A stretch of 64,000 nt of DNA, taken from positions 21,765,375-21,829,374 of the forward strand of contig CAIIXF020000005.1 in assembly GCA_903813345.2 (NCBI GenBank), read 5' to 3'. Below the pieces are notes generated by a model. The model made no database searches. It saw nothing but the letters and a program-made list of their open reading frames with translations, and was not told where the DNA came from. The number at the start of each line of letters is the position of its first letter. Positions within the stretch are counted from its first letter, which is position 1. Source of the DNA: Owenia fusiformis (lineage: Eukaryota > Annelida > Polychaeta > Sabellida > Oweniidae). Made by a program: the position numbers and the translations under genes. Positions 1 to 64,000 of the stretch are shown here, one piece after another.

Positions 1-168
1 CCATCTTTCAAGATTGGTCCTTCACTGCTTTCATAGCAGCTAATATAATGCAACGAATTAAATGATGAACTCTTCCACCTTGTAATGATTGCTCATTATA
101 ACATTTGAAGAGGATGGATGATAAAACTTATATTTGGAAGTGGAAACATTACCCCACATCTCCCAGGA

Positions 169-637
169 GTTCACTGTATATAAACCCTTGAGGGGATCCT
201 CAGCTCAGGTGGGTTACTTTTGACATTTGATATGGCAATGGACCCAAATTTTAGGATCTGGTATGAGAATGCTCTCCAAATTATGACTTGAGAGGTATGG
301 CAATGGTCAGATTTGGGATTGGTCGTGAAAAATATGTTGCCCCTCACTTGTTGTACATGTATGGCATTGATCTAGTATATCCTTAATGTGAGGTTGTTTT
401 TGGTTGTTTTCCTCAATGATCTGCCTTCTTCTCGAGGCATTAGAAATTTTGAATGGCCATGTTTTCATATCTAGATATTTGGTATGGGACTGGTCCTATA
501 TTTGGGCATTTGGTATGGCTTTTGAGCATTATTTTGGTTGATATCGGAACACATTCAAATTTGACAGATTGGATTGGAACATATAGATATTTGAGGGTTC
601 AGCCTAGGATCCCAGCCAAATTTTATATACAGTGAAC
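169..637. mobile_element. Small TIR element (MITE candidate)
   Basis: A 16-bp end GTTCACTGTATATAAA at 169-184 is matched by its exact reverse complement at 622-637, enclosing 469 bp. The interior has loose repeats of 'ttggtatgg' and 'gatatggcaatgg' and no coding potential. A third copy of the same 16-mer follows at 645-660, making a perfect palindrome with 622-637. No clear target-site duplication is visible, so the superfamily is not assigned. It could instead be a chance survival of ends from a larger element. Confidence 0.5.
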
Positions 638-660
638 CCACAGAGTTCACTGTATATAAA

Positions 661-1120
661 TGTATATATACTGTATGTATATATACATTCTGCCAAGTCC
701 AATACTGCATGAATGGACTATATCCCCTATATCCAGAATGGTCAAAACAATCCTTCATTCCAACAGAAATTGATGTTAAGAGGAAATTGTGCTAAATTAA
801 AACAGTAATGATGAGTACAAATGAACAAATTAGGAGTCAGAACTTTTGTAAGAACTAGTCGTATGGAATAAGGCAATATTGTCAGACATACATGTATTGT
901 TTACTAGTATTTGATATTTTATGAGCCAAACAATGATTGCATCTCTAGTATTACAATATTATTGAGTCATGAGCATGTAAATCATATAAAATAGAAAAAA
1001 ATCCCCAAATTAAGAATAAAATGGTAACTTTGAGCAATTTGGTATTTTATGTCATGTATTGACCTATCTAGAATAAAGGTGAATCTGAAAACGAAAAAAG
1101 CAGTTACCATGACAATGAAA
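661..1120. other. No gene or clear repeat seen
   Basis: AT-rich unique-looking sequence that begins with an alternating TATATACTGTATGTATATATA stretch. No splice-flanked open frame or RNA gene is recognised here. Confidence 0.5.
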
Positions 1121-1742
1121 CATGGTTACCATGGCAGACAAACAAATCCTAGCTTCCAAAGTCTAATACAATACACACATATTATTATTATCTTACTCCT
1201 GAAAAGATTATATCTCATCTGGCTGTATTTAAGAGTTATAGTGTTCATCAATTGTGGAGGTCTGAATTTCAACAAAACCCTGATCTCCATGGTAACCAAT
1301 CAAATTTCAGCTCCCAAAGTCTAAATCAATACTTTAAATCAATCATTGTCAAAAATCTGAAAAAATGAGACATGAATCTCCCTTATTTCAAAAGTTATAA
1401 CACCCATCCAATGTTGGGGTCAGGATTTCCTTAAAACCCTGGTTACCATGACAACCAATCATATACCAGCTCCAAACATACATTAAAATACTTAAAACCA
1501 ACCATTTATGAATATCTGAAAAAATGAGACCTGTATCTCCCTTATTTCAAAAGTTATAGCATCCATCCAATGTGGGGGTCAGAATTTCCCTAAAACCCTG
1601 GTTACCATGGCAACCAATCACATGCCAGCTCCCAAAGTAAAATAAAATACTTAAAACTAACCATTTATGAAGATCTGAAAACATGAGACCTGTATCCCCA
1701 TTATTTCAAAAGTTATAGCATCCATCCAATGTGGGAGCTCGA
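1121..1742 (+). repeat. Tandem repeat, about 160 bp x 4
   Basis: Four diverged head-to-tail units start near 1121, 1283, 1442 and 1601. Each carries 'ggttaccatggcaaccaatc', 'ccagctcccaaagt', 'atgagacctgtatctccctt' and 'aagttatagcatccatccaa' in the same order. The last two units are the most alike. The short open frame across the first units is not a gene. Confidence 0.8.
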
Positions 1743-2262
1743 GTCTATGAAATAGACCCCTGTATAAGTCATGGACCAATACAAGGCCAAAATCTGAGGT
1801 TTTGTGGACTGATCTTTACATACAATTGTTGCTAATATATTATAGAAGTTTTCTATTTACATTTTAACCCTTCCTAACACATTGGTGACAAAATATGCAT
1901 GAAATGACTCTGTCAGTCCTGAAAAATTGGCCTGAAAATTGACACCCGAAGGGCATGTTTTATCCATTTCCATGGCAACCACTTAACCATGTGACATGAA
2001 ATTTTTATCATATATTCAGTTAGCCTATACCAATATAACTTAGTAATTTGGAAACATTCCACTGAGTATTTTTTGAGTTCTTGCCCAATTTTATAGTAGG
2101 GGTCCAAATTTTAGCCCATGGGGGTAAAATGGCCACAAAATCTAAAAGCTGAAAAACTAAGATCTAATAATCCATACAAATATGTATAATCATAGTAGTA
2201 ACATGAAAAATTATGTCCCATAAAATCCCTCTGAACGCACGCAGAAACCCACATTCTGACTG
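1743..2262. other. No gene recognised
   Basis: Unique-looking AT-rich sequence. A short minus-strand open frame around 1913-2107 has no recognisable motif and no splice context. Confidence 0.45.
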
Positions 2263-2490
2263 CACTAAATATTGAGTTTTTTAAAATTTACATTACAATG
2301 AGAAAGAACAAGGGGCAACATTTAAAAACACATGAAGTAATTAACAAGTCAAAAATGCATATCAATCAATTATATATTTATCTGCTTCCTTGAGATTATT
2401 TGCACATATGCAGTTTGTGGCAGTAAAATACTGAATTTATTATTTCACATCACAGTGAGGAAGCACAACAGCAACATTTGAAAACACATG
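2263..2490. repeat. Dispersed repeat, two tandem units (about 156 bp apart)
   Basis: The blocks 'gaacaaggggcaacattt' (about 2306) and 'cacaacagcaacatttg' (about 2464) both sit beside 'aaaacacat'. The same repeat occurs inverted near 38930-39030 and 39800-39930, on both sides of a Helitron copy, so it is a dispersed family. Function and class are unknown. Confidence 0.65.
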
Positions 2491-3479
2491 GACTTTACAT
2501 AACTGTTGATGAGCACATTCATGTGTTTGTTCATTATAATAAGAGATTCTCTGAGCTATCATCATCTTCTTCAGATGACAACATTTAAAACATATCTTTT
2601 GATTTTAAAGGGAACACAAAGTTTCATGTTCTAATTTACACACTGGCTACTTATAACCATCATCTATCACTTCAACTCACTCATGGGACATATCGTGTTT
2701 GAACTAACATATAATTCAAGTTCAAAGTACCCATATCTGGATCGCTGCGGATGCCGCCATTGTTATGTATCAATGACGTCATTGATGCCTTAAACTTGAT
2801 GCCTGGGAAATGTTGCTGTCATACTCGGATCGCAGAAATAGAACACATTTCACTGATATTTTATAACTATTTCTGTCCGCTTAACATTGTTGCCGCATGT
2901 TCATGTCCATATCATATATTTGGAAAAGTTGTTTCAATATATTCTTCATAGAAATTGAATTGTTGCAATGTATTTTTTCAAATGTTTGTATTTATTTTCT
3001 CCAATGTGATATAGTATAGGCTAGGCAGAAAAATCACTAAACTTATGAGATATCAGCTGACATTTACCATCAGCCGTACTGGAATCGTAGTTTTTCCTCA
3101 TAATCAAGATACGCCGTATGGCTATCTTAGCAAATGTGACTGCTAAATTATCTGACTGCAGAAATACTTAGGCAACCGTAGAAATCCTACTTACCACAGA
3201 AATATGATAGACCGTACAGTCCCCGTAAAAATGTGACGTGAGGCTAAGAATCCATGATAGTAATTGAATACGGTTTTAAAATTTAATTTTAAAATTTTGA
3301 TTTCTTTGAATACCTGTGTTAAAGATAAACATAAATGCAATGAATATTAAAGTACGAACACATATTTTTGTAATGAGTTTGCATTCGCCTGATAGAATTA
3401 GCATTCTCTGTTCGCATTTAGCGCTAGACCTAATAAAAGTTAAAAAGTCACGAATCCCAGATTATTTCAAGTGTAAACT
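2491..3479. other. No gene recognised
   Basis: AT-rich sequence with a slightly more GC-rich patch around 2740-2830. Short open frames (for example 2751-2951 and 3316-3504) show no motif or splice context that I trust. Confidence 0.4.
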
Positions 3480-4712
3480 TGATGATGGCAACTCCGCGGA
3501 GTAGCAAATCCCAACGAACAAAATATCAATTACCGAATTCCAATCAATTATACTCATTACTTTGGTTAAAATTGAAAAATTTAGATTTTAGAATTGCGAA
3601 TTCCTGCAAAGCAGCCATTTTGAATTTTCTGAGGTACAAATCTGAAAAATAATACCATAATTGTGATCTACTCCAAAATTCCTTCAATTTGAGTATTATA
3701 TAGCCATACGTTGAAGGGATCAAAAAATTATTGCGAAATCGTACATTAGTAGGCCATTTTGAATTTTACGTGGCTGGAATCAGAAAAAAGATACAATATT
3801 TGCAATCTACTCTTAATTGCCTTTGATTTGAGTATAATAAAGCTGTACTTCAGAAAGATCTAAAAATTAGCGAAAATTTCTGTTTTCCTGATCATACACG
3901 TCCCCTGGGAAATAGATAGATGTTCCAAATATACTACCAAAATTTCAAACAATAATATTAATTACTTTGGTTTAGAATGAAAAATTTATGATTTTTGTGA
4001 AAAAGTCCCGCCATTTTTAAAGCGGCGGCCATCTTGAAAAAATCCTTTTGAATTTTCTGAGGTACAAATCTGAAAAATATTACCATGATTGTGATCTACT
4101 CCAAAATTCCTTCAATTTGAGTATTATATAGCCATACTTTGAAGGGATCGAAAAATTATTGCGAAATCGTACATTTTTATTTAATTTATTTATTTGCCAA
4201 CACGTTTATAACAGTGGCACATGGATTATTATCCAGTGCGGCTACATACAACTATATAATATGAATAGAATACAAAGTCATGTATAATTTCTTTAAAACA
4301 ATGTTGCATATACTAAAATAATCAAAGACATAAATCTCTGGGCTTGTACACTTGGGTTAAAAAGCGTTTTACAATGCTATCAAATAATCTAAAATAGTCT
4401 TGCCCCCATTTTGAAAAAGTCTCATCACCAAGAATAAAGGTCAATTTTTCATTCAGATTGCCCTTAATGAAATCACATTAGACGGCCATTTTGAATTTTA
4501 CGAGGCTCGAATCAGAATAAGATACGTTGAAGGGATCAAAAAATTATTGCGAAATCGTACATTAGACGGCCATTTTGAATTTTACGTGGCTGGAATCAGA
4601 AAAAAGATACAATATTTGCAATCTAATCTTAATTGCCTTTCATTTGAGTATAATAAAGCTACACTTCAGAAAGATCTAAAAATTAGCGAAAATTTCTGTT
4701 TTCCTGACCCCC
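3480..4712 (-). mobile_element. Helitron-like element, family H1-related, inverted, rearranged
   Basis: At 3491-3530 lies the reverse complement of the H1 3' end: a perfect ACTCCGCGGAGT hairpin core followed by 'agcaaatcccaacgaaca'. The interior repeats the H1-type body ('ggccattttgaattttacg', 'gaagggatcaaaaaattatt') at about 3611-3896, 4040-4170 and 4525-4706, so it is internally duplicated. The terminal CTAG is not preserved in this copy. A LINE tail is inserted at 4176-4474. The same body occurs at 23887-24220. Confidence 0.6.
4176..4474 (-). pseudogene. 5'-truncated LINE 3' end, antisense
   Basis: On the minus strand a 50-codon open stretch begins DFIKGNLNEKLTFILGDETF and ends KPRDLCL-stop. 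It is followed by about 150 nt of 3' UTR and an A-rich tail (AAATAAATAAATTAAATAA). This is the usual layout of a 5'-truncated non-LTR retrotransposon. ACATT flanks it at 4171-4175 and 4475-4479 as a 5-bp target-site duplication inside the Helitron body. The clade cannot be assigned from so little ORF2 sequence. Confidence 0.65.
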
Positions 4713-4889
4713 CACGCGAGACTAATGCCATCGCTAATTGCACCCCTGCGACCAAAAATGTTAAAAGTGTGCATTAAATAAAAAATATCGATCAAAAATC
4801 AAAAATGTTTTTTTGTGTATAGTATCCTTACCCTAAACAATCGCCACGGTGAATTTCATTAAAAATAAAGACGTTTTGGTCAAGTCATG

Positions 4890-5965
4890 CTTAACTGAAG
4901 TTGTGCATGTGGTTAATTGTAACCCACATGGCGACTCATAAATGTGCACCAAATTCGACAATTTTAAGAAATAAGTAAGTCCCCCGGGGGCGATTTCTTG
5001 GTATAGTGGTCGATTTTACCGTTCTTTGTACATAATTATCCCGTTTTGAGAGAAAATGGGCCACTCGGAAAAATGATCTGACATGATTATACCATGGTCG
5101 TGATTTATCTATCCTTCGATCGCATTCATTGTTCTTTTTACATTTAAACGAAAAAATTTCGGTTAAAAAACCTTTTGACGATATATATGTGATGGGAAAG
5201 AGTGGGGATTTCAGGAAATGTAATCAGTTTCGTAATATTATTTCATTAAAATATTTTTTTTGAACAAAATCGGATTCGCTTGGTCAATTGTAACTCGTGG
5301 TTAATTGTAACCCAAATGCGCGACCAAACTTTAATTTTGACCCAATAATTAATTTTATCACGTCTGCAACGAAATAGAAACAAATATAACAGCTTTAAAT
5401 CTAATTTAAGACATAGATATTTATTTTAATGTATGTTGTATGGGAGTTATTTATTAATAAAACGTGTAAAAACGATTAAATAAAACGATTTACGCACGAT
5501 TGTTTCATCAATTTAAATGGGACGCATCATCTTGTTCCACCAAGCTTCTGATAATTGAACTGTTTGATTCTGCATCCAAGGCTATTTGGCGGCAGGAACT
5601 TTGATATAAACAGAGATAGATAATGAGATATGTCAAAAATCCACGACGCCGAAGATCCTAAAAATAAACTTATAAATACGGACGTCGGACAATACGACAT
5701 TAAGTCTGATCGCACGTATTATTGCAGTCTTCAGAGGTTTTAATTTCCCGCTTGATTATTTAGTTTTTTCTTAAAATAATATTAAATTCAAACGATGTAT
5801 TCCCGGGAATACCTGGCACCATCGATAAAACAAAATTAAATTCGCGTGGTTAATCGCAACTTAACAAAAGTTTGATTAATTGTAACTCAATTGGGAGCCG
5901 ATCACGTTAACCCAGTGATTAATTCATTCACATCTGCAATGGTGAATGGCATGCACCAATTTTTA
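4890..5965. other. Region with spaced GGTTAATTGTAACC motifs
   Basis: Five copies or near copies of GGTTAATTGTAACC lie at about 4911, 5284, 5299, 5848 and 5874, in non-coding AT-rich DNA. The motif is nearly self-complementary and recurs with GCCGC attached near 18480 and at 23740-23862. This suggests subterminal sites of a non-autonomous DNA transposon family, but clear TIRs are not visible here. The minus-strand open frame 5527-5715 is not supported. Confidence 0.35.
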
Positions 5966-6963
5966 AGTTATTTATTAGACGTAATTGAAATTCACGATAA
6001 ACTTTTTAAAAGCACGAATTTTTCAATTCATCATCATTGGATTTGTTGTAGATAGGAGTGATGAGTCCGTCATGGTTCTCTTAATAGAAAATAAAAAAAA
6101 ACATTTTCATGATTTTAGTCTGTTTGTGTTAGTTTGAAGTTACTTTTTTGAATATCCGTGTGACAAGGTTATCAAAATAAATGACAGACGTCTACAATTT
6201 CAACTGGAAAAATGCATACACATTTATCTAATTAATTTTGTTACAGGTTTTATTTTTAAAACAGTAAAAATGTGTTTTCCATGAGAATGCAATGGCCCAT
6301 AATGTAGATACTTGCTTGATTGGCACATGTCAAAATCCATATCACTGAAGATGCTAATAATAAAATAATAATAACTCTGAGATATAAGCATTTTTTATTT
6401 ATAGTTTATTTTATTTCACTAAATCATCAATAGTATTACAATAACATTTTGGGAGACTGAAAGAGCATTAGCAAAAAAGTAAGCACAGATGCAACTATTA
6501 TAATGATTATATGAGCACTGAAACAATTTTCTTAAAAACTATCACAGTGTTTTGCTCACAATATTTTACATCATCCCTATTTTCTAGTCTATCAATTCAG
6601 ACTTTATTTCATGACAAACCTTTGATTTTAATGATTATTTCATATCAGGGGATAAACTCTATATGTATCTCAACCCTTGGATACTAGATTTATTTCATGA
6701 TTACAACAGAGTTGCTCAATAAGAGAGGGTTTCACTATGAAACTAGAATATTGATATCAAACAAGGGAATATATTTTGCCATGGAATAAACTCTATGTTT
6801 TTCTCAACCCATAGAATAATATGTTTGGTTCAAGGTCAGAAGAACAATCATTCGTGTAATCCTGTGTCTTAAGAGTCCAGCAGTTCAGATTTTATTTTAT
6901 GATAATCCTTTAATTTTAATGATTATCTCAGAATCTTTGAACAGTGGTTGGCTATTCTAATGA
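5966..6963. other. No gene; weak internal duplications
   Basis: AT-rich. Two diverged copies of a block with 'caattcagactttatttcatga' (about 6593) and 'cagttcagattttatttta' (about 6881), each followed by 'ttttaatgattat', suggest an old tandem duplication. Nothing coding is seen. Confidence 0.45.
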
Positions 6964-8029
6964 ATTTTGACATTATGTATCTTAAATATTCAATAACTTC
7001 TATCAGTCTATAATTGATAAATATCTCAATTCTTTATTTCAGAATAATAAAATCAAAATTGTAGGCGACATACTAAAATTACAATACTGCATTTGTTTAC
7101 ACTTCAGTATTTTGGAAATGTTTACATTTTGTGGTCTCTAATCCACATATTTATGGGGGGGGGGGGGGGGGGTAGCATAGATTTAAATAAGGGTTAGACT
7201 AGCTGCCTACTCCCCAGATATGATATATTTTCCCAGTTGTTATCATGGCCTATGCATATTATTGAAAAATAGATTCATGTTTTAGTCCTTTTGTTTATTT
7301 CACATTGCTTCCTTTTCAGGTTTGATTGAGTTGCAAAAATATTTGTATTGTAGTATAATGATTTTGTCATTATTAACTGACATCATTTCATCATAACCCA
7401 GCCTATTCTAAGGGGTCACTGTGTTTAAAACAAAATTATGTAACACCTATAAAATGTTTAGTGTGTTACATGTATGAATTCCAGTCCATGGTATGGTCAA
7501 ATCAATTATTACACTTGATTAATGTTCTTGGAAGTCAGTTATGATCAAAAACAACTAATATGGAAGACAATACCAATATACATTTTTTTTATATAGATTT
7601 ATTTAATTTCAAATTGACGTGCCTCCATTTTATTTAATTCTTAAAAATAAAAACACATTTCTTGGTAAAGTGGTAACCCAGTGCAGATGCAGAATATACA
7701 GTAGCTACAGCTGGCTCATCTCAAGATTCTATTTTAAATAAATAAAATAAAATGGACATGCATCAATTGAAACTAGATGTATTTAAATCCATATTCAGAT
7801 CTATAAATTGGTTATCTTGAAGACTATCAGAAAATGGCGTAATAAGTAGTCTGCCCCATTTTCAATGACTTCATATTGTTTAACCTTGCATCTAGGCCTA
7901 GCTTCTAACATAATTACGCAAGCAAAGGATTGCAATTTTAGCATTGCATTGACATTATTTTGTCTGGATGATTTCAAAAAATAATTAATTCTTTGAAATC
8001 CATCATACTTCTTTTGTATGCTTCTTCAT

Positions 8030-9745
8030 TGTCCCATAATACAGGCTACTTCTGATATTAGTCAGCCCATCTCATTGTCCTGTAATAAATGCATAAATAA
8101 TGACACGCCATCCACCAGTAAGCCTGTCTTATTGACCTATAATAAATGCATAATAAATGATACTTCATCCACCAGTCACCCCATCTCATTGACCTATAAT
8201 AGATACATAATAAATTATACTCCATTCACCCAATCTCATCAACCTATAATAAATGCATAATAAATGATACTTCATCCACCAGTCAGCCCATCTCATTGAC
8301 CTATAATAAATGCATAATAAATTACACTCCATTCACCCAATCTCATCAACCTATAATAAATGCATAATAAATTATACTCCATCCACCAGTCAGCCCATCT
8401 CATTGACCTTTAATAAATTACACTCCATTCACCCAATCTCATCAACCTATAATAAATGCATAATAAATGATACTTCATCCACCAGTCAGCCCATCTCATT
8501 GACCTATAATAAATGCATAATAAATTACACTTCATTCACCCAATCTCATCAACCTATAATAAATGCATAATAAATTATACTCCATCCACCAGTCAGCCCA
8601 TCTCATTGACCTTTAATAAATTATACTCCATTCACCCAATCTCATCAACCTATGATAAATGCATAATAAATTATACTCCATCCACCAGTCAGCCCATCTC
8701 ATTGACCTTTAATAAATTACACTCCATTCACCCAATCTCATCAACCTATAATAAATGCATAATAAATTATACTCCATCCACCAGTCAGCCCATCTCATTG
8801 ACCTTTAATAAATTACACTCCATTCACCCAATCTCATCAACCTATAATAAATGCATAATAAATTATACTCCATCCACCAGTCAGCCCATCTTATTGACCT
8901 TTAATAAATTATACTCCATTCACCCAATCTCATCAACCTATGATAAATGCATAATAAATTATACTCCATACACCAGTCAGCCCATGTCAATGACCTACAA
9001 TAAGTTATACTTCATCCACCAGTCAGCCAATCTAATTGACCTATAATAAATGCAAAATAAATTATACTTCTATCACAAGTCAGCCCATCTCATTAACCTA
9101 TAATAAATGCATATTAAATGATACTTCATCCACCAGTCACCCCATCTCATTGACCTACAATAAATGATACTTCATCCACCAGTCACCCCATCTCATTGAC
9201 CTATAATAAATACATAATAAATTATACTCCATTCACCCAATCTCATCAACCTATAATAAATGCATATTAAATGATACTTCATCCACCAGTCACCCCATCT
9301 CATTGACCTATAATAAATACAGAATAAATTATACTCCATTCACCCAATCTCATCAAACTATAATAAAAGCATAATAAATGATACTTCATCCACCAGTTAG
9401 CCCATCTCAATGACCTATAATAAATACATAATAAAAGATACTTCATCCACCAGTCAGCCCATCTCACTGACCATAAAAACGTAATAAATTATACTTCATC
9501 CACCAGTCAGCCCATGTCATTGACCTGTAATAAATGCATAATAAATGATACTTCATCCACCAGTCAGCCCATGTCAATGACCTACAATAAGTTATACTTC
9601 ATCCACCAGTCAGCCAATCTCAATGACCTATAATAAATGCATAATAAATTATACTTCATCCATCAGTCAGCCCATCTCAATGACCTAAAATAAATGATAT
9701 GTCATCTATTAGTCAGCCCATCTCAATGACCAGCAATAAATGCAA
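8030..9745 (+). repeat. 57/39-bp satellite array (copy 1)
   Basis: About 1.7 kb of head-to-tail units with the cores 'catccaccagtcagcccatc', 'tcattgacctataataaatg' and 'cataataaattatactcc'. A 57-bp unit alternates with a 39-bp shortened unit ('ccattcacccaatctcatca'), giving a 96-bp higher-order repeat in the middle (about 8310-8990). All periods are multiples of three, so long open frames arise automatically. They are not genes. Confidence 0.93.
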
Positions 9746-9926
9746 ATGTTTAACTGGTAACCTGGAGATATTTCAATACCTGTATTGATGGACTGAGCAC
9801 AATAAGAAGAAATATTTGTCAGTACTCTACCCCCAGACTGAATGAAACACATGCAATGACACCATGATAAATGTATTACTTCTTGCCACAGCATGTCATT
9901 CGGTTTTGACCCGTGATGTTTAAGTA

Positions 9927-10530
9927 CACTCCCCTCCATAAGTTTGGCAACCTTAGCTCCCCCATTGAACTATGTGTTAAAGCCTCTTCATATTTGAATT
10001 TTTATTTAATTAACCTGCTTTTAAAATGCTTGAAATATATTGATGGAAACGTAACTTGACTTTATTTCCAATACCTTCAAATTTTTCCAATTTTTTCCAT
10101 CAATTACAATAGGTCAAAATTGATAATGTAATTTTTGAAAGTTGTCATTCCCATGTAAACCAATGGGAAATGGTGAGTTCAGGGCAAATCGGAAATCTGG
10201 ATATCTATTCAGTAAAAGATTCAACAAAAAATATTTTTATATAGAAAATTGAATTGTCTAACTTTTTTGTACACTGAGTGTTTAGTTTACTAAATGAATA
10301 CATTTTTGAAAATCATTTTTCGCCTCCTGTGTTATTTCAATGGGAGTTTTTTTAAAAATAATTTTGACTTTAAAGACCTATAACTTTGTTGAACCTGAGG
10401 AAACGTATCAATTTTTTGTTAAATAAAGTCAGCAAATTCAATTGACTACCTAAATTGTACTACTTGCGAGAAATCGGAGAAATGGATATTCTGTCATATG
10501 ACTTGAGACAAACCTACCATTTCCCATGGG
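9927..10530 (+). mobile_element. Foldback element truncated by the duplication
   Basis: This is the left arm and spacer of the element seen whole at 13496-14338. It begins CACTCCCCTCCATAAG and contains 'gtttggcaaccttagctccc'. The right arm is missing because the tandem-duplication junction falls inside it. Confidence 0.8.
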
Positions 10531-13500
10531 ATTTTGACATTATGTATCTTATGTATCTTAAATATTCAATAACTTCTATCAGTCTATAATTGATAAATAT
10601 CTCAATTCTTTATTTCAGAATAATAAAATCAAAATTGTAGGCGACATACTAAAATTACAATACTGCATTTGTTTACACTTCAGTATTTTGGAAATGTTTA
10701 CATTTTGTGGTCTCTAATCCACATATTTATGGGGGGGGGGGTAGCATAGATTTAAATAAGGGTTAGACTAGCTGCCTACTCCCCAGATATGATATATTTT
10801 CCCAGTTGTTATCATGGCCTATGCATATTATTGAAAAATAGATTCATGTTTTAGTCCTTTTGTTTATTTCACATTGCTTCCTTTTCAGGTTTGATTGAGT
10901 TGCAAAAATATTTGTATTGTAGTATAATGATTTTGTCATTATTAACTGACATCATTTCATCATAACCCAGCCTATTCTAAGGGGTCACTGTGTTTAAAAC
11001 AAAATTATGTAACACCTATAAAATGTTTAGTGTGTTACATGTATGAATTCCAGTCCATGGTATGGTCAAATCAATTATTACACTTGATTAATGTTCTTGG
11101 AAGTCAGTTATGATCAAAAACAACTAATATGGAAGACAATACTAATATACATTTTTTTTATATAGATTTATTTAATTTCAAATTGACGTGCCTCCATTTT
11201 ATTTAATTCTTAAAAATAAAAACACATTTCTTGGTAAAGTGGTAACCCAGTGCAGATGCAGAATATACAGTAGCTACAGCTGGCTCATCTCAAGATTCTA
11301 TTTTAAATAAATAAAATAAAATGGACATGCATCAATTGAAACTAGATGTATTTAAATCCATATTCAGATCTATAAATTGGTTATCTTGAAGACTATCAGA
11401 AAATGGCGTAATAAGTAGTCTGCCCCATTTTCAATGACTTCATATTGTTTAACCTTGCATCTAGGCCTAGCTTCTAACATAATTACGCAAGCAAAGGATT
11501 GCAATTTTAGCATTGCATTGACATTATTTTGTCTGGATGATTTCAAAAAATAATTAATTCTTTGAAATCCATCATACTTCTTTTGTATGCTTCTTCATTG
11601 TCCCATAATACAGGCTACTTCTGATATTAGTCAGCCCATCTCATTGTCCTGTAATAAATGCATAAATAATGACACGCCATCCACCAGTAAGCCTGTCTTA
11701 TTGACCTATAATAAATGCATAATAAATGATACTTCATCCACCAGTCACCCCATCTCATTGACCTATAATAGATACATAATTAATTATACTCCATTCACCC
11801 AATCTCATCAACCTATAATAAATGCATAATAAATGATACTTCATCCACCAGTCAGCCCATCTCATTAACCTATAATAAATGCATAATAAATTACACTCCA
11901 TTCACCCAATCTCATCAACCTATAATAAATGCATAATAAATTATACTCCATCCACCAGTCAGCCCATCTCATTGACCTTTAATAAATTACACTCCATTCA
12001 CCCAATCTCATCAACCTATAATAAATGCATAATAAATGATACTTCATCCACCAGTCAGCCCATCTCATTGACCTATAATAAATGCATAATAAATTACACT
12101 CCATTCACCCAATCTCATCAACCTATAATAAATGCATAATAAATTATACTCCATCCACCAGTCAGCCCATCTCATTGACCTTTAATAAATTATACTCCAT
12201 TCACCCAATCTCATCAACCTATGATAAATGCATAATAAATTATACTCCATCCACCAGTCAGCCCATCTCATTGACCTTTAATAAATTACACTCCATTCAC
12301 CCAATCTCATCAACCTATAATAAATGCATAATAAATTATACTCCATCCACCAGTCAGCCCATCTCATTGACCTTTAATAAATTACACTCCATTCACCCAA
12401 TCTCATCAACCTATAATAAATGCATAATAAATTATACTCCATCCACCAGTCAGCCCATCTCATTGACCTTTAATAAATTATACTCCATTCACCCAATCTC
12501 ATCAACCTATGATAAATGCATAATAAATTATACTCCATACACCAGTCAGCCCATGTCAATGACCTAGAATAAGTTATACTTCATCCACCAGTCAGCCAAT
12601 CTAATTGACCTATAATAAATGCAAAATAAATTATACTTCTATCACAAGTCAGCCCATCTCATTAACCTATAATAAATGCATATTAAATGATACTTCATCC
12701 ACCAGTCACCCCATCTCATTGACCTACAATAAATGATACTTCATCCACCAGTCACCCCATCTCATTGACCTATAATAAATACATAATAAATTATACTCCA
12801 TTCACCCAATCTCATCAACCTATAATAAATGCATATTAAATGATACTTCATCCACCAGTCACCCCATCTCATTGACCTATAATAAATACAGAATAAATTA
12901 TACTCCATTCACCCAATCTCATCAAACTATAATAAAAGCATAATAAATGATACTTCATCCACCAGTTAGCCCATCTCAATGACCTATAATAAATACATAA
13001 TAAAAGATACTTCATCCACCAGTCAGCCCATCTCACTGACCATAAAAACGTAATAAATTATACTTCATCCACCAGTCAGCCCATGTCATTGACCTGTAAT
13101 AAATGCATAATAAATGATACTTCATCCACCAGTCAGCCCATGTCAATGACCTACAATAAGTTATACTTCATCCACCAGTCAGCCAATCTCAATGACCTAT
13201 AATAAATGCATAATAAATTATACTTCATCCATCAGTCAGCCCATCTCAATGACCTAAAATAAATGATATGTCATCTATTAGTCAGCCCATCTCAATGACC
13301 AGCAATAAATGCAAATGTTTAACTGGTAACCTGGAGATATTTCAATACCTGTATTGATGGACTGAGCACAATAAGAAGAAATATTTGTCAGTACTCTACC
13401 CCCAGACTGAATGAAACACATGCAATGACACCATGATAAATGTATTACTTCTTGCCACAGCATGTCATTCGGTTTTGACCCGTGATGTTTAAGTACACTC

Positions 13501-14099
13501 CCCTCCATAAGTTTGGCAACCTTAGCTCCCCCATTGAACTATGTGTTAAAGCCTCTTCATATTTGAATTTTTATTTAATTAACCTGCTTTTAAAATGCTT
13601 GAAATATATTGATGGAAACGTAACTTGACTTTATTTCCAATACCTTCAAATTTTTCCAATTTTTTCCATCAATTACAATAGGTCAAAATTGATAATGTAA
13701 TTTTTGAAAGTTGTCATTCCCATGTAAACCAATGGGAAATGGTGAGTTCAGGGCAAATCGGAAATCTGGATATCTATTCAGTAAAAGATTCAACAAAAAA
13801 TATTTTTATATAGAAAATTGAATTGTCTAACTTTTTTGTACACTGAGTGTTTAGTTTACTAAATGAATACATTTTTGAAAATCATTTTTCGCCTCCTGTG
13901 TTATTTCAATGGGAGTTTTTTTTAAAATAATTTTGACTTTAAAGACCTATAACTTTGTTGAACCTGAGGAAACGTATCAATTTTTTGTTAAATAAAGTTA
14001 GCAAATTCAATTGACTACCTAAATTGTACTACTTGCGAGAAATCGGAGAAATGGATATTCTGTCATATGACTTGAGACAAACCTACCATTTCCCATGGG
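10531..14099 (+). repeat. 3.57 kb tandem duplication, copy 2
   Basis: This is the second copy of 6964-10530. Its 3' border runs without a break into the right arm of the foldback element, so copy 2 keeps the original right flank and copy 1 the original left flank. Single-base differences are rare. Confidence 0.92.
11599..13314 (+). repeat. 57/39-bp satellite array (copy 2)
   Basis: Second copy of the satellite, with the same order of unit variants as 8030-9745. The array was therefore copied whole and has not visibly expanded or contracted since. Confidence 0.93.
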
Positions 14100-14338
14100 T
14101 TAACATGGGAATGTTGATTTTCAAAAATTCATCAAATTTATCATCAATTTTCAACCTATTGTAATTGAGGAAAAAATGGGAAAATTTGGAGGTATTGGAA
14201 ATAAAGTCAAGTTACGTTTCCCTCAATATACTAGTAATAAGTATTTTCATCGCAGGTTAAGTAAATAAAATTCAAATATAAAGAGGCTTTAACACGTAGT
14301 TCAATGGGGGAGCTAAGGTTGCCAAACTAGGGGAGTGA
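13496..14338. mobile_element. Foldback element with about 240-bp inverted arms
   Basis: The left arm (about 13496-13745) reads CACTCCCC...GTTTGGCAACCTTAGCTCCC. The right arm (about 14080-14338) is its inverted, slightly diverged copy ending GGTTGCCAAACTAGGGGAGTG. The spacer is about 340 bp and non-coding. Flanks AAGTA and AAGGTA could be an imperfect 5-bp duplication. It is a non-autonomous DNA element; superfamily not assigned. Confidence 0.8.
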
Positions 14339-15722
14339 AGGTATAGGGTCCTCTGTGTCTCAACTGACATTGATAAAGGCAAAATCAGATCAAGCAAGCA
14401 ACATTTTCAAAATTTCAATTTTAGAATGCAAGTAGATTAGACTCATATCATTTTTTAACCTTATTTATTTTCTAATAATTTCAAAATTTGTATTGTGTTC
14501 ACTTTCTATAGATGCATTATATTTGTAATAAAAATCTTTTTTCCTCAAATACATACAGTACACTCTAGAATTTTTGTCAAGTCAGTACTCTGAGAGTGCC
14601 ATCTAGAGCAGCATCTTGCTAGATCTGATTCTACTAGATCTGATTCTGCCTTTAGCAGTAGAAAATGAATCATACGTTCACTGAAAATATCCATGCTATG
14701 TAATCAGAATCAGTAAAACATCGATTCATTTTTAACATCAGTTCTTACCTGTTGACACAAAACCATACACCATGGTCATCAGTGGTGATACAGACAACTG
14801 AACTTTAACATTTAACATAGGTAAACAGAAACTTGGTAACTAAAGCCTTATGTAAACTTATGTAAGTACATTTGTAATTTTTAAGTTACAAATGATATAA
14901 AATTAATACAAAAAGTTACCTTGTTTTCACTGCCATGAAAGGAACTTCTACTAAATCATTCATTTTTATAAGTTATGAGGCTAGACCTTGTAGAATGTTA
15001 ATCTCTGGACAGTCTAAACACAAGACTTATGTTCACAAAATATTGTGGTGTGAGAAAGATATCATGGATCACAAAATGCAATGTCCTCATAGCTTTTAGT
15101 CAAGAAAGTCTATTTAAAAAATCCTTGTTGCTTATCTATAAAAACATTAAAACATAAGCTGCATGCAAGTAACTTATTGATCAATTATAATGTGTTTGAT
15201 GACTGGTATGGAAGGCATGTTTTTGAACAGGAATACAATCCTTTAACTTAGATTTAACTTCATCATTATTCTGAAAGTTTATATGAATTAACAATCTAAA
15301 ATACTGTTTCAGTTCAACATTGCCACCCATTGAAAGTCATCTAGCACACTTTGCATAATTTACTGTCACCTTTTGTTAAAAGATGGGCATCCAGTTATAT
15401 TCACTCCTGCAAACAAACAAAAATATTGTTAAAATATTACCAAACAACAATAGCATACAGTTCAAGGTGATCATAAAGTAAGATGAAAAGTGCTCTAACA
15501 TATATTGTAAACATTAATGAATCTGGCTCATTGTCTCACAGGATGATGCTCTAATAATTATATATACACAAAATAAAATTCAATGTGTTATCAACTTTTA
15601 ATATTAAGTGTTATATAACCATGACAACCCATGTCACAGGTCCTAGAGCATTCAAAAAAGAAAGAAAATATTGTGATCTTGATCAAACAAGCAAAACAAA
15701 TTGGGATGATCCCCATATTTGT
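14339..15722. other. No gene recognised
   Basis: AT-rich unique-looking DNA. A short direct repeat 'ctagatctgattct' occurs near 14620-14645. No splice-flanked open frame is seen. Confidence 0.45.
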
Positions 15723-15945
15723 ACTAAGAACTTATACAATTTTTCACAATAGCAATAATATAATTGATATAGTCTTCTTCCTTTTTACATTCATATTTGA
15801 ATAAGATGTGTTTGTGTACTGGTCTAAGTCTGTGCCCAAATCTAGCATTTAATTTGCATTCTACTTCATTCCATAAAAGCTTTACTCTTTTGCATGAAAT
15901 GAAAAAGTGTGCAAATGAATCTTCCTCGTTAAAATATGTACAATT
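15723..15945 (-). pseudogene. LINE ORF2 C-terminal fragment (RT zinc-binding region)
   Basis: Minus-strand reading from 15945 gives about 73 codons containing EEDSFAHFFISCKRVKLLWN, then GHRLRPVHKHILFKYECKKE, and ends at a stop at 15723-15725. C..(x)n..H-F-F-x-C..LW is the usual shape of the zinc-binding segment after the RT domain of L1/Tx1-like LINEs. It resembles the segment at 48668-49072 (HKHFFVECPHIKQIWELV). There is no start codon, so it is a 5'-truncated copy. A T/C-rich tail on the minus strand follows the stop. Confidence 0.7.
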
Positions 15946-16019
15946 CTTTGAGGTACCTCTTTAAATTTTCCATTTAAAAACAAGGTGATTATTAGTGAAG
16001 GTTCTTGAAGGCTGTTCCC

Positions 16020-17345
16020 AGAACTCATCATAGGATCTGAAGGCTATACCTATTGTAGACTCTGGAGGCTATACCATCCTAGACTTTTGGAGGCTATACC
16101 AATTGTAGACTCTGGAGGCTATACCATCTTAGACTCTTGGAGGCTATACCATCTCAGACTCTTGTAAGCTGTACCATCTTAGACTCTTGGAGGCTGTACG
16201 TATCTTTGGCTCTAGAGGCTGAATCCATATTATACTCTGAAGTCACACCATATTGGTCTCTGAAGGCTGAATTCATAATATACTATGGTGGCTGTGCTAT
16301 CTTTGACTCTAGAGGCTAAGTTCATATGATACTCTGGAGGTTGTACCATATGGGACTCTGTAGGCTGTATCAATTAATTTAAGATTATAGAGGCTGGGCC
16401 ATCTTAGCCTCTTGGAATTGGAGGTTGTAGCCATCATAGAAGTAGACCATTAAAATCTTGAGGCTGAAGCCATATTAGACTATGATAGTTAAAATTACTC
16501 ATAGACTATACCATTTTCCAATCTGGAGGCTAAACCATCTTAGGCTCTGAAGGCTGTACCATCTTAGACCCTGGAAACTGATCCCATGTTATAACTGGAG
16601 GCTGTACCATCTAAGGGTCTGGAGGCTGTATCATCTTAGACTCGTGGAGGCTGTACTTATCTTAGACTGATCCAATGTTATATCTGGAAGCTGTACCATC
16701 TTAGACTAGTGAAGAGGCTGTACCTATCTTTGGCTCTGAATGCTATAGCAATCATAGCCTCTGAAGGCTGTACCATCTTAGACTCTGGAAACTGATCCCA
16801 TGTTATAACTGGAGGCTGTACCATCTAAGGGTCTGGAGGCTGTATCATCTTAGACTTGTGGAGGCTGTACTTATCTTAGGCTCTGAATGCTAGAGCAATC
16901 ATAGGATCTGAAGGTTGTATCACCTTAGACTCTGGAGACTGATCCAATGTTATATCTGGAAGCTGTACCATCATAGTGAAGAGGCTGTACCTATCTTTGG
17001 CTCTGAATGCTATAGCAATCATAGCCTCTGAAGGCTGTACCATCTTAGACTCTGGAAACTGATCCTATGTTATATCTGGAGGCTGTACCATCTAAGGGTC
17101 TGGAGGCTGTACCATCTTAGACTCATAGAGGCTGTACCCATCCTAGGCTCTGAATGCTATAGCAATCAGAGATTCTGAATGTTGTATCATCTTTGACTTT
17201 GGATGGTGAGTATGTATTTCACTCTAGAGGCTGTACCATATTAGATTCTTGAGACTGCACTTGTCATATGCTCTGGAGGCTGTATCATCTATATACCCTG
17301 GAGGCTGGACCAACTTAGGCTCTTATATCTGAACTATTTTATGGT
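16020..17345 (+). repeat. Degenerate 25-30-bp minisatellite
   Basis: About 1.3 kb of irregular units around 'ggaggctgtaccatcttaga' and 'ctctgg'. A longer block (for example 'gaaactgatcccatgtt', at about 16575, 16787 and 17055) recurs, so there is higher-order copying at roughly 215-270 bp. The units are too diverged for one clean period. The open frame near 16137 is a by-product. Confidence 0.85.
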
Positions 17346-18469
17346 CTCAGGCTCTACCATATAAATAAACCAAATAAATAAAACCTTATTATATTATAGC
17401 AGCCTTATTGTGATTGGAGTTACATAATAGAAATTACATGTATCAATGTTTATCCTAGTACCCCCTCATAAAATTACCCCAGGGGGTATAAATGGTGATT
17501 TTAAGGTTTTCCGCATGTTAGATTTTCTAGATTTTTGATATATTGTTTTACTTACAAATGGCTGTTGATAGCAATAGGTTTACTCATTTTTCATTTATTT
17601 GTGAATATTTACAACGGTTTTACTGGAGTATAATCACGGTGTTATAGCATGACGGATACGCCACCTCAGAAAACGAGGTTGGACGGCTACGTTCACTGAT
17701 TTATCCAATAAAATGGCCGCAATGGAAGAGAAAACTAAGGTTGGGGCATTATTTTCTACTACTGTGTATCAATGAAAGGATGAACGATTTATGTAAGCGT
17801 TGCATTCGGTGATGCATTCAGTAATGTATATTTTGAACGTAGTCTTTGATGCCCGGGGATAACATGAAATAAGAGAAAAACTGTCGAGTTTGAAATTCAA
17901 AACTACACAAAATTAATTTGTTAATTTTTGTTGTTAGGGCATGGTATTCATTGCCTAAAAACCTTGGGGTATATAGATATAACCTACATACGATCATACA
18001 AAGCCAATTGAGTATTGGAAACCACCTAATATGTTCAACTTAAGCCATAATAATATATTTTGAATTTGCGGTAACATAAAAAAATTGATGGACGGTTACG
18101 CGAACCTGATTCAAATATGAAACCCCGATTCATTGTTATTAATTTTGTCATCTTAATCAGTACTTGATCCTAAATCTTATTTTGCCTCTTCATTGCTATC
18201 TTTTACACTTTCATTGGTTTCATAAATAAAGCAAGCAACAGTTTTTTCCCTTGTCCTATAGAGGCTGAAACAAGAAACAAATATAGGAAATTCAATATTC
18301 CATTTCTTACCCATTATAACAATAACATGGAAAGAGGCTATCAGATCTAGCAACCTTGACTTGACAGATGTACATGCACGTTACTGTCTGCTAAATATCT
18401 TATGTACAACTAATACAATACGTTACCGTCCATAGAATATCTCAAGTCTATGGCACTGTCCATTATAGC
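17346..18469. other. No gene recognised
   Basis: Unique-looking. A slightly GC-richer patch at 17640-17770 holds a 20-codon open frame starting ATGGCCGCAATGG at 17713, with no canonical donor, so I do not call it an exon. Confidence 0.45.
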
Positions 18470-19001
18470 CCCACTGTGGATATTGCGGTCAATTGTAACA
18501 CAATCACTGATTGAAATCTAAAGCGGTTAAATTGTAATCCAAATTTAAAAATTTAATTTTCTGTCTTAAATACATGTGGGGGGTGTATTATCAAAAAAAA
18601 CTAATTAAAAATGGTTTTAAAGTATTTTTTAATGACTTTATTTGGTGATTGCTTTGGGCCTTTAAATTGTGTAAAACCCAATTAAGAAGTGGTATTTAAT
18701 GAGGAAAATACATTTTAACCCACTTATCTAGCAAGAATTCATATAATCAATGGATGTGATATGTTACATTTTACATCTGCACCCTACTAATTTTCTAAAT
18801 CAATTGAGTTTGAGACCTGGATGGTGGTACCACCATTTTTTTTAGATGTTCCTGTAAGGAGTGTTGAGGAATGTTTGAAAGCAGATCTGATTTCCTCTGG
18901 ACTATATAGCCATAGGGAAGACTGTCAGAATCCATCAATCTTGAACTTTTTGATTATGTTTTATAGATTTGTATAATATTCTCAAATGATTGTACACACG
19001 A

Positions 19002-20249
19002 TGCCCATGTCAAGCAGCGTGCCTACTAGGCACGCAGTTTGAATCTCTGACAAACTGCGCGCATATTTCAAAATGTGAGACGGGGAGGACACGACTCCCA
19101 AAAAGAGCCAAAATACGAAAAATACAAGGTTAGTCTCGTTCTAAAGATAGTACCATTCTGTGAAGATGAACTTCATTTACTCATAGTACTCAATGTTTTT
19201 CCCGGTGTAAACCTAGTTATCTCAATATAAGGGTCTTAAGTAACTTCTGTGTTCAAAATTTACAGTGTAAAGTTATATCTATGTCTTTTTATCGTCATTT
19301 GCCGTTTATTCAGCCATTGTGTCTGTGTATGCTAGAATATATAGGATCACTCCATCTGATTAAATCAGCAAAGTTTGTATTCAAAACGATAATACGCCAT
19401 AAACATGATTTAAACATTTTTCTTGTCAAACTGCGCGCCTATATTCACTTGTATTTCCCAAACTGCGTGCTTAATATTTCCAAACTGCTTGCCTATCCAA
19501 GCTTGTTTTGAATTATTAGAAAACATAAGCGCCATACAAGGCACATATGTGTCTAATAGTAGAACCCCATAATTGAAACACTATGAGAGTCCATCCACCA
19601 AGATGGTGATCTGAAAATAAAAGTTTATTTCGTTCCCAACTTGTCACTTCTATTATACATTTTGACTTTCAATATGAAAATCTCATAAAATCTGACGATA
19701 AAGCAAAATTTCCAAAGCTACATGAAAAACACCTATACGTGCCTCTGTAGAAATTCCAATGATAATATATATGTAGTTTTAATAGTGTATGCGCACAGTT
19801 TGTAATTTCTGGCTAAAATAGGCGCGTAGTTTGTGATTTATTTCTTTTTAATCTCCTGATTATCTGTTTTATCTCGAAATATTTTGAATTATACATGATA
19901 AATGTGTAAGGAATTAAATATAAAACGAGTCTAAAGTATTTGTCATTTATGTTTAAAGTGCTAGATCGATTTACGTATAAATTCCCGTTAAATCAGTGAC
20001 GAAAATGCCATTAATCTGCTTATGTTTTAAAACTTAGATTCATTTGCACATAGTTTTTGCTAGTATTTGCAAGATTCGTATATTCGCCACAGAATGGTCG
20101 CATTGAACAAGAAAACAATGCAGGATAAATGTCTTTAAATTACGTTTCAAAATACAGACTCCAACTTAAATGATGCAATGTTCTTAGGCACGCAGTTTGT
20201 GATCGAAACAAACTGCGCGCCTAAGTAGGCGCGCAGCTTGACATGGGCA
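19002..20249. mobile_element. TIR element with GCGCGCAGTTTG motifs
   Basis: The left end TGCCCATGTCAAGCAGCG and right end CGCAGCTTGACATGGGCA are inverted copies. Inside, 'aggcacgcagtttg' and 'caaactgcgcgcc' occur many times on both strands (19025, 19430, 19465, 19485, 19795, 19830, 20195, 20210). That pattern is typical of subterminal transposase-binding arrays. Length 1248 bp. The 76-codon open frame at 19281-19511 overlaps the motifs and has no recognised domain. Confidence 0.72.
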
Positions 20250-20445
20250 CCGTGGTACATGTACATGGAATCCAACAATGCTACTACTCAGTATAAACTT
20301 GACTATCAAACATTTTCATATCTTAGAAAGTATTCTTCCATTGTACTTAAAAGGAATAAATGGATATTGAATTTTTTTTGTAGGAACAATATGACAAAAC
20401 AAGACTATTCTGAGCTCATTTTAATGAGACATACATATAGGCTTA

Positions 20446-22688
20446 CAGGGTGTCCGGAAAGTAAAGATACAAATGCTCTAATTTCAATAGATTTACCTGT
20501 TGTGAGATGGAATTGCTACAGATTGTAGAATGACATTGTAACAATTTATCCTGCAAATATCATGACAAATAGTTTCAAAATAAAAAAGTTATGGTTGTTA
20601 TGGTGACAGGAGTCGCGGGTATGTGGAGCAGCGTCACAATTATGTTTTATAAATCTTTTCTCAAGTTCATATCATCTTGACACTTTGTCATCTGTTGCTA
20701 TTATATATCAAATTATGTACCGCAGCAGCAAAAGGATTAGTACTGTAACATTATTTAGTCATTTGGCATTACTTCTGGTATCTGGTATTATGTATTTCCC
20801 ACCATTATCTTAACATTCTTGGTGCATTTTGACTGGTGATTCCAAGATCTGACAAAACCGCCGCTGCCCATCTCTAAGATTGCTGCTAACATTGGTTTCC
20901 AGCCGAATCTCATTTTCATGTTGAACTTCTAAGAAATATTGCTTTAAGATATTCATTAATGTCCCAGCCTATTGACAGGTATAGCAGGCGTATACTAAAA
21001 GTATACCTCATTTACGCCTCACTTACAGGTATATACCAAAAGTACGCCTCATTTTTCAGGTATTCTTGAGGCGTATACCAAATCAATACCTCATTTACTT
21101 TAACATTTTCATTATATACCTCATTTCCAGGCGTATGTACCAAAAGTGCGCCTCAAAAACTTATACATTTTCATTATATACCTTATTTACAGGCGTATAT
21201 ACCAAAAGTGCGCCTTAAAAATTCTAATGATTAAATCTACAGATAGATATACCAAAAGTACGCCTCAAAAACTTAGAGAATTTTCAAGCAATATATTTCC
21301 GAAAAATTTTCCATTTTTATCATAGTATTTGATTAGGATCATAAGAGAGACAGATTATATATTGGATAAACAGACCAATAAATTGTCCTTTCAACTCCTC
21401 AATGGCGTCTTATCAAAAATTGTTAAAAAATAATCAAAAAGCCTGGGAGACCTAAAGTAAGATGCCTGAAAATAATAAAAATTCAAAATATGATAAAATT
21501 TAAAATATAAAACAAAAATACAATATATAGGAAATTGACATATAATTTATATAAGAATATTACGTAATTTTTGCTGCATCATTTTAAAGTTTTCATAGAC
21601 CTGTATCTTATTAATGAGACAAGCTATTGCTAGAAAACAACAAAGCAATCCAAACTAAATGTACAACTCATTTAATTATGGAGGTTACTACATTTACCAA
21701 ACACTTTCCTCATAACAACTAAGAAATAAAACTATACCAACAAACTAGGTATGTACCTCTTATCAGGCGTATACCTGAAAAGTAGGTATTTACCAATAAT
21801 AAGCCCCAGTTGCTGCCCCAATAAATCAAATGATAGGAATAGTATACCTCTTAACAGGCGATACCTGAAAAGCAGGTATATATCAAAATAATACCTATAA
21901 AACAGGTATAATGAGGCGTATACCTGACATGAGGCGTATACCTGATATGAGGCGTATACCAATACTGCGCCTCTAGGTATACTATTGGTATAATTAGCAT
22001 AATTGAAACGCGCCTGCCTATGGGATTTTAACACAGGACTGCGCCTGTAAATTGCGCCTAAAGTACGCCTCATGAGTATACCAAAACTGCGCCTCAAAAG
22101 TATACCTAAACTGCGCCTCACTATAGGCTGGGGTAGAAGTCCAACGGGACATTATCAGACCAAATATTGACCATTGTACAAAAAGGTTCAATGTTAAGAC
22201 ATTCAATTGTGAGATTTTTTTCTTTGCTTTGTGAATTGGTGCATTTACTGTGGAGGTGGACTGTTGACTCTTCTATTAATCCTGGGACCCTTTTCCTAAG
22301 CACATATACTTTTTCTTTGATTATACTGGTGACATTACATAGTTCTGATATGTATCAATGATATCATTAAACTAAAGAGAATACTATGGCAGCAAGAATA
22401 CAATATTGAACAAAACAAAACATTGATAGGAAATACCAAAATAAGCACTGTTTCAAATGGTTATATTTTAGCAATTTATCGCAATTTAGTGATATCCTGG
22501 AACTGCTCCACATACCCCTCACCACCGTAACCATGACAACCGTAACTTTAACACGTTTAGACTGTATGTTATAAAAGTTGGCAGATGTATTGTAATATGG
22601 TTCCTCTACAATCTGTAGCAATTTCATTACAAGAAACCTAAATCTCTTAAAATTAGAGTGTTTGTATCTTTACTTTCCGGACACCCTA
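20446..22688. mobile_element. TA-TSD element with CAGGGTGTCCGG ends
   Basis: The left end CAGGGTGTCCGGAAAGTAAAG after TA (20444-20445) is mirrored at the right, TAGGGTGTCCGGAAAGTAAAG, before TA (22689-22690). The arms are similar for about 200 bp ('gaattgctacagattgtag', 'gggtatgtggagcag'). A TA duplication and YAGGGTG ends fit Tc1/mariner-type elements. No transposase is visible, and a second element occupies the centre (20963-22132). It is inserted in a tandem repeat unit: the flanking 'ctgagctcat..gagacatacata' resembles units at 22895-23170. Confidence 0.78.
20963..22132. mobile_element. TIR element packed with GGTATACGCCTCA-type motifs
   Basis: The ends CCCAGCCTAT and ATAGGCTGGG are exact inverted 10-mers. 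The two outer thirds are filled with 'aggcgtatacc', 'gtataccaaaagtgcgcctc' and 'aggtatac' on both strands, more than 20 occurrences by eye. The middle (21290-21720) is plain AT-rich DNA. The minus-strand 129-codon frame at 21732-22121 is made of these motifs (RRS-G-L repeats) and is not a gene. Length 1170 bp; superfamily unknown. Confidence 0.72.
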
Positions 22689-22789
22689 TATCTTGAAAGT
22701 CATTATGGTAAAATATACCTAAACCATCACAAGCTACTTTGAAAATGTCATGTTTTCCAATTTCCAATCATTTTTACATCTCTTTAGAA

Positions 22790-23190
22790 ATAATAAGATA
22801 AAAAAGATGATACACTGTATACATGTACACCATTTTGAGCTCATTTAAGATGCAAAAGTTTAGATTTGTAAGAAATGTCCAATCACAAGATTATGTGTAC
22901 CATTTTGAGCTCATATGAGATGCATATATTACATTATCTTAAAAATTACTAAGGTAAAATATTGTTACCCCTGGCCCTTCAGAAGCGAAAATGTAAATTT
23001 AATTCTTTTAAAATTTATTTTTTATCATTTTTTACATCCAATTAGGAATGATATGACAAAACAAGATGTTATATACCATTCTGAGTTCATATGAGATGCA
23101 TACATAGCATATCTTAAAAATTATTAAGGTTAAATAAGGTTACCCCTGAGCCATAAGAGCTAAAAATTGAAATTTCAATACTTTTTTATC
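22790..23190 (+). repeat. Tandem repeat, about 180 bp, 2-3 units
   Basis: Units share 'accattttgagctcatatga', 'gatgcatatatt', 'atcttaaaaattactaagg' and 'ggttacccctg' (about 22895-22975 and 23070-23150). An older unit was split by the TA-TSD element: its left part is at 20390-20440 and its right part at 22691-22730. Confidence 0.7.
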
Positions 23191-23739
23191 AAAAATACAT
23201 GACGGTAACTTGGCTTTATATTTTGTCCGTGATAAACACCCAAATCTCTATAACAATGAATTTTTTAAAGACTTCAAGTCATCAAATTCTTGAAATATAG
23301 TACTGGATGTCACATATCTAGCCCTTTAAACCATGAATTATTGCTAGATAATTTTCCCTCTAAACACCACTTTCAAAATGGGTTTTACACAATTTCAAGA
23401 CTCAAAGCAATCACCAAATGAAGTCATTTAAAGAAAATTACTTTAAAATCATTTTTAATTAGTGTTTATAATGTACATGCATGCATGATAGGTGAGGGGG
23501 TCAGGGGCTAAAAAATCCACAAAGACTATCCAAAATCACTTACACTGAAATCATTTTTCACTCAGATGAAGTGTTTCTACAAATATACCAAGTTTGTTGT
23601 TTTTCTGAAAAGATGAACTGATAAAGGGCTTATTTCTGGACATCTGACTCAATTGTAAGATTAACAGATTCTAAAACTAAATAAATACCAATTTAATTGT
23701 ATTTAAGACATAAAATTAAATTTTCAAAATCTGGATTAC

Positions 23740-23862
23740 AATTAACCGCTTTAGGTTACAATTAGTGATTGGGTTACAATTGGCCGCAATATCCACAGTC
23801 GGGTTACAATTAGCCGCATTGCGGCCAATTGTAACCGACAGGGTTACAATTAGCCGCAGTCT
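23740..23862. repeat. Cluster of GGTTACAATTRGCCGC motifs
   Basis: At least five copies of 'ggttacaattagccgc' or its complement lie within 120 bp, some overlapping in opposite orientation. This is the outer flank of the right arm of the 18.5-23.9 kb element. Likely a transposase-binding cluster (inference). Confidence 0.7.
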
Positions 23863-23886
23863 CGGGACCCCCCCATACACGGCCCC

Positions 23887-24220
23887 TGGGGCCCAGGATG
23901 AAAAACACAGAGTATATGTGAAATAGATAGATGTTGCGAATATACTACCAAAATTTCAAACAATAATATTAATTACTTTGGTTTAGAATGAAAAATTTAT
24001 GATTTTTGCGGAAAAGTCCCGTCATTTTTAAAGCGGCGGCCATCTTGAAAAAAGTTTTTTGCGTAAAACTATTCATCAATATACATCTTTCCACCAAATA
24101 TGAAGAAAATCCGTCAACTAATATTTGAGTTATCTTCCGGACGGACAGACAGACGGACGGACGGACTGACGGACGGACGGAGGGCTTCACTATATCCCTA
24201 CCGAACTTCGTTCGTTGGGA
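23887..24220 (-). mobile_element. Helitron-like H1 5' end, inverted, truncated
   Basis: Read on the minus strand from 24220 it starts TCCCAACGAACGAAGTTCGG directly after an A, as expected for Helitron insertion at A/T. A (GTCC/GTCT)n stretch follows at 24133-24182, then the body 'aaagcggcggccatcttgaa', also present at 3940-4040. The 3' hairpin and CTAG are missing. The short open frames over the GACGG repeats are not genes. Confidence 0.7.
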
Positions 24221-25724
24221 TAATAAAGAATAAATCTAACCTGCATTCCATGTCTAGATTGGTAAAAAGCAATTCCGAAAATGCCGGCGTTAATATTCTA
24301 TTAAAATCGTTCTTTATTATGGGTGGTATATACGTATTCTTTTAGTTCCTTTGAAATCATTTCTTTGGTTTTAGAACTCGGCATTCATTTTTTGATTCAA
24401 AAATGGTCTACAAAACTTTTGGAATGCCAAGGCATCAATCTGGCATCAATGATGTCATAACAATGTCGTAAAGAACCACTTTACGGTTGAAATGGCAGCT
24501 CCGTGGTCCAGTTCATATGCAAAACCCGGGGCTCAATAACAATTAAAAGGATAATGATAGAACAATAAAAAGTAAGTTGGATTGAAAGATATATCTTTAT
24601 TCTAACCTATTATCAAGTTTAATTGACAAAACTTCGCATTCCCTTTAAAATGTCAAACTTCGTGCATTTCTTTTTGCTTTTATACCCATTAGGCCATATT
24701 TCCCATCAACATCAAAAGTGCAGATCTTAACTGTTTTTCGAAAAACCGTTTATGTAACTTGTATGTAAAAGTGAGAAATTAAATCGACGATTCTGTCGTC
24801 TTCTGAACTATTTGTTCACAAACAAGTACATTTTCTTAAACATATGATACTGATACACGTTTGTGTTAAAAATGTCTTGGGAATTCTGCCTACAACGTGT
24901 GAAATAAGGAAAAAAGAAAAATCGTACCTCCGATGTTCCGACATTTTGTTACCAAAACGAACCGTTTCAGTAACCAGCATAATCGAGTGGATCACCAGTG
25001 TGATTGTGACTTACAGTTTATTTCTTCTGTACAATAAAGTTGAGCTGGATTTCTAAATATGAACATTGGTATGATCAGCCAGTGAACTGTGATGATATAA
25101 AAAAAATTATTCATACACAAAACATCAAGATAAAATGATTGTACAACAATCATCTCATATGAATGTATTGAAAGGAAGTGAAAGGAATTGCATGTATATG
25201 CTTCTCAATAAGTCATGCTCCAGTGCAAGCATACATACTAGTTCATGAAAAGATCATATGAATAAAGAAAATATACTCAAATATATAAAACACAACTGTC
25301 ACAATCATTCTAAGGATTTTCAAAATGGCTGACATCATTTTATTTCATGCTGAAAATTGCAGAAAAGTTCCATTTTTGCACAACGCTTGGTCCTTATCTA
25401 GATTTTTACATATCTCAAGAAGTACACTATTCCCTCAATACATATGCACAATATGAAATACATATGAAAATAAATAAATGAAATAAATAAAAAATAAATA
25501 AACAATGCCTGGTCCTTACCCTGATTTTTTATATATCTCAAGAAGTACCTTTGAAGTACACTATTCCCTTACTTCATATAACTTTCTAGGTAAGAACCAA
25601 GAGTTATATGAACAAAGCAAGAGTTTATCATGGCCTTCCTCTAAAAAGAAGTAGGTCAACACAATTGCAAACATAACCAATCCCAAATCAACCAAAATAT
25701 ACTTATATCAGTAATCTTGAATGC
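24221..25724. other. No supported gene
   Basis: AT-rich. A diverged tandem duplication lies at about 25380-25450 and 25500-25575 ('atatctcaagaagtacacta'). A 70-codon + strand frame at 24844-25056 and a short frame at about 24499-24546 lack motifs and splice context. Confidence 0.45.
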
Positions 25725-25805
25725 TTTTTGGCTCACACAGTGAGCCTATGGGATTGACCAGGCATCTGTCCGTCCGTTGGTCCGTCCGTCCATCTGTCCG
25801 TCCGT

Positions 25806-26742
25806 AAGGAAGGAAACCATAAAAGACCAAATAATCTCAAGGCAATAAATGCGTATAATATCATAAAAGAAAAAGCGAAAAACAGCATTCAGGAAGGAAT
25901 AAAGGAAACTCTGAAAACTATACCACAGATGAAAAAAGCTGAAGTGAAAAAACTAGGTATGATAAACATAGAAAATGAAGAATCTCTCACAGTAAGATTA
26001 CAAAAAATACTTGATGACAGAATTCAAACAAAATTATTAGGAAAAAACAAAAATAAAGAAAACAGAAAAATGAATAGTAGACCAAAGAATATATGCAAAA
26101 TTCTTTTTGACAATAAATCGGTTGAATTTGTTAACGTTCAGCAAATATTAAGAGACAAAGATATTATGGAAACCATACCAGATATTGTCAAAGAGAAAGA
26201 AGCACCAGGAGAAGTCTTCATATATACAAATCCAATAAGGAACAAAATATTCAACTACAATGACATATCAGAAGAATTAAACGGTGGAGATAACAATGAT
26301 GAACCAGAATACAGATGTAATACTTCAAAATTCAATAATGAGGATCATCAACATGTTGTAACAGGAGACCTATGAATCATTGAAAACGCAAAACTAAGGA
26401 AGCTATTTAAGAAAGGACCTAATTACAGTGAGAAAAGAAATATAAATTTTGACAACACTAACCGAGAAATAAAGAAAGGAATAATAGAATGTGCAAAGAA
26501 ATTGAGTAAAAAGGAAAAAATAGCAGAGTCAGCATTAAATGAATGGACAATTAAAGTAATGTCTAAAGTGAAAGAGAAAATTGATAGACTCAAAAGAGGA
26601 AAATTCAAGCATATAAGAAATCCAAAACAAGTGCTTCGAGATCCAGAAGCTATAAATGAATTAAACAGACTAAAAGAAGAGTATGTTATTGTTCCTATAT
26701 ACAAGGCGGCTAACAACATTGGATTCATATGCAAAAAATACT
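25806..26742 (+). pseudogene. Penelope-like RT, N-terminal region
   Basis: One frame runs from the insertion junction to 26742 with an interrupting stop, so the natural start lies upstream or is lost. It is Lys/Glu-rich. Recognisable blocks are QHVVTGDL, then after the break 'ENAKLRKLFKKGPNY', and VIVPIYKAANNIGFICK near the end. The last block sits where Penelope-type reverse transcriptases have the DKG/DKA-like N-terminal motif. The element is decayed and is further split by the foldback element downstream. Confidence 0.6.
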
Positions 26743-26934
26743 AAATCAAGAAAATTAAAGAAGAAATACGAACTGATACATATGAGCAAATTGACGTACG
26801 AGCAAAAAAATCTGTAGTAGATGAAATGAAGAGGACCATTCAAGATAAATTCAACATCGCACCAGAAGACGGTAAAAAATGTACTTCCCAACATACACCT
26901 TATGTTAAAGATGCACAAAAATCCGATCAAAGAA

Positions 26935-27671
26935 TGGGTATCGATATGGCGAACTTTTTAAACACACGTTTCTCTTAAACCAGTCATTAAAAATTTCTGA
27001 AAATCTTACAAATTGTTAATTTAATGGCCATCTTTTGAATGGTAACAATATAATTTGAAATAGATAAACATACTTTCATCTATATTGTTTTAAAAAACAC
27101 ATCAAACACTTGTTTTGTTCTTGGTATCATGTTTCCAGAGTGAAATGAAACATCTTTCCGAACCTCATTGGAACAAAACGACATAAACACAACATGTTTA
27201 GGTCTCTCAATATTGTAATTGTACAAAGGAAATTTTGGTTCATTTTAAAAAAGTATCTTGTTAATGAAATAAAAGGTTTTTCTTGATTTTTATCTATTTT
27301 GGGGGGATTTTGTTTTAATTTTTTGAATACTTTTTTAAAATGAACCAAAAATTCCTTTGTATAACTATAATATAGAGAGGTCTAAAAACATGTTGTATAT
27401 GCTATTTTGTTCCAACAAGGTTCGGAAAGACATTTTATTTCATTCTCAAGAATTGGTAGAAAGGAGCAAAAACAATTGCACTAAAAAAACAAAAAATGTT
27501 AACAAAAACAGTTATATAAAATATTTCTAAATAATTTTCGCATTAAATTGTTGTCAATCAGTCAACATTACATAAAATACCATGTTTTTTACAGAATGTT
27601 TTCAATGATTGGTTTAAGAGAAAAAGAAAAACATTCTTGAATTCAGTTCTCCATATCGATACCTATCCTTT
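26935..27671. mobile_element. Foldback element inside the RT frame
   Basis: The ends GGTATCGATATGG (about 26939) and CCATATCGATACC (about 27651) are inverted. So are blocks further in: 'tctcttaaaccagtcatt', 'ctttccgaacctcattgga', 'aacatgtttaggtctctc' and 'ggttcattttaaaaaagta'. The arms are about 320 bp, imperfect, with a loop near 27256-27327. It separates RT-type sequence ending KMHKNPIKE (just left) from RYIIGSKKSSTK (just right), so it is an insertion. No coding capacity. Confidence 0.78.
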
Positions 27672-28297
27672 AGGTACATTATAGGATCAAAGAAAAGTTC
27701 AACAAAAACAGCAGCAAGAAAACTACTGAAAATTCTTAAATTAGTGCAAAAATTCAATGAAAAATACTGTGAAAAGATTAAAAACCTAACTGGAACAAAC
27801 AGGATGTGGATTTGCCAAAATAACAATGATGTCCTAGAATTTGTTAAAGAAGTAAATAAGAGAAATGGGGCAAGGAATATTGTGACATTTGACTTTTTGA
27901 CCCTATATACAAATATAAACCTACAAGATCTGAAAGAAAAACTAAAATGTACCATAGCAAAAGCATTTAAAGGTGGAAGAAATCAGAAGATTAGTGTAAA
28001 CGGTGAAGATGCAAAATGGGGAGGAACTGGAACCAAAAGGACTACCTTTAATAAAGAAGATTGTTTTGAACTAGTAGACTTCATAGTAGATAATGCATAC
28101 TTTAAAGCTGGAAACAAAATAATGCGACAAAATATTGGAATACCGATGGGAATTGATCCAGCACCATATATGGCATATTTATATCTTTATGCATATGAGT
28201 ATACAGCAATGGAAAAAATGTTTAAAGAAGACTACAGAGGAGCAATGAAATATAACAAAACAGCTCGATTCATAGATGACTTATGCAGTATAAATAA
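27672..28297 (+). pseudogene. Penelope-like RT, catalytic core
   Basis: This open frame starts RYIIGSKKSSTK immediately after the foldback element. It carries the reverse-transcriptase blocks FDFLTLYTNI (first catalytic Asp), GIPMGIDPAPYMAYLYLY and RFIDDL (second catalytic Asp pair). The frame is cut at SINN by the Helitron-like insertion at 28298. RNA-dependent DNA synthesis would be its role in an intact copy. Confidence 0.78.
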
Positions 28298-31277
28298 CTA
28301 GACTTTGGAAATTGAACAAGTTCAATTTCAGACTCCAGATTTAGACTTTTTTAAGCTGAGTCATCCAGAATAAGCCGAGTCATCCAGAAAAAGATGGATG
28401 GATGGATGAAATAGGAAGGAGGGATAGGATAGAATAGGAAGGAATGATAGGATAGAATAGCAAGGAAGGATATGATAGGAAGGAAAGGATAGGAAGGATA
28501 GGACAGGATAAGATGGGAAGGATAGGATAGAATAGAAAGGAACGATGGGATAGAATAGGGTAGAATAGGGAAGTAGGATAGGATAGAATAAGAAGGAAGG
28601 ATAGGATAGGAAGGAAAAGATATGAAGGAAGGAAAGATAGGAAGGAAGGATAGATAGGAAGGATAAGATAGGAAGGATGGATGGAAGAATGGATGGATTT
28701 TTCAACATTTTCTTCGCTACTCTTGACTTTCTATCTGGATACCATCAGATCGATTTTTCTCGAAATTTAAAAACGCCATAACTTTAATACCGGAAGTCGG
28801 ATCGAAATTTGGTTTGCAGATTAGGATTCCTTCCTAATTCATAACTCATACGTTAAATTTGGAGATTTTTTTATTTTGACCTACTTTTCGGACACCATAT
28901 CTAAAAAGTGGGTCAAAATACTCTTAGACGGCAAAAGGCTAACACTATTAGCACACTCTTTGCTACATGTATACACAATTTCGAAGAATATAATTAAAGT
29001 GTAGTGTCAGAATGGCAAAAATAAGGAAAAACTTTGAATTTGACCTAGATTTTGACCTAGGCATTTTGGTATCCAAATTTTGAAGCTAGATGGCTTTTGA
29101 GGTTCCATTCTTTTAAAAGCTTTCATTATATTTAGCTGAACTCAGTCTATATTTTGTATTTTTCACTTCAAAAAAATCTTTTTTCCCATTGACTTAACAT
29201 GGGCACCAAATTTAGCGATTTTTGAGCTTTCAAAACGCCATAACTTCTGAACCGGAAGTCTGATCCAAATTTGGTTTGCAGCTTCGGATTCCTGAGATCA
29301 TTCTACACTTATTTCATAACTCACATGTTCAATTTGGAGAACTTTTTGTTCTGACCTACTTTCCGGACGCCATATCTCAAAATCGGTAACAGTAATCAAG
29401 AATCTGATGGCACACTATGAAAGGGCTGTTTCTAAGCTACATGATGAAAAAAGACAAAGTTATTTCGATAAATAGTGACGAAGATAATAGACAGAAGGTT
29501 GAAAATGTAAGACTTGACCTAGTTCTTGACCTTTGACCTAGATTAAAAATTGACCCAATTTCCGAGAAACTAGATACTGGACCTAAATTGACCATGTACA
29601 GGTCTTGACTCAATGTCTTCTAGTTATTAAGAAAACGTGTAGAGAAAAATAACTAGATTGGTGAAATTGAACAAGTTCAATTCAAGACTCCAGATTCCAT
29701 TTTTTTATAAAATGATTTTGACATCTGATATAGATGAGAAAGTGAAATTTAAAGAAAATATTCATGTTAATCACAACTTTAAAAGCAAAATTTGATCAAA
29801 ATTAATAAAATTGACCTAGATTTTGACCTTGACCCTTAGCACTCAAAATTTTACTGAATTTTTGATGATTGGCATTGATTACCATTGACTTAACATCAAG
29901 TTGCTACATTGGTGGCCGACGGTAGGGATTTTCTAAAATTTCAAAAGGCCATAGCTCCTGAACCGGATGTTTGATTTCAAATTTGTTTTCAGATTCAGAA
30001 TCCTTAGAAAATTTCCTATTCAGATTTTGACCTCTGATATTAATGAAAAATGAGAAAATTAACGGTCCCGTAGACATGCCATCAGGGTACCATCATATCA
30101 TTTTTTGAAATTTCAAAATGTGTTAACTCCTGAACCGGAAGTCGGATCACAATTTCGTTTTCAGATTTAGAATCCTGAGCAAATTTCCTATTAATACCAG
30201 GCTTGATAGATTTGAAACACTTTTAAATTTACCATTAATTAATTAATTAAATTAAATTAATTCGTAAAATTTTCATCAAGACATACATTGAGCGAACTGT
30301 TTGAAATACTTAGAGGAACTTAGAAAATAATTCATTAAAGTAAATATCAAAGATAAAAAAGAAAATTGAAAATTTGTGAAAATAAAAAAATTGACCTAGA
30401 ATTTGAACTTTGACCTAGATAAAAATTTGACCTAATTTCCCAGAAACTAGGTCACATACCCTAACTGACTATGTAATTAGATTTACCCTAAACCTTCTAG
30501 TTATTGAGAAATCGTGCTAATAAGAATAAGAATAAGAACTAGATTGGTGAAATTGAACAAAAGAACAAAGTTCAATTCAACTTTTTATCTAAAAACAATT
30601 TTTGAGATCTGATATTTATGAGAAAATGATTGTGACTTCTGATATTAATGAGAAAATGAAAAAAAATATTGGTCCCGTAGACATAACATGGGGTTACCAT
30701 CATTAATTTTGGTGGCAGCAGTGGGATATTTTTCGAGATTTCAAAAGGTCATAACTCCTGAACCGGAAGTCGGATCTCAATTTCGTTTTCAGATTCGGAA
30801 TCTTGAGAAAATTTCCCATTAAGATATTACAAATTTTGATAGATTATGAACATTAAGAAAATTCAACTTTTTTTTATAGTCGAATTTCTCAAAATTGGTT
30901 AAAGTTATCAAAACACGAATTGGTACACTAAAAAGCACTCTTTCTTAGCTACACAATGAACAATGAAAAAAAAATTGAGAAAAAATATTAAATCATAACA
31001 AAGATAATTGACAATTTGTAAATTTGACCAAGCTTTTGACCTTTGACCCAGATAAAAATTTGACCTAATTTTCCAGAAACTAGGTCACATACCTAAACTG
31101 ACCATGTAAACAGATTTACCCCAAGTCTTCTAGTTACTGAGAAATCGTGCTAAGGAGAATAATAAGAATACAGGCAAAAGCAATAGACTCCAGATTTTCA
31201 ATCTGGAGTCTAATAATAATAAAGAAGAAGAAGAATACTGGCAAAAGTAATAGACTCCAGATTTTCAATCTGGAGTC
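28298..31277 (-). mobile_element. Helitron-like array H5, inverted, three units
   Basis: On the minus strand the outer 3' end reads STIR ATCTGGAGTCT, hairpin GAAATTGAA-CTTG-TTCAATTTC, then CAAAGTCTAG followed by T. Two more 3' ends of the same kind lie inside, at 29653-29656 and 30539-30542, each CTAG followed by TTATT or TTCTT. The 5' edge has two copies of a perfect hairpin (31184-31212, 31251-31279). TAA flanks both sides (28295-28297, 31278-31280). The interior has 'ttgacctttgacctag' repeats and a GGATA microsatellite. No Rep/helicase frame. Confidence 0.72.
28391..28700 (+). repeat. (GGATAGGAA)-type microsatellite
   Basis: About 310 bp of irregular GGATA/GGAAG units inside the terminal unit of H5. 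The opposite-strand open frame (Leu/Ser/Pro/Phe-rich) is a simple-repeat artefact. Confidence 0.92.
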
Positions 31278-31279
31278 TA
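31184..31279 (-). repeat. Duplicated terminal hairpin head of H5
   Basis: Two identical hairpins, TAGACTCCAGAT-tttca-ATCTGGAGTCTA (12-bp perfect arms, 5-nt loop), lie 67 bp apart, separated by 'ataataataaagaagaagaag'. The arm matches the subterminal inverted repeat next to each H5 3' end. The H3 array has the same design with TAGGAGGCCCC arms. Confidence 0.85.
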
Positions 31280-31281
31280 AT

Positions 31282-31740
31282 GATGGAAAATTAGAAAATG
31301 ACAAGGAAAATATATACCCTCCTGAACTCAAACTGAACAAGGAAAATGCAAATAACGATGAAGCAACATTTCTCGACATGAAACTCACAATAGAACATAA
31401 GAAAATTACTACACAAATATATGATAAGAGAGAGGATTTTGATTTCAATATAGTTTCCTATCCAGACCTTCCGGGAAACATTCCAAGAAAACAATCATAT
31501 GGAGTCTATGTATCACAGATAATAAGAATATCAAGAGTCTACATTGATGAAAAAATTGCTTCCAAGAGAATCAAGTCCTTGGGGAAAAAATTAATATCTC
31601 AAGGATATAAGAAAGAAACATTGTCAGCATATATCAAAAAGACAATTGCTAAAAATGAATGGATACAGATAAAATACAAAAAGCCCAAAAAATCAAATAT
31701 TAAAGATATGGTCAGAGTTCTAAGACTAATAAGGAAATGA
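31282..31740 (+). pseudogene. Penelope-like RT, C-terminal region
   Basis: The frame resumes right after the Helitron-like insert with DGKLENDKENIYPPELKLNK, then ATFLDMKL, YDKREDFDFNIVSYPDLPGN and a Lys-rich tail ending VRVLRLIRK-stop at 31738-31740. These blocks follow the RFIDDL block in this RT family without a gap, which shows that 28298-31277 is an insert. No GIY-YIG domain follows. Confidence 0.75.
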
Positions 31741-32137
31741 GAAGAACAAGAACGAACAGAATCTAGATATCAGTCTCCGAAATGAGGGTAAACTATAGAA
31801 GAAAAACAGCAACAAAAACAAACATCGATAAAGACAAAGGGGAAGGGGAGTGTTACCGGTAGAAAAAGCTTTAACCCACGGACTTGTAGTCACAAGTCTG
31901 CAGACCCGACACCAAACAAGACCAAAGAAGAAAAGTAATAGAGAGACAGAAGACCAAGAAAGAAGAAACTAAAGAAGACAAGAAAGTAACAATAAAAGAA
32001 AAAAGAAGAAACCAAGAAGACAAAGATTGAAAGGAAAAGACAAATAAAATCAGAATAAGAAGGAATCAACAGCAACAACAAATAGATTTTCAAGCTGGAC
32101 TGAATGATGATGACATGAACAGCATATAAACAAGACG
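31741..32137 (+). other. A/G-rich 3' region of the retroelement
   Basis: Strongly purine-rich on the + strand, with one hairpin GACTTGT-agtc-ACAAGTC near 31885. I looked for a hammerhead ribozyme core (CTGATGA...GAAA), which some Penelope elements carry, and did not see one. Confidence 0.5.
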
Positions 32138-33019
32138 TCCGTCCGTCAACATTGGCCGCACAAATTAAAACTGCTATTCGGATTGAATCATACCCACATT
32201 CATTTTATGCATATCCATAATGCCTATTTGACCTATCATCGCCATTTCCCAAGTTCGCCTGGTTTCCAAGAAATTGCTGATTTTGACGTCAAAAAGTCAA
32301 ATTTTCTGTAAATACTAGACACTTTGTTGAGTTAGAACTTTCAAATAACATGTAGTAGTTGCTGTATATGCAACTTATGTCCTCTGAAGATTTCAAAGGT
32401 CTTTGAATTACAGTTTTTGGTGTTTACTCTATAAAACTTGACAAAAAGTAGGACTTTGTCATTTTCAGGAAACTTTCTCATATATAAAGTCAATGGCAGG
32501 TTTTCTGATTGACAAGGTTCTCAAAGTTTGCTTTATACTTGATCATTTCTTGTAATGAATTACATCAAATTTTTACCGTTTTTGAGATATTTGACGTCAA
32601 AAACAGCAAAAATAAGTTATTTTTCAACTTGCTTCAATTTGACCAAATTTTTTTTGAAAATCATCTAAAAGCTGCCAGGAGTTCAAATCTGACATTAGTT
32701 TTAGGATTTGACCTTTACTTGACCTTCAGTGACCTTCGAAATATCAAAAAAGTTGATTTTTCAAATTGATTTTTGGATATAAATTTTGGTCAGCTTAATC
32801 ACAAAAGACCTTATTGAGCTCTGAATAAGTAAAATTTTCAAGGTCAAAGGTCATCAAACTAGGTCACACAACTGCACTATCTAAGTTTCTCAAGGTTCGA
32901 GACTATAAATATTTTTGTTTGAAAGTCAGGATATACATTCTTCTGAAGGTTCCAAACTGTGTGAGCACAGGACTGTGGGTCCTATTTTTATTGCTATTTC
33001 TTGAAAATATTATAGGAAT

Positions 33020-33154
33020 ATCCTATGGCTTTGAAAAAATATCACTTATATCCATTAGTGGATATTGATATCTTCGCGAGTGAGCGCAGCGAATGAGTGA
33101 AGATACTGATATCCATGAGTGGATATAAGTGATATTTTTGAAAAACCATAGGAT
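33020..33154. repeat. Palindrome, about 54-bp arms
   Basis: ATCCTATGG...ATATCACTTATATCCA is mirrored by TGGATATAAGTGATAT...CCATAGGAT around a GC-richer loop 'gcgagtgagcgcagcgaa'. It lies just outside the 3' end of H2 and just before the TIR element 33159-33582. It may be part of the same family, since 'gatatccat/atggatatc' recurs inside that element. Confidence 0.75.
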
Positions 33155-33158
33155 TGTC

Positions 33159-33582
33159 TGTTTATCCCATGGGGAATTATTATCCAGCGAACATTGAATA
33201 GTCAGATCAATTTCAACAAGATTTATTTCAACATTAATATTCACAACAATGAAATACTCACAATAATTCAACTAACATCATAAAGGGTGTAACAGGGTGG
33301 TTTGTATTTAATGCGAATGCCGTAAAAACTAGATCCCAAAAAATAAAAAATATATAAAGAATTGTTTTGCTGAATTAATAAAAAAAATTGAAAAAATCAA
33401 AACCATGGAATATCACTTTTGAAACCATCGAATATCACCTTTCAAAAAGTGATATTCGATGGTTTCAAAAGTGATATTCGATGGTTTGGGTATTGTTTGC
33501 TAAAATATGATATCTTTATCTACGTATCAATTATATCTTCCCGTGATATTCAATCTATATCCTTGTAACCATGGGATAAACA
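33159..33582. mobile_element. Small TIR element with internal palindrome
   Basis: The ends TGTTTATCCCATGG and CCATGGGATAAACA are exact inverted 14-mers enclosing 424 bp. Inside is a perfect palindrome with 21-bp arms, TTTGAAACCATCGAATATCAC (33418-33438) and its complement at 33449-33469, with a 10-nt loop. No coding frame. Superfamily not assigned. Confidence 0.65.
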
Positions 33583-33863
33583 TATTTATCTACAATTTGA
33601 TCCTACATTGCATTTTTCAAAAAATGTTAAGTAACCACAGGGGTGCCTATAGCCATTCATTCTTTGAAGAGCCAAAACACTATGGTTAGGAAGTTATTTA
33701 ATGTTTTTGCGGTTGCAGACATCCCTGACTGCTTTTTTCGTATTTTCCTAGTACAACTGTCTTTTGAGCAGGTGTCCAAGGCATCATGTTTTACAACTTA
33801 TCATTTCCAGGAGCTATACATACACAGTTTCTTCTTTATTTCCTGAAAATATGAACATAATTA

Positions 33864-35293
33864 TCCCACCGGACGAAGTTTGAAGGGGATATAGAAAAGC
33901 TGTCCGTTTGTCCGTCCGTCCATTCGTCCGTCCATCCATTCGTGTGTCTGGGCAATAACTCAAATACCGGTCAACAGATTTCATTCAAATTTTATAGGCT
34001 TATGCCTTATGGGTGTAGGACCTCTGCTCCAGAAGGAATTTTCAATATTTTAATATAATTTAAAATATTTTAATATTTTCAATATATACTTAATTCAAAA
34101 TGGCGGCCATTTTTCGGAAAAAAAATATAATCTTTAATAACTCAAATACTGGTGCATGGATTTGGTTCAAATTTTATATGCTGTTGCCTGGGTACAAATG
34201 AGCCTTGCTCAAGAAGACATTTTCAAGATGGCCACCAAATTCCAAAATGATGGCCATTTTTTGTAAAAAACATTATCTTTGAAAACTCAAATACCATTGA
34301 ATGGATTTGGTTCAAATTTTACATGCTGATGCCTAGGGAAATAGGAGCTCTGCTTGAGATTTTCAAGATGGCAGCTAAATTTCAAAATGCCGGCCATTTT
34401 TTGTAAAAAAAACATTATCTTTGATAACTCAAATACCATTGAATGGATTTGGTTCAAATTTTACATTATGATGTGTAGGGACATAGGAGCTCTGCTCGAG
34501 AAGGGATTTTCAAGGTGGTAGCTAAATTTCAAAATGGCTGCCATTTTTCATAAAAGAACGTAACTGATTTGGGTAAAATTGTATATTCTGATGCCTTGGG
34601 ACATAGGAGCTCTGCTAAAGAAGAAATCTAAAGATGACAGCTGAATTTCAAAATGGCAATCATGTTTCATAAAAACATAATCTTTGATAATTCAAGAAGA
34701 GACAAAGAAGTTCTGCTCAATAAGACATTTTCAAGATGATCACTGAGTTTCAAAATGGCCGCGTGCCATTTTTCGTAAAAAAACGTAATCAATGATAACT
34801 CAAATACCAGTGGATGGATTTGGTTCCAATTTTATATACTGATGTTTAGGGAAAAAGGAGATCTGCTTCAGAAGAAATTTCAAAGGCGTTAGCTGAATTT
34901 CAAAATGGCTGCCATTTTTCATAAAATTGGACGGATTTACTTCAAATTTTATATACTGATGCCTAGAGATAAAGGAGCTCTGCTTGAGAAGAAATTTTTA
35001 AGGCGGCTGCTATTTATCGAAATTTCCGCCATTTTTCATTAAACATCCTTGATAACTCAAGTACCAGTTGACGGATTTGGGTAAAATTGTATATTCTGAT
35101 GCCTTGGGACATAGGAGCTCTGCTAAAGAAGAAATCTAAAGATGACAGCTGAATTTCAAAATGGCAATCATGTTTCATAAAAACATAATCTTTGATAATT
35201 CAAATACCAGTAGATGAATTTGGCTCAAATTTTTTATCAAAACATGATTTGTTCGGTGGGATATGCTACTCCGTGGAGTTGCTGTTTTTCTAG
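33864..35293 (+). mobile_element. Helitron-like element H1, complete copy
   Basis: It starts TCCCACCGGACGAAG after A (33863) and ends TTTTTCTAG before T (35294), which are textbook Helitron borders. The 3' end has 'gttcggtggga', complementary to the 5' end, and the hairpin ACTCC-gt-GGAGT. After a (GTCC)n head, the interior is about eight diverged units of roughly 170 bp: 'gataactcaaataccagt', 'ggatttggttcaaatttt', 'aaaatggcggccatttttc'. No Rep/helicase gene, so non-autonomous. Confidence 0.85.
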
Positions 35294-36522
35294 TTGAACC
35301 AGTATTTTTTAATATATAGCGATTTCTTTGGGTTGCGTTTTTTTAACACCGTATCATAAAATAACCCCCAAAAATGAATTAAAATATTTTTTGAAAAAAT
35401 GAACCTTAATAAATGTGTTCTCAACAATAGTATGATGATCTCCTTAGTTGGTATACAGGAGGCATTCAATCTAGAGGGTATAGGAAAACATCATGACGGT
35501 TGGGAACAAAGGAAAAAGAACCTTATTAAAGGTGTTCTGTCAAAACCTCATGAAAGCTAAGGGAGAACACAAAAAGCAACAGTTGAAAACACAAACCTTA
35601 AAAAGCTAAATCTAGTTGTGACTTTCCATTGCATTATATTTTTATTTGGCATTCTCAAAGAAATTAAACAATGATAGATGACAATATATATGGTCTTAAT
35701 TTATTTTATATGAACACTTACATGTAACAAGCAACATTTACTCAAACATATTTTTCTGATTATCTGCTCATGGGGTACCAGTAACCCCATGAGCAGATTT
35801 CTGACAAACATATTTTAAGTTATCTTAATCGCTTTATTGTAAATGACACATGTTTTCTTTGATCTAGTATTATCATTGAAAATTGAATACATGTCTGTTT
35901 AGAGGATTGACCATCCTGCTCAGAATTATCTATGGGTACCGGCGGGTTGGATGTCTCTGTGGCGTGATACTTTGATACAATAGTTATTGTAATGACAGAG
36001 TTTGTTGGAAGGTTCAGTCAAAAATGTCTTTGGCTTTTTATTTTTGTAGAAGGTTCTATGTTGCACCTACCTTAAAGCAATACATTCAAGGCAGCATTGA
36101 TTCTTGACTATAGTGGCAATTTCAATATGGCCTCCTTTTTGAAACTAAATATTTTTTGATATATTTTCATATTGCATATTGTGTATCTTCCACACTTAGG
36201 ACCCTCTCTTGATGATTGAATTATAGTACTATAATAGTGTCAATACTAAACAATCAGTCAATGTAGAAGGTCATTCACTGTTCACAATCAACAAAAACAC
36301 AATAGGGTGTCATCAATACAATGGGATTATTTACCAACTATTTATGCATGACTGGGAAATGAAGTGAAGCTTAGTAGATTAGGACACATTGTAGTTTACA
36401 TATATTCACAAGTCAAATTAAGCCTAAAAAGGCTCAAAAAGGCCAAGTAATGACCAATGAGGCCTACAAAATTTTGGGGTCCAACATTTTTTTTCATTGG
36501 CCCACCCAAGGGGGATCCGCCA
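35294..36522. other. No confirmed gene; one perfect hairpin
   Basis: Unique-looking DNA. A perfect 15-bp-arm hairpin, ATCTGCTCATGGGGT-(7 nt)-ACCCCATGAGCAGAT, lies at 35762-35798. A 26-codon open stretch follows an AG at about 35916 but lacks a good donor (see rejected list). Confidence 0.5.
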
Positions 36523-37691
36523 GTGCTGATGCCTTGGAGCAAAGCATGCTAGCTCAAGAAGAGATTTTCAAGATAGCCTCTTAACTTCAAAATGCCGCCA
36601 TTTTTGCAAAAAAATGTTATCTTTGATTTGGTTCAAATTTATATGCCGATGCCTGAAACATGGAAATTCTATTCGAGGAAGAATTTTCAAAATGGCCATT
36701 GAATTTTAAAATGGCCATCTCAAATACCAGCAGTGAACTGGTTTTGGTTCAAATTTTATATGCTGATGCCTAAGGACACAACTTCAAGAAAGTATTGTCA
36801 AGATGGCAGCTGCATTTCAAAATGGCCTCATTATCCCATCGAAAGAAGTTCGAGGGGGATATAGGAAAGCAGACAGTCTGTCCGTCCGTCCGTTTGGTAA
36901 CTCAAATACCAGTTGACAGATTTGATTCAAATTTTATGGGCTTATATGCCTTATGAGGGTAGAACCTCTCCTTGAGAAGGAATTTTCAATATGGCCACTT
37001 AATTCAAAATGGCCACCATTTTTCGTAAAAAATTTAATCTTTGATTACTCAAAATACTAGTTGACGGATTTGGTTTAAATTTTATATGCTGATACTAGTG
37101 ACAAAGGAGCTATGCTGAAGAAGAGATTTTCAAATGGCTGCTAAATATCAAAATGGTGGCCATTTTTCGTAAAAGAACGTAATCTTTGATAACTCAAATA
37201 CCAGTGAACGGATTTGGTTCAAACTTTATATGTTGTTGCCTAGGGACAAAGTAAATTTGTTCAAGAAAGAATTCTTAAGATGGGAGCTAAATTTTAAAAT
37301 TGCCACCATTTTTCATAAAAAAACTAAATCTTTGATAACTCAAATACTAGTTCACAGATTCGGTTCAAATTTTATATGCTGATGCCTAGGGACAAAGGAG
37401 CTATCCTGAAGAAGAAAATGGCTGCTAAATATCAAAATGGCAGCCATTTTCCATAAAAAACGTAATCTTTGATAACTCAAATACCAGTGAACGGATTTGG
37501 TTCAAACTTTATATGTTGATGCTTAGAGACAAAGTAGATTTGTTCAAAAAAGTATTCTCAAGATGGCAGCTAAATTTCAAAATGGCCACCATTCATAAAA
37601 AACTAAATCTTTGATTACTAAAATACTAGTTCACAGATTTGGTTAAAATTGTATATGCTGATGCCTAGAGACAAAGGAGCTATTCTGAAGA
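36523..37691 (+). mobile_element. H1 fragments: orphan body plus new 5' end
   Basis: 36523-36833 is H1 body without ends. At 36834 a new copy begins TCCCATCGAAAGAAGTTCG after A, with (GTCC)n and about five body units. It is cut at about 37692 by a GC-rich junction and the 162-bp array. Body units resume at 40430, so it may be one element split by later insertions. Confidence 0.72.
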
Positions 37692-37728
37692 AGGGCGGGC
37701 GGCTCGCGGCGGGCGGCTCACTTTTCAG

Positions 37729-38580
37729 CTTGTCTACAGGTTTCCAGCCAAACCATTTGAGGGATTCAACTGAAATTTTCAGGGATGTTTCTACATATCA
37801 ACGTCAAGAACTGATTAGTTTTTTGGCATTCTGGGTAAATCTTAAGGTGGCCATTTTGGATTTTCTGTCCTAAAATCTTCACTTTCAAGACTTGTCTACA
37901 GGTTTCCAGCCAAACCATTTGAGGGATTCATCTGAAATTTTCAGGGATGTTTCTACATATCAACGTCAAGAACTGATTGGTTTTTGGGCATTCTGGGTAA
38001 ATTTTAGGGTGGCCATTTTGGATTTTCCGTCCTAAAATCTCACTTTCAAGACTTGTCTACAGGTTTTCAGCCAAACCATTTGAGGGATTCATCTGAAATT
38101 TTCAGGGATGTTTCTACATATCAATGTCAAGAACTGATTAGTTTTTTGGCATTCTGGGTAAATTTTAGGGTGGCCATTTTGGATTTTCCGTCCTAAAATC
38201 TTTACTTTCACGACTTGTCTACAGGTTTCCAGCCAAACCTTTTGAGGGATTCATCTGAAATTTTCAGGGATGTTTCTACATATCAACATCAAGAACTGAT
38301 TAGTTTTTGGGCATTCTGGGTAAATTTTAAGGTGGCCATTTTGGATTTTCTGTCCTAAAATCTTCACATTCAAGACTTGTCTACAGATTTTCAGCCAAAC
38401 CATTTGAGGGATTCATCTGAAATTTTCAGGGATGTTTCTACATATCAACGTCAAGAACTGATTGGTTTTTGGGCATTCTGGGTAAATTTTAAGGTGGCCA
38501 TTTTGGATTTTCCGTCCTAAACTCTTCACTTTCAAGACTTGTCTACAGGTTTCCAGCCAAACCGTTCAAATTTTTACATA
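37729..38580 (+). repeat. 162-bp tandem array, five units plus part
   Basis: 'tgtctacagg' recurs at 37731, 37893, 38054, 38216, 38378 and 38540, an almost exact 162-bp period. Each unit has 'gccaaaccatttgagggatt', 'caacgtcaagaactgatt' and 'gtggccattttggattttc'. A short GC-rich leader (37692-37720, 'gggcgggcggctcgcggcg') precedes it. A diverged half unit follows to about 38650. The open frame over the first unit reflects the period (54 codons). Confidence 0.92.
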
Positions 38581-39047
38581 TGTTACACAGTGATAAGTTC
38601 TAGAGCTGATTAACTTTTCTGCAGCCATCTTGCTTTCTTGGTCAACAAGACCACAATGCTGTGTTTTAGGTACGATATTGTTCACGTCTGTGCCTTGTTG
38701 TTAGGTATCGTTGTAAACACATTGTAGTATTGACCCAGGGGTTTCAATAAATATTTTTTCAACAGGCCTTTTGGCAATTTCAACAGGCTGAATTTTTTTT
38801 CGACCATTCGCCACTCGCTTCGCTCGCCTTCTCCTTCATATTTGGAGGTGCTCGACTCAATATATTGAAAATAGGATATATATAGGGTGTCCCGATGTAA
38901 AATCATAAAATCAGTATTTTCCTGCCACTTAAATGCAAACTGTATATGAGCAATTGATCTATTTGACTTGTTAATTTCTTTATGTGTTTTTCAATGTTGC
39001 CCCTTGTTCCTCCTCACTCTGATGTAAATAATAACTCAGTATTCCTT
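38581..39047. other. Diverged repeat remnants between H1 copies
   Basis: Contains a decayed last array unit, a 'cgccactcgcttcgctcgcc' patch near 38810, a lone 'tagggtgtcccgatgta' end near 38885 that resembles the CAGGGTG transposon ends, and an inverted copy of the 2263-2490 repeat at about 38930-39030. No gene. Confidence 0.5.
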
Positions 39048-39791
39048 TCCCACCGAACGAAGTTCAAGAGGGATATAGGAAAGCCGTCCCCCAGTTCGTC
39101 CGTCTGTCCGTCCGTCCGTCTGTTTGTCAGGGCGATAACTCAAATACTGTTTCACGGATTTGATTCAAATTTGATAGGCTTATGCCTTATGGGTGTAGGA
39201 CCTCTGCTCGAGAAGGAATTTTCAATATGGCCACTGAATTCAAAATTTCCGCCATTTTTCGTAAAAAATGTAATCTTTAATAACTCAAATACTAGTTTGC
39301 GGATTTGGTTCAAATTTTATATGCTAATGCCTAGGGACACAGTAGATATGTTCGAGTAAAAATTTTCAAGATGGCGACTAGATTTCAAAATGGCGGCCAT
39401 TTTTCGTAAAAAAACGTAATCTCTGGTAATTCAAATACCAGTGAACGGATTTGGTTCAAATTTTATATGATGATGCCTAGGTACAAAGGAGCTTCGCTCA
39501 AGATGGGATTTTCAAGATGGCCACTGATTGTCAAAATGGCGGCCATTTTTCGTAAAACGTAATCTTTTATAACTCAAATACCAGTGAACAGATTTGGCTC
39601 ATTTTTTATACGATGATTCAAATTTTATATGCTGATGCCTAGAAACACAGTAGCTCTGTTCGAGAAAAAATTTTTAAGATGGCGGCTGATCTTCAGAATG
39701 GCTGCCATTTTTCTTTTCATTTTCGTAATCTTTGGTAACTCAACTGCCGTTCGGTGGGATTTGCTACTCCGTGGAGTTGCTGTTTTTCTAG
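39048..39791 (+). mobile_element. Helitron-like H1, short complete copy
   Basis: It starts TCCCACCGAACGAAGTTC and ends 'ttcggtgggatttgctactc', the GGAGT hairpin and TTTTTCTAG followed by T. It is 744 bp with about four body units. The base before the 5' TC is T rather than A. Both flanks carry the same dispersed repeat ('atgttgccc..tgttcctcctcact' on the left; the right copy has 'tgttgccctttgtgcttcct'). Confidence 0.82.
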
Positions 39792-40429
39792 TTAATTTCA
39801 ATGAAATATAAAGATCAACATTCAATAGTTTGATATGCATTTTTGACTTCTAATATTTTATTTGTTTTCAAATGTTGCCCTTTGTGCTTCCTCACTATGA
39901 TGTGAGATAATGCCAAGTGGATCAATTGTATTATAGTGTTTGTTTTATCCATTGAAAGTTGGCAGGACAGTGATAAAGGTTTTTTGCTACTGACCCATTA
40001 GTCTCAAAGCAATGATGTTTTTTGGTTTTGAGAGTAGGTCAATAAAAATGGTGGCCGGATTATTGTAAGATAATTATCTCAGTGTTTCTGTAAAACACTG
40101 CTGATTATCTGCCTATTATACTTAGATTTTGCCTTCACAAGGTAGGCCAATTTATATTCTTTCATTTGATATTTCAAACTGTCTCATGTGTCAGCAAAAT
40201 CTCTCATCATTTGGGCCGGCAATTTTTTTCTCAATTTTTGAACCAGCGTAACTGGGGTTTGAAGCGGCGAAAACGCCGGCCGCCAGCTGTTAATGAAACC
40301 CCAGTTGACCTAAAAAAAATTTTGCGTCCAAAAAACGGAAATATTTTCAATTTTTGCGTCCTCCAAATTATTTTTGAGTCCTTAACATGTACGGGACGCC
40401 GTTAATGCAAGCCCTGCTGATGCTTGGGG
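39792..40429. other. Dispersed repeat and GC-rich patch, no gene
   Basis: 39800-39930 is the right-hand copy of the 2263-2490 repeat family. A patch at 40240-40300 ('aactggggtttgaagcggcg', 'gccggccgccagc') is GC-rich and is flanked by 'aaccccagtt' in inverted orientation, perhaps a small TIR remnant. The 79-codon frame over it is not supported. Confidence 0.45.
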
Positions 40430-41725
40430 ACAAAGAAGCTATCCTGAAGAAGAGATTTTCAAAATGGCTGCTTGATATCAAAATGGCAGCCATTTTTGTA
40501 AAAAAAACATAATCTTTGATTATTCAAATACCTGGGAATGGATTTGGTCCGAATTTTATATGATGATGCCTAGGGACAAAGGAACTATCATGAAGAAGGG
40601 ATTTTCAAAATAGCTGCTAAATACCAAAATGGCAGCCATTTTTTTGTGAAAAGCGTAATCTTTGATAACTCAAATTCTAGTGAACGGATTTGGTTCTAAT
40701 TTATATATGATGATGCCTAGCGAAAAAGTAGATTTGTTCAATAAAGAATTTTCAAATTATGGCTGAATTTCAAAATGGCCATCATTTTTCATAAAAAAAC
40801 ATAGGGGACGGATTTGGTTCTGAATTTCAAAATGGCCGCCATTTTTCATAAAAAAACATAATCTCTGATAACTCAAATACTAGTTGACGGATTTGGTTCA
40901 AGTTTTATATGCTGATGCCTAGGGATAAAGGAGCTACGCTGAAGAACAGATTTTTAGAATGGCTGCTAAATACCAAAATGGCAGTCATTTTTCGTAAAAA
41001 AATGTAATCTTTGATAACTCAAATACCAGTGAAAAGATTTGGATCAAATCTTGTATGATGATGTCTAGAGAAACAGTACCTCTGTTTGACAAAGGATTTT
41101 CAAGATGTCAGCTGAATTTTAAAATGGCCACCATTTTTTGTAAAGAATGTAATCTTTGATAACTCAAATAGCAGTGAATGAATTTTGTTCAAATTTGATA
41201 TGCTGACGCCTAGGGACACAGTAGCTCTGTTCAAGAAAGATTTTCAAAATGGCGGCTGAATTTCAAAATGGCTGCTATTTTTCATAAAAAGGAATATGTT
41301 TTGTTCGGTGGCATTTGCTACTCCGTGGAGTTGCTGTTTTTCTAGTTTTTCACAAAAAAGTAAACTTTTGTAACTCAAATACCAGTGAATGGATTTGGTT
41401 CAAATTTTATATGCTGATATGCCTATGGATACAGTTGTTCTGGTTGAGAAAGAATTTTAAAGATGGCGGCTGAATTTCAATATGGTCACCATTTATCTGA
41501 AAAACATTATCAAGAAGAAATTTTTAAGAATGGCAGCTGAGTTTCAAAAAAATGTAATTTAAAAATGTAAATTTAAATCATAATTTTAGATTATCAGTTG
41601 ATGGATTTGGTCCAAATTTTATATGCATGCACAGTTCAAGGAAAAATTTTCAAGATGGCCACTAATTATCAAAATATGTTTTGATCTGTAGGATTTGCTA
41701 TTTCTTTGAGTTGCTGTTTTTCTAG
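40430..41725 (+). mobile_element. H1 body with two successive 3' ends
   Basis: Body units run from 40430 to a complete 3' end ('gttcggtggcatttgctact' + GGAGT + CTAG at 41342-41345). Another 380 bp of body units follow and a second 3' end with a decayed hairpin ('gatctgtaggatttgctatt', CTAG at 41722-41725). Repeated 3' termini in one block fit read-through and re-termination or adjacent insertion. No coding sequence. The last CTAG lies 18 bp before the exon at 41744. Confidence 0.75.
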
Positions 41726-41743
41726 TTACTGACATTTTTCCAG

Positions 41744-41835
41744 AGATTGCCAATTTAGAGGCAGGAGAGGAAGACGAAGCAACGCCTGAAGATGAGACAG
41801 ATGGGAGAAACCAATCAAGGGTGTCATTTACAGAA
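41744..41835 (+). CDS. Host gene internal exon (unknown gene)
   Basis: A pyrimidine-rich acceptor 'gacatttttccag' precedes it and the donor GTAAGG follows. The open frame reads, after two phase bases, IANLEAGEEDEATPEDETDG then RNQSRVSFTE, and ends exactly on a codon. It is very acidic at first, typical of a disordered segment. RVSF matches the RVxF docking consensus for protein phosphatase 1, but such short matches are common. The next exon at 63423 continues in phase 0. I do not recognise the protein. The alternative acceptor at the Helitron CTAG (41725) would add six in-frame codons (TDIFPE...). Confidence 0.6.
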
Positions 41836-42714
41836 GTAAGGACAGTTTCCATTATGAGGGAGGTTAAGTTACATGTTTTACAAAGAAATTTCATCCTATT
41901 ATTTCCACATTGTTACAATTGCATTTTTTATAGCTGATATTGAGAAATCAGAGGTTGAAGATTTGGGACTTCATAACTTTTGGGTAGTAGTAGTAGTAGT
42001 ATGAGTAATCATGTGTATGCCTTGCAGAGCAAAAATCACTGATGAACAATAAATAAAACACATTTTTTATGGTTTCTTATTTTTGAGGTATCAAAATAAC
42101 CCTGAAATATGAATTTTTATTCACTTCTATTTTGTTATTATCTCATATTAGTCTGTAGGCAGGTCTGGGGAAAGGCTTCATAAAATTGCTGATTATGGCA
42201 TTTGAGAGTAGAGTTTAGCCACCTATGTCACAATGTTGGCATACTCAAAGGCTGTAACTTGTAGCTGTTGAGAGTCTTGTAGGGGGTTTGGGGCCGAGAT
42301 ATCAGTGGTTTCAGTAACTTTCTGCACAAAAGGCAGATGAAAAAAACAAGAGGCGCCATTCAAAACAACCAATTTTACACTCCTGGAAATGCAAATTCTT
42401 GGCCATGAACAGAAAGTTGACAAATGAACAAGGGCATGGACAGGCTTTGCCAAAAATAATATAACATTCTGATGTGCATTATATTTAAAATACAATGTAT
42501 CTGAAATACAATATTTTTGTACAGTCAATCAAAGTTTTGAACTTTAAATCCTATTAAGAAGTGATTTAAAAGATGTCCAGGATTTTACTTTTTGCAGGTT
42601 TGTCAAAGTCATTTCCCGTGTGATATTGGGTCAATTGGATTAACCACAAGACATGGGCTACACAAATGACACCTTGAACTGTGGAATGACTATGGCAACT
42701 TATATACAGGGTGG
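41836..42714 (+). other. Start of the 21.6 kb intron, unique part
   Basis: Sequence after the donor GTAAGG. It contains a short (GTA)n run at about 41987 and no recognisable element until the TA-TSD element at 42717. The minus-strand 101-codon frame at 42223-42528 has no motif. Confidence 0.5.
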
Positions 42715-42756
42715 GCCAAAAAAAATCACCCTCCTAGCCGATATTCCTGATAAAAA

Positions 42757-43451
42757 TCCGTCCGTCAACATTGGCCGCACAAATTAAAACTGCTATTCGG
42801 ATTGAGTCGTAACCACATTCATTTTATGCATATCAATAATGCCTATTTGACCTATCATTGCCATTTCCCAAGTTTGCCCCGAGTTTTTGGCTCACACAGT
42901 GAGCCTATGGGATCGACCAGGCGTCCGTCCGTCCGTTGGTCCGTCCGTCCGTCAACATTGGCAGCACAAATTAAAACTGCTATTCGGATTGAGTCGTAAC
43001 CACATTCATTTTATGCATATCCATAATGCCTATTTGACCTATCATCGCCATTTCCCAAGTTTGCCCGGTTTCCGAGAAATTGCTGATTTTGACATCAAAA
43101 AGTCAAATTTTCTTTAAATATCAGACTCTTTGTGACACTTTCAAATGAGTGGTAGTAGTTGCTGTATGTGCAACATATGTCCTCTGAAGATTTCAAAGCT
43201 CTGAGAATTACAGTTTTTGCTGTTTACTCTATAAAATTTGAAAAAAAAACAGGACTTCATCATTTTCAGGGAACTTACTCATGTATAAAGTCAATGGCAG
43301 GTTTTGTGATTGACAAGTTTCTCAAAGTTTGTCCCAATACTTGATCGTTTCTTGCAATGAATTACATCATTACTAGATTTAAGCATTCCCTACAAATTGC
43401 TCATGTCAACATAAAATTTTTACCTTTTTTGAGATATTTGACATCAATAGA
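42757..43451 (+). mobile_element. Helitron-like H2: one fragment and one 5' copy
   Basis: 42757-42888 is H2 interior beginning 'tccgtccgtcaacattggcc'. At 42889 a new copy begins GGCTCACACAGTGAGCC and repeats the same interior ('aaattaaaactgctattcgg') before it is cut by the TIR element at 43452. The two overlapping copies suggest one H2 inserted into another. The open frames over (GTCC)n are artefacts. Confidence 0.78.
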
Positions 43452-44194
43452 CCCCCCCACCCATCCTCTGATCGGATTATTCGCTTAAGACACAGAAGCC
43501 ATTGGTTGATGGCATAATTGATGGATGTATGCGGAAGTACCATTCTAACTGCTAGTTGTTCTTTCTTTTAGTTCCTCTACATCTCTGATAGGCTGGGTAT
43601 CTTTAAATACCAACTGTTCTAGATGCCCCCAGGTATGGTAATCAACATTATTGGCATCTCGACTGCCAGTAAGCCATTTGTCCGGGCTAGAGATGGTGTC
43701 ATTTCGAATCTCCAAAAACAAAGGGTAGCATTGGACCTGTGTGATGAAGCACTTTCCTATTAGAAAATGAATGTTTATTATATCCTTGAGGAGTCCTTTT
43801 TTAACATCTCATGTCATTAACATTCAGAGTATATTTTTGCTCCTGGTTCAAGAAAAACAGGGTCTGTATGGTCTTTCCTTTTTGGGAAACAACAAGTGGA
43901 CACCACTACCCTTTCAGAAAAATGTCATCTCGATTTGAGTAACCTTTTATTGCAAATGTCCCTATTCTTGCTTACTGATATATAGAGTCTATCCTGTTGA
44001 TTACATGTATAGTACTTGGGGCATTTAGTCTGGCATTAGGTCTTTGAAGATCACTAGCCTATCAGGGATGTAGACAAACTGAAAGAATGAATAATTAGGA
44101 GTTTGATGGTTCTTCCGCAGAGATCCATCAATTATACCAATTAAACCAATGGTTTAGCAAATAATCCGATCAGAAGGTGAGTCCAGGGGTGGGG
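43452..44194. mobile_element. TIR element, about 100-bp imperfect arms
   Basis: The left end CCCCCCCACCCATCCTCTGA and right end (inverted) CCCCACCCCTGGACTCACCT are followed by shared 'tctgatcggattatt', 'ccattggtt', 'ataattgatggat' and 'tgcggaag.accat'. The target duplication is not clear. Interior non-coding. It is nested in H2, which is nested in the CAGGGTGGGC element. Confidence 0.65.
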
Positions 44195-45727
44195 CCATTG
44201 AGCCATATTTGGACAGACTGAAGGAGAAATGAATTTGTTTTATAAGCATACGCATGTTTATTGGGCATGCATGGTTCAAAAACTGAATGAAAACAATATA
44301 TAATATCCGATTATGAAAGACTCATGGCAATGTTGCAATTTTTAACTGAACAGTAAAATTTGGTAGAAATAGGCTATTGTTCGCAAAATCGATGAGAATT
44401 GAAAAGATGTTTTTTGACCCCCATGTCACATAAATGGTTATATCTCAAGCCACGGGGGTTGTTGAAAATTGTTCTATTATATATCATTTTTTGTAGCAAT
44501 TTTTTTATCTTTAAAATGATATACCCTCTGTATCAAAAGTCTTTTCCTATTGAGTAAACCCTTAAATAACTTTTGTATAAGGCAAGTAAACTCAATGAAA
44601 CTTTCCACGCATAATTTGAAGCATATAATACACCCTCTGTGAAAATTTGGAGACAATTGATTGATTTTTACTCAAAATATCACATATAGAACATAGCATA
44701 TACCAAAAACACCAATATGACTTTTTCCAAGTTTGTGACGTCAAACTTACCTAAGATTGCCAAACTGACCAAAATCAGGTTGCTCTGTAAAAGTATGCAG
44801 ACAAAAGTCTTTATATATAAAATGCTAATTATGAGCAGAATGTGTTATTAAATATACAAAAAATGTACTCTGAATTCCCTCATACATTTTACTAACAGCC
44901 CTGGACCATGTTGTACTCCACTTAACCCTTTCCTGACCAAAATTATTTGAGGAATTCAGAAATATGTTGTCACAATAAGCACTGCTATCCTTAATATATC
45001 AATGTTCGGTGCATTAGGATTCAGAATTATTGCAATAAAATGGAAATATGATAGATTCTTTTGAATTAAATACCAAAAGTACATCAAGAATATTTAGAAG
45101 ATAAACCCCTGAGAAAATCATATTGACACATTAGTCACAAAATTACACTTATTGATGTCATTGGGCAGGAAAGGGGTAAATATTAAGGAAATATGGCATA
45201 ACAATGAACAGTTAGGCAATACTGTTCTAAGACCCAATTGTAAGGACTTTTGCATTGTTATTATACAGCTTTCAGTGACACCTTTATTTTATGAAATATA
45301 CAACTCTCATGAACAGGATCATTTGTAAAGTCTATAACATATTCTGATTGCTCTACCTTTGTCCACTTAGTTTTGCAGAGCAGTCTGACTTTGGTCAGTT
45401 TGGCAATCTTAGGTAAGTTTGACGTCACAAACTTGGAAAAAGTCACATCGGTGTTTTTGGTATATGCTATGTTCTGTATGTAATATTTTGGGTAAAGATT
45501 AATCAATCGTCTTCAAAATTCCGGATAATGTGTATCATATGCCTCAAACTTTGTGTGGAAAGTTTCATTAAGTTTACTGGTCATTTACTAATTTAAAAGT
45601 TCTTTGAAGTTTTCCTTAATAGGAAAAGACTTTTGATACAGAGGGTATCATTCTTGGTGTACATGTTAAAAAATAAATATTTATCAGAAATAATGGCTAG
45701 GGGGGGGGGGGGGTTGCCCACCCTGTA

Positions 45728-46297
45728 GAATGTCATTTACCTTCTATGAGATAACTTACCCTTACAATAGGTTGCAGTTTACAAATTTAAATGCACCTGC
45801 TGAATTGAACACTTTTAATATAGAATGCATCCTGTGTATATCTCGTATATAATTTACATTGAAAGTTCAAGGTATCTGCTGACTTAACAGTCTCCATGAA
45901 GATTTTGAAAACATGTTTTTTCATATATTTACTATTTGTTTGTCATGACTTAAAAATCAATTTAAGAGATTTTTGAAAAAAAATATTTTTGAAATGAAAG
46001 TTGTCAGCTTTTCAATTAAAGTTGAAATTTTCAATCATCAAACATTTCACTATACAGTGAAAGAAAATATTATCTTTTTAAAATATAAAGATTGAACAAA
46101 GGACACACTATTTCAACAATAAAATGTCATATCTGATGTGCCATTTCAATGTTTTAGCATATCGAAAATATTTTGCAACCTAAGTGACCTCATCATGACA
46201 TCATTAGGTGGCAACATTTCTCCATGTCTATCCCTTTCTGTGCTTAACTAAAGAATAAACCAATGTTGACTGTCTAACCAGGTTAAGGGGATCAATA
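45728..46297. other. Intronic, no element recognised
   Basis: AT-rich sequence between two TA-TSD elements. No gene or clear repeat is seen. Confidence 0.45.
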
Positions 46298-48531
46298 CAG
46301 GGTTATCAAAAAAAACGCAACAAGTAGTTATCTCGTAAAATCACAAAACTAGTGATGACTACATCAATTTCATTTAAAGGGGAGCACCACCATGGTCACA
46401 TGATCAGTCGTGTGGAGGTAAGCTCCCAGTTGAAATAAAAGCACTGTCCTCCTTTGGTTTATGTGAAAAGTAGCTAATAACCTCATGTATTGGTCAGTTT
46501 GTGTGTCACAAGACTAATCCACACCATATGCTTCATTCAACATATTTTATGCTATTAAGCTGCATATATAAACAGTACTTTGCAGTAAATGTACTACTGG
46601 ATGAACTAAGGTCATACAATATACTTACCCCTTGCAAATTGTAATTTATTGAATTCACAGTAAACCCATCAATTTTTAAGAAAACAAAAAATATTGTTCT
46701 CATGGATCTATTATTTATGTTAAACTAACTATGAAAATATAAATATGAAATAATATGTTAGCTTGAAGTCATATATAAGATGAAAATATATGTTCATGCA
46801 TTTGCATTTTTCCAAAGGGAATATTCCCATGTAAGTAAATACAGGTGCAATATTTAATTTATATGTATATCTATGTCATCTGTCTATACATGCGCGTATA
46901 GTGATACATGTGAACAAGATGGTTCTGGAAAGAAATGAGCGTGGCAGATTTGCTAAAAAGCCACATACACCACTTAACAAGACCAATTTGAAAGTAATTA
47001 TTCTCAAGGGTCCACTTCAAGTGATAGCTACTTTGCTACAGGGTGGCCTATCATTCTGAGACAAATGTATTATCCAACGATTGTGATTTTCAAAGCTAAA
47101 ATATGATATCTTCATAATGTATCTTGAGCAGATGGAAATACATTCCCATGAGATATTGTATATATAGTCAAAGGTCATAACTATTTATTGAGTGTAATGA
47201 AACATATCCTTCGCTAACTGCTTTTGTTTGAGATAATTTTATGTGTGTCATTGATCCTAATCCACCCTGTAGTCTGGTGTTTGTAGAGCATTGCACCTCG
47301 TACAACTTATTCTCACAAATATCAAACCTCATTTACTAATTAATTTTTTGTGTGAGTCCAAGCATTGCTTTTTTATGTTTATTGTATAGCTATATTTAGC
47401 CTTGATATCCATGATTTTTTAAAACAAAATCTCACCGTTAGATTTCAAGCTATTCATGTTTACTCATTTTTCTAATTGGAAAACAATGCAAATCTCATTG
47501 AAATTCTAAGATGGTGAAAAATCATTAAAAAATACACAGATTCAGAATCCGGCAAGCATTTTCCCTTATTCCTCTCCGTTAAGAAGTTTTGTAAGGTGGT
47601 GGGTCTCTTTAATGTACCATAAAGCCATGTCTCTCCTCTTTGCAATGATATGTCATTCATTCACATGTGGTTATGGTTGGGTGAGAAATCCTTCCATTTG
47701 CACAGTTGGTCAAAATCAGCTCTGCGCCAAGTTTTAGATATTGAAAAATTCAGTGCAAGGGCTAAGTGCCAATGGAAGTTCCCCTGACTTGAATTGTTGT
47801 GACTTTTTCTTTTGGAGCTATCTCAGGAGCATCTGTGCTCACAATTCCTCCACCAGATATTGCGAAACCTCGAGAAAGATTTGCCCATGAGCTGCTTTTC
47901 TTTGCTTTAACCCACACATGATTCAGGGCTGAACCATGCATGACGTGGACAGATGAGCGCATCTTCATGTGCAAGGAAGTGGTGGCAATTTGGAGGGGTA
48001 TAGGATGTATTCTTGCAAGAGTATGAGTATGAACACTTTCCTTACTATGGCATACCTGTCACACCTTCTTCCAGTAGCCCCTGTGCCCCTTGTACTGACT
48101 TTTGCAATGTTTTAAACTTGGGTCTGAGCTGAATTTTGCCCCACTTTGCAAAATTAATGATTATTCGGCCAGAGATGACTCCCTGTGAATGAATGATATT
48201 CCATTGCAAAGAGGAGTAATTTGGCTTTTGGTACATTGAATTAAAAGGATGCAGTCAGCATTGGTTTTATGTTTTCGTCCAATATTGCATCTGGCTCCGT
48301 ACACTGACTTTTGCGATGTTTATAACTTGGTCCCAAGCTAATTTTGGCCCACTTTGCAAATGGAATGATTACTCACCCAACCATGACCAAATACTGTATC
48401 AATAAATGATATATCATTGTAAAGAGGAGACACATGGCTTTATGGTGCATTGAATAAAATCAATGCTGTTATCACTGGTTTTGTGCTTTTCCAAGATAAC
48501 AATCTGTTGCGTTTTTTTTTGATACGCACTG
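46298..48531. mobile_element. TA-TSD element with TATCAAAAAAAACGCAACA ends
   Basis: The left end CAGGGTTATCAAAAAAAACG after TA and the right end CAGTGCGTATCAAAAAAAA (inverted) before TA (48532-48533) match for about 70 bp ('aaaatcacaaaactagtgat'). Further in, a block with 'ccataaagccatgt.tctcct', 'tttgcaaagtgggc' and 'cattgcaaaagtcagta' occurs once in + orientation (about 47610-47760) and twice inverted (about 48060-48240 and 48290-48461). A MITE sits at 47039-47269. I see no transposase; short frames here are unsupported. Confidence 0.75.
47039..47269. mobile_element. 231-bp MITE, CAGGGTGG ends, TA duplication
   Basis: TA at 47037-47038, then CAGGGTGGCCTATCATTCTG. The right end reads TTGATCCTAATCCACCCTG, then TA at 47270-47271. 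Similarity between the arms is short. It is nested inside 46298-48531. Tc1/mariner-type by its ends. Confidence 0.75.
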
Positions 48532-48533
48532 TA

Positions 48534-49181
48534 TATTATGTTTTTAATATTATTTATTATTATTATTTTTTTATTTATTTATTATTTACTAATGAAAGGT
48601 ACAAGTATACAAAAAACATAATACAATACAATACTAGGAACAGCAACAGCAACAGGTTGTGTAACACTTACATCTTTCTAATCAATATTTCAAAGTTAAA
48701 TAAAAACTCAAAATTTGGACGGTCTCCCTTTTTATATTTGCTTATAACATTATGTGCCACTGAAATAACTACATTAATTTTGTGATCATTTGTCCCTATC
48801 AATTTTTCTGTTGGACTAAGATCAATATTTTTGTTAAATTTATCTTGACAATATTTTTTCACCAATTCCCAAATCTGTTTAATATGTGGACACTCAACAA
48901 AGAAATGCTTGTGTATGTCTCTTAATTTACATTTTTCACATTCATTATCATCTTTCTTTTTCATCTGATACAGTAGTTCATTTGTTGGGTATATTTTATA
49001 AATTATCTTATAATAAAGGGACCTAAGTCTTGGCTCTTTCAGACATTGAACTGTTCTAAATAACAATTTCATATCTATGTCACCCTCTTCCCTCCATTTT
49101 TCAGGAATATTAGGTAGTTTTGTTTGATTTTTGATTATTATACTTTTATAGCTTTTTAATTTTGCTGTTGCTATAACAATA
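48534..49181 (-). pseudogene. L1/Tx1-like LINE, 3' part (antisense)
   Basis: Read on the minus strand from 49181: IVIATAKLKSYKSIIIKNQ, then MKLLFRTVQCLKEPRLRSLY, CEKCKLRDIHKHFFVECPH and IKQIWELVKKYC (the C-x2-C...H-F-F-x-E-C zinc-binding segment after the RT). It ends EILIRKM-stop near 48668, followed by a TA/A-rich tail to about 48534. It continues the same ORF2 found at 61540-62820; the 12.35 kb between them is an insertion. As non-LTR ORF2 it would be the RT/endonuclease protein. This copy is dead. Confidence 0.78.
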
Positions 49182-49184
49182 TTA

Positions 49185-49290
49185 TTAGGAGGCTCCTGCA
49201 GGGGGGCCTCCTATAGATTTTATAGATATTATTTATTCTTTATTAGGAGGCCCCAACAGGGGGCCTCCTATTAATTTTATAGATATTATT
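49185..49290 (+). repeat. Duplicated terminal hairpin head of H3
   Basis: The first block reads 'ttaggaggctcctgcagg' then 'ggggcctccta'. The second is a perfect hairpin, TAGGAGGCCCC-aacag-GGGGCCTCCTA (about 49243-49269). They are separated by TA-rich spacer. The GGGCCTCC arm matches the sequence beside each H3 3' hairpin (subterminal inverted repeat). This head is absent at the internal unit starts 50541, 57884 and 60030. Confidence 0.8.
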
Positions 49291-52200
49291 ATTTATTATT
49301 TATTATTATTATTTATTCTTCTCTGCACTTTTTCTCTTACTTCTAGCTAGATTTCAACTATTTGCTATATGAACCTACTAGGGACCTAGGTTGAACTTAC
49401 CGGGAAAGGAATTTTTATCTAGGTCAAGGTCAAAGGTCAAAATCTAGGTCAAATCAAAGTTTTTTTTATTAAAGTTTCTCAGATTTCAAAAAACGGCAAA
49501 AATCGGTCATTTTTCAACTTGCTTCAAATGAACCAGAATTTTTTTTAAAAATCATCTACAAGATCTCAGGAACTCAAATATGTCCTTTGGTTGACCTTCG
49601 GTGACCTTCGAAAGGTAAAAAAAGTTGATTTTTCAAATTGATTTTCTGGATTCAAATTTAGGTATATTTGATCCCAAAGGACCCACTGAGGTCTAAAAAA
49701 GTAAAATTTACAAGGTCAAAGGTTAAGGTCATCAAACTAAATCACAAACTGTGTTTTCCAAGTTTCTAAGTTTTGGTGACTACAAATCAATATTTTCATG
49801 ATATATATTCCTCTATAGGTTCTACACATATTAGCAATTGACTATTTATTAAAATTATGTACCAGTTTTGAGATATTAGAACTCAAAAACTGAAAAAAGG
49901 TCAAATTTCGAAACTTTGCAAGACTAAATTTCAACTTGCTCTAAATTGACCAAACTTTTTCTAAAAAGCATCTACAAGATCTCAGGAATCCAAATCTGAC
50001 CTTACCTTTGACCCTTGACCTTTGGTTGACCTTCAGTGACCTTCGGAAGGTAAAAAAAGTTGATTTTTTAAATCGATTTTCTGGATTCAAATTTAGGTAT
50101 ATTTGATCACAAAAGACCTACTGAGGTCAATTAAAGTAATATTTGCAAGATCAAAGGTCAAGGTCATCAAATTAAATCACCAACTGTGTTTTCGAAGTTT
50201 CTAAGTTTTGGTGACTACAAATCAATATTTTTTTCATGAAAGTCAGGATATATATTCCTCTATAGTTTCTACACATATTAGCAATTGACTATTTATTAAA
50301 ATTGTGTACCAGTTTTGAGATATTAGGACTCAAAAACTGAAAAAAGGTCAAATTTCCAAACTTTTCAAGACTAAATTTCAACTTGCTTCAATTGACCAAA
50401 CTTTTTTTTAAAAATCATCTACAAGTTGCCTGGTGTTAGTATATGACCCTAGATTTGAGATTTGACCTTTGGCTGACCTTCAAAATGTCAAAAACACCTA
50501 CAGGGCCTCCGTAAGATTGCTTGCAATCTTAAATCTCTAGTTATTGTTTATTCTTCTCTGCACTTTTTCTCCTACTTCTAACTAGATTTCAACTATCTAC
50601 TACCTACTAGGGACCTAGGTTGAACTTACCGGGAAAGGAATTTTTATCTAGGTCAAGGTCAAAGGTCAAAATCTAGGTCAAATCAAAGTTTTTCTAAGTT
50701 TCTCAGATTTCGTCCTCATACTTCATTATTTCTTGCGATGAATTGAAATGTAACTAGATATAAGCATTCCCTACAAATTACTCCCTATATGTTCGGGGTA
50801 ATTTTTTACCGTTTTTGGGATAATTGACGTCAAAAAACGGTAAAAATTGGTCCTTTTTCAACTTGCTTCAAATTGACCAATTTTTTAAAAAAAATCATCT
50901 ACAAGTTCTCAGGAACTCGAATCTGACCTTAGTTTTGACCTTTGACCTTTGGTTGACCTTCAGTGACCTTCGAAAGATCAAGAAAGTTGATTTTTCAAAT
51001 TGATTTTCTGGATTCAAATTTAGGTATATTTGATCACAAAAGACCCACTGAGGTCTAAAAAAGTAAAATTTGCAAGGTCAAAGGTCAAGGTCATCAAATT
51101 AAATCTCAAACTGTGTTTTCTAAGTTTCTAAGTTTTGGTGACTACAAATCAATATTTTTTCATGAAAGTCAGGATATATATTTCTCTATAGGTTCTACAC
51201 ATATTAACAATTGACTATTTATTAAAATTGTGTACCAGTTTTGAGATATTAGAGCTCAAAAACTGAAAAAAGGTCAAATTTCGAAACTTTTCAAGACTAA
51301 ATTTCAAATTGCTTCAAATTGACCAAATTGTTTTTTAAAACTCATCTACAAGTACTCAGGAACTCAAATCTGACCTTACTTTTGACCTGTGACCTTTGGT
51401 TGACCTTCAGTGACCTTCGAAATGTCAAAAGTTGATTTTTTAAATTGATTTCCTGGATTCAAATTTAGGTATATTTTTTTTTATTTATTTTTTTATTTAT
51501 TTAAATCATATACTATTTGATCCCAAAGGACCCACTGAGGTCTAAAAAAGTAAAATTTGCAAGGTCAAAGGTCAAGGTCATCAAACTAAATCATAAACTG
51601 TGTTTTCTAAGTTTCTAGGTTTTGGTAACTACAAATCAATATTGTTTTCATGAAAGTCAGGATATATATTCCTCTATAGGTTCTTCACATATTAGCAATT
51701 GACTATTAATGAAAACTGTGTACCAATTTTGAGATATTAGAACTCAAAAACTGAAAAAAGGTCAAATTTCGAAACTTTGCAAGACTAAATTTCAACTTCA
51801 CGGGTAGTATTTGAAGCCCCGCTATGATTGAAAAGTCGCGAGCAAGTTCCCGCTGAAATCGCGAGCATTGCCCTGTTTATTTGTATCACTTTGGAAAATG
51901 AACCAAAAGGATGAAAATACTTATTACCGTTCTTTGATACTCCAGCGAAACTTTGAAAACAGATATATTTGACAAAAAAATGACATGAAAAATGATTATT
52001 TTTTACTTGCATGAAGGAAAGGGGCGTCAACATGCACGTTTGCATGATTTACTGTTCATATATTACCTTTATCGTTAAAATAAAGGCGATAAATACGATT
52101 TACATACTCCATAATAAATATCGGATCAAGATGGTCTGTATTGATAAGTTACTGGACAATGACACCTGCCATGGGGGTCGAAATACATTATTAGAGGTGT

Positions 52201-52567
52201 TCCAGTGGCCCTGCTGAAAAAATGAAGAGGCCCCGCTGAAAACATGAGGAGACCCCGCTGAAAACACGAGCAAATTTCACGACTACCCGCTTCGATCACG
52301 AGGAAAGCTTCATCATTATTCCATGAATATAGTGAGCTTCTTTATATGAACGTACACGAATGAGCAAGTAATTAACGTATTAATGACAACCACATAACAG
52401 ATCATTCTATGGCAACATTACAAATATTTCTTCTTCAACTTCAGGCAGTCTAATCCATCTGTCAGCGGCATGATCAAATTTTTATATGTAATTAGACTTT
52501 GTACGTTTTGGAGTTAAATGTACATTCTACATAATTAACTATTCCAAGGATTATACTTCTGAAGACA

Positions 52568-53172
52568 CATATATTTCATTGGTTTCTTTGTCCGACCGTT
52601 CATTCGTGCGTGCATTCGACCGACCGTTCGTTCGTTCGTGCGTGCGTTCGTCCGACGGTCCGTTCGTTCATGCATGCGTTCATCCGACCGATTGATCGTT
52701 CGTGCGTGCATCGCCCAATCATGCGTTCGTGGCAGCATTCGTCTGACCGTCCATTCGTTCGTTCGTTCATGCGTGCATCCGTTCATGCGATTGTCCGTCC
52801 GTTTGTGTGCACATGCGTTTGTCTGACCGTCCGTTTGTGCTTGCTTTCGTCTGACTGCCTTTCTTTCGTGGGTTCTTTCGTTTAGCCGTCCGTTCGTCCG
52901 TGCGTGCTTTCGTTCAAACGTCCATTCATGCGTGCTTTCGTCTGTTCGTCCTTTTTGCGTTCGTTTGTGTGTTCGTTCGTGTGTGCGTTCATTCGTACGA
53001 TTGTTTGTAACTACGTTCTTGTGTGCGAGGGTTCGATCTTTTGTAAATTGTTTTCTTCTATCTTTCCTTCATGCGTTCTTTTGGCTGCCTATCCGTTCGT
53101 TTGTTCATTCATTTTTTTCGGCTGTTCTTCTGTCCATCCGTGCGTTCTTTCCTCGTTCGTTTGTTCGTTTGC
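52568..53172 (+). repeat. Degenerate (CGTTCGTTCGTG)n tract
   Basis: About 600 bp rich in 'cgttcgttcgt', 'cgtgcgttcgtc' and 'cgaccgtccgt'. It is irregular, with no fixed period. It produces Arg/Ser/Val-rich open frames on + and Arg/Thr/Asn frames on -. None is a gene. Confidence 0.93.
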
Positions 53173-53214
53173 AGGATTTCATCAAAATTTGTCTTTCCAC
53201 TGCCATATGAAAGA

Positions 53215-55790
53215 ATGTAAATAATCAAGAAAGCAAGCAAGGACGTGAGGAAGTAAACAAGCAACGAAGTAAGTAATTGAGTTAGCAAGCAAGTAAAGAA
53301 GGAATGGAGGAAGTAAATCGAAGAAGTGAAGGTGGGAGTTATATAAGTAAGCAGGGAAGGAAAAAAGGAAGGAAGGAGGGAAGGAAAGAAGCAATGAAGG
53401 AAGGAAGGAAGCAAGGAAATGAGAAAGCGATGAAGCAAGCAAGGAAGCAACTGAGGAAGAAAGGAAGGAAGGAACCGAGGGAGCAAGGAAGGAACAATGC
53501 GAGTAAAGAATTAAGCAGGGAAGCTAGCAAGTAAGGAAGCGAGGAAGAAAGGAAGCCAGAAAGCAAAGAAGGAAGGAAACGAGGAAGCAAGGAAGGAAGG
53601 AAGCAAGCAAAGATGCAAGGAAAGAAAGGAAAAAAGCAAGGAAGTAAGTAAGAAAGGAAGGGAGAAGGCGAGAATGCAGGGAAGCAAGGAGGGAAGAAAG
53701 CAAGGAAGAAATGAAGCGAGAAAAGAAGGACACAATGAAAGAATGAAGGAAACGAGGAAACAAGGAAGGAGGAAAGGAGGAAGTGAGGAAGGAAGGAAGC
53801 AAGGAAGGAAGGAGGGAAGTGAGGAAGGAAGGAAGCGATGAAGCAAGGAAAGAAGGAAGCGACGAAGCAAGGAAGGAGGAAAGATGGAAGCGAGGAAGCA
53901 AGAAAGGAATGGAGCGAGAAAGGAAAGACGCGGGGAAAAAACGAAAGAAGCGAGGAAGCAAGGAATGAGGAAAGAAGGAAGCGAGGAAGGATGGAAGCAA
54001 GGAAGGAGGGAAGTGAGGAAGGAAGGAAGCGAGAAAGCAACGAAAGAAGGAAGCGAGGAAGCAAGGAAGAAAGCGGGAAAGTAAGGAAGGAAGCGAGGAA
54101 GCATGGAAGGAGGGAATGAAGCAAGGAAGGAAGGAAGGAAGTGAGGAAGAAATTTGTGAAGGAAGCGAGGAAGCAAAGAAGGGGGAAAGAAGGGAGCGAG
54201 TAAGGAAAAAAGCAAGGAATGAAAGAGGGAAATGAGGAAAGAAGGAAGCGAGGAAGCAAGGAAGGAAGGAAGCGAGGAAAGAAAGAAGCGAGGAAGCAAG
54301 GTAGGAAGTGGGGAAGGAAAGATTGCGAGGAAGGAAGGACGCGAGGAAGCAAAGAAGGAAGCAAGGAAACGAGAAAGCGAGGAGGGAAGAAAGCGCGGAA
54401 GCAAGGAAGGAAGGAACTGAGGAAGAAAGAAAGGACGGAAGCGAGGGAACAAGGAAGGAATGATGTGAGGGAGCAAGCAAGGAAGGAACTGAGGAAGCAA
54501 GGAAGGAAGCAAGGAAGGGAACGAGGAAGGAAGGAAGCCAGAAAGCAAAGAAGGAAGGAAATGATGAATCAAGGAAGGAAGGAAGCAACCAAAGACACAA
54601 GAAAGGAAGGAAGGAAAAAAGCAAGGAAGGAAGTAAGTAACGAAAGAAGGAAGAAGGCGAGAAAGCAAGGAAGTAAGGAGGGAAGGAAGCAAGGAAGGAA
54701 TGAAGGGACAAAAGAACAACGCGAGGAAAGAATGAAGGAAACGAGGAAGCAAGGAAGGAGGAAAGAAGGAAGTGAGGAAGGGAGGAAGCAAGGAAGGAAG
54801 GATGCAAGTGAGGAAGGAAGGAATCGAGGAAGCAAGGAAAGAAGAAAAGCGAGGAAGCAAGGAATGAGGAGAGAAGGAAGCGAGGGAGGAAGCAAGGAAG
54901 GAATGAAGCAAAAAAGGAAGGACGCAAGGAAAAAATGAAGGAATCGAGGATGCAAGGAAGGAGGAAAAAAGGAAGTGAGGAAGGAAGGAAGGAAGGAAGC
55001 GAGGAAGGAAGGAACCAAGGAAGAAAGCAAGCGAGGAAGCATGGAATGAAGCAAGGAAGGAAGGAGGAAAGGAAGTGAGGAAGAAATTTATGAAGAAGGC
55101 GAGGAAACAAAGAAGGAGGAAAAAAGGGAGCGAGGAAGGAAAAAAGCATGGAAGGAAAGAGGGTAGAGAGTGAGGAAGGAAGCGGGGAGGCAAGGAAGGA
55201 AGGAAGCGAGGAAGCAAGGTAGGAAGGAAGCAAGGAAGGAAAGATGCGAGGAAGGAAGGAAGCAAGAAAAGAAGAGGCGAGGAAGGAAGCAAGGAGGGAA
55301 GGAAGGAAGCGATGAAAGAGAGAGGCAAGGAAGCAAGGAAGGAAGGAAGCGAGGAAGGAAGGAAGCGAGGAAGCAAGGTGGGAAGTAAGAGAGGAAGGAA
55401 AGATGCGAGGAAGGAAGGAAGCAAAGAAGGGATGCAAGAAAGGAAGGAAGGAAGCAAGGATGGAAGGAAGAAAGCGAGGAAGGAAGGATGCAAGAATGCG
55501 AGGAAGCAAGGAAGGGAGGAAGGAAGCGAGGGGGAAAGCAAAGAAGGAAGCAAGAAAGAAAGGTGGGAAGTGAGGAAGGAAGGAAGCTAGGAAGGGAGGA
55601 AGCGAAGGAATGAAGTGAGGAAGCAAGGAAGGAATGAAGCAAGGAAGAAAAGAAGGAAGGAAGCGAGGAAGGAAGGAAGCAAGGATGGAAGGAAGCGAGG
55701 AAGGAAGGATGTGAGGAAGCGAGGAAGGAAGCCAGGAAGGAAGGAAGCGAAGAAGCAAGGAAGGGAGGAAGTGAGCAAGCAAGTAAGCAA
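53215..55790 (+). repeat. 2.6 kb polypurine (GGAAGGAAGC)n tract
   Basis: Nearly uninterrupted A/G on the + strand with scattered C, built from 'ggaaggaagcgaggaagcaa' variants. It has very long open frames on the minus strand (up to 766 codons, Leu/Pro/Ser/Phe only) and Lys/Glu/Arg frames on the + strand. They come from the repeat and lack any domain complexity. Such tracts can adopt triplex DNA and are prone to length change. Confidence 0.97.
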
Positions 55791-55984
55791 AGGAGATTGA
55801 TAAAGAAATAATATTTATAAACATTATTCTGACTAAATCATTTTATGTTGACCTAAACGCACGCTTATTCATGTATCTTACTGAATATCGACTTGTACTC
55901 AAAGATGGAACAGAGGGGACAGTTGCAATACAGAGAATACAGAATATTTCCTATGGACTATGTAGTAAGATCACATGATAAAAA

Positions 55985-56128
55985 ACGTTATACAACGATT
56001 TGAAGCGCAACATAGGATATATTATGCTCTCGATATGCTGTATTTCTACTTGATTTCATCTCGTGCCAATACAGATTTTTTGAGCACAATATATCCTATA
56101 TTGCATTTCAAATCATTCAATAACTTAT
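55985..56128. repeat. Imperfect palindrome, about 45-bp arms
   Basis: 'gatttgaagcgcaacatagg' continuing 'atatattatgctc' is mirrored by 'gagcacaatatatcctatat' and 'tgcatttcaaatc', with 'aacgttat' / 'ataacttat' extending it. The loop is about 50 bp. It lies inside the 5.47 kb element. Confidence 0.7.
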
Positions 56129-56237
56129 ATTACTTCAAATTATGAAAATGAGGTTAAATGTTTAACATTTCGTCCGATTTAATACTCATCACATTTCTCA
56201 GATGATCTTTCTTATTCTGTAAAATGGCATGGGAATA

Positions 56238-56626
56238 CAGGCCTGTCAACTTGGGAACACCTAACATGAGTGACTTGGAAATGTTGAACACCTTCCCTCT
56301 GAATGTGGACACCTTGGTCCAAATCTGAACACCTTGATCCAAATTTTGGGTAGGTACGAAAAATTTCGAACGTAATGCGTGACATATACGTGATTCGCGT
56401 GAAAAGTCCGAACGAAATGCGTACGTTTTTTTTTGGCGTTCGTAATTTTGCTGTGTAGACGAACTTTTTTAGAAATTTTTCTACAGAAATATTTTTGCTT
56501 GACAATTACCAGGTAAAATGCGTATTTGCGTGACATTTTCTGTCACGCAAAACTAACTGGCGTGACTTCAAATTCTTCAGCAAATGCGTGACAAATACGC
56601 AAATTGCAGGACAGTTGACAGGCCTG
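56238..56626. mobile_element. 389-bp MITE, CAGGCCTGTCAAC ends
   Basis: CAGGCCTGTCAACTT at the left is mirrored by AGTTGACAGGCCTG at the right. GGAATA is duplicated at 56232-56237 and 56627-56632. The terminal CAGGCCTG is itself palindromic. The interior has CGTGACAxxTACGTGA-like repeats and no real gene. Superfamily uncertain. Confidence 0.78.
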
Positions 56627-57883
56627 GGAATATGATACTGCAGTTTTCCATAACAACGTATCATAATATGAACTATATTAACAGTTGTGTTTGCTGTTAT
56701 TGAGAATTGTATTGACAAATAATGTAATTATCAAACTGGGTACAATAGTGGATCAAGGTGGGAACGAAAGTGGGAGATTTTCAGGGTATAATCGGGATTC
56801 ACTCCATTTTTGAGAGACACTTGCTCCTGTTTTCAGCGGGACCTCCTCATGTTTTCAGCGGGGCCTCCTCCTGATTTCAGCGGGATCTTTGCTTAAATTG
56901 CTCCTGCTAGAAGCGGGGCCTTGAGGGATATGATAAAATTTAAATATAAAATGTTCTGTAAAGCTTTAGGAAGTGAAACTCGGTACATCTTTATTCCATA
57001 TCACTATTGTTATTTCAACCACAGGACAACATCGTTCTTTACCAATAACGTATAGAAATATATAGATAAAGATTCAAAATGATACTTTCTCTCTTCAATT
57101 GGCAAATAACGAACCACAGAACGACCGTTCGTGATACATTTTTTCCAGCAGTTGCTTTTTTAGTCTCAATACCATGTAATCATTGGGAAAAATTAAAAGA
57201 AAACGTTTTGTAAATCATACAATTCAATTGCGACTTTTAATTCATAGCGGGGCTTTAGATACTACCCGTGAACTTGCTTCACATTGACCAAATTTCTTTT
57301 TAAAAATCATCTAAAAGTTCTCAGGAACTCAAATTTGACCTTCCTTTTGACCTGTGACTTTTGGTTGACCTTCAGTGACCTCTGAAAGGTCAAAAAAGTT
57401 GATTTTTCAAATTGATTTTCTGGTTTCAAATTTAGGTATATTTGATCAAAAAGACCCACTGAGGTCTAAAAATGTAAAATTTGCAAGGTCAAAGGTCAAG
57501 GTCATCAAACTAAATCACAAACTGCGTTTTCTAAGTTTCTCAACATTTTTGATTACAAATCAATATTTTTGGATGAAAGTCGGAAAATATATTCCTCTAA
57601 AGGTACTACACATATTAGCAATTAAATATTTATTATTAAAATTGTGCACCAGTTTTGAGATATTAGAACTCAAAAATTGAAAAAGGTCAAATTTCGAAAC
57701 TTTTCAAGACTTTTCATCTTGCTTCAATTACTAACTTAGTAACTTACTTAGTTAGTCAATAACTACTTAGTAACTAGCTGACTTAGAAACTGACTTAATA
57801 ACGATATGTTGACCATTGATTGACCATATAAGGCCAAAACGCCTACGGGCCTCCATAAGATTGCTTGCAATCTTGATCTCTAG

Positions 57884-60029
57884 TTATTTATTCTTCTCTG
57901 CACTTTTTCTCCTACTTCTAGCTAGGTCTGAGTTAACTCTTATATGCTCCTACTAGGGACCTTGAGTGAAATTGGCGGTAAAGAAATTTTTTATCTAGGT
58001 CAAGGTCAAAGGTCAAAATCTAGGTCAAATCAAAGTATTTTTCAAGTTTCTCGAATCCTGACACTACACTTCAATATTTTTGGCTAAGTTTTGCATACAG
58101 ATAGATATTAGTGTTCTATTAGTGTGAGCCTTTTGCCGTCTGGACAAATTTTGTTTAGATTTTGAGATATTGAAGGTCAAAAAAGGTCTTTTTCAAGTTG
58201 CTTCAAATTGGCCAAATTTTTTTTTAAAAAGCATCTACAAGTTCTTAGGATTCTAAATCTGACATTAGTTTTGACCTTTGACCTTTAGTTGACCTTCAAT
58301 GACCTTCAAAAGGTCAAAAAAGTTGATTTTTCAAATTGATATTCTGGATTCAAAGTTAGGTATATTATATCACAAAAGACCTACTGAGGTCTAAAAAGTA
58401 AAATTTGCAAGGTCAAAGGTCAAGGTCATCGAACAAAATCACAAACTGTGTTTTCTAAGTTTCTCAAAATTGGTGACTACAAATCAATATTTTTGAATGA
58501 ATTTCAGAATATATATTCCTCTGAAGGTTCTACACGTATTAGCAATTGACTGTCTATTAAAATTATGCACCAGTTTTGAGAAATCAGAGCTCAAAAATTG
58601 AAAAAAGGTCAAATTTCGAATTTTTTCGAACATGCTTCAAATTGACCAAATTATTTTTTTGAAAATTATCTACTAATTCTCACAAGTTCAAATCTGACCT
58701 TAGTTTTGACCTTTGACCTTTGCTTGACCTTCAGTGACCTTCCAAAGGTCAAAAAATTTGATTTTTTAAATTGATTTTCTGGACTAAAATTTAGGTATAT
58801 TTAATCACAAAAGACCGACTGAGTTCTAAAAAGGTAAAATTTGCAAGGTCAAAGGTCAAGGTCATCCAACTAAATCACAAACTGTGTTATCAAAGTTTCT
58901 CAAATTTGGAGACTACAAATCAATACTTTTGGCTAAAAGTCAGAATGTACATTTCTTTAAGGTTCTACACATATTAGCAGTTGATTAACTATTTTTTAAA
59001 TTTTGCACCAGTTTTGAGATATAAGAGCTAAAAAACTGAAAAAAGGTCAAAATTCAAAAATTTTCAAGGTCAAATTTCAACTTGCTTCAAATTGACTAGC
59101 ATTGCCAAAGGCGGTATTTTTTACTTATCTGATCTTGAATTATTACCGCCTTGTACAATCCATAACATCTCCACTGTTATTACGCTGAAATATTCAACGG
59201 TTTCCAGATTTCAATAATACCTACTCTATCAGGGGTATCGCGAAACCTTATTGATTGACAGATGTCGCGTGGACACGACGTGTGACTTCAGGCTGAATGA
59301 CCAATCAAAACGTTATCGGGTTGAACTGCATAAACAAAACAGACTTCCCATCTACGATTTGAAATTCAATGATCTGATCGAGTGTTTCTTTAGAGTTAGA
59401 ATATATTATGTAATTAAATGTACATTGGAAGGTAAGAGTCATTAATATAAATTAAATCATGCGATTCAATGTTGATTTAAAACTGATTTCGCGATAAAAA
59501 TGCACGAAGACTGTAGCGGATAGCGGGTCATGTTGTCGATCGGTGATTGAATCTCAGCCTACATGTTCAGCGATCGTTTCAACGTTTATTGTTGAAATCT
59601 TCTCACCTTTCGTTATCCGATCGATGCTCCGGCATCCACTAAACTCTCATTGATATTTATCTGATAAAATATTTGTATTTTCATGATGAATTCGTGCAAA
59701 ATTTGTTCGTGAAAAGTCCCTGTGAAAAGTGTACTTGTTTAGCTATTGCTGCAGGGCCGTCGTTGATTGGTCAAATTTTACCGACATAAACATTGAGTCG
59801 GTTTAGCACGTGGCTTTCTCATTTGTACAAGGCAGTCATAATAGAAATCAGGATAAGTAAAAGAGACCGACTTGGGCAAGGCTACAAATTGACAAAACTT
59901 TTTTTTAAAATCATCTATTAGTTGCCTGGTGTTAATATATGACCTTAGATTTGACCTTTGACTGACCTTCAAATTGTCAAAAACCCCTACAGGGCCTCCG
60001 TAAGATTGCTTGCAATCTTAAACCTCTAG
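57884..60029 (+). mobile_element. H3 unit 3, carrying a 788-bp MITE
   Basis: Starts TTATTTATTCTTCTCTGCAC after CTAG and ends in hairpin + CTAG (60026-60029). It has four body repeats with DR1-type 'aggtcaaaggtca'. A TIR element is inserted at 59097-59884. Confidence 0.75.
59097..59884. mobile_element. 788-bp TIR element with 9-bp TSD
   Basis: CAAATTGAC is duplicated at 59088-59096 and 59885-59893 and comes from the H3 body. The ends TAGCATTGCC and GGCAAGGCTA are inverted. About 60 bp of arm similarity includes 'ttttacttatc.tgat' and 'gccttgtacaa'. A 9-bp duplication is usual for Mutator-like elements. The interior is GC-richer than its host and a 64-codon frame (59251-59445) has no recognised motif. 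Confidence 0.82.
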
Positions 60030-61536
60030 TTATTCTTTATTTTTCTCTGCACTTTTTCTCCTATTTGTAACTAGATTCCAACTATCTTCTATATGAAACT
60101 ACTAGGGACCTAGGTTGAACTTACCGGGAAAGGAATTTTTATCTAGGTCAAGGTCAAAGGTCAAAATCTAGGTCAAATCTAAGTAGTTTTTTTCAAGTTT
60201 CTCGATTCCTGACACTACACTTCAGTATTTTTAGCTGAATTTTTGCATACAGATAGATATTATTAGTATTCTATTAGTGTTAGCCGTTTGCCGTCTTGAC
60301 AAATTTTGTCTAGATTTTGAGATATTGAAGGTCAAAAAAAGGTCAAAAAAGGTCTTTTTTCAAGTTGTTTCAAATTGACCAATTTTTTTTTAAAAAGCAT
60401 CTACAAGTTCTCAGGATTATAAATCTGACCTTAGTTTTGACCCTTGACTTTTGGTTGATCTTCAATGACCTTCGAAAGGTCAAAAAAATTGATTTTTCAA
60501 ATTGATTTTTCTGGATTCAAATTTAGGTAAATTTGATCATAAAAGATCCAGTGAGGTCTAAAAAAGTAAAATTTACAAGGTCAAAGGTCAAGGTTATCAA
60601 ACTAAATCACAAACTGTGTTTTCTAAGTTTCTAAGTTTTGGTGACTACAAATTGATATTTTTGGATGATAGATTGGATATATATTCCTCTAAAGCTTCTA
60701 CACATATTAGCAATTGACTACCTATTAAAATTGTGCTCCAGTTTTGAGATATTAGAACTCAAAAACTGAAAAAAGGTCAAATTTCAAAATTTTCAAGGTC
60801 AAGTTTCAACTTGATCTAAATTGACCAAACTCTTTTTTAAAACTCATCTACGAGTTCTCAGGATTCCAAATCCGACCTTACTTTTGACCTTTGACCTTTG
60901 GTTGACCTTCAGTGACCTCCGAAAGGTAAAAAAAATTCGATTTTTCAAATCGATTTTCTGGATTTAAATTTAGGTATATTTAGTCACAAAAGACATACCA
61001 GGGTCTAAAAAAGTAAAATTTGCAAGGTCAAAGGTCAAACTGTGTTTTTTAAGTTTCTCAGAATTGGTGACTACAAATCAATATTTTTTTTATGAAAGTC
61101 AGGATATATATTCCTCTAAAGGTTTTACATATATTAGCTATTGATTATCTATTATTAAAATTTTGCACCAGATTTGAGATATTAGAACTCAAAAACTGAA
61201 AAAAGTCAAATTTCGAAATTTTTTAAGGTCAGATTTTAACTTGCTCTTAATTGACCAAACTTTTTTTAAAAACCATCTACAAGTTATCAGGAGTTCAAAT
61301 CTGACTTTAGTTTTGACCTTTGGTTGACCTTGGAAGAAACCAGGTAACCAACTTCATAACTTACTTAGTAATTTACTTAGTTACTAACTTAGTAACTTAC
61401 TTAGTTAGTCAATATCTACTTAGTAACTAGCTGACTTAGAAACTGACTTAATAACCATGTGTTGACCATTGGTTGACCATATAAGGCCAAAATGCCTATG
61501 GGCCTCCGTAAGATTGCTTGCAATCTTGATCTCTAG
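60030..61536 (+). mobile_element. H3 unit 4 (last unit)
   Basis: Begins TTATTCTTTATTTTTCTCTG and ends 'gcctccgtaagattgcttgc' with hairpin and CTCTAG. Near its 3' end is a short 'ttacttagtaacttacttag' repeat (61350-61450) shared with unit 2 (57730-57800). The LINE resumes after TTA. Confidence 0.75.
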
Positions 61537-61539
61537 TTA

Positions 61540-62820
61540 TACATATTTTCATTGCTTTTGTGAACAATGGTTTTATTATACAATAAAGATTTTAACAAAT
61601 TATATTGCATTCTTAACTCTGGTCTTGGGCCTATGACATTTAAATTTCCTCAAACTCCTTTATTTTATCATTTTCATCAATAATATGTCTAAGTTTCTTT
61701 ATACCCCTTTTAACCCATTTTTCAAAATATATAACCTTTCTACCATACCTCAAACTGTTGTTATTCCATAATATATCATCATTGTTTAATTCATTATGTA
61801 AATCTTTATTGCCTAACCATTGTTTAACAAGTTCAACATAAAATGATGGCATTTCATCCTGTTTTAATTTTGGTTTCAACTCTGCATATTTTTTATATTG
61901 TAATCAAATATATCTACATGTCCCATTCTTTTTATAAAGTAAAGGAACATATGCTTCTAGCTTGACTCATAATTTTTTACATTTTTTATCCGTGATACCC
62001 ACACCAATAGTGCAGCACTTTGCACAGAAAAAATGTCAACCATATTTAACCCACCATTTTCAATGCTTTGTCTTAGTATTTTTCTTTTGATCCGTTTACC
62101 TCCATGATAATGCTGCTTCAGATTGAAGATGAACTTGTATAAAGCATTATTAATCTCTTTCAAGACCGAGTCAGGTGCCTTAAAAACCATTTAATAAATT
62201 TGTTAATTGAGATGCTACTAAGCTTTTCACTAAATTAATTCTGCCAACAATGGATAAAGTTCTGTGTGACAATTGATTAATTATCTTGTTCATTTTAGTG
62301 ATTTTTTTCCAGTTTTCTTGAATAGAAGCTGCCGATCCCCTGTTTCTAAAATGTACCCCTAAAATTTTCAATTTTGCATTTTTACCTAATTGCCATTTTT
62401 ATCCTGCAGGTGATTCAAGAGAGTTTTTATTTCTTCCTATCCACATTGCCTCTGATTTTTGCATATTCAGCCTTAATCCAGAGACTTTATAGAAATCATC
62501 AATTACTTTTAAGAGTTCAATTAAAGAGTCTTTTTTGACAAATACTGTTGTATCGTCAGCATATATTGTTAACTTAATTTCTTTATCATTTGGCAATTTT
62601 AACCCTTCAACGTTTTGATTTTGGCTTACTTTACAAGCAAACATTTCAGTAGCAATGATGAATATTATAGCACTCAATGGACACCCTTGTCTCAGTCAAG
62701 CCTCTAACCTAAACCATTCTGTGAAATACCCATTATTTGAACAGCAGCTACCTTAAATTGATTGATGATATTATTCAGTATACAGACATAGAAGATCTCC
62801 CAGGTGCTATAATTAGTAAT
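61540..62820 (-). pseudogene. L1/Tx1-like LINE ORF2, central RT part (antisense)
   Basis: Minus-strand order: INQFKVAAVQIMGISQNGLG, RQGCPLSAIIFIIATEMFAC, YADDTTVFV (RT active site), GLRLNMQKSEAMWIG, LSIVGRINLVKSLVASQLTN, KIKRKI-like RIKRKILRQSIENGGLNMVD, then KPKLKQDEMPSFYVELVKQW and MQYNLLKSLLYNKTIVHKS up to the break. These are the RT and thumb blocks of L1/Tx1-type LINEs. At least three frame breaks or stops separate the pieces (around 62700, 62400, 62190 and 61640), so it is decayed. The 5' end is lost at about 62820, next to a tRNA-like sequence. The 3' part is at 48534-49181. Confidence 0.78.
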
Positions 62821-62867
62821 TGAAATGTGGTTCAATATGGAATAAAGCAAAAATAAAAAACAAGAAC

Positions 62868-62942
62868 GAATTGAACTGACTGGATTTGAACCCTGATTTA
62901 AGGGATGCAAGTGCTAAGAGCTAACCATTACACCGTAGAGCC
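62868..62942 (-). ncRNA. tRNA-like sequence (SINE head or tRNA pseudogene)
   Basis: The minus strand begins GGCTCTACGGTGTAATGGTT with an A-box-like GGTTAGCTC and a perfect B box GGTTCAAATCC. About 15 nt later comes GTTTTTTATTTTT, a possible pol III stop. The acceptor stem does not close and the anticodon stem is poor, so it is not a functional tRNA. A tRNA-derived SINE at the edge of the LINE fragment is the likeliest reading. Confidence 0.6.
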
Positions 62943-63422
62943 ATGGATGATATGCACAGTCACCACATAAATATAGCTCCACATCCACTGACCCGGTTTC
63001 AGATGTGTAACTTAACAGAACATTTTCTTAAACATGTACTTCAGAGCATTCACAGGTTCATTGTTTGCATTTAAACGTGTAACTTAACTTCTCTATTATC
63101 ACTATTTTCTCAACTCAAAAAGTCATTTCCAGTTTATCATAATAATAAAGATTTACCTGGCAAGTTTCAGCTCAACTTTCAATCCTCAGTCTAAATATGG
63201 ACTTTCAAGGTTCAACAGCTAACTTTGAATGGACTGATCACGCATAGGTCGAAAATAGAAGTATCAGAAAATGTTTTAAACCATGCAATTGTCTTTAAAG
63301 CCTGAAAAAATTGTAACCATTTTATCTGCTCTATTTAGATTAATAGTGATTTAATCACAGGCCTACACCATGTAATTATGGTTTCATGGGGTTTTTCTTG
63401 AATATTTTACCTGTGTTTCTAG
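62943..63422 (+). other. Intron 3' end, unique sequence
   Basis: No repeat recognised. It ends in a pyrimidine-rich acceptor (TTTTACCTGTGTTTCTAG) in front of the exon at 63423. Confidence 0.55.
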
Positions 63423-63549
63423 GCTAATGGAGACCAGGCAGCACTAGTTGAGGGTACTGTTAGTGAGGAGCTTGTACACACATCAGCCAGGTACAGAAGA
63501 TCCACCAGCAGTGATGGAGATTTGCTGCATAAAATGGCAACTCTCAAAG
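63423..63549 (+). CDS. Host gene internal exon (same unknown gene)
   Basis: Acceptor 'acctgtgtttctag' and donor AAAG|GTGTGT. The open frame (42 codons + 1 nt) reads ANGDQAALVEGTVSEELVHT, SARYRRSTSSDGDLLHKMAT, LK. Starting in phase 0, it joins the exon at 41744-41835 without a stop or frame change (..VSFTE|ANGDQ..). RYRRSTSSDG is a likely basophilic-kinase target stretch (inference). Codon and base use differ from the surrounding AT-rich DNA. An alternative donor GTACAG lies at 63491. The protein is not recognised. Confidence 0.65.
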
Positions 63550-63580
63550 GTGTGTGTTTGTTTATCCACTGGTATATAAT

Positions 63581-64000
63581 TATGTCACCACCAACCAAAA
63601 AGTGGTGACATATAGTTGTGGTCTCCATTTTTTGTGACGGTGGTTGGTGGTTGATGATTGGAGGTTGGCATCTGTAACAAATTCTTACAACTTCCAATAA
63701 CTTGACAACTTCTGTTTAGACTGACTTCAGTTTTTATCAAAATCATCTACATGTTGTCAGAAATAATTCAAATCTGACTTTAGATTTAAGATTTGACCTC
63801 CAATGACCTCAAGGTCAAAAAAGGTCAAAAAGGTATTTTTCCAATCATCTACAAGATCTTACAAGTTCAAAGCTGACTTTAAATTTGAGATTTAACCTCC
63901 AAAAGGTCTTTTTTTCAACTTGCTCCATTTTTTTCAAAATCATCTACAAGTTCTCAACAGTTCAAATCTGACCAAAGATTTGACATTCAATGTCCTGCTC
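63581..64000 (+). mobile_element. Helitron-like H4, 5' part, runs off the window
   Basis: It starts with a perfect hairpin, TATGTCACCAC-(10 nt)-GTGGTGACATA (63581-63612). A body related to H3 follows: 'aaaatcatctacaagttctc', 'ttcaaatctgac', 'gacctcaaggtcaaaaaagg'. The head hairpin + gacctt-rich body is the H3/H5 design. The 3' end is outside the window. Confidence 0.55.

Follow-up and report, generated by a model that had tools for sequence, protein, structure and literature searches.

The array and its host LINE

The window is the whole 64,000-nucleotide stretch of Owenia fusiformis DNA analyzed here (C5:21765375-21829374), and the genome searched was the 498-Mb assembly of 525 contigs. Four units of a Helitron-like element lie head to tail on the plus strand of the window. 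The first unit opens with two stacked 5′ palindromes (at 49187 and 49245). The outer 5′ module (49185–49244, plus strand) comprises TT, the palindrome AGGAGGCTCCTGCAGGGGGGCCTCCT (49187–49212), and an AT-rich TTATT microsatellite, and its left edge was taken from the empty site described below; the inner module (49245–49318, plus strand) comprises the second palindrome, AGGAGGCCCCAACAGGGGGCCTCCT (49245–49269), and a microsatellite. The body of unit 1 (49319–50540, plus strand) contains internal repeats of about 447 bp, a 3′ subterminal repeat of the GGGCCTCC type, a hairpin (50513–50530), and a CTAG end. Units 2 (50541–57883; hairpin, 57857–57874), 3 (57884–60029; hairpin, 60002–60019), and 4 (60030–61536; hairpin, 61510–61527) are also on the plus strand and have no 5′ palindrome, and the CTAG of unit 4 is flush with a LINE. 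The hairpin sequence AAGATTGCTTGCAATCTT has exactly four exact matches in the window, all on the plus strand, at 50513, 57857, 60002, and 61510; with two mismatches allowed, shuffled sequences contained a mean of 0.94 matches and reached four in 2 of 100 shuffles. The corresponding CTAG ends are at 50540, 57883, 60029, and 61536, and each of the three internal ones is directly followed by TTATT and the unit start TTCTCTGCACTTTTTCTC. An initial annotation had described these four head-to-tail termini, the recurring unit start, and the left edge at 49185; the termini proved exact in sequence, strand, and coordinates, the unit start recurs at all three junctions, and the edge agrees with the empty-site comparison.

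The sequence CTAGTTATT occurs seven times in the window, compared with 0.60 expected from shuffles. Four of these sites are outside the internal junctions of the array, in or at the edge of a second array of another family (28298–31278, minus strand), and two of the four are the minus-strand ends of that array. The second array has two stacked 5′ palindromes of the AGACTCC type, at about 31278 and 31211, and three ends by a looser pattern (two by a stricter one), namely 29653, 28298, and a degenerate one; its hairpin is GAAATTGAAC..GTTCAATTTC.

Two segments that the initial annotation had set aside, 51799–57270 and 59097–59884, appear by eye to be correctly taken as foreign inserts, splitting units 2 and 3, respectively. 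The ends of both were read by eye. The former has inverted ends CACGGGTAGTA and TACTACCCGTG, is flanked on each side by AACTT, and contains a large tandem repeat with an 8-bp base. The latter is bordered by CAAATTGAC on each side, a 9-bp duplication that would presumably suit a Mutator-like element. Its inverted ends are short and imperfect.

The array sits exactly inside the LINE, whose left part (48668–49184, minus strand) was recognized by a 134-aa ORF and the empty-site comparison, and whose right part (61537–62400, minus strand) was recognized by LINE matches, the empty site, and a 594-aa frame in another copy. Among the 23 LINE matches listed, the empty site CAATATTATTATACATATT was read in two copies, L038 (C4) and L039 (C3), and it is present in both; their flanks are 92–96% identical to those in the window. 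The occupied site is CAATATTA/TTAGGAGG...CTAG/TTATACATATT (slashes mark the insertion points), with nothing duplicated or lost. In L038, the 594-aa stop-to-stop frame, which contains YADD, crosses the empty site. The earlier proposal of a precise Helitron-like insertion that breaks the LINE frame at one array edge, with the frame taken up again at the other, is thus borne out.

Classification of the units

A complete unit opens with TTATT-AGGAGGCCC..GGGCCTCCT and continues through a microsatellite of TTATT into a body containing repeats of about 447 bp, and its 3′ end consists of GGGCCTCC or a near variant, the hairpin, and CTAG. Because this layout is the plan of HINEs (non-autonomous Helentrons), the units are HINE-like, non-coding elements. 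The 5′ subterminal repeat has an adjoining inverted copy (AGGAGGCCC..GGGCCTCCT), the 3′ subterminal repeat matches the 5′ one and is followed by a palindrome (GGGCCTCC then AAGATTGCTTGCAATCTT), and the microsatellite of the left module and the central tandem repeats are represented by the TTATT runs and the ~447-bp repeats. The unit bodies contain no ORF of at least 120 aa, and the ORFs listed at 53109–55824 belong to the foreign insert. There is no target duplication, and the insertion site can be read as A/TT or, by shifting, as T/T. The former reading is favored by the ATT ahead of the first palindrome at all 14 loci tallied and by the one true empty site, where the A belongs to the target. 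A canonical Helitron (Helitron1) was rejected: the 3′ CTAG agrees with CTRR and the A/T site is as expected, but the units begin with TTAGGAGG rather than TC and carry a 5′ palindrome.

The Helitron_like_N domain has 58 matches in the genome, of which 42 fall within open frames 1,400–3,400 aa long. Several of these occur together on single contigs, C13 and C515 among them, and C505 is another of the contigs concerned; this pattern suggests recently active Helentrons. The one frame examined (L044) contains Helitron_like_N, PIF1, Exo_endo_phos, and OTU domains, the make-up of a Helentron. No autonomous partner was recognized through its ends in the 14 kb read at L044, where the 5′ side is out of view and no 3′ end of the array type was found.

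Relationships among the four units

The units were compared over their last 900 bp, with the sequence of the foreign insert removed from unit 2. They are 78.7–83.6% identical to one another, and none of the four has its nearest neighbor within the array. The best match of unit 1 is a solo copy at C9:16.04M (95.6%), and those of units 2 (89.8% over 737 bp; C9_6.70), 3 (84.9%), and 4 (88.4%; C2:12.82M) are also outside the array. The outside preference is clear for units 1 and 4 and slight for units 2 (977 versus 921 bits) and 3 (1021 versus 951 bits), the lower scores being those of array mates. When 287 bp of foreign insert was kept in unit 2, its best match was still outside (84.0% over 624 bp; C9_14.08), with the same conclusion. 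In approximately unbiased (AU) tests, a clade of all four units was rejected (p = 1.77e-61), as were five of the six pairs (uncorrected p = 0.0125, 0.0379, 2.2e-6, 0.0194, and 0.0031); the pair of units 2 and 3 was not rejected (p = 0.379). The trees omit six long-branch units of 67, which the nearest-neighbor count keeps. Since five pairs were rejected and units 2 and 3 were not, the array holds, by these tests, at least three lineages.

These results bear directly on the mechanism that the initial annotation had placed first, rolling-circle replication failing to stop at the 3′ end, which finds no support here. The clustering of units within the array that it had anticipated failed for the four together and for five of the six pairs and is not rejected for units 2 and 3. 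The opposite outcome that it had named, units nearer to distant copies than to one another, was found for all four, with a clear margin in units 1 and 4 and a narrow one in units 2 and 3. Its alternative, serial insertion of separate copies, fits, and the landing sites extend beyond CTAG/TT to the TTATT microsatellite just behind the 5′ palindrome of an older element.

Arrays elsewhere in the genome

The genome contains 150 exact 3′ ends with 1–8 bases between the hairpin and CTAG, and a search for the junction CTAG/TTATT plus unit start gave 26 exact cases, including the three of the window. Among the 109 of the 150 ends that were examined, 47 are in same-strand clusters, and neighbors within 10 kb form 30 same-strand pairs and no opposite-strand pair (0.23 expected at random). 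One inverted unit, at C1:51.50M, runs counter to a fixed orientation.

In the 15 arrays examined that carry at least two 3′ ends of this type, the nearest neighbor is a member of the same array for 12 of 59 units (3.2 in shuffles; p = 0.0006): five in C9:14.08M, three in a trimer on C2, and two each in C8:14.70M and C9:35.64M. Local amplification is thus real but a minority process. The C2 trimer (C2:10679381-10685449; positions 81-6149 of L029, C2:10679301-10686300) consists of three 2023-bp units, identical throughout, whose boundaries coincide precisely with the element ends and each of which has a 5′ palindrome; the best other scored copy in the genome is 98% identical. It is plausibly a rolling-circle concatemer; exchange after a first dimer would also fit, and an assembly error is possible. 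The units of a concatemer should share one lineage, and every internal junction should carry a full 5′ end; both hold for the C2 trimer and neither holds for the window array. A regular array on C73 (positions 1099-8503 of L049, C73:26401-35100) has a period of about 1374 bp, six ends, and units 95–97% identical, and no 5′ palindrome was found within the 8.7 kb examined. This 5′-less array reflects later tandem amplification, turning satellite-like. At C9:14.08M, a 3142-bp duplication (98.1% identical) has its breakpoints inside units.

Stacked palindromes and nested elements

Stacks of 5′ palindromes occur elsewhere, with up to seven palindromes from three families (C6:40.05M), each after TTATT or a close variant. 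AGGAGG followed by AGACTCC was found at 52 places genome-wide and the reverse order at four, and a backward-pattern control gave none; the 52 are places rather than separate events, as several have a common spacer and some are on small contigs. A stack of mixed families cannot have arisen by slippage, which is therefore ruled out as the source of all stacks. Slippage is possible behind same-family stacks, such as the one-family pair of the window array itself.

When a palindrome is read as an opening bracket and a 3′ end as a closing one, the array on C91 gives (G(GG)G), balanced and family-matched. The right block of C6:35.37M, which lies behind four further 3′ ends, is balanced and family-matched as well, with the pattern (G(G(GG)(DD)G)G). 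The same is true of C12:16.10M, whose pattern is (G(GG)(G(DD)G)G) with one end left unlabelled by the script and assigned through its hairpin; this count omits a further candidate end, also without a label, 1.45 kb past the array. If the inner element of C91 is removed, the outer palindrome, the microsatellite, and the second body are collinear with a solo copy at C5:41.93M, from which they differ in microsatellite length and a few mismatches. This is direct evidence that, at that locus, the inner element landed in the TTATT microsatellite of the outer element.

The flanks were tallied at 14 of 26 loci; in the other 12, the layout was unclear or one edge was out of view. The last CTAG is followed by TT in 14 of the 14 and by TTAT in 12, and ATT stands ahead of the first palindrome in all 14; these loci were chosen with the left palindrome in view, and its presence there is not evidence. 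From these flanks on the two sides, a TTATT run would be expected to make a favorable target that is entered in one orientation. The brackets fall short in the window, with two palindromes for four 3′ ends, and over the 14 loci, with 33 for 51. Only two of the 11 loci with several ends are balanced (C12 and C91), and the other nine all have surplus 3′ ends; among 37 internal junctions, a palindrome is present behind CTAG in nine and absent in 28. Because of the surplus, palindrome loss or another step must be added to nesting. Stacks, being short direct repeats, may shrink, or arrays may move again from an inner palindrome.

Proposed history of the array

Here, we propose that the window array arose as a nest, through repeated self-insertion of non-autonomous Helentron-like (HINE) elements, a history to which we assign a probability of roughly 0.7. 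The first element would have entered the LINE at A/TTAT, and later ones would have entered TTAT targets borne by the resident elements, the candidates being the microsatellite that separates the 5′ palindrome from the body, the 5′-terminal TTATT, and the TTAT flank behind CTAG. Insertion into the microsatellite would stack the old palindrome ahead of the new one and place the old body right behind the new CTAG, and would therefore produce head-to-tail bodies resembling 5′-truncated units. The orientation would be locked because TTAT is asymmetric. Some stacked palindromes may have been lost later, or the array may have moved from an inner start, leaving two for four units. The enzyme was probably supplied by the Helentrons of the genome, and the presence of a Helentron with an endonuclease domain in the same genome favors self-insertion. 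Also in its favor are the different lineages of the units, the stacks here and elsewhere, the balanced brackets, the C91 dimer, the exact empty site, the TT and ATT flanks, and the same-strand neighbors. Counting against it are the shortage of palindromes, the pair of units 2 and 3, the units with neighbors at home, the C73 array, the partner ends not found, the inverted unit on C1, and possible slippage.

The main competitor is the transposition of an older mixed array into the LINE at once, from an inner 5′ end through three 3′ ends. Such a move would yield fewer palindromes than ends, as in the window (2 versus 4) and at nine of 11 loci, and would leave a single clean insertion in the LINE. 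However, queries over two of the three internal junctions gave no other place above 88% among the best candidates scored. For the first junction, the sole comparison is C5:31.77M, the one other exact TTATTGTTTATT junction, and it is just 87.5% identical over 891 bp, on which ground block transposition of a unit 1–unit 2 pair common to both loci was rejected. We consider such a move unlikely. Expansion of a smaller array by unequal exchange between repeats has precedents in the C9:14.08M duplication that breaks inside units and in the regular C73 array, and the 3′ tails of the window units alternate A-B-A-B (93% over 145 bp and 96% over 160 bp). Over a longer stretch, however, identity is 83.1% between units 1 and 3 and 81.6% between units 2 and 4, below their outside matches, and over the last 900 bp units 1 and 2 are no nearer to units 3 and 4 than to other loci, so that this origin is quite improbable.

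Birth as a concatemer, in which a rolling circle overran the 3′ end and one multi-unit product entered the LINE, would account for the head-to-tail junctions flush at CTAG and for the single insertion. For Helraiser, PMC4778049 describes both read-through and circles that are joined precisely. The pair of units 2 and 3 is compatible with one clade, and the three identical C2 units, whose nearest other scored copy is at 98%, resemble such a product. The four window units are nevertheless not one lineage, and the internal junctions do not have the 5′ palindrome expected where a circle closes and present in the C2 units. On these lineage tests and this junction structure, we reject a concatemer origin for the window array and give it very little credence, while units 2 and 3 alone could still be one lineage.

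Relation to known systems

Self-insertion is not new as an idea, having already been proposed for Fusarium Helitrons in the text available from PMC5148889. HINE or DINE-1-like elements, including the oyster Cg_HINE, as described in the accessible parts of PMC4067079 and PMC7492417, resemble the Owenia units in the 5′ subterminal repeat with its inverted copy, the microsatellite, the central satellite-like repeats, the 3′ subterminal repeat with a palindrome, and the lack of a target duplication and of a long ORF. In contrast to these, the Owenia units have a CTAG 3′ end and a site best read as A/TT, frequently form same-strand arrays, have stacked 5′ palindromes, and are without partner ends found. 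Proto-Helentron-Pi of Phytophthora, in the account given in PMC4067079, shares the 5′ TT, the 3′ CTAG, the A-T insertion, and the absence of a target duplication, a likeness in features alone; unlike the Owenia units, it is autonomous and about 14 kb long. In the sections of PMC5148889 on Fusarium FoHeli, multiple 5′ termini ahead of one 3′ terminus are put down to self-insertion, and the three copies found in tandem in Metarhizium are explained either by a rolling circle or by new copies entering the 5′ end. Owenia differs from FoHeli in having more than 100 ends, three interleaved families, an in-element repeat as the landing site, and several 3′ ends per array. Plant centromeric arrays (Xiong et al. 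2016, as cited in PMC12628747) are likewise tandem Helitron units, often with several 5′ ends and a single 3′ end, and are attributed there to rolling-circle amplification, whereas the Owenia arrays have several 3′ ends and 5′ ends gathered at one side. Tandem TE dimers in Drosophila (McGurk and Barbash, also as cited in PMC12628747) arise from repeated insertion at a preferred site, the same route as that proposed for the Owenia nest, in an account that concerns TEs generally and not Helentrons in particular. Helraiser forms circles and reads through its 3′ end, according to the passages concerned in PMC4778049. In a limited part of the open literature, we found no description of a microsatellite landing site inside Helentrons.

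A broader and more tentative proposal is that the 5′ microsatellite might serve as an orientation-locked landing pad for the whole group, with nested brackets recording the order of insertion, composites with multiple starts and stops (AGGAGG plus AGACTCC, at the 52 places) moving as new elements, and some nests amplified in a satellite-like manner; we regard this as possible, with the odds somewhat against it.

Head-to-tail Helitron arrays are often taken as a sign of rolling-circle concatemers. The window array and others examined are better read as nests, and the number and family of 5′ palindromes relative to 3′ ends provide a simple test of nest versus concatemer. The C2 trimer is a candidate for a real concatemer in the same genome, so that both routes can be compared directly, and the arrays suggest a possible path from a transposon nest to satellite DNA.
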